Below, piece by piece: positions 1-47,907 of a DNA stretch of 47,907 bases (the stretch's first letter is position 1; every line of letters begins with the position of its first letter). This stretch comes from Bacteroidales bacterium (GTDB lineage Bacteria > Bacteroidota > Bacteroidia > Bacteroidales > UBA932), in NCBI GenBank assembly GCA_017458145.1, contig JAFTGA010000033.1:1-47907 (forward strand). Reading direction: 5' to 3'. Both the position numbers and the translations under genes were made by a program. A model generated the notes under the pieces. That model worked only from the letters and a program-made list of their open reading frames with translations. It did not search any database and was not told where the DNA came from.

Positions 1-140
1 ATGAACGGGCTAAGACCTGGGAAACAACAAAAAACAGGGATAACGACGAAAGTCAACCTATACCAGTGATAATGTTAAACCAGAGTCAACTTCTTTCAGG
101 GAGAGACTCGATCTGAGTCAACCTAAATCCGGAAATGACA
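1..140 (-). mobile_element. Terminal end of an IS21-like insertion sequence (partial)
   Basis: Reading leftwards on the minus strand, the homology of the neighbouring lipoprotein gene stops exactly at 140 and a sequence beginning TGTCATTTCCGG starts. Inside it a motif (A/T)GGTTGACT or AGTTGACT recurs three times, at 125-116, 90-84 and 60-51, spaced 33 and 32 bp. A 5'-TG terminus followed by several subterminal repeats is the layout known for IS21-family ends, where the repeats bind the IstA transposase. No transposase gene lies inside the window, so the element would continue to the left. The family call is inference from layout; an unrelated mobile element with multiple terminal repeats is possible. 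Confidence 0.5.
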
Positions 141-1370
141 CTTATCTGTCGCATCATCGGGTTTAACCGTAGCGACAAGTGTTTCGGATTCTCCTTCAAT
201 AAGTTGCAATTCGGTCTTATTCAACGAGATAGACGCAACGGGGATGTCTTTGTAAACTGTTACGACACACTTGGCGGAATTCTCCCCAGCCGAGGCTATG
301 ATTTCCGCCGTCCCGGTTTTTACGGCCGTCACCTTTCCGCCTTCATCGATCGTTGCGATAGATGCGTCAGAGCTGGACCACGTGACAGTTTTATCCGTAG
401 CATTGTCCGGTTTGACCGTGGCGGTGAGCGTTTCTGATTCTCCTTCTTTCAATGTGAGGCTTGTCTTGTTCAATTCAATGGAAGTCACGGCGATGCGCCC
501 CGCCTGCTTCACGGTAAGGGTGTGGGAGAGGGTGCCGTTCTTCTGCTTGATCTCAATCTTGCCTTCCCGGGCGCTGTAGGTGGCGTTCTCATCCACGGTC
601 AGGCGGACGGTCGAACCGCTCAGGGCCTTGGTCTCGACATAGTGGATCCAGTCCACGCTGGGCTTGACATCGAAGGAGACATTCGCCTCCACCTTGACCT
701 CAATCTCGCCGCCACCGTAAGGCATATCGAAGCTGGTGTCCTTGACGATCAGCGCATCCTTCTGCGCCTGCTTCACGCTGATGACCTGCTCTTGCACGGT
801 GGCATTCTGCGGCTTGATGGTGATGGTCGCGCTGCGGGCATCATACGTTTCATTCTCCTCGACGCTGAATGTCAGTTTGTCGGTTGTCAAACCTTTAGTG
901 CCGGTCTGCTTGATCCATTTTTCCGAAACGGAAACAGAGTATTGTACGTTCGCCTGCACTTCAACCTCAATGGAACGGGCGTCAGAAGCTAGGTTGAACG
1001 ACTGCGTGGGAATCACAATTCCCAGGTTGGCAGGCTGCTTCACCGTTACCATCTGGCTCAGCTCTTCCATCGAGATCGTGATCGTTGCCGAGCGGTCATC
1101 GTAGGTTGTGTTTTCACTACAGCGGACGGAGACCGTCACGGTGCCGTCGGAAGCTTTACCTGAAGTGGGAGTCACGGATACCCAGGAATCGGAGCTCCGC
1201 ACCGACCAATCCCGATTGGCTGTGAAGGTGATGGAATTGCTCCCGCCGTCGGCGGAAATTTCCAGACTGGCCGGGCCGGTGATGGTGAGTTCCGGGGCTT
1301 TCTGGCAGGAAGCAAAAACTAGAGATAACACGAGGACTGAAAGGACGAATCCAAAGAGACTTTTTCTCAT
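123..1370 (-). pseudogene. Surface lipoprotein with BACON and Big_2 domains, truncated at its C-terminus
   Basis: The 415-residue product starts with a lipoprotein signal (VFASC, Cys22). Three BACON-type repeats follow at about 28-113, 116-202 and 205-291, each ending in a VTVKQ-like or ISVKQ-like strand. One full bacterial Ig-like group 2 domain (about 293-372, VTSIELNKTSLTL) comes next. A second Big_2 copy begins at 378 but stops after TDK at 410, in the middle of the domain. The last five residues (CHFRI) are encoded by foreign DNA at 123-140 that looks like an insertion-sequence end. The full protein was therefore longer. BACON and Big_2 proteins of Bacteroidales are usually exported and bind glycans or act as adhesins or spacers; no catalytic domain is visible here. 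The upstream lipoprotein gene lies 39 bp away on the same strand, so they may be cotranscribed. Confidence 0.8.
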
Positions 1371-1409
1371 AAATAAGGGTATTTACATTATGATATATTA
1401 TACGTACAG

Positions 1410-1757
1410 TCAGATTCTCTCAAACGAGATTGTTTCCCCATTCATGCTAAGGATTAATGTCTTGGAGGATAATTTAACTACTGTTGCCAGAATTACTTCG
1501 CCTCCCAGGCTGAAGGTGAGGATGCTTCCGTCAAGGCTATACGATCCGGAAAGATATTCTCCATTTAAAGAAAATGACACGGTGTTTGTGCCGAACGTCC
1601 AGGTAACATTGGTTGCGGGCAAATGCACGGGATCAGTCGTGGAGACAGCTTTCCAGGAGCCAACGATGCTCGGATTTGAAGAGTCTCCTTTCTGACAGGA
1701 GGCCAACCCTATCGCCATTCCAGCGATGGTAAGTAATAAGATAAGCAAACGTTTCAT
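1410..1757 (-). CDS. Small lipocalin-like lipoprotein
   Basis: A 115-residue lipoprotein; the ATG at 1757 is chosen because the signal peptide begins there (MKRLLILL, lipobox LASC, Cys21). An upstream in-frame ATG at 1811 would put charged and polar residues before the signal. After the signal come SIVGSWK and then alternating strands (VTWTFG, VSFSLNGEYLSGSY, LTFSLGGE, KTLILSMNGE). This is the pattern of the small lipocalin-like beta-barrel proteins common in Bacteroidales, where GxW marks the first strand. Such proteins sit in the periplasmic or outer leaflet and their ligands are mostly unknown. It precedes the truncated BACON lipoprotein by 39 bp on the same strand. The lipocalin label rests on the GSWK motif and strand pattern only. 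Confidence 0.7.
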   Translation of the reverse strand: MKRLLILLLTIAGMAIGLASCQKGDSSNPSIVGSWKAVSTTDPVHLPATNVTWTFGTNTVSFSLNGEYLSGSYSLDGSILTFSLGGEVILATVVKLSSKTLILSMNGETISFERI

Positions 1758-1789
1758 AAAATATGTGGTTATTATTATAATGAGCGTTT

Positions 1790-1987
1790 CTAATCTGAGA
1801 TGAGATGCCATTTGGTTTCTACCCGATAAGAAAGGCCGAGGTTTTTCAGTACCTCAAGATCATCCTTATCCAATTCTGCAATAATATTAGAATCCTTTTC
1901 TATTAGATAAGGATCAATCGCCTCAAAATAATCTTTCAGGTTATCATTTTGAGCAGCCCGTATTTTTGTCAGTTTATACTTGCTCAT
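1790..1987 (-). CDS. Small hypothetical protein
   Basis: A 65-residue charged protein (MSKYKLTKIRAAQ at the start, ending ETKWHLISD). It has no signal peptide or membrane segment, and looks like a short alpha/beta protein. Its ATG overlaps the 3' end of the upstream gene by 14 bp, a sign of translational coupling. I do not recognise the family. The AT-rich composition matches the upstream gene and differs from the GC-rich core beginning near 4.3 kb, so the pair probably arrived together as accessory DNA. It could instead be the tail of a decayed two-gene module. Confidence 0.5.
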   Translation of the reverse strand: MSKYKLTKIRAAQNDNLKDYFEAIDPYLIEKDSNIIAELDKDDLEVLKNLGLSYRVETKWHLISD

Positions 1988-2312
1988 AATACTTCCCCGA
2001 TTTTAGATATTCATTATAATCATCGCGCCATTGTCCCACACTAGACATTATTTGTTCATGTATCTGTTCTTCGAAGCCACAAGAATCTACCACTTCTTGA
2101 ATGGCAACCTCCACCAGGTTTATGATAGTTGATTCACTATCTTTCTTTAATTGCCTATTGATACAAGCTGATTGCCACGAGGGCCACAAAAGTGTGTCAA
2201 TGGCAAAGCTTGTGAGAAGTTTGACATCATTTTCGAAAGAATCATATTCCAAACCTGTAAACAGATTCTTATCCCGGATATAATCTTTGAGCCGGTCTTG
2301 ATATTCTCCCAT
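1974..2312 (-). CDS. Hypothetical protein, possibly the 3' part of a broken gene
   Basis: From the ATG at 2312 this gives 112 residues (MGEYQDRLKDYIRDKN at the start), mainly helical and acidic, with no recognised domain. The same frame stays open upstream to 2433, then meets a TAA at 2439-2441. Beyond that it is open again up to an ATG at 2558 (MKVFSLLSLGEIWEIS). A TATATTTG promoter box at 2587-2594 on the minus strand lies about 30 bp before that ATG. So the original gene may have run from 2558 to 1974 with one nonsense codon. The start at 2312 is the conservative choice; no clear ribosome-binding site decides it. Confidence 0.4.
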   Translation of the reverse strand: MGEYQDRLKDYIRDKNLFTGLEYDSFENDVKLLTSFAIDTLLWPSWQSACINRQLKKDSESTIINLVEVAIQEVVDSCGFEEQIHEQIMSSVGQWRDDYNEYLKSGKYYEQV

Positions 2313-2823
2313 AACTGTTTTGTAAAACCATCTTGCTCCGCAGATGACATTATACAAAAAAGAAAGTGTGGAGCATCTTCCGTTTATCTGGGAGAGGTTC
2401 TGGGAAACCTGTATCAAATAAACAATACCCCACACCCGTTATGGCGTAGTACCGAAAGGGTACAATGCACCAAACAAGGTGATGAATGAATTGCTTATCC
2501 TTGATACGGTCGAAATTTCCCAGATTTCTCCCAAGGATAAAAGCGAAAACACTTTCATCAATATGTAATGTCCCGAGGGACAACTACAAATATAGAAAAA
2601 GTTTTTCATTCATTATATGGGGTCTTGCGGATTACGGGTGTGGTATGCTTCGATGCTTTCAATGCAAAAGGCGAGGATCTTGATTTGTAAAGGCGGAATT
2701 CCGGTTACATCGGTATATCTCCTGCGACGGCAAGGCCATCCCCGTGACGGGAGTAGCCTTGTCTTTTGAAAACCAACGTTTTTTTTTATTTTTGCATCAT
2801 ATCGTAAAAAAGGAGTTACTATT
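2313..2823. other. AT-rich accessory stretch without a confident gene
   Basis: No reading frame here can be defended as an intact gene. A leftward frame from 2558 to 2439 (39 codons) is followed in frame by a stop and then by the hypothetical gene ending at 1974. A minus-strand TATATTTG box lies at 2587-2594. A two-part hairpin lies at 2731-2761: CAAGGC pairs with GCCTTG, and inside it CCCG pairs with CGGG around a TGA loop. It could be a terminator of earlier rightward transcription or a remnant of a mobile element. The right part holds the promoter of the toxin-antitoxin operon. Confidence 0.5.
2766..2794 (+). promoter_or_regulatory. Promoter of the toxin-antitoxin operon
   Basis: A TTG at 2766-2768 and TATTTTTG at 2787-2794 with 18 bp between them fit the Bacteroidales -33/-7 consensus. 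The antitoxin ATG is at 2824, with AAAGGAG at 2809-2815 as an unusually good Shine-Dalgarno sequence for this group. Confidence 0.65.
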
Positions 2824-3015
2824 ATGGCGACCTATACAATTACAGTTAACGAAAGGACAAAGGCCGGGAAAAGCCTTGTCAGTTATCTTCGTGATCTGGG
2901 CGTGATTGATGAGCCCAACGCGGAGACGCTGGCTGCTATCAAGGAGATCAAAAGTGGAGGCGGCACCCGTTGTGAGACTTTCGATGATTACCTGAAAGCC
3001 GTGCAGGCGTTATGA
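2824..3015 (+). CDS. Type II antitoxin, small RelB/DinJ-like partner
   Basis: A 63-residue protein directly upstream of a YafQ-type toxin and overlapping it in an ATGA. The N-terminal half (MATYTITVNERTKAGKSL) predicts a beta strand and helix. The C-terminal half carries an acidic, flexible segment ending in ETFDDYLKAVQAL, as in antitoxin tails that wrap around the toxin. Antitoxins of this kind bind and inhibit the toxin, and repress their own promoter as a complex. The family assignment rests mainly on gene position, size and the partner; the DNA-binding fold cannot be confirmed by eye. Confidence 0.75.
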   Translation: MATYTITVNERTKAGKSLVSYLRDLGVIDEPNAETLAAIKEIKSGGGTRCETFDDYLKAVQAL

Positions 3016-3296
3016 GAACCATTGTCCTGTCGGGTCAGTACAAGAAAGACCTGAAACGTGCCCGGAAGCGGAATCTTCCGGAGGCGGAACTCAACCAGGT
3101 TATCTTTGATCTGGCGAATGACATCCCGTTGTCCCCGGATAAGAAAGATCATACTCTTTCCGGGAGCCTTGCTGGATTTCGGGAGTGCCATATACAGCCG
3201 GACTGGTTATTGATCTACAACAAGGAGGATAACGGTGATCTTCACATCCTCAATCTTATTAGGACGGGAACCCATTCGGATTTGTTCAAGAAGTGA
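3012..3296 (+). CDS. YafQ-type mRNA interferase toxin (RelE/ParE superfamily)
   Basis: A 94-residue protein with the YafQ pattern: an N-terminal strand, YKKDLKRARKRN, then GFRECHIQPDWLLIY and a C-terminal IRTGTHSDLF. His47, His60, Asp64-Trp65, Arg84, His88 and Phe92 line up with the residues that form the active site of E. coli YafQ. The family cleaves mRNA in the ribosomal A site when the antitoxin is degraded. All the key residues are present, so the toxin is probably active. The start codon overlaps the antitoxin stop (ATGA), giving coupled translation from one promoter. The pair sits in AT-richer accessory DNA between unknown genes, as mobile toxin-antitoxin pairs often do. Confidence 0.88.
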   Translation: MRTIVLSGQYKKDLKRARKRNLPEAELNQVIFDLANDIPLSPDKKDHTLSGSLAGFRECHIQPDWLLIYNKEDNGDLHILNLIRTGTHSDLFKK

Positions 3297-3335
3297 TCCC
3301 AGGCAACCATTGCCGACCCATAGAGGAAAAATAAA

Positions 3336-3370
3336 AGCGGAGACATCCCCGTAATGAGGACATCTCCGCT
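3336..3370. terminator. Hairpin terminator between convergent genes
   Basis: AGCGGAGA at 3336-3343 pairs perfectly with TCTCCGCT at 3363-3370. The hairpin follows the toxin stop by 40 bp and is followed by a T-rich stretch. It separates the toxin operon from the leftward gene ending at 3546. Two further hairpins (GAGGGGG/CCCCCTC around 3451-3479 and TTCCGGT/ACCGGGAA around 3427-3446) lie between it and that gene. Confidence 0.6.
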
Positions 3371-3545
3371 CTATTTGCCTTTATAGGTACCATCTTCCGG
3401 TCCCTATTGATATACTTTGAGAGGAATTCCGGTTTTCACCGGGAATCGCAGGAGGGGGCCTGTACCTTATCCCCCTCGATGACTATTGCGTTCACGCCGT
3501 CTCTCTTTGTGATTTGGCAGTGAAATCTCTGGAAAAAATGCGCCT

Positions 3546-4181
3546 TCAGCGCTTGTCCGACCAGTAGGTGATGACGCGGCGCTCGCGGTAGCGATCTTCG
3601 TGGATATCGGGCCCGGACTCCTCATCCCAGGACGCCGTGGTCTTGATGGTTGAGGTGTAGAACCGCTCCGTCCAGTTGCCCTTTTTGTCGAAGGCGGTGT
3701 ATTCGTATTCGATCGCTCCGTCATCCTCCATGCCCTCGTATTGGAGGTCGTAGAGTTCCCGGAAGGGGTAGGGGCGGTCGCCTTCGTAGATGTATTTGGT
3801 CTGGCACAGGGATTCCCATCCCTCCGAATCCATCAGGTCTATACGACCCTGGGCGTCATAGCTGATCTCCAGTTTTACATAGTGTTCGTAATCAATCTCC
3901 TCAGCGCCACTGTGGTCATCAAGCGGAAGGATATTGTCATACAGGATGATACGGCCCTGCGCATCGAAGGCAAGCACAGGTTCGTCTTCGAAGAACACCT
4001 CATACTCCGGCTCGGTGCCGGGCGTTTCGGACGGAACGAGATGTTCGAGGCTGTAGGATACGGATTTGACATCGCCCGTCAGGCCGAAGGCGCGGACATC
4101 CGGAGACGTGGCGGCTTCCGGGCTCTGGCAGGCCGCCAGGGCGGCAGCGGTCTTTTCATGGGTTTCTTGATTTTGAATCAT
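3546..4181 (-). CDS. YD-repeat-like exported protein, N-terminus probably frameshifted
   Basis: The frame encodes 211 residues. From about residue 30 it reads as a soluble protein with RHS/YD-like strand pairs (FDAQGRIILYDN, YDAQGRIDLMD, FDKKGNWTERFY), typical of Bacteroidales YD-repeat lipoproteins. Residues 10-20 (KTAAALAACQS) look like the end of a lipoprotein signal, but only nine polar residues precede it. The promoter box TATCTTTG at 4183-4190 places the transcription start almost on the ATG at 4181. A more natural start, ATGAAAAGA at 4159, is one base out of frame. A one-base indel between 4110 and 4157 would join them, so the gene may be broken or the assembly may carry an error there. 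The function is unknown. Confidence 0.55.
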   Translation of the reverse strand: MIQNQETHEKTAAALAACQSPEAATSPDVRAFGLTGDVKSVSYSLEHLVPSETPGTEPEYEVFFEDEPVLAFDAQGRIILYDNILPLDDHSGAEEIDYEHYVKLEISYDAQGRIDLMDSEGWESLCQTKYIYEGDRPYPFRELYDLQYEGMEDDGAIEYEYTAFDKKGNWTERFYTSTIKTTASWDEESGPDIHEDRYRERRVITYWSDKR

Positions 4182-4182
4182 A

Positions 4183-4190
4183 CAAAGATA
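4183..4190 (-). promoter_or_regulatory. Promoter -7 box for the YD-repeat-like gene
   Basis: TATCTTTG on the minus strand matches TAnnTTTG exactly. No clear -33 TTG is seen. Its closeness to the ATG at 4181 argues that translation starts further downstream. Confidence 0.5.
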
Positions 4191-4219
4191 GCAAAAACGG
4201 AGGAAGCGGGTGTTTTTAG

Positions 4220-4250
4220 TTTGTATTATTCTGGGTAATGCGTATCTTTA
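4220..4250 (+). promoter_or_regulatory. Promoter for the lipoprotein at 4288
   Basis: TTTG at 4220-4223 and TATCTTTA at 4243-4250, 19 bp apart, match the Bacteroidales -33/-7 elements with one mismatch. The ATG at 4288 is 37 bp further on. It is divergent from the leftward promoter at 4183-4190. Confidence 0.5.
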
Positions 4251-4287
4251 GACCGAAAAAACTGTGTGCCATCAAATCCTTACAACC

Positions 4288-4740
4288 ATGCCAAGCAACC
4301 GATCCAAGCTGGTGTTCATAGTCAGTGTCGTTTTTTTCTTAGCTTCTTCCTGCTCTCTTATGTGTAAGAATCCTGTATTGAAAGGGACCCGATGGACGGC
4401 GGTCCAGGAGATGTTCGTCGCCGATGCCGGCACGATGACCATCACCCACACGCTGGAGTTCACCTCTGACAAGGAGGTCCTGGTCGGCTATTCGAGTTAT
4501 ATGCCGGCGCATCCCGCGATGTACATGAATCCCGACGGGACGGTGGACACCATTCCCGCACATTCTTCCGAGAACACCGAAGCGGCCACGTATGTCTATC
4601 GACGCGGGAAACTGACCATCACTTCGGCGGACGGACTCTCCTCGGAGTATGTCTTCCAGAAGGACGGTACGTTCGTGCGTGAAGAGCCCTGGGGCGAGAA
4701 ACTCGTGTTTTCCCCGTCTATTCGTTCCGGACAAAAATAA
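4288..4740 (+). CDS. Small lipoprotein of unknown function
   Basis: A 150-residue product. The ATG at 4288 is preferred to an in-frame codon at 4264 because it starts the signal peptide (MPSNRSKLVFIV, then FFLASSC). The mature part begins LKGTRWTAVQEM and alternates beta strands (MTITHTLEFTSDKEVLVGYSSY, split by turns; KLTITSADGLSSEYVFQKDGTFV). This suggests a small lipocalin-like or heat-shock-lipoprotein-like beta barrel, with GTxW as first-strand marker. The function is unknown. Its 3' end overlaps that of the convergent GH43 gene by 23 bp. Confidence 0.7.
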   Translation: MPSNRSKLVFIVSVVFFLASSCSLMCKNPVLKGTRWTAVQEMFVADAGTMTITHTLEFTSDKEVLVGYSSYMPAHPAMYMNPDGTVDTIPAHSSENTEAATYVYRRGKLTITSADGLSSEYVFQKDGTFVREEPWGEKLVFSPSIRSGQK

Positions 4741-6367
4741 AGTCCTCCAGTTCGCAGAGCGAGCGGCCGGGGGTCTTTGATTCGAAGACGAAGAACAGCG
4801 CGTGCTTGCCCGTCAGGGTGTAGGCATCGGGCACGCGGGCGCATTTCTGCACGAGTTCCCGGGGCTCCCGTCCGCTGAGGCGGATGACGCCCAGGCGGAT
4901 GCCTCCCTGCTCTGCGGAAGGCGCGTCGGCCATGATCACGATGCGGCCCCGGACGCCCTGCGGAACCAGGCGCACGAGCAGTTTTCTCGCCATCAGGCGC
5001 GGACGCAGGGTCTTGACCAGCCCGGGGCGCAGTTTGTTGAAATTAAAGTACTTGTAGCCGATAACCGATCCGGCGGTGTTGTTGACCACCGGGTTGTGGT
5101 TGATGCGTAGGTCATAGGGGTCGCCGGTCCCGTCCCATTCGGGCCGGGCAGGCGCGATGTAGGAGCCGGAGTACTTGTTGCCCGGGCCGTCCTTCTCGGC
5201 CGGGCGGGGTCCCGTGAACCAGCAGGCGATACCGGCGGAATGCCGCTCCCGCGGGTTCAGGCCGCCCAGTTCGAAGCCTTCGGAGGTGTATTCCGCCTCC
5301 GAGATTTCCACCTTGCCGTCAGGACCTTCCGTAACCGTCAGTTCCACCGGGGCCACCATCGCCTGGCGGGAGAAGCCGTCCAGGCCGGCCTGGCGGTGGT
5401 AGAAGATGTACCACCGGCCGTTGATTTCGCAGAGCCCGCCGTGGGTGTTGCCGCTCGGGGCGGCGGTGACGATGGTCCTGCCTTCGGCATCCTGCTGCCG
5501 GGCCCGGGTATCGATGAGCGTCCCGCCGTAGGTCCAGGGGCCGAGCGGGGCGTTGCTCCAGGCCCAGGCCAGGTTGCCGTTGGCGGCGGGCAGGCCGAAT
5601 TCGCCCTCCTCCGTCATGCGGCTGTAGACGAAGATGTATTTGTCTTTGACTTTCCGGATGGAGGAGGCCTCGAAGAAGCGGAACACGCCTTCCTGCTTGC
5701 AGCTCGACACCATATCCTTGACGGGCTGCGTGCCCTTGCGGACCGTACACATCGTCCCGGGGTCCAGTTCGGCACCCCAGGACTCCTTGAAACCCCAGTA
5801 GCCGTACACGCGGCCGTCGTCGTCGATGAAGACCGCCGGATCGAAGCCGAGGACGCCCGTTGTGCGCGCGGGGTCTTCCGGATCCCAGTTGCATACGGTG
5901 AACGGGCCGTCCGGCCGGTCGGAGCGGGCGATCATCCCGTTGCGCCCCCGGCCCTGGTTGTTGGGGTAGAGATAGTAGGTCTTCTTCCCGTCCGCGCCCA
6001 GCTTCTCCACCACGTCCGGGGCATAGAGGATGTCTCCCCGGCCATCCGGGTTGAGGGCTCCCCCGGCGGCGTCCAGGCGGGATTCGAAGATCACCCCGTC
6101 GAAGCGCCAGCGGCGTAGGTCATTGACCGGCGCGGACCAGACCACCTGGTTGCGGCCGCAGTAGGCGGTCTGCTCGGTGTCGTGGGAGCCGTAGAGATAG
6201 ACGCGGTACTGTCCCGGGTTGTCGGGGTCTTCGAAGATGTAGGGTTCTCCGTCCGGGATGTATTCCCAGAGAGGGAGGTAGGGGTTGGCGGCGGATGTGC
6301 CGGTGCAGATCAGGCACGCTGTGCCGAGGATGGAGGCAGAGCGCCGCAGGAAAGCCATTCTCTTCAT
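4718..6367 (-). CDS. Exported glycoside hydrolase family 43 protein
   Basis: 549 residues from the ATG at 6367. The frame is open further upstream but that part is antisense to the next gene and precedes the promoter. A Sec signal peptide covers about 1-26. The five-bladed propeller shows the GH43 landmarks: EDPDNP with Asp47 as candidate base, YLYGSHD at 57-63, LYAPDVV, FDPAVFIDDDGRVYGYWGF with Asp176 as the pKa-modulating Asp, and FFEASSIRK with Glu233 as candidate acid. THGGLCEINGRWYIFYHRQ closes the propeller. The last 180 residues form a separate beta-rich domain that resembles a CBM6-type carbohydrate-binding module. GH43 enzymes release arabinose, xylose or galactose from plant polysaccharides. 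No SusC/SusD pair is nearby, so it is an orphan glycosidase; the substrate cannot be read from the sequence. Confidence 0.88.
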   Translation of the reverse strand: MKRMAFLRRSASILGTACLICTGTSAANPYLPLWEYIPDGEPYIFEDPDNPGQYRVYLYGSHDTEQTAYCGRNQVVWSAPVNDLRRWRFDGVIFESRLDAAGGALNPDGRGDILYAPDVVEKLGADGKKTYYLYPNNQGRGRNGMIARSDRPDGPFTVCNWDPEDPARTTGVLGFDPAVFIDDDGRVYGYWGFKESWGAELDPGTMCTVRKGTQPVKDMVSSCKQEGVFRFFEASSIRKVKDKYIFVYSRMTEEGEFGLPAANGNLAWAWSNAPLGPWTYGGTLIDTRARQQDAEGRTIVTAAPSGNTHGGLCEINGRWYIFYHRQAGLDGFSRQAMVAPVELTVTEGPDGKVEISEAEYTSEGFELGGLNPRERHSAGIACWFTGPRPAEKDGPGNKYSGSYIAPARPEWDGTGDPYDLRINHNPVVNNTAGSVIGYKYFNFNKLRPGLVKTLRPRLMARKLLVRLVPQGVRGRIVIMADAPSAEQGGIRLGVIRLSGREPRELVQKCARVPDAYTLTGKHALFFVFESKTPGRSLCELEDFIFVRNE

Positions 6368-6389
6368 TGCGTGACGAAAGATGTGTGCA

Positions 6390-6397
6390 CAAAAATA
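6390..6397 (-). promoter_or_regulatory. Promoter -7 box for the GH43 gene
   Basis: TATTTTTG on the minus strand, 22 bp before the ATG at 6367, fits TAnnTTTG. This supports the start chosen and excludes the longer frame upstream. A possible opposing box (TATATTAG, 6420-6427) for the rightward gene lies too close to its ATG to be convincing. Confidence 0.5.
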
Positions 6398-6431
6398 ATG
6401 AAATCCGCCCAATAATCCGTATATTAGCCGT

Positions 6432-8735
6432 ATGAAAAGGAGTGCTTTGCTGCTGATGGTGCTGCTGGCTGCCGCGTGTGGTCCGCGCCCTTCCGAATAT
6501 GTCGACTGGCTGTATGCATCGATGCCCCTTCCGGACAGTCTCCAGTATCCCCGCAGTTTCTGGGAGGAGAATGTGCGGAAGACGCTGGAGGTGCGCCAAA
6601 AGATGCACTGGGATATTCCCGAGCGGGAGTTCCGGCACTTCGTCCTGCCCCTGCGCGTAAACAATGAATCCCTGGACGACTTCCGGACGGTCTATGCCGA
6701 CACCCTCTGCCGCCGCGTGCAGGGCCTGAGCCTTGCCGAGGCGGCCCTGGAGATCAACCACTGGTGCCACGAACAGGCCACCTACGCACCGTCCGACGGC
6801 CGCACGAGCGCTCCGATGGCTACGGTCCGCCGCGGCGTGGGGCGTTGCGGCGAGGAGTCCGTGCTGGCGGTGGCCGCCCTGCGCGCCGCCGGCATTCCGG
6901 CCCGCCAGGTCTATACGCCGCGCTGGGCCCATACCGACGACAACCACGCCTGGGTGGAGGTCTGGGTGGACGGGAAATGGCATTTCATGGGTGCCTGCGA
7001 GCCTGCGGCGACCCTCGACAACGCCTGGTTCAACGCGCCCGTGTCCCGCGCCCTGCTGCTGCATACCAAGGTCTATGGCGACTACCAGGGCGACGAAGAT
7101 GTCATCCAGCGTACGCCCTGCTACACGGAGATCAACGTGATCCGCGGTTATGTCCCGGCCCGCCGCACCGTCGTCACGGTGCTGGACGGCGGGCAGCCGG
7201 TGGAGGATGCCGCGGTCTCGTTCCATATCTACAACTACGCCGAGTTCTACCCGGTGGCTTCCTACCGCACGGATGCGGACGGCCGCGCGGCCCTGGACAC
7301 GGGTCTGGGGGACGTGCTGGTCTGGGCCCGCAAGGGCGGCCGTTTCGGCTTTGCGAAGGCCTCCGGCGAGGTGGTGACCGTCTCGCTGGACCACCGTTTC
7401 GGCGAGCGCTTCAGCGCCGACCTGGACATCGTGCCGCCCGCGGAGCATCCCATTCCGGTGGACGCCACGCAGGAGCAGACACAGGCCAATGCCCGCCGCC
7501 TGGCCGCGGAGGACGCGATCCGCGCCGCCCATCCGCACGGCAACCCGGACGTGGAGGCCTTTCTGGAGGACCATTATTTCAGCGGCAAGGCCCTGCTACA
7601 GCTCCTGACGGAGAAGGACCGCGGGGACGTCACGCGCGACGTGCTCGAGGATGCAATCAGCCACGACTCCGGCAGTTTTGATCCTTATGTCGTCTCACCG
7701 CGCGTGGAACTGGAGCCGCTCCGGCCTTTCCGCGGCGAGGTGATCGCTTCCGGACTGGGCGCCCGTTTTGGCGGCGCGGATGCGGTGGCGCGCTGGGTGC
7801 GCGACAGCATCCGTGTGGTGGAAGGCCGCAATCCCCAGCGGCTCCGCACGGCACCGGCCGCCGTCTGGCAGGCCCGCAGGGCGGATGCGCTCGGACGCGA
7901 CATCTTCTACGTTGCGCTCTGCCGGTCCTTCGGTTTCCCGGCGCGCCTGGACGAAGTGACGGGCAAGACGCAGTACCGGCTGGACGGGGCCTGGGTGGAC
8001 GTGGACTTCGGCACCCGGGTGGAGGAGCGCGTGGCTCCGCAGGGCACAGTCCGCCTGCTGTATGCCGCCGCCGGTCCCGTCCGCACCCCCGAATACTACC
8101 GCCACTACACGCTGTCCCGGCTGGAGCCGGAAAGTACGCGCCTGATGGAATACGAGGAGAACGGCCCTGCGCGCGATACCTATACCCTCGACGAGGGGTA
8201 CTACCTGCTGACCGCCGGCAATCGGATGGCGGACGGCAGCGCGCTGGTGCATCTGGAGTTTTTCCCGGTCGCAGCGGACCGGACCACGGACGTGCCGCTG
8301 GTGCTCCGCCGGTCGGAGGACCGGCTTTCCGTAGTCGGCACGATGGATGCCGAGGCGCCCTTCCTGCGGGAAGGGGCACAGGCCCCGCAATCGCTGCTGA
8401 GCGCCACCGGGCGGGGATATTTCCTGCTTGCCGTGATGGGCGGAAAGGACGAACCGACCTCCCACGCGCTGCATGAACTGGCCGCCGCCGCGCCGGATCT
8501 CAATGCCTGGGGCCGGCCGGTCGTGGTGCTGGGACAGGCGCGGCCGGAAGGGCTGGAAAATGCCGTTTTCGGGAGCGATCCCGACGGACGCATCCGGGCG
8601 ATGCTCGCCGCTCCGGGCGATGTCCTCCCGCTGATCGCGATGTGCGACAGTTTCGGGCGGATCGTTTACCTGTCCAAAGGATACAATACCTCGCTGGCGG
8701 CCGACCTGCGCCGCGTAACCGCGCAATGCCGATGA
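6432..8735 (+). CDS. Transglutaminase-like lipoprotein with thioredoxin-like C-terminus
   Basis: 767 residues with a lipoprotein signal (LAAAC, Cys16). A transglutaminase-like (papain-fold) domain lies at about 100-195: Cys139 in GRCGEES, His172 in DDNHAWVEVW, and an acidic residue in GACEP at 188-191. That gives the usual Cys-His-acid triad. A beta-rich carboxypeptidase-regulatory-like segment follows (about 235-320), then a second, degenerate transglutaminase-like unit around 430-540. The last 150 residues look like a thioredoxin fold without a CxxC pair. Such proteins occur widely in Bacteroidales and face the periplasm. They may act as peptidases or cross-linkers, but no substrate is established. 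It heads a rightward run with cutC, an alcohol dehydrogenase and an NlpC/P60 enzyme, joined by stop-start overlaps or short gaps. Confidence 0.82.
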   Translation: MKRSALLLMVLLAAACGPRPSEYVDWLYASMPLPDSLQYPRSFWEENVRKTLEVRQKMHWDIPEREFRHFVLPLRVNNESLDDFRTVYADTLCRRVQGLSLAEAALEINHWCHEQATYAPSDGRTSAPMATVRRGVGRCGEESVLAVAALRAAGIPARQVYTPRWAHTDDNHAWVEVWVDGKWHFMGACEPAATLDNAWFNAPVSRALLLHTKVYGDYQGDEDVIQRTPCYTEINVIRGYVPARRTVVTVLDGGQPVEDAAVSFHIYNYAEFYPVASYRTDADGRAALDTGLGDVLVWARKGGRFGFAKASGEVVTVSLDHRFGERFSADLDIVPPAEHPIPVDATQEQTQANARRLAAEDAIRAAHPHGNPDVEAFLEDHYFSGKALLQLLTEKDRGDVTRDVLEDAISHDSGSFDPYVVSPRVELEPLRPFRGEVIASGLGARFGGADAVARWVRDSIRVVEGRNPQRLRTAPAAVWQARRADALGRDIFYVALCRSFGFPARLDEVTGKTQYRLDGAWVDVDFGTRVEERVAPQGTVRLLYAAAGPVRTPEYYRHYTLSRLEPESTRLMEYEENGPARDTYTLDEGYYLLTAGNRMADGSALVHLEFFPVAADRTTDVPLVLRRSEDRLSVVGTMDAEAPFLREGAQAPQSLLSATGRGYFLLAVMGGKDEPTSHALHELAAAAPDLNAWGRPVVVLGQARPEGLENAVFGSDPDGRIRAMLAAPGDVLPLIAMCDSFGRIVYLSKGYNTSLAADLRRVTAQCR

Positions 8736-9358
8736 AGTATTTCCGCGAAGCCTGCTGCCCCTCCCTGGAGGCCGTGCTCGCCGCCGGGCGGACGGGCGCG
8801 CGCCGCATCGAACTGTGCGGGCGGCTGGAGATCGGGGGCGTGACGCCGCCGGAGGAGCTGCTGCGTGCGGCACTTGCGGCGACGATGCTGCCTGTCAATG
8901 TGCTCGTGCGGCCGCGGGGTGGTGACTTCGTCTATGACGAAGCGGAGGTGCAGGCGATGCTGGCAGGCATCCGGCTGTGCCGCACCCTGGGCGCAAACGG
9001 TGTGGTGATCGGGGCGCTGACGCGCGACGGCCGGGTGGACCTTCCCGTGATGCGCCGCCTGATTGCCGAAGCGCGCCCCCTGCAGGTGACCTTCCACCGC
9101 GCCTTCGACGAGACGGCCGATCCGCTCGCGGCCCTCGAAGAGATCATTTCCCTGGGCTGCGGGCGCCTGCTCACCTCCGGCCACGCCCCGGACGCCTTCG
9201 CGGGCCGGTTCCTGATCGGAAAACTGGTCCGTCGTGCTGCCGGACGCATCGTGGTGATGGCGGGCTGCGGCGTGCGTCCCGGCAACATCGCGCAGATCGC
9301 CCGCGAGACCGGCGCGCCGGAGTTTCATAGTTCCTGTATTTCAGATCAATGGTTATAA
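8732..9358 (+). CDS. cutC: CutC family protein, C-terminally short
   Basis: 208 residues from an ATG overlapping the previous stop (ATGA); an ATG at 8726 is an alternative. The CutC TIM-barrel motifs are clear: ARRIELCGRLEIGGVTPP, VLVRPRGGDFVYDEAE, LQVTFHRAFDETADPL, RLLTSGHAPDA and IVVMAGCGVRPGNI, then PEFHSS near the end. CutC was first linked to copper tolerance in E. coli, but its biochemical role is unsettled. E. coli CutC has about 248 residues and continues some 37 beyond the EVHSS motif. This copy ends nine residues after FHSS. The coding sequence then runs into a short AT-rich leader two bases from the alcohol dehydrogenase start. The last helix of the barrel is missing, so the protein may be impaired. 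Confidence 0.85.
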   Translation: MKYFREACCPSLEAVLAAGRTGARRIELCGRLEIGGVTPPEELLRAALAATMLPVNVLVRPRGGDFVYDEAEVQAMLAGIRLCRTLGANGVVIGALTRDGRVDLPVMRRLIAEARPLQVTFHRAFDETADPLAALEEIISLGCGRLLTSGHAPDAFAGRFLIGKLVRRAAGRIVVMAGCGVRPGNIAQIARETGAPEFHSSCISDQWL

Positions 9359-9359
9359 T

Positions 9360-10547
9360 ATGGTAGATTTCAAGTATTTTACTCCCACGGAGGTGGTCTT
9401 CGGTAAGGATTCGGAGCAGTACCTCGCATCGCTGGTCCGCAAGTATGGCGGGACCAAAGTGCTGATCCATTACGGCGGCGGCAGCGTCGTCCGCTCCGGC
9501 CTGCTTGACCAGATCAAGGGCCAGCTCGACGAGGCGGGCATTGCCTGGGTGGAGCTGGGCGGCGTGGTCCCCAACCCGCGCCTGTCCCTGGTGTACCAGG
9601 GGATTGAACTCTGCCGCCGGGAGGGAGTCGACTTCCTGCTGGCGGTGGGCGGCGGTTCCGTGATCGACTCCGCCAAGGTCATCGGCTACGGGCTCCGGTA
9701 CGACGGCGATGTGTGGGATCTCTACGAAGGCAAACATATCCCCGTGGACGCCGCTCCGGTCGGCGTCGTACTCACGATTCCGGCCTCCGGCTCCGAGATG
9801 AGCGACTCCGCCGTGATCACCAAGGATGAGGGGCTGGTCAAGCGCGGGGTCAACAGCGACCTTTGCCGTCCCCGTTTCGCCATCATGAATCCGGAACGCA
9901 CCTACACCCTGCCGCCGTACCAGACGGCCGCCGGCGTCACGGACATCATGATGCATACGATGGAGCGTTATTTCTCGCACGACGACGATATGCTCCTGAC
10001 CGACGCGATGGCCGAAGCCCTGATGAAGACCGTCAAGGAGTGCGGGGAGCGGGTCCTGGCCGATCCGCAGAACTACCAGCTCCGGGCCCAGATCATGTGG
10101 GCGGGCAGTCTCGCCCACAACAACCTCACCGGCTGCGGCACCACGAGCGACTTTGCCACGCATCGCATCGAACACGAGCTCAGCGCCACCTTCGGTGTCA
10201 CGCACGGTGCGGGACTCGCGGCCATCTGGCCCCATTGGGCGGAATACGTGCTGGCGGAGAATCCGACCCGCTTCGCGCAGTTCGCGGTCAACGTCGCCGG
10301 CGTGCCCAACGACTTCAAGTCGCCGGAGCGCACGGCCCGCGCGGGCATCGCCGCGATGGTGGACTTCTACCATCGCATCGGGATGCCGGCCAGCCTGCCT
10401 GAGCTCATCGGCCGCCCGGCCACGGAGGAGGAGATGGCTGAAATGGCCTTCAAGGCCACGCGCGGCCGTAGCGTGACCCTCGGTAAACTGAAGGTGCTGG
10501 ACTACGACGATGTCGTGGCCATCTACCGGAAGGCAAACAGAGGGTAG
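9360..10547 (+). CDS. Iron-containing alcohol dehydrogenase (YqhD/butanol-dehydrogenase-like)
   Basis: A 395-residue soluble enzyme of the group III alcohol dehydrogenase family. The N-terminal Rossmann-like domain carries GGGSVIDSAK at 97-106 for NAD(P)H binding. The all-helical domain has the metal ligands in the expected places: Asp195 and His199 (AGVTDIMMHTMERYF), His268 (ATHRIEHELSA) and His282 (GVTHGAGLA). Length and motif spacing match the YqhD/BdhA branch, which reduces aldehydes to alcohols, usually with NADPH. It acts in the cytoplasm and probably serves redox balance or aldehyde detoxification. The gene starts two bases after cutC and is followed six bases later by an NlpC/P60 gene, so the four genes from 6432 to 11437 are likely cotranscribed. 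Confidence 0.92.
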   Translation: MVDFKYFTPTEVVFGKDSEQYLASLVRKYGGTKVLIHYGGGSVVRSGLLDQIKGQLDEAGIAWVELGGVVPNPRLSLVYQGIELCRREGVDFLLAVGGGSVIDSAKVIGYGLRYDGDVWDLYEGKHIPVDAAPVGVVLTIPASGSEMSDSAVITKDEGLVKRGVNSDLCRPRFAIMNPERTYTLPPYQTAAGVTDIMMHTMERYFSHDDDMLLTDAMAEALMKTVKECGERVLADPQNYQLRAQIMWAGSLAHNNLTGCGTTSDFATHRIEHELSATFGVTHGAGLAAIWPHWAEYVLAENPTRFAQFAVNVAGVPNDFKSPERTARAGIAAMVDFYHRIGMPASLPELIGRPATEEEMAEMAFKATRGRSVTLGKLKVLDYDDVVAIYRKANRG

Positions 10548-10552
10548 TGCCG

Positions 10553-11437
10553 ATGAGACTGTTCAGACCGCTTTTTGTCCTGGCCGTACTATGTGCCGCC
10601 GCGCTGGGCGTGGCTGCGCAGGAGCATCCCGAAGACGCGCAGCAGAGTCCGCGCAAGGTGGCCGACGCCATCATCAAGGAGGCGGGCCGTCACCTGGGCA
10701 AGCCCTATCTCTACGGCGGCAACGGTCCGCAGAGTTTCGACTGCACCGGATTCACCTGCTATGTCTATAAGAAATTCGGCTACACGCTTTCCCGCTCTTC
10801 TTCCGATCAGGCGCACGACGGACGGGAGGTCAGGGGCGGTATCGAGAAATACCAGAAGGGAGACATCATCGTCTTCGGCGGACGGGCGAACAAGAAGACC
10901 CCCGGCCACGTGGGCATCTTCATCGCCGCGGACAGCCTGAGCAAGAGTTTCACCTTCATCCATGCGTCCAGCTCGGGCGTGACCATCTCGCACATCGACG
11001 AGCCGTATTATGCGCAGCGTTTCATCGGCGTGCGCCGCATCCTGCCTGACTTCCCGAAGGAGGAGAAAGAACGCGCCCACAAGGCGCATTTCAGCCTGTC
11101 CGAGCTGCTTGGCGGGCGGACGGGCGCCGCGCGGGACTCCGTGCTCAATGCCGTGCAGGAGCGCCGGTTCGTCCTCTTCCCGGACGGGACCTGGGCCATC
11201 GTAGGTGCGGACGGCAAGTACGCTTCTCCGGCGGCCGACCGCGACTTCATCCTGAATGCCGACGGGACCTGGCGCACCGAGGAGGCCACTTCGGCCGAGT
11301 TCTATACCGTCCGGGCGGGGGACACAATCCCGAAGATCGCCAGGAAATTCGGGATATCCGTCGAGTCCTTGCGGGAAATGAACGGCCTGACGGCCAAATC
11401 CGTCATCCGCCTGGGCGACCGGCTGCGGGTGCAGTAG
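10553..11437 (+). CDS. Exported NlpC/P60 cysteine peptidase with C-terminal LysM domain
   Basis: 294 residues from the ATG at 10553; a GTG at 10547 overlapping the previous stop is the alternative. A Sec signal peptide ends near AAQ. The NlpC/P60 domain (about 35-155) shows LYGGNGPQSFDCTGF with the catalytic Cys64, TPGHVGIF with His119, and FIHAS with His137. A linker with FPDGTWAI and LNADGTWR follows, then a LysM repeat at about 250-294 (YTVRAGDTIPKIARKFGIS, VIRLGDRLRVQ). The LysM domain binds peptidoglycan and the NlpC/P60 domain cuts stem peptides, typically the D-gamma-Glu-diamino acid bond. This is a cell-wall-remodelling or muropeptide hydrolase. Its stop lies one base from that of the convergent comF gene. 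Confidence 0.92.
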   Translation: MRLFRPLFVLAVLCAAALGVAAQEHPEDAQQSPRKVADAIIKEAGRHLGKPYLYGGNGPQSFDCTGFTCYVYKKFGYTLSRSSSDQAHDGREVRGGIEKYQKGDIIVFGGRANKKTPGHVGIFIAADSLSKSFTFIHASSSGVTISHIDEPYYAQRFIGVRRILPDFPKEEKERAHKAHFSLSELLGGRTGAARDSVLNAVQERRFVLFPDGTWAIVGADGKYASPAADRDFILNADGTWRTEEATSAEFYTVRAGDTIPKIARKFGISVESLREMNGLTAKSVIRLGDRLRVQ

Positions 11438-11438
11438 C

Positions 11439-12185
11439 CTATTCTCCTACGACCCCGAGCGTGGCCACGGAGATGCGCACCTGCGCGCCGTAGGCGGCCC
11501 GCAGGGCGCGGTGGCAGGCGGCCAGGGTGGAGCCGGTGGTGAACACGTCGTCTATCAACAGAATGTGCAGGGCGGCCGGGAGACCGGCCGTTTTGCGCAG
11601 GCGGAAGGCGCCGGCCACGTTCGCGGTCTTGGCCTGGCCCGACAGGCGCGTCTGGCTGCGGGTGCGGCGCACCCGGCGGAGCAGATGCGGCGCCAGCGGC
11701 GAGCCAAGCGCCGCGGACACTTCCCGCGCGATGACTTCCGCCTGGTTGTAGCCGCGGCTCCATTGCCGGCTCCAGTGTAACGGGACGGGGACCACGAGGT
11801 CCACGCCGGCATAGAGGGGCGATGATGCGAGCTGTTCTCCGAGCATGCGTGCCGCCCAGCGGCCCGCCCCGAAATTGCGGTGGTACTTGAGTGCCTGCGA
11901 GATGCGTTTGTAGCCCGCGTCCGCCCGATAATGATAAAGAGCCGCAGCATAGGCATACGGCTCATATTCATCGACCTGGACCCTGGCGTTGAAACGGTCG
12001 GCCATCGGATTGTGGCTCAGGGTGGCGTAGCGGGTCAGCGGGAGGTCGGCAAGACACTCCGTGCAGAGATGCCGCTCCCGGGGGAGCAGCGGGCGGCCGC
12101 ACACCACGCACACTCTCGGCAGGACGAGGTCCAGCAGGGCCGAGAGGGAAGTTTTCAAGCTCAAACCGTTCAGGCGGGGGTCCAT
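11439..12185 (-). CDS. comF: ComF family phosphoribosyltransferase-like protein
   Basis: 248 residues. The N-terminus has a four-cysteine zinc site (Cys26, Cys29, Cys41, Cys44 in CVVCGRPL and CTEC). The C-terminal part is a phosphoribosyltransferase fold with the PRPP loop IDDVFTTGST at 211-220. DLVVPVPLHWSRQWSRGYNQAE around 129-150 is also diagnostic for the family. ComF proteins take part in natural DNA uptake in competent bacteria, but their role in Bacteroidales is not established. The gene is the last of a leftward run pepP-fabG-comF with a 7-bp gap to fabG. Confidence 0.9.
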   Translation of the reverse strand: MDPRLNGLSLKTSLSALLDLVLPRVCVVCGRPLLPRERHLCTECLADLPLTRYATLSHNPMADRFNARVQVDEYEPYAYAAALYHYRADAGYKRISQALKYHRNFGAGRWAARMLGEQLASSPLYAGVDLVVPVPLHWSRQWSRGYNQAEVIAREVSAALGSPLAPHLLRRVRRTRSQTRLSGQAKTANVAGAFRLRKTAGLPAALHILLIDDVFTTGSTLAACHRALRAAYGAQVRISVATLGVVGE

Positions 12186-12192
12186 CCGGGCG

Positions 12193-12930
12193 CTAGCAGT
12201 TCATTGCGCCGCAGCAGTGGATGACCTGTCCGCTGACATAGGAGGAAAGGTCGCTGGCGAGGAAGAGCGCCACCTTGGCGACATCCTCCGGCGTGCCGCC
12301 GCGGCGCAGCGGAATGGTCTTGACCCAGGCTTCGCGCACATCTTCGGGCAGCGCCGCCGTCATGTCGGAAATGATGAAGCCCGGGGCGATGCAGTTGGCG
12401 CGGATGCCGCGGGGGCCCATCTCCTTGGCGATGGACTTCGCGAGGCCGATCAGGCCGGCCTTGGAGGCGGAATAGTTGCACTGGCCGGCGTTGCCGCTGA
12501 CCCCCACCACGGAGGACATGTTGATGATGCTGCCGCCGCGCTGGCGCGCCATGATGGGCGTGCAGGCGTGGATGTAGTTGTAGGCGGACTTGAGGTTCAC
12601 GTTGATAACCGCGTCCCACTGGGCTTCGTCCATCCGGAGCATCAGCCCGTCGCGGGTGATGCCGGCGTTGTTGACCAGGATGTCGATCCGTCCGAAGTCG
12701 GCGAGGATCTGCTCCACGGTCTCGTGGGTCTGGGCGAAGTCGGCGGCGTTGGACGCGTAGGCGCGGACCTTGACGCCAAGGGCTTCGAGTTCCTCTACGG
12801 TATCTTCGCTGATCTTGATGTCGGTAAATGCGATGTCGGCCCCCTCAGAGGCGAATTTCAGGGCAATGGCCTTGCCGATGCCCCGGGATGCGCCCGTGAT
12901 GAGGGCGACTTTTCCTTCGAGTAATCCCAT
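12193..12930 (-). CDS. fabG: 3-oxoacyl-ACP reductase
   Basis: A 245-residue short-chain dehydrogenase with all landmarks: TGASRGIG at 12-19 for NADPH, NNAG at 87-90, and the Ser140-Tyr153-Lys157 triad (NMSSVVG, YSASK). PGFIISDMT follows the substrate loop. The ending VIHCCGAMN is typical of FabG from Bacteroidales. It reduces beta-ketoacyl-ACP in fatty-acid elongation in the cytoplasm. The gene lies between the aminopeptidase gene (7-bp gap) and comF (7-bp gap), so it is probably translated from a shared message rather than from a fab cluster. Confidence 0.93.
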   Translation of the reverse strand: MGLLEGKVALITGASRGIGKAIALKFASEGADIAFTDIKISEDTVEELEALGVKVRAYASNAADFAQTHETVEQILADFGRIDILVNNAGITRDGLMLRMDEAQWDAVINVNLKSAYNYIHACTPIMARQRGGSIINMSSVVGVSGNAGQCNYSASKAGLIGLAKSIAKEMGPRGIRANCIAPGFIISDMTAALPEDVREAWVKTIPLRRGGTPEDVAKVALFLASDLSSYVSGQVIHCCGAMNC

Positions 12931-12937
12931 ATTCTTG

Positions 12938-14353
12938 TTAAAGTTTTTTGTCTTGTTCCATAGCCGCCTCCACGTCGTCGGGGGCGATCGGCAGGCGCTG
13001 CGCGCCCAGCCGGCGTGCGCCGTCCGCCGTCACGAGGACATCGTCCTCGAGCCGGATGCCGCCGAAGTCGAAATAAGCTTCCAGCTTATCGTAGTTGATG
13101 CAGCCTTTGTCCGTGCCGTCACGCTTCCACTGGCGGATCAGGTCGGGGATGAAATAGATGCCCGGCTCGTCGGTGATCACGTGGCCCGGACGCAGGCGGC
13201 GGGCCATCCGGAGGCTCCCCAGTCCGAGCTGGGTCGAACGGGTCTGGTCTGCGTCATAGCCGACCAGGTTTTCCCCCAGATCTTCCATATCGTGCACGTC
13301 CAGGCCCATATTGTGTCCCAGGCCGTGCGGCATGAAGAGTCCGGCGATGCCTTCTGCGGCCATCCCGTCCACGTCACCGTGCACGAGGCCCAGCTGCTGC
13401 AGGTTGTCCAGCAGATGGGCGCACGCGGCGAGGTGTACGTCGCGGTAGGAGACACCCGGCTTGATCATACTGAATGCCAGTTCGTTGCACTCATAGACAG
13501 TCTGGTAGATATCACGCTGCTTCTGCGAGAAGCGGCCGGAGGTCGGGTAGGTGCGGGTGAAGTCGGAGGCGTAGTGGTCGTTGGATTCCACGCCCGCGTC
13601 AATGACCATCAGCTTGCCCGGCGCGACGGGCATTCCGTGGCTATGGCAGTGGAAAATCTCGCCGTGCTGGGTGAGGATCGTGGAGAAACTCACGCCCCAG
13701 CCCTTCGAGAGGGCCACGCTTTCCATCTCGCCCACGATCTCCTGCTCGATGCGGCCCGGGCGGATGCCGCGGCGGGCGGCCGTGTGCATCTCGTAGCCGA
13801 GGTCGCAGGCGGCATCGATCAGCGCGATCTCCCGCTCCTCCTTGACCAGGCGCAGGTCGATGACAGCCCGCACCAGCGGCTCCGACGCTTTGGGACAGCC
13901 GCCCTTGCCGGCGCTGGTCGTCTCGGCCGGGTCGAGGCCGAGCAGGGCGCCGAGGGTGAGGCGCGTGGCGTAGCGGGAGGCGGGCAGGAAATGGACCTTG
14001 CGGCCGTGCAGTGCGGCGCTGAGTGCGCCGTAGGGGGCGGTCTTCGCCACGCCCGCCGCGTCCGCGAGGGAGCGGACGGTAGGCATCGGCCCCATCCAGA
14101 TGATGTCGTCTATGCCGAAATCGTCGGCATAGACCGTCTCCTCGCCGCTCTCCAGGTCGATGGTGGCCGCGAAGCGCGGTTCGTCGATCCCGAAGAAATA
14201 GAGCCAGTTGCTGTCCTGGCGCCATTTGTAGCAGTTGTCCTTGTACTGGGCGGGGGCGTCCACGTTGCCGATGAAGAGGGCGATGCCCTTCTCTCCCTGC
14301 AGGCGCTCCAGCAGCGCCTTGCGGCGTGCGATATATACTTCTTTTCCGAACAT
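12938..14353 (-). CDS. pepP: Xaa-Pro aminopeptidase (M24B family)
   Basis: 471 residues from the ATG at 14353. A TATCTTTG promoter box lies just upstream, and the longer open frame runs antisense into the divergent gene. An N-terminal creatinase-like domain (1-175) precedes the pita-bread metallopeptidase domain. The five metal ligands are present: Asp252 (VIDAG), Asp264 (SDFTRT), His347 (PHGLGHNMGLD), Glu396 (TDEPGIY) and Glu436 (GGIRLEDDVLV). The enzyme uses two Mn ions to remove an N-terminal residue preceding proline. No signal peptide is seen, so it is cytoplasmic. It is the first gene of the run with fabG and comF. Confidence 0.92.
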   Translation of the reverse strand: MFGKEVYIARRKALLERLQGEKGIALFIGNVDAPAQYKDNCYKWRQDSNWLYFFGIDEPRFAATIDLESGEETVYADDFGIDDIIWMGPMPTVRSLADAAGVAKTAPYGALSAALHGRKVHFLPASRYATRLTLGALLGLDPAETTSAGKGGCPKASEPLVRAVIDLRLVKEEREIALIDAACDLGYEMHTAARRGIRPGRIEQEIVGEMESVALSKGWGVSFSTILTQHGEIFHCHSHGMPVAPGKLMVIDAGVESNDHYASDFTRTYPTSGRFSQKQRDIYQTVYECNELAFSMIKPGVSYRDVHLAACAHLLDNLQQLGLVHGDVDGMAAEGIAGLFMPHGLGHNMGLDVHDMEDLGENLVGYDADQTRSTQLGLGSLRMARRLRPGHVITDEPGIYFIPDLIRQWKRDGTDKGCINYDKLEAYFDFGGIRLEDDVLVTADGARRLGAQRLPIAPDDVEAAMEQDKKL

Positions 14354-14361
14354 AGCAATCA

Positions 14362-14369
14362 CAAAGATA
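14362..14369 (-). promoter_or_regulatory. Promoter -7 box for pepP-fabG-comF
   Basis: TATCTTTG on the minus strand, 9 bp before the pepP ATG. The match to TAnnTTTG is exact, with only a very short leader. Confidence 0.55.
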
Positions 14370-14382
14370 GCAAATTTCTGTG

Positions 14383-14390
14383 TATCTTCG
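14383..14390 (+). promoter_or_regulatory. Promoter -7 box for the inositol-phosphatase-like gene
   Basis: TATCTTCG fits TAnnTTnG and lies 13 bp before the ATG at 14403. It is divergent from the pepP promoter within a 49-bp intergenic gap. Confidence 0.45.
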
Positions 14391-14402
14391 CGGTCGCTAA
14401 AG

Positions 14403-15200
14403 ATGAAAGCTATGCTACAAGAAGTTGTCGATATCGTCCGGGAGGCCGCGGCGCTGATGGTCTCCGACCATTTCACGGTGATGCAGAAGGACGGCCTGGC
14501 GAACCTCGTGACCTCCTCCGACCTCGCCGTGCAGCATTTCCTGACGGAGCGGCTCGCCGCGCTGCTGCCCGGTTGCGGGTTCCTGTGCGAAGAGGAGGAT
14601 TTCCGGGACCTGGAGGAAGAATACGTCTGGATCATTGATCCGATCGACGGCACGGCCAACTATGCCCGCGGCATCGCCGACTGCTGCATCTCCGTGGCCC
14701 TGGCGCGGAAGGGGGCGCTTCAGCTGGGCGTTGTCTATAGCCCCCGCCGGGACGAACTCTATACGGCGGAGCTCGGGAAGGGGGCCTGCTGCAACGGCCG
14801 TCCGATCCACGTCTCGTCCCGCCCGATGGCCGACGGACTCTTCTGCACGGCGATGAGCACCTACCGCAAGGAATTCGCGAAGTCCTGCTCGGACATCATC
14901 TATGATCTCTATATGCAGTGCAATGACCTGCGCCGCTGGGGCTCGGCCGCAGTGGAACTGTGCCTGCTGGCTTCCGGGGTCATCGAGCTGTATTTCGAGA
15001 TGCGCCTGCAGCCTTGGGACTATGCCGCCGCGATGCTGATCCTGCACGAGGCGGGCGGCTGCATCGCCACCTGGAACGGCGGTGCTCCGTCGCTCACGCG
15101 GCCGTCGCTCGTGATCGCTGCCAACCGGGCCGAGACGCTTGGCACGATGCTCGCCACCGTCCATCTGCACTTGCCGGACGGTGTCCCGTATGCGGACTGA
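14403..15200 (+). CDS. Inositol monophosphatase family protein
   Basis: 265 residues from the ATG at 14403 (14412 is also possible). The family motifs are present: GFLCEEED with Glu64 region, WIIDPIDGTANY with Asp79 and Asp82, and PWDYAAAMLILHEAGG with Asp206. Together they bind the Mg ions. Proteins of this family dephosphorylate myo-inositol phosphates, or 3'-phosphoadenosine 5'-phosphate in the CysQ branch. The sequence does not let me separate SuhB-like from CysQ-like activity. It is a single gene with its own promoter, convergent with hemW; the 19-bp gap between them holds only a weak hairpin (CCTGA/TCAGG). Confidence 0.88.
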   Translation: MKAMLQEVVDIVREAAALMVSDHFTVMQKDGLANLVTSSDLAVQHFLTERLAALLPGCGFLCEEEDFRDLEEEYVWIIDPIDGTANYARGIADCCISVALARKGALQLGVVYSPRRDELYTAELGKGACCNGRPIHVSSRPMADGLFCTAMSTYRKEFAKSCSDIIYDLYMQCNDLRRWGSAAVELCLLASGVIELYFEMRLQPWDYAAAMLILHEAGGCIATWNGGAPSLTRPSLVIAANRAETLGTMLATVHLHLPDGVPYAD

Positions 15201-15219
15201 TTTTATTGAGTCCTGACAG

Positions 15220-16401
15220 TCAAATCAGGTCGGCGATGATGTCGTCGCTGACGAACCAGTGGTCTTCCGGGATCCTCACGCGGCCGTCCGGAATGCGCAC
15301 CAGCCGGCCGTCGGAGAGCAACGGCGCCGTCCGGGCGGGGACCAGCCAGGCTTCCGGGATGCCGCGTGCCGTCCGCAGGCCCAGCAGAATGTCCTCTTCC
15401 CGCGCCTCGGCCGCGGAGAGGGTTTCGGATTCGCGGGTCCAGCCGGCGAGCGTCCGGGAATTCCACGACCGGGTCCTGCCGTCGAACGAATGGGCTCCGG
15501 GCCCCAGGCCCACATAGGGATGCCGGGTCCAGTAGGCACTGTTGTGGACGGCCTCGCGCCCGGGAAGGGCCCAGTTGGAGATCTCGTAGTGGACATAGCC
15601 GGCTTCGTGCAGCCGGGCGCAGAGCCGGGCGTATTGCGCTGCGCATTGCTCCTGCGGCGCTTCGGCATAGCGTCCCTCACGCACGAGGCGCCCCAGGGTG
15701 CTGCCTTCCTCGATGCTGAGCTGGTAGGCGCTGATGTGCTCCGCCCGCCATTGCAGCACCTCGTCAATCGTCTTGTCCAGAAGGGCCTCAGACAGTTGCG
15801 GGAGGCCGAAAATGAGATCCACGCTGAGGTTGTCCATGCCCGCTTCCCGCAGGAGCCGGAAGGCTTCCCGCGCGTGCGCCGCATCGTGGCGCCGGTTCAT
15901 CCAGCGCAGGATTCCGTCGTCGAGCGACTGCACCCCCATGCTGATGCGGTTCACGCCGATTTCTCGCAGCCCCTGCACATACGCCGGCCCCTTTTCTACG
16001 ATGTCTTCGGGGTTCACCTCGACCGTAAACTCTGTAAACGCCGAATATTGCCCAGCGGGCGGCTCCGCCCTCCACGACGCTCCCGCGCGTTCGGCTTGTT
16101 GCATTGTGCTGTCGGAGCAAGGCGACGCAGGGGGTTCGGGGGGTACGCCCCCCGATAATAGTTGTGCTGCCACCTTTCGCAACAGCGAAAGAGGCAGCAC
16201 CGATGGGGTGCCGCCTCCGATGTAGAAGGTATCCAGATCGCGGGTGCCCTCGATCTCATCCCGTCTGCGGGAGATCTCGGCGCAGAGCGCATCTGCGTAG
16301 GATTCAAGAGTTTGCGCGTCCCGTCCCCGGCAGGCGATTTCCGAATAGAAGTCGCAGTAGGTGCAGAAACTCCTGCAGAAGGGGACGTGCAGATAGACCA
16401 T
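15220..16401 (-). CDS. hemW: HemW-like radical SAM protein with a 42-residue in-frame insertion
   Basis: 393 residues. The radical SAM cluster is CRSFCTYC (Cys9, Cys13, Cys16), followed by YIGGGTPS at 60-67, VEVNPED at 127-133, GVNRISMGVQS and GLPQ. The C-terminal HemN-like domain includes HYEISNWALPG and YVGLGPGAHSFDG. HemW is a heme chaperone-like relative of oxygen-independent coproporphyrinogen oxidase. Between GGGTPS and the conserved strand of VEVNPED there are about 60 residues, where the family usually has about 25. Residues 81-122 are rich in Pro, Ser and Ala, and are encoded by a palindrome-rich DNA segment (16036-16161). The upstream coiled-coil gene ends immediately before the ATG, so the two are cotranscribed. 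Confidence 0.9.
   Translation of the reverse strand: MVYLHVPFCRSFCTYCDFYSEIACRGRDAQTLESYADALCAEISRRRDEIEGTRDLDTFYIGGGTPSVLPLSLLRKVAAQLLSGGVPPEPPASPCSDSTMQQAERAGASWRAEPPAGQYSAFTEFTVEVNPEDIVEKGPAYVQGLREIGVNRISMGVQSLDDGILRWMNRRHDAAHAREAFRLLREAGMDNLSVDLIFGLPQLSEALLDKTIDEVLQWRAEHISAYQLSIEEGSTLGRLVREGRYAEAPQEQCAAQYARLCARLHEAGYVHYEISNWALPGREAVHNSAYWTRHPYVGLGPGAHSFDGRTRSWNSRTLAGWTRESETLSAAEAREEDILLGLRTARGIPEAWLVPARTAPLLSDGRLVRIPDGRVRIPEDHWFVSDDIIADLI
16036..16161 (-). repeat. Palindromic element inserted in frame within hemW
   Basis: 126 bp (42 codons) that interrupt the HemW homology without breaking the frame. It contains two perfect hairpins: GGGCGG/CCGCCC at 16057-16070 with a 2-nt loop, and CGGGGGG/CCCCCCG at 16137-16154 with a 4-nt loop. 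A third palindrome, TTTCGC/GCGAAA, lies just outside at about 16175-16190. Composition and structure are those of a dispersed palindromic repeat rather than of coding DNA. Exact borders are estimated from protein homology. Confidence 0.6.
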
Positions 16402-17316
16402 CTAGCGGAGCAGGAGCTCGCCGTGGCCGAGCACCGCCTGGCTCGTGTAGGCGTCGACGGTGTAGATGCCTTTCTGGAAGGCGCCCACGTTGTTGATGTA
16501 GATGCCCAGGTCCACTTCCTGTCCCTGATAATCGACCTCGCGGGAAGCCGTGGCCTCCAGCGTCTCGCCGTTGAAGGTGAAAGTGGTGCCGCGTCCGTCG
16601 GAGAGCAGATTGCCCTCCGGATCGGTCACGCGCACATAGACGCGCACCGGACCGCGCTCTGCCAGTTCGTTCTCCACGAGGGTGAGGTTCACCAGGAAAC
16701 GTGCGACACGGTTGGCCTTGTCGGTGATCTTGTCGTTGTTGTTGTAGGCGTACATCACGAAGTTGTGGGCCTTGAGGATGGAGCCTGCGGCCACGCGGTT
16801 GGTCAGCGCCTCGACTTTCTGGGTCAGCTGGGTGTTGACCTGCTTGGTCTCCTCCGCCTCCCGGCGGGCCGTGGCGGCCTCTTCGGTCAGGCGGTGGTTG
16901 AGGGTGTTGAGCGAGTCGATCTGGGCGATGTAGCCGCGCATGATGGAACGCAGGGTGCCGAGTTCCTTCTCATACTGGCGGATCTTGGAGCGGTCCGTAG
17001 CCTCTGTCTTCTTGACGCGGTCCACCAACTGGGCGATCTCTTCGCGGGAAGAGTCGAGCTGGGCGTTGATGTAGTCGTATTCGGACGAGAGGTTCTCATA
17101 GTCACTCTGCAGGGCGATGATCTGCTCGGTGAGGTCGGTCTTCTCCTGGTTCAGCTGGTCGACCAGCTTGTTCTTCGAATTCAGCACATAATACAGGGCG
17201 GCTGCCAGGGCGAGGGCGACCACGATCATGGCGATCATGAGGGCCTTCAGGCCTCCGTTGTTTTTCTTTTCGGCTTCCTGCCGTTCGATTTTCTCGATAG
17301 GATCTTCTTTTTCCAT
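16402..17316 (-). CDS. Inner-membrane coiled-coil protein of unknown function
   Basis: 304 residues. A charged cytoplasmic N-terminus (MEKEDPIEKIERQEAEKK) is followed by one transmembrane helix at about 23-45. A long coiled coil at about 50-180 comes next (KNKLVDQLNQEKTDL, EEIAQLVDRVKKTEA). The C-terminal 120 residues form a beta-rich domain (GPVRVYVRVTDPEGNLL, GIYTVDAYTSQAVLGHGE). The family is common in Bacteroidales and has no established function. The layout suggests a periplasm-facing spacer or scaffold. The ATG at 17316 is supported by the promoter box at 17343-17350 and by the start of the charged tail. The stop abuts the hemW start. Confidence 0.75.
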   Translation of the reverse strand: MEKEDPIEKIERQEAEKKNNGGLKALMIAMIVVALALAAALYYVLNSKNKLVDQLNQEKTDLTEQIIALQSDYENLSSEYDYINAQLDSSREEIAQLVDRVKKTEATDRSKIRQYEKELGTLRSIMRGYIAQIDSLNTLNHRLTEEAATARREAEETKQVNTQLTQKVEALTNRVAAGSILKAHNFVMYAYNNNDKITDKANRVARFLVNLTLVENELAERGPVRVYVRVTDPEGNLLSDGRGTTFTFNGETLEATASREVDYQGQEVDLGIYINNVGAFQKGIYTVDAYTSQAVLGHGELLLR

Positions 17317-17342
17317 AATCCGTTGAATTTTATAATCGCGTG

Positions 17343-17350
17343 CAAAAATA
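17343..17350 (-). promoter_or_regulatory. Promoter -7 box for the coiled-coil protein and hemW
   Basis: TATTTTTG on the minus strand, 27 bp before the ATG at 17316, an exact TAnnTTTG match. Confidence 0.55.
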
Positions 17351-17363
17351 GCAAATTTTATGC

Positions 17364-17371
17364 TAATTTTG
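17364..17371 (+). promoter_or_regulatory. Promoter -7 box for the two-TM membrane protein
   Basis: TAATTTTG, 9 bp before the ATG at 17380. It is divergent from the box at 17343-17350 inside a 63-bp gap. Confidence 0.5.
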
Positions 17372-17379
17372 CAGGTATT

Positions 17380-17844
17380 ATGAAGTATATCGTCCGCTCG
17401 CTCAAGTATTTTTGTTATCTGATGGTCCTGCTGGCGCTGATTATCGGCATTCTGGTCGGGACGGGATTCGTGGAGGCCGACCTCTCCAAGATGTTCATCA
17501 ACGGATACGATTCCCTCTGGCAGATCGCCCTGATCATGCTGTTCTTCGCGCTGATCTATCCCCGTTTCGGCTTCTCCCGGCGGAAAGTCCGCTTGTACGG
17601 CTCCCCGGAAGAGCTGCGTCCGGATATCATGCGGGTGATGGAAAATCTGGGGTACCGCCTGGAGGGCGGGCAGGACGGCAGTTACACGTTCCTGCGCCGG
17701 TCCGGCCTGTCCCGGGCGCTGAAGATGTGGGAAGACCGCATCAGCATCTCGCCTTCGGCTGGCGGTCTGGAGATCGAGGGCCTGACCCGCGATCTGCCGC
17801 GGATTGTCTCCGCGCTGGAGGCTACCCGCGCAGAAGATGCGTAG
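17380..17844 (+). CDS. Small membrane protein with a cytoplasmic domain
   Basis: 154 residues with two transmembrane helices (about 10-28, YLMVLLALIIGILVG; and about 44-62, SLWQIALIMLFFALIY). A positively charged turn (RFGFSRRKVRLYG) and a soluble alpha/beta tail of about 85 residues follow, with LRRSGLSRALKMWEDR in the middle. I recognise the type from Bacteroidales genomes but no function is known. The start agrees with the promoter box at 17364-17371. Its 3' end overlaps that of the convergent DUF3109 gene by 23 bp. Confidence 0.75.
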   Translation: MKYIVRSLKYFCYLMVLLALIIGILVGTGFVEADLSKMFINGYDSLWQIALIMLFFALIYPRFGFSRRKVRLYGSPEELRPDIMRVMENLGYRLEGGQDGSYTFLRRSGLSRALKMWEDRISISPSAGGLEIEGLTRDLPRIVSALEATRAEDA

Positions 17845-18427
17845 CCGCCGCGTCAAGCGCCTGGTAGAAGTCCTCTCCGAACGCGTTCGTGAGGGGATTT
17901 TTCAGAAATTGCCAGACGTGGACGCCTTCGCGGGCGCCTTTTTCGAAAGCCGGTTTGCAGATGTCCCAGTGATGGACGTTCAAGGCCAGGCCGCCGCCCG
18001 TGAGTTTCGTCACGCGGATGGGGTAGAGTGAGCAGGAGACGGGCTTGGTCCGCCCGGCTTTTTCAATGGCGCACAGGCATTCTCCCGCAGGCCCGAAATG
18101 GCAGAAGGCGCAGGCTTCGGCCGGGACGGAACTGCCCTCCTGCGGGGAGACGAGCGGCGTGACGATGTCATCGTCCCGGTCCACTTCGAAGAATCCCTTG
18201 GCGTCCACGGCGGCCCGCCCTTCCGGCGTCATCAGGCCGCTGTAGGCTGGATAATCGCGCTCCAGCCTCTCCAGTTCGCACTCGTCCAGCGGCGCGCCGC
18301 TGTCGCCCTCGATGCAGCAGGCGCCGCGGCACACGGTGTAGTCGCAGGCGAAAAACTCCGTCACGACATCTTCCGAGACGAGGATGTCGCCGATCTGGAT
18401 GATTGTCCCGAATTTTCCCTTTCCCAT
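17822..18427 (-). CDS. DUF3109 family cysteine-rich protein
   Basis: 201 residues with a conserved cysteine pattern: FFACDYTVCRGACCIEGD (Cys28, Cys33, Cys37, Cys38), ACAFCHFG (Cys106, Cys109), ECLCAIE (Cys117, Cys119) and PVSCSLYPIRV (Cys132). This matches the DUF3109 family, which is related in pattern to the YkgJ-type zinc or iron cluster proteins. A metal site is likely, but no activity is known. Its ATG shares one base with the TGA of the upstream M16-like gene (TGATG), so translation is coupled. Confidence 0.85.
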   Translation of the reverse strand: MGKGKFGTIIQIGDILVSEDVVTEFFACDYTVCRGACCIEGDSGAPLDECELERLERDYPAYSGLMTPEGRAAVDAKGFFEVDRDDDIVTPLVSPQEGSSVPAEACAFCHFGPAGECLCAIEKAGRTKPVSCSLYPIRVTKLTGGGLALNVHHWDICKPAFEKGAREGVHVWQFLKNPLTNAFGEDFYQALDAAATHLLRG

Positions 18428-21006
18428 CAGATAATCAGATATTCCACTTCCGCTCCGTCGCGCAGCAGGCTGATGATATGGGCTACGCTGGCCGTAGAGA
18501 CCTTTCCGACAGCGGTTTTGTAGTCAGTAACCAGGTCCTTCCCCTCGCTGTAGCGGGTCAGGACGTCATCTATCAGGGCCTGTGCATCGTTCATCCGGCT
18601 GTCCATCAGCTTGAGCAGTTCGTCTTTGTATGCGCGCAGGTCGGCTTCCGGAAGCGGGAGTTCCGTGAGCCGGTGTGTCACCTGTCGGATGGCGTCCAGC
18701 AGGTCCGGAGGAGCGGCCGGGACCACCCCGGCAGGAAGTCCGCTCTCCCGGCAGGGACGGCAGTTGATGAAAAGCGAAAGCTGCTCGGCGGGGAAAAGTT
18801 CCAGCCGGTCGGAGAGTTCGACATACGCACCCTGGTCGGCCAGGACGGCTGTCAGATGCTTGCGGATGATGGCGCAGGCCACCTTGAAAGACATATAGTT
18901 CTCCAGGGAGAACGGCACGGCGGCCGACATGGCCACGTTGACCCCGATCTCGCCGCCGCCGACCACCCCCGGGGCGGACTCCGCCGTGCGGGTGACGGAG
19001 CCGGTGGCAAAGCGGTTCTCCACCCGGGGCCGCAGGGCATACCCCTTCTGTGTGCGGAAATCGCCGAGCGTCCGGCAGAGTTCCTTCTTCAGGAGATCTT
19101 CGTTCAAGTCGCCCATCAGCACGAAGATTCCGTCGGCGGTCTTGTCGAACAGCGTGGCGAAATACTGTTCTGCGCGCCGGGGCAGGTCATCGCCCAGACA
19201 GTCTGTCCGTTTGCGTTCGGTGTATTGATAGGAGGGGCGCATGATGCTGTCCATCTGCGAATTGACATCGCGTGGCGAGAGGGCTTCCATATCAATGCGA
19301 AGGGCCTCGGCCGCCTTGTAGTAGGAGAATGCTTCCGGATTGGGCAGACGCCGGTCGGAGACGGACAGCAGGGCGCGAAGCAGCAGCGGGAGCTTGGCCT
19401 TGGGGGCGATCCCCGTCAGGCGCAGGTCCGAGAGCGTGGCCGCCGTCTGCATCGTAATGCCGTTGGCCCCGAGCATCTCGCGGAAGTCATTCCCGTTCAG
19501 TCCGGCCACGTCGCTCAGGGCGAGCATGTCGCCGACGAAGGCGCTCTCTCCGGGCTGCAGGCCCGGGACATCGGCGATGCTGCCGCGCAGCATCAGGGCG
19601 TAGCGAAACTCGCCGGGCGTGTTCATTTTCTTGAAAATGACCTTGATCCCGTTAGAAAAGGTCCACAGCCGGCCGCCGGAGATCGGCTCAGCAGCGTCGG
19701 CCTTCAGCTTGACTTTGTTCCTGGGTTGGTACAGGCTGAGCGTATCGCTGAAATCCGCCTTGTAATCCCGTGCGCTGTCCGGTGCGGCCCAGCCGTCTTG
19801 GAACGAACGGAGGAGGGCCTGCCGGCTGATGCCGCGCTCCGGAATGTCGAAACGGAGCGTGAGGTTGCGGGTGGAATCCAGCAGGGCCCGGGTGAAGCCG
19901 TTGAACAATTCGAGTTCCCGTTCGTCATCCAGGCGGCGCGTCACGATGAACCGGTTCAGGGATGCCTCGGAAGCCAGGTTGGCGCCATAGAGGTAAGAAG
20001 CCACGCATTTGTCCAGGTAACCGGCGTTGGAGAGGCGTCTGCCTCCCTCCGCGCGTTTCGCCGCCGATACGATGCGCTCCTTGGTGTCCCGGAACTCTTC
20101 GAGCCCGGCGCCCTGGCCGTCCAGGGAAGAGAGCACGGACGCCAGCAGGCGCGTGGCGGAGCCCAGGCTGTCGGCGGAGGTATAAATGGAGATGGAGTGC
20201 CGCTCGTCGTCAGGCCCCTTCGCGCTGTTGTCATAGCGGTAGCGGAAGGCGGCAAGCGGGATGTTTGCCTGACGGAACCGCCGCGCCACGCGCTTGCGGA
20301 GGATCTGGTCGAGCTGGTCGGAAAAAACCTGGGTCACCAGGGGCTGCGGGGTGTTCATCACCTCCTTGGGGAGGCGCTGCGTCCGGAAGATGGCATGAAC
20401 GGCCGCCACGTCCCGGGTCGTGTTCCGGGACACCAGCAGGGCAAGCGAGTCCTGGGGCTGCCAGGTATAATTGAACCCCCGGAAATTGTATTCCAGGGAG
20501 GGGACCATCATCGACAGGAGGCCCATCCGCTCCTGGATCCGGGCGGCATCGATGTCGCCGCAGACGATGACGGCCTGCGGTTTGCGGTATTCGGCGGCGA
20601 TGTCGAAGAGCATCAGCAGGGTGGAGTCGGCGACGCTCCCGTCGTAGGTGGGCACATCGTGGAAGGTATAGAGGGCGGCGTCCGCAGGCAGGGAGATGAA
20701 CCCCTCCGCGGAGTAGCCGATGCCGTGGTCCGCCAGGAACTGATACGGTTTGCGCGTGCCGAAATGCGGCAGTTCACGCAGCACGCTCCGCGCCTGTTCG
20801 GCGTCCCTGCGTCCGCGCTGGACCAGCGCGAAATCGGCAAATCCCTTCTGGTCGGGGTTCGTGACCAGGTAGAACTGGATCCCGTCCGGCAGGTTGCCGC
20901 GCTTGATTTCCGGCGCTACGCCAAGGGACGGAAGTTCCTGCCCCTGCATCATAATAAAGCAGAACAGCAAAATCAGGCACGAAATGTGTTTATGGAACTT
21001 GCGCAT
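18427..21006 (-). CDS. Exported M16-family protein lacking the zinc-binding motif
   Basis: 859 residues with a signal peptide (KHISCLILLFCFIMMQGQ). The ATG at 21006 is chosen; a TTG at 21018 overlaps the promoter box. The protein has the repeated M16 (insulinase/mitochondrial processing peptidase) halves. The first begins RGNLPDGIQFYLVTNPD; the second begins RLWTFSNGIKVIFKKMNTPGEFRYALMLRGS. Catalytic M16 proteins carry HxxEH at the end of the first strand-helix unit. The equivalent stretch here is QRGRRDAEQARSVLRELPHF, without the His-Glu pair, and no other HxxEH is visible. It is therefore probably a non-catalytic partner or binding protein, as in M16 heterodimers. No active M16 partner is seen nearby. 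It is translationally coupled to the DUF3109 gene. Confidence 0.82.
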   Translation of the reverse strand: MRKFHKHISCLILLFCFIMMQGQELPSLGVAPEIKRGNLPDGIQFYLVTNPDQKGFADFALVQRGRRDAEQARSVLRELPHFGTRKPYQFLADHGIGYSAEGFISLPADAALYTFHDVPTYDGSVADSTLLMLFDIAAEYRKPQAVIVCGDIDAARIQERMGLLSMMVPSLEYNFRGFNYTWQPQDSLALLVSRNTTRDVAAVHAIFRTQRLPKEVMNTPQPLVTQVFSDQLDQILRKRVARRFRQANIPLAAFRYRYDNSAKGPDDERHSISIYTSADSLGSATRLLASVLSSLDGQGAGLEEFRDTKERIVSAAKRAEGGRRLSNAGYLDKCVASYLYGANLASEASLNRFIVTRRLDDERELELFNGFTRALLDSTRNLTLRFDIPERGISRQALLRSFQDGWAAPDSARDYKADFSDTLSLYQPRNKVKLKADAAEPISGGRLWTFSNGIKVIFKKMNTPGEFRYALMLRGSIADVPGLQPGESAFVGDMLALSDVAGLNGNDFREMLGANGITMQTAATLSDLRLTGIAPKAKLPLLLRALLSVSDRRLPNPEAFSYYKAAEALRIDMEALSPRDVNSQMDSIMRPSYQYTERKRTDCLGDDLPRRAEQYFATLFDKTADGIFVLMGDLNEDLLKKELCRTLGDFRTQKGYALRPRVENRFATGSVTRTAESAPGVVGGGEIGVNVAMSAAVPFSLENYMSFKVACAIIRKHLTAVLADQGAYVELSDRLELFPAEQLSLFINCRPCRESGLPAGVVPAAPPDLLDAIRQVTHRLTELPLPEADLRAYKDELLKLMDSRMNDAQALIDDVLTRYSEGKDLVTDYKTAVGKVSTASVAHIISLLRDGAEVEYLII

Positions 21007-21012
21007 ATCTTT

Positions 21013-21045
21013 TTGCAAAAGTAAAAAAGAAAATGATTACATTTG
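21013..21045 (+). promoter_or_regulatory. Promoter for the TPR-U32 pair
   Basis: TTG at 21013-21015 and TACATTTG at 21038-21045, 22 bp apart, fit the -33/-7 pattern slightly stretched. The ATG follows at 21088. It overlaps the divergent promoter of the M16-like gene. Confidence 0.45.
21016..21023 (-). promoter_or_regulatory. Promoter -7 box for the M16-like gene
   Basis: TACTTTTG on the minus strand, 9 bp before the ATG at 21006. It excludes the TTG at 21018 as a start. Confidence 0.5.
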
Positions 21046-21087
21046 CGGTTACGCCGATTAAAACAACAAATAAAGTTATAGTGTAGT

Positions 21088-22020
21088 ATGAAAAAATTAA
21101 TCGCAACCCTCGCAGCTCTCGCAGTTGCTGCCGGTGCCGCCTTCGCCCAGGATCTGGCCGCGGTGACCGAACTCTTCAATGCTGGTGCTGAAGCCGTCTC
21201 CTCCGGAGACAAGGCCGGCGCGCTCAAGTCTTTCGAACAGGCAATCACCCAGGCCGCGGCCCTCGGCGAAGAAGGCGAGGAAATCGTGGCGAACTGCAAG
21301 AATATCATTCCGAACCTCACGCTGTCCATCGCCAAGGACCTCGTGAAGGAGTCCAAGTTCGACGAGGCGGTCGTCCAGCTTGGCGTCGCTGCAGACGTGG
21401 CGGAGAAATATGAGGCGGCCGAGGTTGCCGCCGAAGCGAAAGGCCTGATTCCGCAGGTCAAGATGTCCAAGGCCGGCAGCCTGCTGAATGCCAAGGATTA
21501 TGAAGGCGCCGCCGCCGCTTACAGGGAGGTTCTGGAGGCGGATCCCTCCAACGGCAATGCTGCCCTGCGTCTCGGCGCCGCCCTGAACGGGGCCGGCAAG
21601 CTCGACGAGGCCAAGGCTGCGTTCGAGCAGGCCGCCGCCAACGGCCAGGAAGCTACCGCCAACAAGCAGCTCGGCAACATCTACCTCAAGGAAGCCGCAG
21701 CTGCCCTGAAGGCCAAGAAGTACAATGACGCCGTGGCCGCCGCCGTCAAGGTGAACGACTACACCGAGGATGCCAAGGCCTGGCAGATCGCCGGACAGGC
21801 ATCTCAGGTGGCCGGCAAGAACAACGACGCCATCAAGTACTTCGAGAAGTATCTCGCCGCTGCTCCGACTGCCAGCAATGCCGGAGCCATTGCTTTTACG
21901 GTCGGCGCCCTCTATCAGGGAGCGAAGAACAACGCCAAGGCCCGCGAGTACTATTCCAAGGCCGTGAACGATCCCAAGCTCGGCGCCGAGGCCAAGAAAT
22001 TGCTTGACGCCCTCAAGTAA
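21088..22020 (+). CDS. Exported TPR-repeat protein
   Basis: 310 residues. The signal peptide (MKKLIATLAALAVAAGAAFA) ends before QDLAAVTELF. The mature part is almost entirely helical, with tetratricopeptide units: AGALKSFEQAITQA, AKDYEGAAAAYREVLEADPSNGNAALRLG, GKLDEAKAAFEQAAANG and NNDAIKYFEKYLAAAP (the second shown as a continuous unit of helix-turn-helix). Alanine and lysine dominate. TPR proteins of this kind act as scaffolds in the periplasm or outer membrane; the partner is unknown. Its TAA shares a base with the ATG of the U32 gene, so the two are coupled. Confidence 0.8.
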   Translation: MKKLIATLAALAVAAGAAFAQDLAAVTELFNAGAEAVSSGDKAGALKSFEQAITQAAALGEEGEEIVANCKNIIPNLTLSIAKDLVKESKFDEAVVQLGVAADVAEKYEAAEVAAEAKGLIPQVKMSKAGSLLNAKDYEGAAAAYREVLEADPSNGNAALRLGAALNGAGKLDEAKAAFEQAAANGQEATANKQLGNIYLKEAAAALKAKKYNDAVAAAVKVNDYTEDAKAWQIAGQASQVAGKNNDAIKYFEKYLAAAPTASNAGAIAFTVGALYQGAKNNAKAREYYSKAVNDPKLGAEAKKLLDALK

Positions 22021-23813
22021 TGCGGCGTCTTGAACTGCTGGCTCCCGCCAGGAACAAGGATATCGGCATCGCAGCCATCGACTGCGGTGCCGATGCCGTA
22101 TATATTGCAGGCCCGGACTTCGGCGCCCGCAAGGCGGCAGGCAACAGTTTTGAGGACATTGCCGGACTCTGCGAATACGCACATCGTTATGGTGTGCGCA
22201 TTTTCGTGACATACAACACCCTGTGGCGCGAAGGCGAGGAAGAGCAGGCCCACGCCCAGATGCTCCGGGCGCAGGAGGCCGGCGCCGACGCTTTCATCAT
22301 CCGCGAGGAGCGGATCGCGGCGTGGGAGGATATCACCGTCCCCCTGCACGCTTCCACGCAATGCGCCATCCGGGACGTGGCGCGCGCCCGGCATTTCGAG
22401 GCGCTGGGCTGCGAACGCATCATCCTGGAACGCGAGTTGAGCCTGGCGCAGATCCGGCAGATCTGCGCTGCCGTGCAGTGCGAAGTCGAGTTCTTCGTCC
22501 ACGGCGCCCTGTGCGTATGCTACAGCGGCGACTGCCGCCTGTCTGAGTACATCGACGGAAGAAGCGCCGACCGGGGGGAATGCATCCAGGCCTGCCGGTC
22601 GCTGTATGACCTGCAGGACGGCGACGGGCACACGCTGGTCCGCGGCAAGGCCCTGCTGTCCCTGAAGGATTTCAACCTGAAGGCGCGGCTGGAGGAGCTG
22701 GCGGAAGCCGGGGTCGTCTCGTTCAAGATCGAGGGACGTCTCAAGAATGCTTCCTATGTCAGGAACGTGGTCCGGGATTACTCCCTGGCGCTCGATGCGC
22801 TGGTGGCGAAGTATCCGGATCGTTACTGCCGTGCGTCCTACGGCTTGGTCGAGGGCGGATTCACGCCCGATACGGCCAAGACCTTCAACCGCGGATACAC
22901 CGAACTGTTCCTGGACGGCAGACGCGGGAAATGGTCTTCGATGGACGCTCCCAAGTCGATGGGGGAGGCGATCGGGACGCTGCAGCGCATCTGGCGCACG
23001 CCCGGCAAGGCGATGCAGTTCAGCGTGCAGCCGCTGCGGCGCGGCCTGGAGTTGCATAACGGTGACGGTTTCGCCGTCACCGTCCGCGGGGGCATCGTGG
23101 GCTTCCGGGGCGATGTCTGCGACGGGCTGCAGGTGCAGTGCAAGGAGGTTCCGGAACTGCGTGAAGGGATGACGCTCTACCGCAATGTCAATGCGGCATT
23201 TGAAAAGTCGCTTGAGGCGCAGCCCTGCCGGCGGGTGATCCCGGTGCAGCTGGATGTGCGTGTCCACGGAAAATACGTGATCGAGGTGCACGCCCGCACG
23301 CAGGACGGCCGGGAAGTGCTCAGCCCTTTCCATACGGACGTAGATACGGCCGAGAACGGGGATCGTGCCGCCGCCATGCTGCGCGAACAGCTTGCCAAGC
23401 GCAGCGGGAGCTACAAATTTACGCTGGACGATCTCCGGATCGAGACGGCTGGGGGCAGACTTCCGCTGCTGTCCGCCTCCACGATCAACGGGATGCGCCG
23501 CCTGGTGGCGGAAGATCTGGATGCTTTGGCGGACAGGCCAGCCAGCGGCATGGACGGGCATTTCCGCAGCGAAGCGAGGACGATTTCCTGCCCGCCCGTG
23601 CCGCTGCAGGACCTGTCCGCCGGCGAACTGATGCGCTCCAAATACTGCGTTCGCTATGAGCTGGGGCTTTGCCCGAAATACCAGGGCGGCCGCCCGCCGC
23701 AGGAGCTCTTCCTGCTCAACAACGGCCGCCGGCTGGCTCTTCACTTCGACTGCGCTGCCTGTGAAATGACCGTCACGGCGGCGGATTCCGGCGTCATTCC
23801 AGGGCGAAGGTAA
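22020..23813 (+). CDS. Peptidase U32 family protein, RlhA-like
   Basis: 597 residues. The N-terminal TIM-barrel-like U32 domain shows LELLAPARNKDIGIAAIDCGADAVY, AGADAFIIREERIAAW, and the cysteine-rich signature FFVHGALCVCYSGDC around 162-176 with GECIQACR downstream. SFKIEGRLKNASYV marks the end of the core. The C-terminal part matches the extra domain of long U32 proteins and has another cysteine group (CVRYELGLCPKYQ, CAACEM) that could hold a metal or cluster. Despite the name, characterised members such as RlhA and TrhP hydroxylate rRNA or tRNA bases. RlhA-like 23S rRNA C2501 hydroxylation is the closest guess from length and architecture. The ATG overlaps the stop of the TPR gene. Confidence 0.85.
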   Translation: MRRLELLAPARNKDIGIAAIDCGADAVYIAGPDFGARKAAGNSFEDIAGLCEYAHRYGVRIFVTYNTLWREGEEEQAHAQMLRAQEAGADAFIIREERIAAWEDITVPLHASTQCAIRDVARARHFEALGCERIILERELSLAQIRQICAAVQCEVEFFVHGALCVCYSGDCRLSEYIDGRSADRGECIQACRSLYDLQDGDGHTLVRGKALLSLKDFNLKARLEELAEAGVVSFKIEGRLKNASYVRNVVRDYSLALDALVAKYPDRYCRASYGLVEGGFTPDTAKTFNRGYTELFLDGRRGKWSSMDAPKSMGEAIGTLQRIWRTPGKAMQFSVQPLRRGLELHNGDGFAVTVRGGIVGFRGDVCDGLQVQCKEVPELREGMTLYRNVNAAFEKSLEAQPCRRVIPVQLDVRVHGKYVIEVHARTQDGREVLSPFHTDVDTAENGDRAAAMLREQLAKRSGSYKFTLDDLRIETAGGRLPLLSASTINGMRRLVAEDLDALADRPASGMDGHFRSEARTISCPPVPLQDLSAGELMRSKYCVRYELGLCPKYQGGRPPQELFLLNNGRRLALHFDCAACEMTVTAADSGVIPGRR

Positions 23814-24972
23814 TCTCGATGTCCCCGAAGCGACCGGTGAGGGTGCCGCCGCCCTTGTCGAAAACCTCCTGGAAGAAATTGCGGGTGAGCTGGCCGCGCC
23901 AGACGACGTCATCTTTGTCCTTGTATGGAATCTCCAGTTCAAAACCATATTGCTTGGAGTTGTATTTGACCACGGCGCTGCATTTCCAGCTGGTCGTCGT
24001 CCCGCCGTCATCTTCGATGACCATAAAGGCGATCTTTTCCATCTGGTCCGTGAAGCTGGTCAGGAGGATGGCGTTGAACGGGATTTTCTTGCCGACCTGG
24101 CTTCGCTTGACGACGAGCATGAAGTCGGTCATGCTGGGCGAGTAGTTCTTGAGGTCCTCATCCTTGGTGGCTTTGAAACCGTCCACGGCCCCTGTCTTGA
24201 CAAACAGCTCACTGGCACCGCCAAACCAACTGTCGTAATTACGCAACGCCTTGATGCTCAGAATACTGAGAATATACTCTTTGCTGCCGGGGTCCTTGTC
24301 TTCTTTCTTGCCTGCCTTGGTGTCCTGCGCGAACAGTTCCAGCGGGGTGAAGGCCGCGTCGTCATTGCGGTTGATGACCCAGACGGGCCGCTCCATCGCC
24401 ACCTGCTCGGTTACGAGCACCGAGTCAACGACATGGGCGCCCGATGCGTCGAGGCGGATTTCATAGCCGTAGTTGGATTCGGCTCCGAATCCGGGATCAA
24501 AAGTCACGATCGGGAAACTTTTTCCGTCCCAGCCTTCGGAATAAGGCCAGTATATCTGCATGTCGGATTCGCTGAGGGCATTGATGTAGCGCTCTACATC
24601 GGACGCGCCTGCCTTGGTGCCGTATTTCCGGGCAAAATACTCGGAGAACAGGTCGCGCAGCGGCGTCGTGTAGCCGCCGGCCTTGGTGGGGGAGCCTTCG
24701 TCACCGACACCGGCGCCCGGAGCGGCGAACAGGTCGGAGAGCAGATACTCCTCGTCGTATCCATGGCCGGAGGAAGAACTGACGGCGTCGTGGACTTCCG
24801 CCAGGTGTTCACTCTCAAGCGGAAGGTCAGAAAGGATTTTGGCTACGTCGGACAGGGAGAAGAGTCCTTCGGCTTCGCCGTCGGGGGTGTTGAGACTGAT
24901 TTTCTGCCCGTCGCAGGAAGCGAGGGCGAGGGCAATCAGCAGGCCCGGGAAGAGGTGTCGGATGTTTTTCAT
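23794..24972 (-). CDS. Large lipoprotein of unknown function
   Basis: 392 residues with a clear lipoprotein signal (MKNIRHLFPGLLIALALASC, Cys20). The mature part is acidic, with a Ser/Gly-rich stretch near 66-72, an unusual linker (KAGKKEDKDPGSKEY around 220-235), and beta-rich ends (TSWKCSAVVKYNSKQYGFEL, LTGRFGDIEITFALE). I do not recognise the family. Absence of SusC/SusD genes and of a second transcript in the same direction makes it a stand-alone surface or periplasmic lipoprotein. Its last 20 bp overlap the end of the convergent U32 gene. A partly palindromic sequence (ATCCGCGGAT at 25021-25030, extended by GTTT/TAAAC) lies about 50 bp upstream of the start and could be an operator. Confidence 0.75.
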   Translation of the reverse strand: MKNIRHLFPGLLIALALASCDGQKISLNTPDGEAEGLFSLSDVAKILSDLPLESEHLAEVHDAVSSSSGHGYDEEYLLSDLFAAPGAGVGDEGSPTKAGGYTTPLRDLFSEYFARKYGTKAGASDVERYINALSESDMQIYWPYSEGWDGKSFPIVTFDPGFGAESNYGYEIRLDASGAHVVDSVLVTEQVAMERPVWVINRNDDAAFTPLELFAQDTKAGKKEDKDPGSKEYILSILSIKALRNYDSWFGGASELFVKTGAVDGFKATKDEDLKNYSPSMTDFMLVVKRSQVGKKIPFNAILLTSFTDQMEKIAFMVIEDDGGTTTSWKCSAVVKYNSKQYGFELEIPYKDKDDVVWRGQLTRNFFQEVFDKGGGTLTGRFGDIEITFALE

Positions 24973-25076
24973 TTTGCAATCGCTTGGTTTGACTGCAAAG
25001 TGACGGAGAATAATCCGTTTATCCGCGGATTAAACGTTTAATTCTCAAATGATCATATAACATCCTTATCCTCAAT

Positions 25077-25979
25077 TTATTGAAGCCTATTCTCGAACCG
25101 TATGATTCTTGCTTTTTCGAAGAAATCGCGCTGGATTTCTATGTTTTTTAGTCCTGCGAGGCGGAAGACGTCAGCCGTTTCCGGCCCGAGGGACTCGTTG
25201 ATCTCGACCAGTCCGACTCCGCCGGGGCGCAGGAATCGCTGCGCCCAGCGCGCTATCGCCCGATAAAAACGCAGTGGGTCGTCGTCCGGGACAAAAAGCG
25301 CTTCTTCCGGCTCCCAGTCCAGTACGTTGGGGCGCATCAGGGCCTTTTCGCGCTCCATCACGTAGGGCGGGTTGCTGACGATCGGGTCGAGCGGTCCGTA
25401 CGGGAAATCCTGCTCCGTATCCAGCACGTCCGCCCGCAGAAATATTGGACTTTGCTTTTCCGGCCGCCCGTCTGGAAGACTCCGCCCGCCGGCTGGGGAG
25501 AATTGGGAGACAGCGTAATCCAGCGCTGTTTCCGATAGGTCAATACCGAAGACTTCGGCGTCAGCAATCTCCATCGCGACGCTCCAGGCGATGCAGCCGG
25601 ATCCGGTGCACAGGTCGAGCACGCGCGGGCTGTGCCCGAGTTCCATCCCGCGCAGCGCATTGACGCCGGCACCGACAAGGAGTTCCGTCTCAGGGCGGGG
25701 GACCAGCACACCGGGCCCTACGCGGAAACGGTGTCCGCAGAATTCAGCCACGCCCAGCACATACTGGACGGGCTCGCCCGCGCAGAGCCGCTCCAGGTCG
25801 CTTTCGAGTTCCGGGAGGCGCTCCTGCGGCACGGCGGTGTCCGGCTCTACGATGTGCGTGTAGCTCTTCACGCCGAGGCGTTCCTCACAGAGCATCAAAA
25901 CCAAACCCCTCGCCTCGGGCGAAGGGTAGAGGGTTTCGAGCCGCGTGAGGCCGTCTCGGATGAATGCGGAGAGCAGCAC
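25077..25979 (-). CDS. prmC: Release factor glutamine methyltransferase
   Basis: 300 residues from a GTG at 25979 that shares its G with the TAG of ddl (TAGTG). No ATG gives a sensible length, and the longer frame runs antisense into ddl. A helical N-terminal domain is followed by LVPRPETE at 92-99, the SAM-binding loop LDLCTGSGCIA at 121-131, FGIDLSETALDYA, and the catalytic NPPY at 203-206. The enzyme methylates the Gln of the GGQ loop of RF1 and RF2 for efficient termination. Residues 161-176 (SPAGGRSLPDGRPEKQ) form a low-complexity stretch where relatives have an ordinary helix-loop, perhaps a small insertion. It is the third gene of a PBP1A-ddl-prmC operon. Confidence 0.9.
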   Translation of the reverse strand: MLLSAFIRDGLTRLETLYPSPEARGLVLMLCEERLGVKSYTHIVEPDTAVPQERLPELESDLERLCAGEPVQYVLGVAEFCGHRFRVGPGVLVPRPETELLVGAGVNALRGMELGHSPRVLDLCTGSGCIAWSVAMEIADAEVFGIDLSETALDYAVSQFSPAGGRSLPDGRPEKQSPIFLRADVLDTEQDFPYGPLDPIVSNPPYVMEREKALMRPNVLDWEPEEALFVPDDDPLRFYRAIARWAQRFLRPGGVGLVEINESLGPETADVFRLAGLKNIEIQRDFFEKARIIRFENRLQ

Positions 25980-26995
25980 TAGGCGTTTTCGATGAGGGTG
26001 GACAGGAAGGCGGTCATGTCCAGACCGGCCGTGCGGACCATCCGGGGCACGAGCGAGGCGCTCGTCATGCCCGGAATCGTGTTGATCTCCAGGAAGTATA
26101 GGCCGTCTTCGGCGAGGATGTAATCCATCCGGACCACGCCCTTGCACCCCAGGCGGAAGTAGATCTTGGCGGTGGTGCGCTGCACCAGGTCGCGGATCTC
26201 GTCAGGCACGGGCGCCGGACAGATCTCCTGGCTGTGGCCGTTGTACTTGGCGTCGTAGTCGAAATACTCATTCTCCGTGACGATCTCGATGAGCGGGAGG
26301 GTGGCGACCTTCTCGCCGTCGAAATACGCGGCGCAGGTGAGTTCGCGGCCGCTGATGCCCTGCTCAATGAGGACCGTGTGGTTTTCGGAGAAGGCATACT
26401 GGATGGCATGTCCGAGGTCCTCCGGGCGGGTGACGCGCGTGACGCCGAAACTCGAACCGCCCTGGGTGGGCTTGACGAACACGGGGAACTGCAGGCGTTC
26501 GCGCACGGCGGCGTCGGTCTCGGCGTGGTCCATCCCATGGCGGACATAGACGTCCGGAGCGCATTTTGCCAGACCCAGGTCGCGGATATAGCATTTGCAG
26601 GCATATTTGTCGAAGACGATCGAGCACACGCTCGAGTCGCAGGTGCTGCACGGGATGCCGAGCATTTCCAGATAGCCTTCGATCTGGCCGGTCTCGCCGG
26701 GAGCGCCATGCTGGACGATGTAGGCGAAGTCGAACTTGATGCGCTCGCCCAGGACCTGGATGGAGAAGTCTGTCTTGTCCACTTCCGGCCGGGCCTCCTC
26801 GGGGAAGGTCACGCGCATCGAATCGCGCTTCTTGGCGGCGACGAGCTGCCACTTGCCGAAGCGTGCGAAAATCTCATAGACATCGTACACGCTCCCGTCG
26901 ATGCGGGAGGCCACAAATTCTCCGCTACGGCAGGAGACTTCCCACTCGGAAGAGTCGCTGCCGTAGATCACGGCGATGGTCTTGTATTTGCTCAT
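25979..26995 (-). CDS. ddl: D-alanine--D-alanine ligase
   Basis: 338 residues, ATP-grasp fold. Motifs are VIYGSDSSEWEVS at the N-terminus, VQHGAPGETGQIEGYLE at 95-111 (the HGxxGE motif of Ddl), FVKPTQGGSSFGVTRV for ATP, and YFLEINTIPGMTSASLVP for the Mg ligands and D-Ala binding. The enzyme joins two D-Ala molecules for the peptidoglycan stem peptide in the cytoplasm. The gene is three bases after the PBP1A stop and overlaps prmC, so the wall-synthesis genes form one transcript. Near AYIVQ the variable position before HG cannot be used to infer glycopeptide resistance; a normal D-Ala-D-Ala enzyme is most likely. Confidence 0.93.
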   Translation of the reverse strand: MSKYKTIAVIYGSDSSEWEVSCRSGEFVASRIDGSVYDVYEIFARFGKWQLVAAKKRDSMRVTFPEEARPEVDKTDFSIQVLGERIKFDFAYIVQHGAPGETGQIEGYLEMLGIPCSTCDSSVCSIVFDKYACKCYIRDLGLAKCAPDVYVRHGMDHAETDAAVRERLQFPVFVKPTQGGSSFGVTRVTRPEDLGHAIQYAFSENHTVLIEQGISGRELTCAAYFDGEKVATLPLIEIVTENEYFDYDAKYNGHSQEICPAPVPDEIRDLVQRTTAKIYFRLGCKGVVRMDYILAEDGLYFLEINTIPGMTSASLVPRMVRTAGLDMTAFLSTLIENA

Positions 26996-26998
26996 ATC

Positions 26999-29416
26999 CT
27001 AATTGAAATAGTAGTCTTCTTCTTCGTCGCGGCGGCCGGTCGCCCCGGCGGCGCCGACATAGTCATCCCCGTAGCCGCCCAGGAACGTCCCGTCCCGGCT
27101 GCAGTCGTATTCGAGCGCGCCTCCGGTCGGGGTGAGGAAGTGGTCCCCATCCATCGACCAGCCGATGGACGGGTCTGCAAGGCACTTCTTCATCCAGATG
27201 CCCCAGATCGGGAGAGACGCGTTGGCTCCCTGGCCCAGGGCCGTGGAGTTGAAGTGGACATGACGGTCCTCGCCGCCTACCCACACACCGGCCGTGATGT
27301 TCGGCGTGTAGCCGATGAACCAGCCGTCGGAGTTGTCGTTGGTGGTGCCGGTCTTGCCGGCGATCTCCCCGCGCAGGCCGTAGACGCTGCGCAGGCGGTT
27401 GCCGGTGCCTTCGTTCACTACGCCCCGCATCAGGTTCACCATCAGGTAGGCCGTCTGTTCGGAGATGACATCCCGCTTCTGGTTGGTGAACTCGTCGATG
27501 ACACGCCCGTCGCTGTCCGTGATCCGGGTGACATACTGCGGGGTGTTGTAGGTGCCCTGGGAAGGGAACGTGTTATAGGCGGCCACCATGTCGAACACGG
27601 GGACTTCCGCCGCCCCCACGCACAGGGAATAGACTTCGTCCAGATGTGTCTGCACGCCCATCTGGTGGATCATCTTCACAAGGGCGGCGGGGCCCAGTTC
27701 CTTCATCAGGAAGGCTGATACGTTGTTGGAACTGTGGGCGAGGCCCCAGCGGAGCGTGACCGTCTGTCCGATCATCTCGGCCTTGTCGGTGCTTCGCGGA
27801 GTCCAGACCTTGCCGTCCGGCAGGACGAAGGTCTGGGGCAGCAGGACCACCTTGTCGCAGGGGGTCATCCCCTCCTGCATCGCGAGGGTGTAGAGGTAGG
27901 GCTTGATGGTCGAACCGACCTGGCGCTTGCCCTGGCGGACGTTGTCATACTTGAAATAGCGGTAGTTCGGCCCGCCGACATAGGCTTTGATGTAGCCGGT
28001 GTTCGGCTCGATGGCCATGAAGCCGCAGCGCAGGATGCCCTTGTAGTAGCGGATGGAGTCGTCCGGGGTCATCGTCGTGTCCACGTAGCCCTTAGCCTTC
28101 CAGGAGAAGACACGCATCTTCTCGGGTTTGGAGAACTGCGAGAGGATTTCCGCCTCGCTCTTGCCGGCCTTGCGCTGCAGGCGGTAGCGGTCGCTCCACT
28201 TGCGGGCCTGGCTCATCAGCAGATCTGCGGTCTTGGTGTCCACGTCGTTGGCGAACGGCTTGTTCTTCTTGTAGCGGAGCTCCCTGTCGAAGGCAGGCTG
28301 GAGGGTTTTGCCGAGGTGCTCGGCCACGGCCTCCTCCGCATACTGCTGCATCTTGTAGTTGATGGTAGTATAGATCCGCAGGCCGTCGCGGTCCAGGTCG
28401 TACTGGCTGCCGTCGGCTTTCTTGTTTTTGTTGAGCCAGCCGTAGATCGGGTCATCGCGCCAGCGCAGCGAGTCGTGTGTGTAGTCTTCGGGCCACTGGT
28501 AGTCCGATTTCTTGGGCCGCGTGGCGGACATGTCCCGGCGCAGCATGTCGCGGAAATACGGGGCGCGGCCGGCATTGTGGTCCTGGACCTGGTAGTCCAG
28601 GACGATGGGGAGCTGGCGGAGGGAGTCACGCTCGGCCTTGGTCAGGTAGCCGTTCTTGGCCATCTGGCCGATCACGAAATTGCGCCGTTCCAGCGAGAGG
28701 TCGGGGTGGAGGACCGGATTGTACCGGGTGGGCTTGTTGACCATGCCCACGAGCATGGCAGCCTCTTCGACGTTCAGCTCGGACGGCTCCTTGGCGAAGA
28801 AGGTCTCGGACGCCGCCTTGATGCCGTAGGCACTGCTGCCGAAGAAGATGGAGTTCAGATACATGTCCACGATCTCGTCCTTGGTGTAGTCCCGTTCGAT
28901 CTTGACGGCGGTGATCCACTCCTTGAGCTTGATGAAGACCATCTGGAACTTGCTCCGGATCTCGCTGCGGGGATAGAGCGTCTTGGCCAGCTGCTGGGTG
29001 ATCGTGCTGCCGCCGCCCTGGCTGGAGTCGCGCATCAGCAGGGTCTTGACCAGCACGCGGGCAAGGCCCTTCATGTCGATGCCGGAGTGCTTGTAGAAAC
29101 GGGCGTCCTCCGTGGCCACGGCGGCGTGGACCAGGTGCGGGGACAGCTCGTCGTATGAGACATAGGTGCGGTTCTCGATATGGAAGGTGGCGAGGACCTC
29201 GCCGTTTTCGGCGATGACCTGGGTGGCCAGTTTGTTGTCAGGATGCTCCAGCTCCTCGAACGAAGGGATCCGGGCGAAAATGCCGACCAGCAGCAGGAGC
29301 AGGGCGATGAGCGCGAACGGCGCCGTGACGATGATCCAAAACCACTTGACGAGCTTATTCCGGTTGATTTCCTTCTGTTTATTTTTTTTCTCTTTCATCC
29401 GCAAAAAATTTGTCAT
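26999..29416 (-). CDS. mrcA: Penicillin-binding protein 1A, bifunctional
   Basis: 805 residues from the ATG at 29416 (29398 is possible; the upstream in-frame codon at 29449 lies in the promoter). A basic tail and one transmembrane helix (about 24-47) lead into a GT51 glycosyltransferase domain: ATEDARFYKHSGID with catalytic Glu near 103, GGGSTITQQLAKTLY, and SIFFGSSAYGIKAAS. The transpeptidase domain has SxxK in GSTIKPY, SxN in AHSSNNV, and KTG in AGKTGTTND. It polymerises and cross-links peptidoglycan in the periplasm. The C-terminal tail ends in a Gly- and acid-rich segment (RRDEEEDYYFN). The gene heads the operon with ddl (3-bp gap) and prmC. Confidence 0.93.
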   Translation of the reverse strand: MTNFLRMKEKKNKQKEINRNKLVKWFWIIVTAPFALIALLLLLVGIFARIPSFEELEHPDNKLATQVIAENGEVLATFHIENRTYVSYDELSPHLVHAAVATEDARFYKHSGIDMKGLARVLVKTLLMRDSSQGGGSTITQQLAKTLYPRSEIRSKFQMVFIKLKEWITAVKIERDYTKDEIVDMYLNSIFFGSSAYGIKAASETFFAKEPSELNVEEAAMLVGMVNKPTRYNPVLHPDLSLERRNFVIGQMAKNGYLTKAERDSLRQLPIVLDYQVQDHNAGRAPYFRDMLRRDMSATRPKKSDYQWPEDYTHDSLRWRDDPIYGWLNKNKKADGSQYDLDRDGLRIYTTINYKMQQYAEEAVAEHLGKTLQPAFDRELRYKKNKPFANDVDTKTADLLMSQARKWSDRYRLQRKAGKSEAEILSQFSKPEKMRVFSWKAKGYVDTTMTPDDSIRYYKGILRCGFMAIEPNTGYIKAYVGGPNYRYFKYDNVRQGKRQVGSTIKPYLYTLAMQEGMTPCDKVVLLPQTFVLPDGKVWTPRSTDKAEMIGQTVTLRWGLAHSSNNVSAFLMKELGPAALVKMIHQMGVQTHLDEVYSLCVGAAEVPVFDMVAAYNTFPSQGTYNTPQYVTRITDSDGRVIDEFTNQKRDVISEQTAYLMVNLMRGVVNEGTGNRLRSVYGLRGEIAGKTGTTNDNSDGWFIGYTPNITAGVWVGGEDRHVHFNSTALGQGANASLPIWGIWMKKCLADPSIGWSMDGDHFLTPTGGALEYDCSRDGTFLGGYGDDYVGAAGATGRRDEEEDYYFN

Positions 29417-29446
29417 AATAAAATTATGACCTCTTAATATAGAACG

Positions 29447-29454
29447 CAAAATTA
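29447..29454 (-). promoter_or_regulatory. Promoter -7 box for PBP1A-ddl-prmC
   Basis: TAATTTTG on the minus strand, 30 bp before the ATG at 29416, an exact TAnnTTTG match. Confidence 0.55.
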
Positions 29455-29464
29455 GCGATTAAAT

Positions 29465-29496
29465 TTTGAATTTTACCGAGTTTCTGATTTTCTTTG
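29465..29496 (+). promoter_or_regulatory. Promoter for topA-lrp
   Basis: TTTG at 29465-29468 and TTTCTTTG at 29489-29496, 20 bp apart, match the -33/-7 layout with one mismatch. The topA ATG is at 29523. Confidence 0.45.
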
Positions 29497-29522
29497 CAGT
29501 TCGAAACTGAAAAGAGCAGATT

Positions 29523-31832
29523 ATGGAGGGGAATTTAGTCATTGTCGAGTCGCCTGCCAAGGCGAAGACCATCCAGGGTTATCTGGGGAAAGAATATACG
29601 GTCAAGTCCAGTTTCGGGCATATCCGGGACTTGCAGGAGAAGAAACTGAGCGTCGATGTGGACGCCGGCTTCAAGCCGGAGTATGTCGTGCCAGCGGAGA
29701 AGAAGAAAGTGGTGGCGGAACTCAGGAAAGCCGCCTCCCAGGCGCAGACGGTCTGGCTGGCTTCTGATGAGGACCGTGAGGGAGAAGCCATTTCCTGGCA
29801 CCTCGTCGAGACGCTCGGCCTGGATCGAAGCCGCACGAAACGCATTGTTTTCCATGAGATTACAAAAGATGCGATCCTGCATGCTATCGAGACGCCCCGG
29901 GACATTGACGACAACCTCGTCAACGCCCAGCAGGCGCGTCGCGTGCTGGACCGTCTGGTCGGCTTCGAGCTTTCTCCGATCCTCTGGCGCAAGATCCAGC
30001 GGGGACTGTCCGCCGGACGTGTGCAGTCCGTCGCGCTGCGTCTCGTGGTGGACCGGGAGAAGGAGATCATCGGTTTCCGAAGCACGCCGTTCTATCGTGT
30101 AGAAGGGACGTTCGTGGCCGGAGGCGTCAAGGTCAAGGGCTTGCTGGACACCAAGTTCAGTGATCTGGAGCAGGCGCGTTCCTTCCTGCAGGACAGTGTC
30201 GGCGCTCACTACCAGGTCGCTTCGATCGAGAAAAAAGAAGCGGTCCGCTATCCGGCGGCCCCTTTCACGACTTCCACGCTCCAGCAGGAAGCCGCCCGCA
30301 AGCTCCGCTTCCCGGTCAGCCTGACGATGCGTCTGGCACAGGCCCTTTATGAGCGCGGACTGATCACCTATATGCGTACCGACTCCACCAACCTGTCCGG
30401 TCTGGCGCTCGGCACCGCCAAGCAGTTCATCCTGGACAATTTCGGCCCGGAGTATTCCCACCCGCGCCAGTACAAGACGCGCAGCAAAGGCGCCCAGGAG
30501 GCACATGAAGCCATCCGTCCCACCTTCATCGCCAATACGGACATCGAAGGCACGGCCCAGGAGAAGAAACTTTACAACCTGATCTGGAAGCGCACCGTCG
30601 CTTCCCAGATGGCCCAGGCCCAGGTGCTCGGCACCTCGATCAAGGTGGCCTCCGACAAGCGCGGCGAGCAGTTCGGCATCCAGGCCACGGAGATCCTTTT
30701 CGACGGATTCCTCAAGCTCTATATGGAGGGCACGGATGATGACGTGCAGGAGGAAGACAACACGATCCTGCCGCCGATGCAGGTCGGCGATCCGCTCATG
30801 GAGAAGGGCATCACGGCCGAATGCAAATACACCCAGGCCCCCTCCCGCTATTCCGAGGCGACGCTCGTCAAGAAACTTGAAGAGCTCGGCATCGGCCGTC
30901 CGTCCACCTATGCTCCGACCATCTCGACCCTGACGACCGGCCGCGGATACCTTTTCAAGGGGGATGTGGAAGGGCGCAAAGTCCCGGTGGCCAACCTCTC
31001 GCTGAAGGGCGGCACGGTCACGGAGAGCAGCAAGACGGAGACCGTCGGCGCGGAGCGCGGCAAACTGCTCCCCCAGGAGATCGGGATGATCGTCACGGAC
31101 TACCTGGTGGAGAATTTCCCGCAGGTGATGGATTATGATTTCACGGCCAACGTGGAGAAGGATTTCGACGAGATCGCGGAAGGGAAGCTTGTCTGGAACG
31201 AGGTGATAGCTAAATTCTACGGCAAATTCCACAAGCGCGTGGACGAAACCCTGGGTGACGGCCAGTACAGCCACGTGGAGCGCGTGCTGGGCACGGACCC
31301 GGCAGACGGGAAGACCGTCATCGCCCGATACGGCCAGTACGGCGCCTATGTCCAGAAAGGAGAAGGGGAGGACCGCCAGTCCGCCAGCCTGGCCAAGGGC
31401 CAGCTCATCGAGACGATCACGCTGGGCGAGGCGCTCAGGCTGCTTGAGTTCCCGCGCCTGGTCGGCCAGTATGAGGGCGTGGACATCCAAGTCCTCAAAG
31501 GCCGGTATGGCCCCTATATCAAATATGGCGACAAGAATATCTCCCTGCCCCGCGGCGCCGATCCGCTGCGGATCAGCTTCGACGAATGCGTCCGCCTTGT
31601 GCATGACGCCGCCGCCGGAACCTCCTCCCAGGCGGTGATCAGTGAATTCGGCCCCGTCTCCGTGCTCAACGGCCGCTACGGTCCGTATATCAAGTTCGAC
31701 GGACGCAATTACCGCATCCCCCGCGGCGTGGACGCCGCGTCGCTGACGGAGGCGGACTGCCGGAAGATCATCGAAGAGGCGCCGGCTGCGGATGCCTCCC
31801 CCAAAGCCAGACGTTTCAAGAAAAGAAAATAA
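29523..31832 (+). CDS. topA: DNA topoisomerase I (type IA)
   Basis: 769 residues. The Toprim domain has VIVESPAKAKTI with Glu9 and SDEDREGE at 81-88. The catalytic Tyr283 is in GLITYMRTDSTN. RRVLDRLVGFELSPILW and AGRVQSVALRL are the other family blocks. Instead of zinc fingers, the C-terminus carries repeats around a GRYGPYIK core (for example LKGRYGPYIKYGDKNISLPRG and LNGRYGPYIKFDGRNYRIPRG, each split by a short turn). That is the usual Bacteroidetes form. The enzyme relaxes negative supercoils. The last residues are basic (KARRFKKRK) and may bind DNA. A 6-bp gap separates it from the Lrp-type regulator. Confidence 0.95.
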   Translation: MEGNLVIVESPAKAKTIQGYLGKEYTVKSSFGHIRDLQEKKLSVDVDAGFKPEYVVPAEKKKVVAELRKAASQAQTVWLASDEDREGEAISWHLVETLGLDRSRTKRIVFHEITKDAILHAIETPRDIDDNLVNAQQARRVLDRLVGFELSPILWRKIQRGLSAGRVQSVALRLVVDREKEIIGFRSTPFYRVEGTFVAGGVKVKGLLDTKFSDLEQARSFLQDSVGAHYQVASIEKKEAVRYPAAPFTTSTLQQEAARKLRFPVSLTMRLAQALYERGLITYMRTDSTNLSGLALGTAKQFILDNFGPEYSHPRQYKTRSKGAQEAHEAIRPTFIANTDIEGTAQEKKLYNLIWKRTVASQMAQAQVLGTSIKVASDKRGEQFGIQATEILFDGFLKLYMEGTDDDVQEEDNTILPPMQVGDPLMEKGITAECKYTQAPSRYSEATLVKKLEELGIGRPSTYAPTISTLTTGRGYLFKGDVEGRKVPVANLSLKGGTVTESSKTETVGAERGKLLPQEIGMIVTDYLVENFPQVMDYDFTANVEKDFDEIAEGKLVWNEVIAKFYGKFHKRVDETLGDGQYSHVERVLGTDPADGKTVIARYGQYGAYVQKGEGEDRQSASLAKGQLIETITLGEALRLLEFPRLVGQYEGVDIQVLKGRYGPYIKYGDKNISLPRGADPLRISFDECVRLVHDAAAGTSSQAVISEFGPVSVLNGRYGPYIKFDGRNYRIPRGVDAASLTEADCRKIIEEAPAADASPKARRFKKRK

Positions 31833-31838
31833 TAGAAT

Positions 31839-32339
31839 ATGGCTAATTATCAGATTGATGCGATTGACCGGAAAATCCTCTCATTTCTGGTGAACAATGC
31901 CCGGATGCCTTTCCTGGAAATCGCCCGCGAATGCGGGATTTCAGGGGCGGCCATCCATCAGCGGGTCCGCAAAATGGAGAACAACGGGGTGATCACCGGC
32001 TCCCGGATGGTCGTCAAGCCCGGGGCGCTCGGACTCAACGTCTGCGCTTTCATCAGCGTGAACCTTTCCGAGGACAACAAATATCCCGACGTCGTCGCCG
32101 CGCTCAAGCACATTCCCGAGATCGTGGAATGCCATTTCGTTACCGGCAAGGCCGCCCTGTTCCTGAAAGTGTACTGTTTCGACAACGAGCACCTGATGAG
32201 CATCCTGCTGAACACCATCCAGCGGATTCCCTACATCCAGTCCACGGACACGATGATCTCGCTCGACCAGTCCTTCGAGCGCGAAGTGTGGGTCAAGGAC
32301 TACAAGACCACGAGTTTCCACGCGATTTCTACCGTCTAA
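31839..32339 (+). CDS. Lrp/AsnC family transcriptional regulator
   Basis: 166 residues. The N-terminal winged HTH is typical (QIDAIDRKILSFLVNNARMP, then FLEIARECGISGAAIHQRVRKMENNGVITGSR as its second and recognition helices). The C-terminal RAM domain follows (GLNVCAFISVNL, IVECHFVTGKAALFLKVYC). Members sense amino acids and bind DNA as octamers. It is 6 bp downstream of topA and probably cotranscribed; its target genes are not evident here. Its end overlaps that of the convergent ispD gene by 11 bp. Confidence 0.9.
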   Translation: MANYQIDAIDRKILSFLVNNARMPFLEIARECGISGAAIHQRVRKMENNGVITGSRMVVKPGALGLNVCAFISVNLSEDNKYPDVVAALKHIPEIVECHFVTGKAALFLKVYCFDNEHLMSILLNTIQRIPYIQSTDTMISLDQSFEREVWVKDYKTTSFHAISTV

Positions 32340-33009
32340 GGCCGAGAATCGCTTCCGCGAGGACGAGATCCTCCGGCGTCGTTATCTTGAGATTGTACCG
32401 CTCCCCTTGCACGAAGGTGAGCGGTATTCCATTGCGTGCCGCCACGGAGGCATCATCTGTAAAGGACAAGTCGTAAGCCCGGGTGTAGGCGGCCTTGATG
32501 TCCTCCGAACGGAAGATCTGCGGCGTCTGCACGGCGACGGTCCTGCTCCTGTCGGGATCGGGGGTGTCCGGGTCGGTGGAGCGGAGCGTGTCGACGACCG
32601 GGATGACCGGCAGCAGGGCCCGGCAGTCCTCCGCCTGCATCCGGTCCAGCATCCGCCGCACCAGGGCGGGGCTGATCAGCGGCCTTACGCCGTCGTGGAT
32701 GGAAACGATGGCCCCGTCGGGGACCTTCGCGAGCGCATTGCGCACGGAATGGAAGCGGGTCAAGCCGCCCGCGACGAGCGTCTGCGGACAGTCAAAAGCA
32801 TATGCGGCGCAGAGATTTTTCCAAGTCTGGAAATGGGCCCGGGGGAGGACGGTGAGGATCTTGATGTCCGGCTCCGCTTCCAGGAAGCATTCGATGCTGC
32901 GCTGGAGAATGGGACGTCCGCCCAGGAGCAGGAACTGCTTGGGCAGCTCTCCGCCCATCCGGGTGCCGCTGCCTCCGGCCACGAAGATTCCGTAGATTTT
33001 TCTTTGCAT
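32329..33009 (-). CDS. ispD: 2-C-methyl-D-erythritol 4-phosphate cytidylyltransferase
   Basis: 226 residues from the ATG at 33009; the in-frame TTG at 33021 is less likely. The nucleotide-binding loop is FVAGGSGTRMG with PKQFLLLGGRPIL. Further blocks are SIHDGVRPLIS, VVDTLRS, VQTPQIFRSEDI, FTDDASVA and ITTPEDLVLAE. This is the third step of the MEP route to isoprenoid precursors, forming CDP-methylerythritol. Loss of the second Gly-rich residue is not seen, so it should be active. A TAATTTTG promoter box at 33030-33037 supports the start. The gene is divergent from mreB. Confidence 0.92.
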   Translation of the reverse strand: MQRKIYGIFVAGGSGTRMGGELPKQFLLLGGRPILQRSIECFLEAEPDIKILTVLPRAHFQTWKNLCAAYAFDCPQTLVAGGLTRFHSVRNALAKVPDGAIVSIHDGVRPLISPALVRRMLDRMQAEDCRALLPVIPVVDTLRSTDPDTPDPDRSRTVAVQTPQIFRSEDIKAAYTRAYDLSFTDDASVAARNGIPLTFVQGERYNLKITTPEDLVLAEAILGLRR

Positions 33010-33029
33010 ATTCGCGCGCAACTTTTCAG

Positions 33030-33037
33030 CAAAATTA
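33030..33037 (-). promoter_or_regulatory. Promoter -7 box for ispD
   Basis: TAATTTTG on the minus strand, 20 bp before the ispD ATG. Confidence 0.5.
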
Positions 33038-33049
33038 CAGAAAAATACT

Positions 33050-33057
33050 TAAATTTG
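33050..33057 (+). promoter_or_regulatory. Promoter -7 box for the rod-shape operon
   Basis: TAAATTTG, 27 bp before the mreB ATG, matches TAnnTTTG exactly. It appears to be the only promoter for mreB-mreC-mreD-mrdA-rodA. Confidence 0.55.
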
Positions 33058-33084
33058 TATTTCAATCCGTAATAGGCTTTTTGT

Positions 33085-33085
33085 A
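33085..33085 (+). other. Start point of the five-gene rod-shape operon (33085-38590)
   Basis: The five genes mreB, mreC, mreD, mrdA and rodA follow each other with gaps of two bases or less, or with ATGA overlaps. All components of the core elongasome except RodZ are present in the usual order. Confidence 0.8.
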
Positions 33086-34113
33086 TGGCATTTTCGTTTC
33101 TGAATCAAGAATTGGCTATCGACCTCGGTACCGCCAACACGGTCATTTACCAGAATGACCAGATCGTGCTGGATGAGCCGAGCATCGTGGCCATCGACAA
33201 TAATACGGGCAAGTGCATAGCCTTGGGCCAGCAGGCAAAACTGATGCACGAGCGCACCAGTCCCGGCGTCAAGACCATCCGGCCCTTGCGCGACGGCGTG
33301 ATCGCCGACTTCAATGCTGCGGAGATGATGATCCGCGGCTTCATCAAGCAGGCGGGCGGCCGCCACCACAGTCTTTTCACCCCGAACCTAAAGGTGGTGG
33401 TCGGCATCCCTTCCGGCTCCACGGAAGTGGAGATCCGTGCCGTGCGCGACTCCACCGAACACGCCGGCGGACGCGACGTTTTCCTCATCTTCGAGCCGAT
33501 GGCCGCAGCGCTCGGTATCGGGCTCAACGTCGAAGCCCCGCAGGGCAACATGGTCGTGGACATCGGCGGCGGCACCACGGAGATTGCCGTGATTTCTCTC
33601 GGCGGCCTGGTCATCCAGGACAGCATACGGACGGCCGGCGACGTCTTCACGAGCGACATCCAGTACTACCTGCGCCAGCAGCACAACATCAAGGTGGGCG
33701 AGATCACGGCCGAAAAGATCAAGATTGCCGTAGGCGCCGTGATTCCGGATCTGCCGGAAGAAGAGGAACCCGAGCCGTTCATCGTCCGCGGACCGAACCT
33801 GATGACCGCCCATCCCGTCGAGGCGACGATCGTCTATCAGGAGATCGCCCAGTGCCTGGACAAGTCCATCGCGAAAATCGAGACTTCCATCCTCCACGTC
33901 CTGGAGAATACCCCGCCGGAGCTCTACGCCGACATCGTGGAGAACGGCATCTATCTGTCCGGCGGCGGCGCGCTGCTGCGCGGCCTGGCCAAACGCTTCC
34001 AGGACAAGGTCAACATTCAGTTCCACGTGTCCGAGGATCCGTTGCATGCAGTGGCCCGCGGCACGTGCGATGCGCTCAAGCATACCGATCGCTACTCCTT
34101 CCTGATGCGTTAG
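33085..34113 (+). CDS. mreB: Rod shape-determining actin homologue MreB
   Basis: 342 residues with the actin-like ATPase pattern: LAIDLGTANTVIY (phosphate 1), GIPSGSTEVEIRAVRDS, VDIGGGTTEIAVISLGG (phosphate 2), GDVFTSDI, and YLSGGGALLRGLAKRF (adenosine). The protein forms membrane-bound filaments that position the elongation machinery. The length agrees with the family. It is the first gene of the operon and is followed after one base by mreC. Confidence 0.95.
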   Translation: MAFSFLNQELAIDLGTANTVIYQNDQIVLDEPSIVAIDNNTGKCIALGQQAKLMHERTSPGVKTIRPLRDGVIADFNAAEMMIRGFIKQAGGRHHSLFTPNLKVVVGIPSGSTEVEIRAVRDSTEHAGGRDVFLIFEPMAAALGIGLNVEAPQGNMVVDIGGGTTEIAVISLGGLVIQDSIRTAGDVFTSDIQYYLRQQHNIKVGEITAEKIKIAVGAVIPDLPEEEEPEPFIVRGPNLMTAHPVEATIVYQEIAQCLDKSIAKIETSILHVLENTPPELYADIVENGIYLSGGGALLRGLAKRFQDKVNIQFHVSEDPLHAVARGTCDALKHTDRYSFLMR

Positions 34114-34114
34114 G

Positions 34115-34948
34115 ATGCCACGGGGTCAGAAGTCGGCATCCCTGCTCGTGTGCGCGGCAATCTTCATCTTGATGGAGGTTGCTGCGCTTGCAATGCTGCA
34201 TGCCACTTCTACCCTGCAGAATATCTGGATCGACCGGGCTTCGCACCGGACAATGGCCTTCTTCTGGGGCGGCGGGGAGAAATTGCGCAGCCATTTCCTG
34301 CTGGAACGGCTCAACCAGGAGCTGCAGCAGGAGAACACCCTCCTCCAGGAGCGCCTGCGTGCCTATGAGCGTTACGGCGTGGCGCAGGAAGAAGTGGAGC
34401 GGATGGCCGTGCAGGAGTCTGATTCCTATCGCTATACCCCGGCGACGGTGGTCAAGATGAGCCGTAACCGGTCGCATAACTACATCATACTCAACAAAGG
34501 ATCCGAAGACGGGATCCGCCCCCAGTCCGGCATCATTTCCGACCGGGGCGTGGTGGGAATCGTGGAGGCGGTGGACCGGCGCTACAGCTACGGGGTGACG
34601 TTGATGAATCCCGACATGAGTGTCGGGGCCCGGGTGGGGAAATCGGATATCGTGGCACCGCTCTCCTGGGACGGAATGACCAGTTCCGGGGCTGTCGTGC
34701 GCAACCTTCCGCCTCATATCTCGATCGCGCCCGGCGATACGGTGCGGACGAGCGGCTATTCTACGATTTTTCCGCCGGACATTCCGATCGGCGTGACCGG
34801 TGAAACCCGCCTCGTGGACGGATCCACCCGGCAGGTGTACGTACACCTGTTCCAGGATTTCCTGACGGTCCGCTATGTGACTGTCGTCGAGAATCTGGAG
34901 CGGAGTGCCATCATGGCCCTGGAGGCTGAAGGGGAGGGCGGGCAATGA
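34115..34948 (+). CDS. mreC: Rod shape-determining protein MreC
   Basis: 277 residues. One transmembrane helix near the N-terminus (about 8-28, LLVCAAIFILMEVAALAML) is followed by a coiled coil (LNQELQQENTLLQERLRAYE) and two beta-barrel-type domains with INKGSEDGI-like and GVVGIVEAVD motifs (here LNKGSEDGIRPQSGIISDRG, DRGVVGIVEAVDRR). MreC bridges MreB and PBP2 in the periplasm. The start is one base after mreB, and the stop overlaps mreD in an ATGA. Confidence 0.9.
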   Translation: MPRGQKSASLLVCAAIFILMEVAALAMLHATSTLQNIWIDRASHRTMAFFWGGGEKLRSHFLLERLNQELQQENTLLQERLRAYERYGVAQEEVERMAVQESDSYRYTPATVVKMSRNRSHNYIILNKGSEDGIRPQSGIISDRGVVGIVEAVDRRYSYGVTLMNPDMSVGARVGKSDIVAPLSWDGMTSSGAVVRNLPPHISIAPGDTVRTSGYSTIFPPDIPIGVTGETRLVDGSTRQVYVHLFQDFLTVRYVTVVENLERSAIMALEAEGEGGQ

Positions 34949-35460
34949 GCAGGCGGACCCTCATCTATCTGTTGCTGTTCCTGATTCAGGCGGCGCTGTG
35001 GAATTATTTCAATTTCTCGCAGTTCCTGACCATCGTTTTCCTGCCTGCGATGATTTTCTGCCTGCCGGTTTCCTACGGTACGGTGCGGACGATGGTTGTC
35101 GCTTTCCTGACCGGGCTGGCGCTGGATTTCATCGTGACCGGCCAGTTGGGACTGACCTCTTTCGCCCTGGTCCCCGTGGCCCTGCTGCGCCGTCCGGTTA
35201 TCAGATTCAACTTCGGCGCGGAAATTTTCGCCCGCGGCGAAGAACTTTCGTTCCGGCGGCAGGGCTGGCAGAAATTCGTTCCGTCCCTGTTTCTGCTGAC
35301 GGCCGTCTTCCTGCTGCTTTATATCTGGGTGGACAACGCCGGGATGCATCCGTTCTGGTTCTGCGCCGTCAAGTTTGCCGCATCCCTGGCTGCAAGCGGA
35401 TCCGTGTCCGTCTGGATCGCCTTCCTGATGCTTGAAGAAACCGGTGAGCGATGGAAATGA
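34945..35460 (+). CDS. mreD: Rod shape-determining protein MreD
   Basis: 171 residues, almost wholly hydrophobic, with five predicted transmembrane helices (LIYLLLFLIQAALW, FLTIVFLPAMIFC, MVVAFLTGLALDFIV, SLFLLTAVFLLLYIW, FAASLAASGSVSVWIAF). DFIVTGQLGLTSFALV matches the conserved D-x-x-x-G-xx-G region of MreD. It is an integral partner of MreC and PBP2. Both ends overlap neighbours (ATGA with mreC; the mrdA start lies within its last codons). Confidence 0.85.
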   Translation: MSRRTLIYLLLFLIQAALWNYFNFSQFLTIVFLPAMIFCLPVSYGTVRTMVVAFLTGLALDFIVTGQLGLTSFALVPVALLRRPVIRFNFGAEIFARGEELSFRRQGWQKFVPSLFLLTAVFLLLYIWVDNAGMHPFWFCAVKFAASLAASGSVSVWIAFLMLEETGERWK

Positions 35461-37274
35461 ACCGGAAGAACAAGATCCTGATCGGGCTGGGTGCCGTGGC
35501 CGGCATCCTGCTTGTGAAGCTGTTCTATATCCAGATCATCAACGACAAATACAAAGTGGACGCGTCGAACAATTCGATGGTCTATAACTACATCTATCCG
35601 CCGCGCGGAGTCATCTACGACCGGAACGGCGAGATCCTGGTCGGCAACGAGGTCTGCTATGACATTTCCGTGACGCCGCGTGACGTTCAGCCTTTTGACA
35701 CCCTGGCACTTGCTGCGGCGCTGGGGATCGAGCCGGACTACATCCGGGAGCGGATGGCTTATTACCGCCAGTATCGCACCCGCATCGGCTACCAGACGCT
35801 TTCCTTCCTCAAGCATATCCCGCAGGAGAATTATATCCGGTTCACCGAAGAGGCGTATCGGTTCCCGGGCTTCCGGGCGGAAGTGCGCAGCGTCCGTCAG
35901 TACCCGTTCAATGCCGGTGGCAACTTGCTGGGATACATTTCGGAGGTGGACGCCGATTATATCAAGAACCACCCGGATTACCGCTCCGGAGACTATGTCG
36001 GCAGGACCGGCCTGGAAGCCGCGATGGAGGAGAAACTGCGCGGCGTCAAGGGTTATCATATCTACCTGCGCGACTCGCGCAACCGTGTCCAGTCGCCGTA
36101 TATGGACGGAGCCGAGGACAAGGAAGCGGAACCCGGCAAGGATGTCGTGTCCACGATCGACGCCCATCTTCAGCAGTATGGCCAGCAGCTGATGGAAGGC
36201 AAGGTCGGCTCGGTCGTGGCGATTGAGCCGTCCACCGGGGAGATCCTTGCGATGGTCTCCAGCCCGGGCATCGACGTGGATGTGCTCAGCGACATCGGCA
36301 GGCACTATTCCGAGATCTCCCGCAACCCGCGCAAACCGATGTTCAACCGGACGGTGATGGCCTCTTACCCGCCAGGCTCCGTCTTCAAGTTGGTCAACGG
36401 CTTGATCGGCCTGCAGGAAGGGACGCTGACCCCATCCAACAGGTATCCCTGCGTGCACGGTTTCCCCTACGGCGGTAACCGCCGGCTGGGCTGCCATGGG
36501 CATGCCTCCCCGCTCGATCTGCTGAGCGCTATCGCCACTTCGTGCAACGGCTACTTCTGCTACGTCTTCCGCAACATCCTGGACAACAAAAAGTACAAGA
36601 ATACCGCGGAGGCTCTTGACGCCTGGCGGGAATATGTGCTGAGTTTCGGCTTCGGACGCAAACTGGGCAGCGATTTCCCCTCGGAGCTGGGCGGCAATAT
36701 CCCGACATCCGCTTTCTATGACCGGGTGTACGGGAAGGGGCGCTGGCGCTTCCAGACCATTATCTCACTCTCCATCGGGCAGGGAGAAATCGGCGCCACT
36801 CCGCTCCAGATTGCCAATCTGGCCGCCACGATGGCCAACCGGGGGTACTACTACATCCCGCATATCGTCAAGGATTCCGACGGGATTGAAATAGACCCCA
36901 AATACAAGGAGCGGCAGTACACCCTGGTTGACACCGCACATTTCCATAAGGCCGTACAGGGGATGTATATGGCCGTGAACGGCGGCGGGTCGGCCGGGGG
37001 CACGGCGTTCAGCGCACGTATTCCGGGACTGGATGTGTGCGGCAAGACGGGTACGGCCCAGAACCCGCACGGCAAGGACAATTCCGTGTTTATCTGTTTC
37101 GCGCCCAAGGACGATCCCAAGATCGCCGTGGCGGCGTATGTGGAAAATGCCGGCTTTGGCGCCACCTGGGCGCTTCCGGTGGCTTCGCTGATGCTCGAGA
37201 AATACCTCAACGGAGAGATCTCCGAGTCACGCAAGTATCTTGAGGACCGATTGTTGACCACCCGATTCTTTTGA
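35451..37274 (+). CDS. mrdA: Penicillin-binding protein 2, elongasome transpeptidase
   Basis: 607 residues from the ATG at 35451; the ATG at 35457, which overlaps the mreD stop as ATGA, is equally possible. One transmembrane helix (about 8-28) precedes a dimerisation domain (PPRGVIYDRNGEILVGN). The transpeptidase domain has Ser310-Lys313 in PPGSVFK, Ser364-Cys-Asn366 in ATSCNGY, and Lys532-Thr-Gly534 in CGKTGTAQN. It cross-links new peptidoglycan strands made by RodA during elongation. The gene lies between mreD and rodA, as in most rod-shaped Bacteroidales. Confidence 0.94.
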   Translation: MEMNRKNKILIGLGAVAGILLVKLFYIQIINDKYKVDASNNSMVYNYIYPPRGVIYDRNGEILVGNEVCYDISVTPRDVQPFDTLALAAALGIEPDYIRERMAYYRQYRTRIGYQTLSFLKHIPQENYIRFTEEAYRFPGFRAEVRSVRQYPFNAGGNLLGYISEVDADYIKNHPDYRSGDYVGRTGLEAAMEEKLRGVKGYHIYLRDSRNRVQSPYMDGAEDKEAEPGKDVVSTIDAHLQQYGQQLMEGKVGSVVAIEPSTGEILAMVSSPGIDVDVLSDIGRHYSEISRNPRKPMFNRTVMASYPPGSVFKLVNGLIGLQEGTLTPSNRYPCVHGFPYGGNRRLGCHGHASPLDLLSAIATSCNGYFCYVFRNILDNKKYKNTAEALDAWREYVLSFGFGRKLGSDFPSELGGNIPTSAFYDRVYGKGRWRFQTIISLSIGQGEIGATPLQIANLAATMANRGYYYIPHIVKDSDGIEIDPKYKERQYTLVDTAHFHKAVQGMYMAVNGGGSAGGTAFSARIPGLDVCGKTGTAQNPHGKDNSVFICFAPKDDPKIAVAAYVENAGFGATWALPVASLMLEKYLNGEISESRKYLEDRLLTTRFF

Positions 37275-37276
37275 GT

Positions 37277-38590
37277 ATGCTGGGCATGGACAAGACTACA
37301 GGCTCCTTCGACAGGGGATTGGGAAAGACCGTTGACTGGTGGATCGTGGCCTGCTACCTGATGCTGGTCTTGATTGGCTGGGTGAACATCTATGCCTCGA
37401 TCCATTCCACGGAACCGGCATCCATCTTTGACTGGACGGCGCGGAGCGGCAAGCAGTTCGTCTGGATCCTGACGGCGTTTGTCCTGGACATCCTGATCCT
37501 CTTCGTGATCAACCCCCGGCTTTGGGAGGTGGTGTCGCCCTATATGTATGTGGTCGTGCTCTTCCTGCTCGTCCTGGTGATTTTTGTCAGCAAAGACGTC
37601 AAGGGTTCCCACTCCTGGTTCGAATTGGGACCGGTCAAGTTCCAGCCGGCTGAAATCTCGAAAATCACGACATCGCTGCTGCTGGCTGCCGTCATGAGCA
37701 AAGCCAATTTCCGTCTGTCCAACCGCAGGCATTTCCTGGCGGTGGCCGCCATCATCGGGCTGCCGATGCTGGCCATCCTGGGCGAGAGCGAGACAGGCTC
37801 CGCGCTGGTCTATGTCGGCTTTCTGCTGGTTCTGTACCGGGAGGGAATGTCCGGAATCTGGCTGGTTCAACTCGGGATGGCCATCCTGCTCTTCATCCTG
37901 ACCCTGATTACCGATTGGTGGGTGTCGGTGGCCGTACTTTTCGCCATCTGCGCTTTCTACTACATCCAGTTCCTGCGTCACACGCGCCGCGAGTCGATCC
38001 ATATCCGGCGCCGCGCGCTTTTCCGCACGCTCCTGGCTTTCGCCGCAGGCGTCATGATGGTATTTGCGACGGATTTCATCTTCGAGAATGTCCTGCAGGA
38101 CCACCAGCGCAAGCGCATCGAGGTGCTTCTCGGCCTGAAGGAGGACCCGTCCGGCGTCGGTTACAACGTGCGCCAGTCGATGATCGCCATCGGCTCGGGC
38201 GGCCTGGCCGGTAAGGGCTTCCTGCAGGGGACGCAGACCACCTACGGGTTCGTACCGGAGCAGAGCACCGACTTCATTTTCTGCACCGTCGGAGAGGAAT
38301 GGGGCTTCCTGGGCTGCCTGACCGTGATCCTGCTGTATGTCTTCCTGATCTGGCGCATCATCACGGATGCCGACAAGAGCCGGGAGGCGTTTACCCGGAT
38401 CTATGGTTATTGCCTGGCGTCCTGCCTGATGATGCACCTGTTCATCAACATCGGGATGACCATCGGCCTGATGCCGGTGATCGGCATCCCGCTGCCCCTG
38501 CTCAGCTACGGCGGCTCTTCGCTGTGGGCCTTCTCCGTGATGATCTTCATTTTCATCGCGCTTGACCGCCAGGAGAAGAAATATTTTTAA
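37277..38590 (+). CDS. rodA: Peptidoglycan glycosyltransferase RodA (SEDS family)
   Basis: 437 residues from the ATG at 37277; the in-frame TTG at 37271 overlaps the mrdA stop (TTGA) and could be used. About ten transmembrane helices are visible. SEDS landmarks are SHSWFELGPVKFQPAEISKI, LGESETGSALVYVGF, STDFIFCTVGEEWGF, and GIPLPLLSYGGSSLWA. RodA polymerises lipid II together with PBP2. A long loop between helices (RHTRRESIHIRRR) is basic. The gene ends the operon 10 bp before a tRNA promoter box. Confidence 0.94.
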   Translation: MLGMDKTTGSFDRGLGKTVDWWIVACYLMLVLIGWVNIYASIHSTEPASIFDWTARSGKQFVWILTAFVLDILILFVINPRLWEVVSPYMYVVVLFLLVLVIFVSKDVKGSHSWFELGPVKFQPAEISKITTSLLLAAVMSKANFRLSNRRHFLAVAAIIGLPMLAILGESETGSALVYVGFLLVLYREGMSGIWLVQLGMAILLFILTLITDWWVSVAVLFAICAFYYIQFLRHTRRESIHIRRRALFRTLLAFAAGVMMVFATDFIFENVLQDHQRKRIEVLLGLKEDPSGVGYNVRQSMIAIGSGGLAGKGFLQGTQTTYGFVPEQSTDFIFCTVGEEWGFLGCLTVILLYVFLIWRIITDADKSREAFTRIYGYCLASCLMMHLFINIGMTIGLMPVIGIPLPLLSYGGSSLWAFSVMIFIFIALDRQEKKYF

Positions 38591-38599
38591 AAAAATACG

Positions 38600-38607
38600 T
38601 ACCTTTG
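38600..38607 (+). promoter_or_regulatory. Promoter -7 box for tRNA-Leu
   Basis: TACCTTTG, 8 bp before the predicted tRNA 5' end, fits TAnnTTTG. A -33 TTG is not clear. Confidence 0.55.
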
Positions 38608-38614
38608 CATCCAC

Positions 38615-38912
38615 GCCTTGGTGGTGGAATGGTAGACACGAGGGACTTAAATCCAAATTGAGTGCTCGTTCCGAAAGGAGCGATGTAGAATGTCGTAAAT
38701 TCAAGGAAGCCTTAACGGGTAATGCCGATGGTAATCTTGAGCCGAGCCTCCGGCAGGAGGAAGGTGCAGAGACTAGACACGACACACCTAAAGATCCAGG
38801 ATCTATGGTGAAGGAATAGTCCAGACCACAAACGGAAGGTGGCGAAAGCCATAGTGGTATGAAAATCCCTTGGCCCGAAACGGCCGTGCGGGTTCGAGTC
38901 CCGCCCGGGGCA
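38615..38912 (+). tRNA. tRNA-Leu(UAA) interrupted by a group I intron
   Basis: The exons are 38615-38648 and 38862-38912, giving a mature tRNA of 85 nt. The acceptor stem pairs GCCTTGG (38615-38621) with CCGGGGC (38905-38911), with two adjacent U.G pairs, and the discriminator is A38912. The D arm contains GGTAGACACG. The anticodon stem AGGGA/TCCCT encloses the loop CTTAAAA, anticodon UAA. A type II variable arm (GGCC/GGCC) and a T arm (GCGGG-TTCGAGT-CCCGC) follow. CCA is not encoded. The intron lies between U34 and A35. Without the intron, the gene folds as a standard bacterial leucine tRNA, so it should be functional after splicing. Confidence 0.93.
38649..38861 (+). ncRNA. Group I intron in tRNA-Leu(UAA), IC3-like
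   Basis: 213 nt with no room for a homing endonuclease. The elements found by hand are as follows. P1: exon ACUU with GAGU (38660-38663), a U.G pair at the 5' splice site. P2: CGTTCC/GGAGCG closed by a GAAA loop. P3: TGTCGT (38691-38696) with ACGACA (38779-38784). P4: TCAAGG (38701-38706) with TCTTGA. P7: GACTA (38771-38775) with TAGTC (38817-38821), next to GGTGCAGAGACTA. P8: CACC/GGTG. A terminal GAAA-capped hairpin lies before the 3' site. The last base is the conserved G (38861). The core segments AAGGTGCAGAGACT and ATAGTCC match those I know from the Anabaena and plastid tRNA-Leu introns. Confidence 0.92.
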
Positions 38913-38920
38913 CAAATTTT

Positions 38921-38955
38921 CTCCGTATCTTATTGGATTCCAATTTGATACGGAG
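38921..38955 (+). terminator. Strong hairpin terminator after tRNA-Leu
   Basis: CTCCGTATC (38921-38929) pairs with GATACGGAG (38947-38955). Inside, ATTGGA pairs with TCCAAT after a TT/TT internal loop. A T-rich run (ATTTGTTTTCTTCTC) follows. It starts 9 nt after the tRNA. Confidence 0.75.
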
Positions 38956-39078
38956 ATTTGTTTTCTTCTCGCCCCACCCGTGCCCCACCAAATTTCCGGG
39001 TGTGGTTTCTCCACTCTTTTTCCAACGTCACTTGATAGTGGGGACCGATATCCTACAGCCCCATATTGCTGACAAGGA

Positions 39079-39110
39079 TTTGAATGTGGTGGAATAAATG
39101 ATTATCTTCG
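39079..39110 (+). promoter_or_regulatory. Promoter for the Bro-N gene
   Basis: TTTG at 39079-39082 and TATCTTCG at 39103-39110, 20 bp apart, match the -33/-7 elements well. The ATG is at 39130. Confidence 0.6.
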
Positions 39111-39129
39111 CAGAAAAGAACGTTTGCTT

Positions 39130-39984
39130 ATGGGACAAAAAGAGGCGCTACAGCTATTTGAGGACAAGAAAATAAGAACGGCATGGAGCGAGGACGATGA
39201 AAAATGGTATTTTTCCATCGTTGATGTTGTCGGTGCACTAACAGATCAGCCTACACCCAAAAGAGCCAGTACATATTGGTCGGTTTTAAAGACTAGGCTT
39301 AAGGAAGAAGGCGCAGAGGAACTTCTTACAAATTGTAAGAGGTTGAAAATGTTGTCTGCAGACGGGAAGCATCATCCGACTGATGTCGCTGACATTCAAA
39401 CTATTTTCCGCATCATTCAATCGGTCCCATCAGCCAAGGCCGAGCCTATCAAACAGTGGATGGCCAGGGTTGCAAGTGATCGCGTTGATGAAATGCAGGA
39501 TCCCGAACTGGCCATAGACCGTGGTTACGAGTATTATCGCAGGCTCGGGTATTCGGAAGCGTGGATTAATGAGCGAATGAAGGGTAAGGATGCCCGTAAA
39601 GCCCTTACAGATGAATGGCAGCGGACAGGTGTCTCCGGACAGCAATACGCGACTCTTACCGATATTATTACGTATGAATGGTCGGGGATGACCACGCGTC
39701 AGTACAAAACCTACAAAGGCCTTAAGAAGGAAAACCTTCGTGATCACATGACACGAACTGAGAGTGCGTTGAATACGTTGGCCGAAGTCGCAGCCACGGA
39801 ATTGTCCCAAAAGATAGACCCCAAAGGGTTCAAAGAGCAGAAGTCCATTGCTAAGCGAGGTGGCCGCGTTGCCGCGACGGCAAGAAAAGAGTTGGAGAAA
39901 CAACTTGGACAGAGTGTGGTTACACGCCAAAACGCTAGGGCTCTTCATGGGCCAGAAACACCAGAACAGATTGAAGAACAATAA
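39130..39984 (+). CDS. Bro-N domain protein (phage/mobile-element type)
   Basis: 284 residues from the ATG at 39130; an in-frame TTG at 39124 is less likely. The N-terminal Bro-N domain is clear: LFEDKKIRTAWSEDDEKWYFS, then VVDVVGALTDQPTPKRASTYW, and DVADIQTIFRIIQSVPS near 90-105. The C-terminal half has YATLTDIITYEWSGMTTRQY, LKKENLRDHM and ARKELEKQLGQSVVT, as in the long Bro-N proteins of Bacteroidales mobile elements and prophages. Bro-N is a DNA-binding domain found in baculovirus BRO and phage antirepressors; the role here may be regulatory. It is the first gene after tRNA-Leu and starts the mobile region, coupled to the next gene by TAATG. Confidence 0.85.
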   Translation: MGQKEALQLFEDKKIRTAWSEDDEKWYFSIVDVVGALTDQPTPKRASTYWSVLKTRLKEEGAEELLTNCKRLKMLSADGKHHPTDVADIQTIFRIIQSVPSAKAEPIKQWMARVASDRVDEMQDPELAIDRGYEYYRRLGYSEAWINERMKGKDARKALTDEWQRTGVSGQQYATLTDIITYEWSGMTTRQYKTYKGLKKENLRDHMTRTESALNTLAEVAATELSQKIDPKGFKEQKSIAKRGGRVAATARKELEKQLGQSVVTRQNARALHGPETPEQIEEQ

Positions 39985-40673
39985 TGACCTTTATGGACAT
40001 CATAACCCCTATCCCCAAGACGCTCATTCCGGACGATGAGCGGCGCAAGGGTGTGAACCGGGGCTTCCTCATTGCGGCAGCGCTCATCTTTCTTTTTCTT
40101 TTCATCTACTGGCTGTTCAAGGATTTGGCGGAAATTACTGACGCCTCCGGACACCCGTTCCTACTTGTCCTTCTGGGACTGGCCAAGGTCCTTGCCGGAG
40201 TCATCATGTATCTGGTCGCTTGTTGGGGCTGCAGAGTTTGCGTGCATGTATATACGCTTAAATCGGGCGCCAACAGGTCTAAGCCACCAAAGTCCATAGA
40301 ACCCCAGCCCGTGATGAATCTTTCTGAGCCAGACCCTCCTGCTATCAGGGACCTGTGCGAGGAAGGAACGCCGCATCAGTTCTTCTCAAATCTTTACCAG
40401 TGGATAGCTCTTGAGAGCAACCGAAAAGGCCCTCAACTGGCATATCTTTACTATGCCCTCTCCCTGAATCATATCCTCAAGGACCCTAAGCCGAAGAAAA
40501 TGCTAAATGCGCTGATGAACACTTATCCGGACTTCACGTTCGCGAAAGACAGTGCATTCCGCCATGCATGCTCGAATATCAAAAACCGTCCGGAGGGTCG
40601 GGAAAAGAAGGAAGACCAGGCCAGGATTGCCGCGATTTACAAGGAACTGACAGCGCCAAAGTTGCCAAAGTAG
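39984..40673 (+). CDS. Membrane protein of the mobile element, unknown function
   Basis: 229 residues; the ATG shares a base with the previous TAA. Two transmembrane helices at about 28-46 (FLIAAALIFLFLFIYWLF) and 60-82 (LLVLLGLAKVLAGVIMYLVACW) are followed by a cytoplasmic helical domain of about 140 residues with a Lys/Glu-rich tail (GREKKEDQARIAAIYKEL). I do not recognise the family. Its place between a Bro-N gene and mobilization genes suggests it belongs to the mobile backbone. Confidence 0.65.
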   Translation: MTFMDIITPIPKTLIPDDERRKGVNRGFLIAAALIFLFLFIYWLFKDLAEITDASGHPFLLVLLGLAKVLAGVIMYLVACWGCRVCVHVYTLKSGANRSKPPKSIEPQPVMNLSEPDPPAIRDLCEEGTPHQFFSNLYQWIALESNRKGPQLAYLYYALSLNHILKDPKPKKMLNALMNTYPDFTFAKDSAFRHACSNIKNRPEGREKKEDQARIAAIYKELTAPKLPK

Positions 40674-40704
40674 CCAGCAAAATCAGCCAAATTAACCAAT
40701 AATT

Positions 40705-40735
40705 CTTGCCAGACTTGCCATAACAGCCTGGCAAG
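40705..40735 (+). terminator. Hairpin between the membrane-protein gene and the HTH leader
   Basis: CTTGCCAG (40705-40712) pairs perfectly with CTGGCAAG (40728-40735), flanked by AATT on both sides. No strong T run follows, so it may be a weak terminator or a processing signal. Confidence 0.45.
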
Positions 40736-40750
40736 TAATTCGCCCTTATT

Positions 40751-40849
40751 GTTGTAGTACGGCATGCCGTCATCCGATAGTCGGGTGGCGGCTTTTCCGT
40801 TACGGGCCTCTGGCGGCAAAGTCCTTAACCCGCCCAGAACTACTACAAC
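40751..40849 (+). promoter_or_regulatory. 99-nt structured leader of the excisionase-like gene
   Basis: GTTGTAGTA (40751-40759) pairs with TACTACAAC (40841-40849), closing a 99-nt element that ends one base before the ATG at 40851. Inside are the perfect palindrome ACGGCATGCCGT (40759-40770) and a CGGGT/ACCCG pair (about 40782-40786 and 40827-40831). The ATG would be exposed at the foot of the long stem. This could be a cis-acting RNA that controls translation, or a DNA site bound by a protein. Confidence 0.5.
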
Positions 40850-40850
40850 T

Positions 40851-41162
40851 ATGGACCTACAGTCTATCATCGAGAATGGCTGTGCCAACGTGACCATTCA
40901 AATCACGGCAAAGGACCTCAAGGACTTTGCTAACCATCTATTTGAAACCGCCGTCAGGAGGGCCAGGGCCGAGCAGGCATCGGCCGACGGAGAGGATTAT
41001 CTGAGCAAAGCCGAAGTGATGGAACTCTTCGGCGTCTGCGATACCACCCTCTGGCTTTGGGCCAAGAACAATTATCTCAAGCCTGTGAAAGCCGGACGCA
41101 AGGTTCTGTACCGGAAGGGCGATGTAGAGAGATTTCTTAGCGCAAAGGAGGACCGGCCATGA
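40851..41162 (+). CDS. Excisionase-like helix-turn-helix protein
   Basis: 103 residues from the ATG at 40851. The N-terminal 40 residues are helical (DLKDFANHLFETAVRRARAE). The C-terminal 55 residues carry a MerR/excisionase-type HTH_17: YLSKAEVMELFGVCDTTLWLW, then LKPVKAGRKVLYRKGDVERFL. In Bacteroidales such proteins sit upstream of the replication and mobilization genes of mobilizable elements and act as excision factors or regulators. The ATGA overlap with the next gene implies cotranslation. Confidence 0.85.
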   Translation: MDLQSIIENGCANVTIQITAKDLKDFANHLFETAVRRARAEQASADGEDYLSKAEVMELFGVCDTTLWLWAKNNYLKPVKAGRKVLYRKGDVERFLSAKEDRP

Positions 41163-41710
41163 AACGCATCCGCAGAGACAAGGGCGTACTATACTACACG
41201 CTTGCGAAGGACACCATCCTCGCAAAAAACCTGTCATTGAAGGCTAAAGCCTTACTGGCCATCCTGCTGAACCTTCCCGAAAACTGGCATTTCACGGTTG
41301 CCGGTATCTTGACCTACCTCCAGGAAGGTAGGGAGGCCGTAATGTCGGCCTTGAAGGAACTTGAGTCGGCCGGATATCTCACTATTACACAGGCACGGGA
41401 TAAGAGGGGCCGAATGAACGGACGGGAATACGTTGTCCGTGAACTGAAAGCGGAGGCGCCGGAAGCGGAAACACCGCAGGCGGATCCACCGCAGCAAAGT
41501 AAATCTAAAGAAGATAAACCGGCAGAAGCAAATAGAAAAAAGTATTTAACCAATAAAGAGATTCAAGAAAGTTACAAGAAAACCCATAAGGAATTGTCAC
41601 AATTCATAGCCCGTCAATCTGGCGGCAGCGTCATTTCCGCGAATGAGGCAGTCAAAACGGCGCTGAAAAAGGAAGGAGATGAGAAAGAAAAAGGAGGTGG
41701 GGTGCTATGA
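41159..41710 (+). CDS. Replication-initiator-like helix-turn-helix protein
   Basis: 183 residues. The first 100 have a winged HTH of the HTH_36/DnaD-like type: GVLYYTLAKDTILAKNLSLKAKALLAILLNLPENW (a long helix pair), YLQEGREAVMSALKELESAGYLT, then RGRMNGREYVVRE as the wing. The rest is a disordered Pro/Glu/Lys linker with a short helical tail. These domains are used by plasmid and transposon replication initiators and by regulators. It is linked to both neighbours by ATGA overlaps. Confidence 0.7.
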   Translation: MKRIRRDKGVLYYTLAKDTILAKNLSLKAKALLAILLNLPENWHFTVAGILTYLQEGREAVMSALKELESAGYLTITQARDKRGRMNGREYVVRELKAEAPEAETPQADPPQQSKSKEDKPAEANRKKYLTNKEIQESYKKTHKELSQFIARQSGGSVISANEAVKTALKKEGDEKEKGGGVL

Positions 41711-42387
41711 CCACCGGCATCATCCTTTCGGCAAGAGCCAGCCGCCCCATCGCCGCCGTCCCCATTCAGGAGATGAGAAGCCTCCTCGCCGACATTGTCA
41801 TTGACGAGGCGTTTTCCCTGCGCTGCGAGGTGGCAGAGCCAAAGCTGGTGGACGCCATCATCGGCCTGATGCTACAGGAAATCTACACCACCTACAGTTC
41901 CTGGCGAGTCGACGAAATCCGTATCGCCATCCGCGCCGGGGCGTGCTCCCAGCTGGGGCCGATGTACAGGCTGTCGCCTGCCGAGTTCATCCGCGTCATG
42001 GAAGTCTATCACACCTGCCCGCTACGGCTGGAAGCCTTGCGGCAGCTCCGCCGGGAAGAGGAAAAGCCGAAACCGGAAGATCCGGAGACGGTGGCCCGAA
42101 AAAACCGGGAGTGCCTTGCAAAGGTAGCGAAGGATTGTTTTGCCGATGTCAAAACCGGCGGCCGCATCACCTTCTATAGTGACCAGACCTTGTCAAATGT
42201 CCTTGACTTTCTCCTATCGGCCGGAATCATAGTAGCCGATGTCGGCAAAACCGATAACGGTAACCCGCGGCAGCAGCTTGAGGGGATATTCCAGAAGATG
42301 ATAGAACGCGGAGAGGAGTTGGCGCTATGTGAGAATGAGAGGGCGAATCCCCTCTTTCATCGGGGATTGCAAGATATGCTTTTGTGA
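41707..42387 (+). CDS. Conserved mobile-element protein of unknown function
   Basis: 226 residues, helical, soluble. Residues about 25-110 hold repeated helices (LLADIVIDEAFSLRCEVAEP, MLQEIYTTYSSWRVDEIRIAI). A Lys/Glu-rich linker (REEEEKPKPEDPETVARK) precedes another helical part. I have seen this kind of gene between HTH and mobC genes of Bacteroidales elements but cannot name a function. It starts in an ATGA overlap and ends about 70 bp before the mobilization genes. Confidence 0.6.
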   Translation: MTTGIILSARASRPIAAVPIQEMRSLLADIVIDEAFSLRCEVAEPKLVDAIIGLMLQEIYTTYSSWRVDEIRIAIRAGACSQLGPMYRLSPAEFIRVMEVYHTCPLRLEALRQLRREEEKPKPEDPETVARKNRECLAKVAKDCFADVKTGGRITFYSDQTLSNVLDFLLSAGIIVADVGKTDNGNPRQQLEGIFQKMIERGEELALCENERANPLFHRGLQDMLL

Positions 42388-42394
42388 TACAAAA

Positions 42395-42460
42395 GCGGCC
42401 CCTTCCGGGGCTGGATCTGCGCCTGCGGCGGGCACGATGAAAAAGAAAAACGCTTTATGA
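42395..42460 (+). other. Candidate origin of transfer upstream of the mobilization genes
   Basis: A GC hairpin (GCCCC 42398-42402 / GGGGC 42407-42411, loop TTCC) and the short repeated sequence CTGCGCCTGCGGCGGGC lie just before mobC. That is where MOBP-type elements usually have oriT. A seven-codon frame MKKKNAL (42437-42460) overlaps the mobC ATG and could couple translation. The nick site cannot be read by eye, and the hairpin could also be a leftward terminator. Confidence 0.3.
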
Positions 42461-42906
42461 GAACAAACAAAACTAAGATGATAAGCCTCCGGTTGACGGA
42501 GGCGCAGTATAGCAAGCTACATGCATTGCTTGAACTTTCCGGATACAAGTCCCGCACCCGTTTTATCATTGAGGCGGTACTGGGAAAAGGAGGCAGACTG
42601 GTATCTATCCATGCAAGTGATGACGCGCTGCTAAAGGCACGGAAGCAACTGCTGATGCTGTATAAAGAGATGGCTAAAGAGGGCGCCAATCTGAACCAAA
42701 TCACAAAATCCATCAACGCAATAAGGAAGAAGGTCGGCAACAAATACGTCAATTGGAAGAAACTCTCCGATGACATTACGATGGCCGGCCACGTTGCCGA
42801 GAAACTGACATGGCGTTCCCGTGATGTTCACAATATCGCCGTAGGGATTGAATGTGACTACGTCCCGTCAGAGGAAGAAGCAGATGAAGAAGAGGAGGAA
42901 CAATAA
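42457..42906 (+). CDS. mobC: MobC-like mobilization accessory protein
   Basis: 149 residues. A ribbon-helix-helix-like N-terminus (KMISLRLTEAQYSKLHALL, GYKSRTRFIIEAVL) precedes the MobC signature GANLNQITKSINAIRK at about 77-91. An acidic tail (EEEADEEEEEQ) closes it. MobC-type proteins bind near oriT and help the relaxase melt and nick DNA. The gene overlaps the relaxase gene by the shared base of TAATG, as is usual for these pairs. Confidence 0.82.
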   Translation: MRTNKTKMISLRLTEAQYSKLHALLELSGYKSRTRFIIEAVLGKGGRLVSIHASDDALLKARKQLLMLYKEMAKEGANLNQITKSINAIRKKVGNKYVNWKKLSDDITMAGHVAEKLTWRSRDVHNIAVGIECDYVPSEEEADEEEEEQ

Positions 42907-44165
42907 TGGTTGTAAAGATTATGAACTCTGCCGCCAGCATGGCACCGCCGCTTGGCTACAATGAGAACAAGGTGGCAATGGGAACGGCCAGGGTCATCTA
43001 CCAACAGGGCATCAAAGACATCAAGAACCCCAGGGAGTCTTTTGCCGCATACGAAAAGGCTAACGTGCGAACGGTGAACGTTGCTCTGCACCTTTCCATT
43101 AATCCGTCGGCAGAAGAGAACCAGCGCCTTACACCCAAGACAATAACAAAGATTGCTCAGGAGTACATGGAGGGTATGGGCTACGGCCAGCAGCCATACA
43201 TTATCTATCAGCACGACGATATAGACCGGCGGCACTACCACATCGTCTCTATCAAGGTTGACAAAAATGGCCGAAAGATTAAGGACAGCAACAATTACAG
43301 GACATCCAAAGCCCTGCTGGAAAAACTGGGGAAGAAGTACGGTTTCGTTCTCGGCAATGGCGAAAAGCAGGTGAAAACCCAGGCCGTGAAAAAGGAATGG
43401 GCTCCCAAGCCGAAGAGTTTCTGGGAAAGGGATGTCCTGCAGCCCATTGCTCCATTTGATCCAAAGGCCGGGCACATCTACAAGCAAGTGGAAAAGATTG
43501 TGGCCGGAGCTATGGAGTACAAGTTCCATTCGGTGGACCAGTTCTGCCAGATAATCTCTGACTATGGTCTCAAAACCACGATGCTGGAGAATGCCGAGGG
43601 TGGTATTTCCTTCACCTTCCAGGGATATGACCAGAAGAGCGGGAGATTCACCAGCAAGCCCATTAACGGGGACAAACTATACATCCCCAGCTATGGGCAA
43701 ATCCGTTTCCAGGCCAGAACAGGACAATATGCGACAAGAAGAGGTGAAACGATGCGTGCCTCCAACATTGTACAATCCTGCTTGCCAAGAGCCAGGTCTG
43801 AAACTCACTTGTATAATATGCTCGCCAAACAAGGAATCTCCATGACGGTTCAACGAAGCGAATCAGGCTCCATTGATAACGTCTTCTTCATTGACCATCG
43901 CACCCGATGTTGCTTCAGCACGGAAAACGACAGTCACTTCTTTGAACTGCGCGACTTCCAACAGATGAACAGACTAGTTTGGAGCACCAATCTGCAAGCC
44001 GATTACGCTGGCGGGCGTGAAGAATCCCGTCGGGCAGAATTAATTCAGGAAATCGTCAAGAAGGCTATGACGACTATGCTCATCACATTGTTTTCAGAAG
44101 GCTCGAGGCGTTATGAGGATGAGGAAATCATGGAACAGGGGCGGCGAAGGGGGCCGAGTTTGTAG
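42906..44165 (+). CDS. mobB: Relaxase/mobilization nuclease (MOBP type)
   Basis: 419 residues. The N-terminal relaxase domain (about 1-230) has a candidate nucleophile Tyr18 in the motif I stretch LGYNENKV, a second block VNVALHLSINPS, and the metal-binding motif HDDIDRRHYHIVS with His103, His110 and His112. The C-terminal half is helical and basic, typical of Bacteroides mobilization proteins, which lack a helicase. It nicks oriT and pilots the single strand into a conjugation channel supplied by another element. No transfer genes are nearby, so the element would be mobilizable, not self-transmissible. Confidence 0.88.
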   Translation: MVVKIMNSAASMAPPLGYNENKVAMGTARVIYQQGIKDIKNPRESFAAYEKANVRTVNVALHLSINPSAEENQRLTPKTITKIAQEYMEGMGYGQQPYIIYQHDDIDRRHYHIVSIKVDKNGRKIKDSNNYRTSKALLEKLGKKYGFVLGNGEKQVKTQAVKKEWAPKPKSFWERDVLQPIAPFDPKAGHIYKQVEKIVAGAMEYKFHSVDQFCQIISDYGLKTTMLENAEGGISFTFQGYDQKSGRFTSKPINGDKLYIPSYGQIRFQARTGQYATRRGETMRASNIVQSCLPRARSETHLYNMLAKQGISMTVQRSESGSIDNVFFIDHRTRCCFSTENDSHFFELRDFQQMNRLVWSTNLQADYAGGREESRRAELIQEIVKKAMTTMLITLFSEGSRRYEDEEIMEQGRRRGPSL

Positions 44166-44179
44166 TCGAAAAAAATAAG

Positions 44180-44187
44180 TAACTTCG
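44180..44187 (+). promoter_or_regulatory. Promoter -7 box for the decarboxylase-like lipoprotein
   Basis: TAACTTCG fits TAnnTTnG, and a TTTG lies 17 bp earlier (44159-44162). The ATG is at 44212. This box makes the gene independent of the mob operon. Confidence 0.45.
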
Positions 44188-44211
44188 CACTTGAAACATA
44201 ATGCATTATCC

Positions 44212-45480
44212 ATGAGTAAACAAGCTTGGAGTATCTCCCGATATCTTATTTTTTCGTGTATTTGCATCTTCTTTCTGGCATCGTGCCAGAGAGAAGATCT
44301 TCCTTCGACAAGGCATACCAAGGCTGTTACCGAGCTTATCCGTATCTGTGACGGGAATGCCGAGGTAAAGGGGCTTCTGGAAAAATCCATCTCGCAGGCA
44401 GCCGCCATCAATCCGGACCGGCGGTACAATCCGGCACAGTCACTGGAGGAGTTCTATGAATTCGTGGACTGGAATGTGCGCCAGCTGCCCTGGGAGGTGA
44501 TGATAACTGCATCGCCCACCGAATATGGACAGTCACTATACGGCAGGACAGACCAAGGTGTGGGGTATTTCTGGTTCATCGTGGATCAGCCGCTGGATGA
44601 GCTGAAGGGACGAGGCTATTATTATCCCACAGTGGAGTTTGTGGAGCCTTTTGCCTCATGGCTCACCACCTACGCATCCTCCTGGGGAGAGTGGCTTTCC
44701 ACGGCGGAGAGTTGGAACAGTACTTACTATGGCATTGTTGCCGCAGACCCGGACTGGGGATTGTCAAACGGCTGGTATGAAGACGCTTCTGCCTGGCACA
44801 GCTTCAACGACTTCTTCTCCCGAAGACTGTCTTCACCATCGGCACGTCCCATTGCAGATGCATCCATAGTGGCCCCAGCGGACTCATGGCCAAAGGAGTT
44901 ATGGACAATCGGCGATGACAATCAGCTTGTATATCCCTCAGATTTGCAGATTAAGACGGCAAAGCTCTCAGATATCGGCGCCCTTATCGGCGAAGACTCT
45001 GCCTATCGGAATTCATTTGCCGGCGGAACGCTCACGCACACCTTCCTGGACGTAAACGACTATCATCGTTACCACGCTCCGGTCAGCGGCACACTGAAGG
45101 AGCTTCGCAATATCCCGGGAGTGGCTGCTGGCGGCGGGTACACCATGTGGGACGATGAGAATAAGCTCTACTTTTACAACAACGATATGGGCTTCCAAAT
45201 GGTGGAAACACGTTCATGTGCCATCATTGAGACGGAAGAGTTTGGCCTGATGGCCATGATGCCCGTGGGGATGTCCCAGATTTGCTCCTGCAACTGGCTA
45301 CCCACGCTGAAAGTCGGCGACCACATAGAGAAAGGCCAGGAAATGGGTTATTTCCTTTTCGGCGGTTCCGACATTGTGATGATCTTCCAGAAGGGAGTAA
45401 TAGTTGAGCTTCTTCACGACGGTGACCATCTTCTGATGGGAGAGCCGTATGCATGGGCAACACGACTTCCTGATGCCTGA
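44212..45480 (+). CDS. Secreted lipoprotein of the phosphatidylserine decarboxylase family
   Basis: 422 residues from the ATG at 44212; the in-frame codon at 44191 is a TTG. A lipoprotein signal ends at FLASC (Cys25). The C-terminal half is a PSD-family pyruvoyl enzyme: WHSFNDFFSRRL at 195-206, DYHRYHAPVSG at 283-293 with Asp283, His285 and His288, and GYFLFGGSDIVMIF at 379-392. There Ser386 is the residue that would form the pyruvoyl group after self-cleavage (family motif LGST). Residues 40-190 resemble the extra N-terminal domain of the PsiD-like decarboxylase branch. Known PSD enzymes face the cytoplasm, whereas this one would be exported and lipid-anchored. Its substrate may be a phospholipid or a small amine precursor. 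It is convergent with two kinase genes. Confidence 0.82.
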   Translation: MSKQAWSISRYLIFSCICIFFLASCQREDLPSTRHTKAVTELIRICDGNAEVKGLLEKSISQAAAINPDRRYNPAQSLEEFYEFVDWNVRQLPWEVMITASPTEYGQSLYGRTDQGVGYFWFIVDQPLDELKGRGYYYPTVEFVEPFASWLTTYASSWGEWLSTAESWNSTYYGIVAADPDWGLSNGWYEDASAWHSFNDFFSRRLSSPSARPIADASIVAPADSWPKELWTIGDDNQLVYPSDLQIKTAKLSDIGALIGEDSAYRNSFAGGTLTHTFLDVNDYHRYHAPVSGTLKELRNIPGVAAGGGYTMWDDENKLYFYNNDMGFQMVETRSCAIIETEEFGLMAMMPVGMSQICSCNWLPTLKVGDHIEKGQEMGYFLFGGSDIVMIFQKGVIVELLHDGDHLLMGEPYAWATRLPDA

Positions 45481-45482
45481 AG

Positions 45483-45496
45483 GTCTCAGCTGAGAC
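45483..45496. terminator. 14-bp perfect palindrome between convergent genes
   Basis: GTCTCAGCTGAGAC is a perfect palindrome, 2 bp after the decarboxylase-like stop and 20 bp before the end of the leftward kinase gene. A T run (TTATTAAATTTT) follows on the plus strand after a GC-rich segment. It may terminate both transcripts. Confidence 0.45.
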
Positions 45497-45515
45497 GGAC
45501 TGGCGCGGCTGATTA

Positions 45516-46391
45516 TTAAATTTTCACATGATCTCCGATAAAGAGACTGATCGCCGTCCTGAGTTTCTTCCCCTGGAGGAAGGGAAGGTTGACATGATAG
45601 GCCGACGGCCAGATGCACATGGCCTTTGCGGCCATAATTTGAGCGATACGAGCCATCTTCTCGTTGAGTTCAGGAGTGCCCCAGCGGGAACCGAAATACT
45701 GCCGCCCCATGGCTTCATAGAAGCGTTTCAGCGTTTTCCTGTCTATATGAAAAATCTTCAGCAGGACGGGATTGGGCCCCAAATGGTGCATGTGGGCAAG
45801 AATGTTAAAATCCAGCAGCGGGTCTCCGTAGCCGAAATCTCCCAGGTCTATCCAGTACACCTTGCCATCAGCTATGATAATGTTACAGGGATTCAGGTCT
45901 CCGTGCAGGCAGGTGGTAGCGGGTTCCAGGTCATCGATGTAGCCTAGCACTCTTACCTTTATATTCTCCGGGATGGTTTTATTCCCGGCAATCATCTCCC
46001 GCGTACCCTGGGCTAAATCGCTGAAGACTTCCGTATTGCATGGCGTTGCGTGCAGCGCCTTGGCATACTCGGCCGTAATCCCGGCCAGTTCCTCCAGCCG
46101 CTCGGGATGGTCGGCAATGATTCTGCCAAAGGATTCTTTTCCTTGAATCCGCTCCACAATCATTCCGTAGCGCTCGCCATCGGTGACGAACTCATAAGGC
46201 TCAGCCGAGGGAATGCCCATGTCGTACACGGCCTTTGAGCGCCGGAATTCTTCCTGCGCCTTCTGGGCCGAAACGCTGGTTTTGTTGAGTTTAAGAATGA
46301 CGGAGTCGTCCGTTTTGTTGTAGAATGACTCTCCGAAGCCTCCGCCTCCGAAGGACTCCCATTCATTCAGGTTGATATGATTTGCTTCCAT
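45516..46391 (-). CDS. Aminoglycoside-phosphotransferase-like small-molecule kinase (copy 1)
   Basis: 291 residues of the APH/choline-kinase fold. A Gly-rich loop FGGGGFGESFY at about 14-24 and Lys34 in SVILKL bind ATP. The catalytic loop is CLHGDLNPCNIII (His163, Asp165, Asn170), and the metal motif is VYWIDLGDFGYGD (Asp182). It belongs to the subgroup I know as the Fibrobacter paralogous putative-kinase family (TIGR02172-like), whose substrate is unknown. It is 56 bp downstream of a similar kinase gene on the same strand, sharing motif order and about the same length, so the two are tandem paralogues. Confidence 0.82.
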   Translation of the reverse strand: MEANHINLNEWESFGGGGFGESFYNKTDDSVILKLNKTSVSAQKAQEEFRRSKAVYDMGIPSAEPYEFVTDGERYGMIVERIQGKESFGRIIADHPERLEELAGITAEYAKALHATPCNTEVFSDLAQGTREMIAGNKTIPENIKVRVLGYIDDLEPATTCLHGDLNPCNIIIADGKVYWIDLGDFGYGDPLLDFNILAHMHHLGPNPVLLKIFHIDRKTLKRFYEAMGRQYFGSRWGTPELNEKMARIAQIMAAKAMCIWPSAYHVNLPFLQGKKLRTAISLFIGDHVKI

Positions 46392-46448
46392 GATCTTTGT
46401 GTCAGTTATTCTTCTGAATCCGTTTTGAATGGTTTGACTCGCCGGATT

Positions 46449-47312
46449 CTATTCGGTGTAGAACTGCTTCACCAGATGGTTGATATGCATCCTGAAAAAG
46501 AGTTTTTCAAGAAAAGTCGGCTTTACAAAAAAGGTGCGGAGAATAATGTCGAGCGCGGCGTACTTACCTGCCAGGCGGTCAAACCCTGCGTGCTCACTTT
46601 CCTCGGTATAAGCAGTGGCAAAAGCCTCCCAGAAGCGGCGAAGCTGGTCTTCCTCCATATGGAAGATTTCTCGCGCCTGCTTCATGGACGAATACACCAT
46701 GCAGACCAGATACAGGTGGCCGATGTCAAACAACGGGTCTCCGTGGGCAAAGCGATCCAGGTCTATCCAATAGCATCTGTCGCCTGCCTGGATGAGGTTT
46801 CCCATCTGGTAGTCGCCATGGACGCATTGGTCGTTCTCCTGAATGGTTTTGGCAAAGGTGCGAATCTTCTGAAGAGTCTTCTTGCTAAGGAAAGTAGCAC
46901 CATCCAGAGCCTGCATCATCTGCTGGCGTCGACTGGGGAAATAGTCCGTCTTGCAGGGTGTTGCAAATAGCTGCTTGCCCCTTTCGCACAGGAGCCGGGC
47001 CATTTCCTCGATGCGTTCCGGATGGTCATGGCAGATGCGGGAGAGAGACTTTTTGCCGACAATGTGCTCCGAGATGGTGGCATAACCATCCCCCACGCGC
47101 ACCATATCGTGCATCTTGGGGACTGGAATGCCCATATCGCCAACGGCTTTGGAAACTTCATACTCTTTCCTTACAGCCTCCAGGGTGCTCAGACGGGCAT
47201 TGTTTACTTTCAGAATAACGTCGGGCTGCGCAGGATTGATATACGTCTTTCCGTTACCGCCTTCTCCCACCTGCCGCCACTGGGAGAGGTCTATTTCAGG
47301 ATAATCATTCAT
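46449..47312 (-). CDS. Aminoglycoside-phosphotransferase-like small-molecule kinase (copy 2)
   Basis: 287 residues. Its parts correspond one-to-one to copy 1: Gly-rich QVGEGGNGKTY, Lys35 in VILKV, KAVGDMGIPVP (copy 1 has KAVYDMGIPSA), CVHGDYQMGNLIQ with His165, Asp167 and Asn172, and YWIDLDRFAHGDPLFD with Asp184. All the catalytic residues are there, so it should be active. The substrate is unknown. The order on the minus strand is the FKBP remnant, copy 2, then copy 1, with no clear promoter between the kinases. Confidence 0.82.
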   Translation of the reverse strand: MNDYPEIDLSQWRQVGEGGNGKTYINPAQPDVILKVNNARLSTLEAVRKEYEVSKAVGDMGIPVPKMHDMVRVGDGYATISEHIVGKKSLSRICHDHPERIEEMARLLCERGKQLFATPCKTDYFPSRRQQMMQALDGATFLSKKTLQKIRTFAKTIQENDQCVHGDYQMGNLIQAGDRCYWIDLDRFAHGDPLFDIGHLYLVCMVYSSMKQAREIFHMEEDQLRRFWEAFATAYTEESEHAGFDRLAGKYAALDIILRTFFVKPTFLEKLFFRMHINHLVKQFYTE

Positions 47313-47338
47313 AGAATCACTTTACTTTCTTAACTACT

Positions 47339-47512
47339 TTACACGGATTGCCCACAGCTACACAATCGGCCGGTGTAATGCACATAGACGATGCTTCTGG
47401 GCGTGGGTCTCTTGGCACCGTTGCCGAGGGCGACAATCCCATCTTCCTGAGCCTTTACGGCTAGGAACGCTTCGTTGGCTTCCTTGTAGGGGTTGGTTCT
47501 TTTCTTTTTCAT
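47339..47512 (-). pseudogene. Remnant of an FKBP-type peptidyl-prolyl isomerase gene
   Basis: 57 codons from the ATG at 47512. The start KKKRTNPYKEANEAFL matches the N-terminal helix of exported or cytoplasmic FKBP proteins. KRPTPRSIVYVHYTGRL matches the first strand of the FKBP domain. The strand expected between them (a GxxYKV-type segment) is missing, and the frame ends five residues after TGRL. Both an internal deletion and a 3' truncation are thus present, and the rest of the domain is not found downstream. It is a decayed fragment. Confidence 0.6.
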
Positions 47513-47552
47513 TTCGGATGCGAATTTACGATTTTTTCGGCTCGTTTTTGTG

Positions 47553-47560
47553 TATCTTTG
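47553..47560 (+). promoter_or_regulatory. Promoter -7 box for the lipoprotein at 47602
   Basis: TATCTTTG matches TAnnTTTG exactly and lies 41 bp before the ATG. Confidence 0.55.
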
Positions 47561-47601
47561 CAAACAAGTTGAATCTTGCCAACTCTTTCGAGTGGATTAT
47601 C

Positions 47602-47907
47602 ATGAAAAAGTTATCAATACTGGTTGCAGCTATCGCAATGACACTTGCCGCCTGTAGCAAGGATGGCCCTGTCACGCCAGATGCCGGCGAGTCAACAGTA
47701 ACCATCCTAATGAGTGAAGAAGCTGCTCAGATGAGAGCAGACATCAAGGCTGCTGGAGGACAGAAATATATCTTCACCGAGGAAACCTGGCCTGTGCTCA
47801 TGGAGTACTTGCAGAGCCAGTCGGAGCACGAATATCCAGAAGTGGAAACCATGCACCGGCAGGACCACATGGTCATTGCCGATAATGATGTCTATACGAT
47901 AGAGAAC
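47602..47907 (+). CDS. Lipoprotein, partial at the right edge
   Basis: The window ends after 102 codons with the frame still open. The start MKKLSILVAAIAMTLAAC is a clear lipoprotein signal (Cys18). The mature part begins SKDGPVTPDAGESTVTILMS and contains AQMRADIKAAGGQKYIF. I do not recognise the family. The start is supported by the promoter box at 47553-47560. Confidence 0.7.
   Translation, partial: MKKLSILVAAIAMTLAACSKDGPVTPDAGESTVTILMSEEAAQMRADIKAAGGQKYIFTEETWPVLMEYLQSQSEHEYPEVETMHRQDHMVIADNDVYTIEN

Follow-up and report, generated by a model that had tools for sequence, protein, structure and literature searches.

An ORF-less group I intron in the tRNA-Leu(UAA) gene of a gut Bacteroidales bacterium most likely belongs to a mobile intron family

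Introduction

Has a group I intron in a bacterial tRNA gene been inherited from an ancestor of its host, or has it moved in? The tRNA-Leu(UAA) intron of cyanobacteria and plastids, inserted between U34 and A35 and without an endonuclease gene, is the textbook case of a bacterial intron that is ancient and quiet. PMC4033280 regards these tRNA-Leu introns as more ancestral in origin and places most bacterial and plastid tRNA introns at 37/38. A first-pass annotation of a 47,907-nt stretch of Bacteroidales DNA (hereafter the window, meaning the whole stretch that was analyzed) reported an intron at the U34/A35 position and asked whether it is ancestral or has moved. Our search of the literature on group I introns of Bacteroidota and of bacterial and phage tRNAs, with subscription journals mostly outside its scope, found no description of this element.

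Results

The tRNA-Leu(UAA) gene of the window is split by a group I intron

Positions 38615-38912 (+) of the window encode a tRNA-Leu(UAA) that is split by a 213-nt group I intron between U34 and A35. Gene, intron type, insertion site and host order are as first annotated: the exon/intron boundaries can be read from the sequence, a full-length match to the Rfam model and covariation identify the intron, and the carrier is a gut bacterium of the order Bacteroidales, genus Candidatus Cryptobacteroides. The locus consists of the following features:

37271-38590 (+): rodA, 5' of the tRNA; the gene order is mreB-mreC-unassigned ORF-PBP2-rodA
38600-38607 (+): TACCTTTG, similar to a -7 box (pattern match to TAnnTTTG), 7 nt 5' of the tRNA
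38615-38648 (+): tRNA-Leu(UAA) 5' exon, last base U34; 26-nt exon pattern matched with 0 mismatches
38649-38861 (+): group I intron, 213 nt, ORF-less, final base G; RF00028 match with E 8.8e-10, and covariation
38862-38912 (+): tRNA-Leu(UAA) 3' exon, first base A35, CCA not encoded; read by eye
38921-38966 (+): possible terminator, inverted repeat CTCCGTATC/GATACGGAG followed by a T-rich stretch; by eye only

Joining the exons by eye yields a tRNA-Leu with the anticodon loop CUUAAAA. TAnnTTTG is presumably the consensus -7 box of Bacteroidota promoters; a -33 partner for TACCTTTG was not found before the tRNA with the pattern used. Directly 3' of the tRNA lies a mobilizable element (39124-44165, +) that encodes a Bro-N protein, two helix-turn-helix proteins, MobC, a relaxase and a DUF6043-like protein scoring slightly below the DUF6043 cut-off. 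No att-like repeat of the tRNA 3' end was found for this element within the window. Two adjacent genes at 45519-46391 and 46452-47312 (-) encode phosphotransferases assigned to the APH family by family name only.

Standard searches overlook this gene, as the first-pass annotation had warned. ARAGORN with default settings reported 0 tRNAs in the window and thereby misses what is apparently the only UAA-reading leucine tRNA of the genome. The Rfam model RF00028 (Intron_gpI) matches positions 38639-38844 over its full length (model positions 1-253 of 253; 42.8 bits, E 8.8e-10); because 42.8 bits lies below the gathering score of 50, a scan at the gathering threshold does not list the intron. Counting the window's own genome, 15 genomes of the genus matched, and eight of them exceeded the gathering score.

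The genome (2.18 Mb, 64 contigs, 80.5% complete) contains 39 tRNA matches with the leucine anticodons CAA, GAG, CAG and UAG. No second UAA-reading tRNA was found among them, and the 5'-exon pattern (up to three mismatches) occurs once, in agreement with the suggestion that this may be the sole UAA-reading leucine tRNA; since the assembly is 80.5% complete, this absence is not proof. More than one tRNA-Leu(UAA) place was present in only 7 of 146 genomes of the genus.

The ribozyme core is maintained by compensatory changes

An alignment of 43 distinct ORF-less introns, each extended by 9 nt into both exons, served to count pairing in a hand-derived P1-P9.1 structure. P1, P2, P3, P4, P7, P8 and the terminal G had been paired by hand before, and all helices from P1 to P9 as well as the terminal G could be placed:

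38645-38663 (+): P1, exon ACUU 38645-38648 with GAGU 38660-38663, forming U-G at the splice site; no variation among the 43 introns
38667-38682 (+): P2 with a GAAA loop; double changes in six of six pairs
38691-38784 (+): P3, 38691-38696 with 38779-38784; one pair is U-A in 28 and C-G in 15 sequences
38700-38741 (+): P4, 38700-38705 with 38736-38741; from the 43-intron alignment
38709-38711 with 38730-38732 (+): P5, and 38716-38718 with 38725-38727 (+): P5a, both enclosed by P4
38742-38764 (+): P6, 38742-38743 with 38763-38764, and P6a, 38747-38751 with 38756-38760
38771-38821 (+): P7, 38771-38775 with 38817-38821; invariant
38785-38810 (+): P8; its loop encodes extra protein sequence in several viral relatives
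38825-38858 (+): P9, 38825-38829 with 38854-38858, and the P9.1 hairpin, 38839-38843 with 38848-38852

Of the 2529 cells counted, 96.1% were paired, and sliding the partners by 1-3 columns lowered this to 31-42%. Changes on both sides occurred in 22 of the 59 pairs, the compensatory ones being located in P2, P3, P5a, P6a, P8, P9 and P9.1, and none of 500 shuffles reached the observed value on any of five measures. P1 with its U-G, P6 and P7 are invariant and therefore offer no covariation test. Pairing is weak at a few places: the first P5 pair is open in 20 of 43 introns, two pairs of P9 are open in 19 and 9, and the inner pairs of P8 in 12 and 18. Unaided, RNAalifold recovered most helices and did not recover P7 and P9.

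In all 43 sequences, the 5' splice site is marked by U-G and the intron ends in G. P3 and P7 lie in pseudoknot register within a P3-P9 core of the group I type, which may resemble subgroup IC3, and P7 would by analogy be the guanosine-binding helix. The window intron is probably spliced.

The least credible alternative is a dead, unspliced tRNA whose functional UAA-reading counterpart fell into the missing part of the 80.5% complete assembly; it is barely conceivable given intact exons, core helices kept by compensatory changes in 43 ORF-less copies, and the rarity of genomes with more than one tRNA-Leu(UAA) place (7 of 146).

The same site exists in several allele states within the genus

A search with the 5' exon (up to three mismatches) matched 246 of 400 genomes of the genus. 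The places read were 30 fetched with the exon search, 111 further listed ones, 15 RF00028 loci and one from a draw of family genomes; after removal of duplicates, 154 places in 146 genus genomes were left. Three 3-mismatch rows with the exon of another leucine tRNA, loci already in the set and matches not listed were left out.

Nearly half of the places (76 of 154) are intronless. An ORF-less intron like that of the window, 210-249 nt long where complete, is present at 41, and at 12 places an HNH ORF of at least 150 aa resides in the P1 loop of introns of 722-752 nt. At 13 further places a longer insert lacks an ATG-started ORF of 150 aa; among these ORF remnants are deletions and frameshifts, an open frame that has no ATG in the usual position, and an insert of foreign sequence. 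A second intron lineage occupies the same tRNA-Leu site at four places (L018, L270, L275, L277) and is ORF-less there. The remaining eight are cut by a contig end or unresolved, five of them beginning with a window-type intron. Three genomes contain an intron-bearing and an intronless copy together and a fourth has a cut copy; binning errors could blur some of these states, the genomes being mostly incomplete and many loci lying at contig ends.

Two loci (L012, L118) carry P1-loop inserts of another kind in which HNH is not recognizable, showing that this loop accepts other sequences. A locus from a same-genus genome (L009, G012) lies with its entire stretch inside a contig of 'Candidatus Cryptobacteroides onthequi' (L149).

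Under strict filters, RF00028 matched in 15 of 37 same-genus genomes and in none of 24 genomes from other families of the order. When 149 genomes of the family were drawn, eight matched: two in the same genus, five in two other genera of the family, which are clear tRNA-Leu introns, and a doubtful one. Since the yields vary with the draw and the number of candidates scored, 15 of 37 and 2 in 149 are not prevalences. The doubtful match (L052, 27.7 bits with RF00028) lacks a tRNA-Leu 5' exon and was dropped as probable chance.

The P1 loop of related introns at this site harbours an HNH endonuclease ORF

The statement that the intron has no endonuclease gene is correct for the window copy, which contains no ORF of 100 aa or more (longest ATG frame 29 aa) and is classed as an ORF-less relative. 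This state looks derived, however: at the same site, family members elsewhere in the genus code for an endonuclease-like protein. The ORF sits in the P1 loop and separates the 5' splice site from its guide sequence. Two copies match Pfam HNH_3 (3.7e-06 and 2.3e-06), and Cys pairs and a His-His..Asn..His pattern are visible by eye. A PDB sequence search with the HNH protein found no match under E 0.6, and a comparison with plasmids found no match.

For 16 distinct HNH proteins, including two from another genus and one cut at a contig end, median pN was 0.21 and median pS 0.82. Synonymous sites are saturated, and dN/dS was computable in six of 120 pairs, with a largest value of 0.16. In HNH-bearing copies the insert ends are complementary, with duplex energies of -13.5 to -27 kcal/mol (no shuffled control). 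The frame continues into the ribozyme and in two loci (L050, L051) runs through P3-P8 to a stop in P7. Upstream of the ORF, the pattern TTG-N18-21-TAnnTTTG, which was picked after inspection and counted in related copies, occurs in 10 of 23 introns (8 of 16 introns with HNH proteins and 2 of 7 viral ones) versus 0.12 expected from shuffles; we take it to be the Bacteroidota promoter consensus.

Intron presence is scattered over the host tree

We compared the introns with an MreB host tree of 79 genomes (74 of the genus, five of two other genera), which were chosen by state and not at random; G003, with its MreB match in two pieces, was dropped. With 25 rows intronless, 19 changes of intron presence were required, and well-supported branches force no fewer than 15 of these. 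Shuffled presence labels required 21.4 changes on average, and 58 of 500 shuffles were as low as the observed 19. Intron presence is thus scattered nearly at random over the host tree. The HNH state required 12 changes for 13 rows.

Over 49 genomes, intron-core and MreB distances were uncorrelated (Spearman -0.13; 1831 of 2000 permutations as high), and the five closest host pairs have near-identical introns. Among these pairs, the cores of G204 (HNH) and G288 (ORF-less) are identical at an MreB distance of 5.6%, and those of G318 (HNH) and G240 (ORF-less) differ by 1.4% at 4.2%; both pairs suggest recent loss of the ORF with the ribozyme kept, gain being less likely.

The target is uniform: in 72 of 76 intronless alleles, the 14 + 12 nt flanking the insertion point have the common sequence. 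The ratio of two 5'-exon types is similar from state to state (intronless 50/25, ORF-less 26/14, remnant 9/4, HNH 9/3), as expected for an intron that moves without its exon. To the question of ancestry or movement, the genus thus gives an answer pointing to movement: presence and absence are polymorphic at a uniform site, and the intron tree is decoupled from that of the hosts.

Viral relatives interrupt tRNA-Leu genes

In IMG/VR, 20 loci contained the core pattern and 58 the HNH protein. When introns were allowed, ARAGORN labelled seven of 20 viral stretches tRNA-Leu(taa) (L404, L405, L414, L437, L173, L180, L186); L437, the most distant of them, has the ARAGORN label only. An eighth (L176) is an interrupted tRNA-Leu(UAA) by eye, while L174 repeats L173, and L183 and L427 repeat L180. 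A homologous HNH ORF is present in all viral tRNA-Leu(UAA) loci except L173/L174. In five viral loci (L180, L186, L190, L405, L176) it spans the whole core, stops in P7 and encodes an extra Cys-rich, helix-turn-helix-like stretch in the P8 loop (by eye); the longest ORFs of the bacterial family also stop in P7 and lack this stretch. Several of the viral loci are rich in tRNA genes, with 28 tRNAs in 14 kb (L190), 13 plus tmRNA (L414) and 11 (L183); the others have four (L176), three each (L186, L437), two plus tmRNA (L404) or none (L405).

The intron of L414, a 245-kb contig, carries an HNH ORF and comes closest to the second lineage (L018, 86% identity, score 95.5). It is 79% identical to the window intron (score 39.0; shuffled scores at most 9.0), and its 5' exon equals that of the window over 28 nt. 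The same contig encodes a viral tmRNA (2355-2733) with the predicted tag GNTNYSYRMAA, similar to GNYNYSYAC of the window's own genome; as judged from the two tags, this is a hint of a related host.

The nearest viral cores share 82-84.5% identity with whichever of 15 family copies is closest; these copies are 82-95% identical to one another, and the nearest alphaproteobacterial cores reach at most 76%. Among viral homologues, the 16 HNH proteins group as a single clade (100/100). The intron trees rest on 201 and 120 columns. In the 80-row tree, the window-type lineage A is one clade (96/84) and sister to L173/L174 (99/98), within mainly alphaproteobacterial introns; the program flags long branches where L173/L174 join. 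In the 67-row, 120-column tree, lineage A and most phage introns are mixed on one side of a branch (88/94), the second lineage (B) falls into two pieces, and L414 is placed inside A on a branch of 2.5, with the bootstrap not settled; a clade of B, L414 and L426 was not rejected (p 0.54).

From 211 records with an HNH match, seven named phage regions were taken: Dulem virus 42, Agrobacterium phage Atu_ph07, Rhodococcus phage Dorin, Enterococcus phage 113, Synechococcus phage S-CRM01 and two uncultured phages. The window-type intron (R1) is absent from all seven, so homologous HNH genes also exist without it; in three of them the HNH gene lies beside tRNA genes. With blastn, the window intron matched 10 and 47 records of annotated phages, none covering 80% of the query and several lying in protein genes.

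Further observations concern individual viral sequences. A 595-kb uncultured phage (LR756511.1, 409214-409322) matches 47% of the window intron with 76% identity. Two viral contigs (L181, L426) carry introns in genes labelled tRNA-Thr(TGT) and tRNA-Ser(TGA). In L173, a phage gene at 7988-8641, which follows a tRNA-Arg and the intron-bearing tRNA-Leu directly, matches phrog_5018 and, with its C-terminal part, an HNH-endonuclease family.

Introns at the tRNA-Leu(UAA) site occur in other bacteria

The insertion site had been described as known from cyanobacteria and plastids. The shared U34/A35 position stands, but it is not special to these groups. An 18-nt core pattern was found in named genomes at no fewer than 119-120 places, at least 10 of them in Bacteroidota by title and the others largely in Proteobacteria. 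With introns allowed, ARAGORN labelled at least 45 of the listed 120 places tRNA-Leu(taa), labels that are rough: by title these are mostly Alphaproteobacteria, and also Beta- and Gammaproteobacteria, Acidobacteria, Bacteroidales and a few more. Anticodon labels are unreliable for split genes, as L074, L120 and L149 were called Phe/Ser and have exons that fit tRNA-Leu UAA.

A covariance model built from the 43 ORF-less introns, with few candidates scored per genome, matched in two of 295 genomes drawn from the order and, in several tRNA genes, in 28 of 296 from the phylum; both draws contain the window's genome. In one locus of the class Bacteroidia (L351), a tRNA-Leu intron placed one base earlier, at U33/U34 (by eye), has a homologous HNH ORF in its P1 loop. 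Genomes of one family of the phylum (L352-L354, L356-L359, L373) have up to three group I matches each, labelled tRNA-Leu(CAA/CAG) and tRNA-Arg(TCT). In L355, an ORF within about 480 nt before the core of a tRNA-Leu(CAA) intron looks PD-(D/E)XK endonuclease-like by eye.

Discussion

Very probably, the window contains the ORF-less descendant of a homing group I intron that is specific for the anticodon loop of tRNA-Leu(UAA) and common to phages and gut Bacteroidales. The full element would carry its HNH endonuclease gene in the P1 loop, and in many copies a motif resembling Bacteroidota promoters precedes this gene. An intronless tRNA-Leu(UAA) would be cleaved by the enzyme at the conserved anticodon site, and repair from an intron-bearing copy would insert the intron. 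Later the ORF would decay or be deleted, as in the window, and the ribozyme would remain; it would have to stay functional because this tRNA seems to be the only reader of UUA. As the window copy has no endonuclease, mobility would belong to its history and not be a property of its own. Phages with the same kind of intron and HNH ORF in tRNA-Leu(UAA) probably exchange it with gut Bacteroidales, and transfer may have run in either direction.

Movement might instead have taken place mainly with the whole tRNA locus, by recombination in its flanks. tRNA genes are frequent recombination and integration sites, and the window has a mobilizable element directly downstream. We consider this route quite improbable, because the ratio of the two 5'-exon types is similar whether or not an intron is present, the HNH ORF of the intron has a low pN/pS, and no second copy of the tRNA 3' end was found in the window.

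Very improbable in our judgement is an ancient, vertically inherited and immobile intron that was lost many times in the genus and received HNH ORFs as later guests. The identical insertion site, the many ORF-less copies and the near-identical introns of the five closest host pairs would agree with such a history, and absence could be loss. Over all pairs, however, intron and host distances are uncorrelated, and a second lineage occupies the same site at four places. The covariance model matched in two of 295 order genomes, one being the window's own, and RF00028 in none of 24 genomes of other families, with filters that lose weak matches in both searches.

The homing intron proposed here has a further, unlikely extension, in which phage tRNA arrays are both reservoir and weapon. 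A phage HNH enzyme would cut the host's single tRNA-Leu(UAA), the phage copy would be shielded by its intron, and hosts would keep ORF-less introns that block the cut site. If so, the ORF-less intron of the window would be more than debris and would protect its host heritably.

Despite its old and quiet appearance, the intron most likely belongs to a mobile family. A single gut genus shows every stage of a homing cycle at this site (empty, full, decaying, ORF-less and occupied by another lineage) and has relatives in phage tRNA genes. This makes it testable whether introns at the tRNA-Leu(UAA) site are old or have invaded repeatedly, and whether tRNA introns are spread by phages.

Several known systems resemble this family in part. 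Phage group I introns likewise combine a ribozyme with an endonuclease ORF. PMC3984707 and PMC7886860 cover group I introns with endonucleases in phages, in which crAss-like phages are rich; PMC3984707 states that, as of 2014, every phage intron known sat in a protein-coding gene. Unlike those earlier introns, the viral relatives found here interrupt tRNA-Leu. PMC5746245 describes an interruption of about 2.5 kb in a phage tRNA-Stop, terming it the first in a phage and cautioning that it is possibly an artefact.

The tRNA-Leu(UAA) introns of Alphaproteobacteria (L053, L106, L129 and others; R1 scores up to 167 bits) lie in the same gene and, where read by eye, at the same site. They differ in being about 200-250 nt long by ARAGORN, too short for an HNH ORF, and fall outside the branch of lineage A and L173/L174 in the 80-row intron tree. 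A bacterial tRNA intron encoding an endonuclease also has a precedent: the tRNA-fMet intron of Bonocora and Shub (2001), from a cyanobacterium, is said to encode an enzyme specific for the anticodon region, going by the title, and reportedly of the PD-(D/E)XK type, whereas here an HNH protein is found in tRNA-Leu(UAA) of Bacteroidales and phages. The introns of cyanobacteria and plastids, compared by description only, share with that of the window the host gene, the U34/A35 site and a small ORF-less group I ribozyme; the Cryptobacteroides family is set apart from them by its HNH ORFs, its variation between close species and its relatives in phages.
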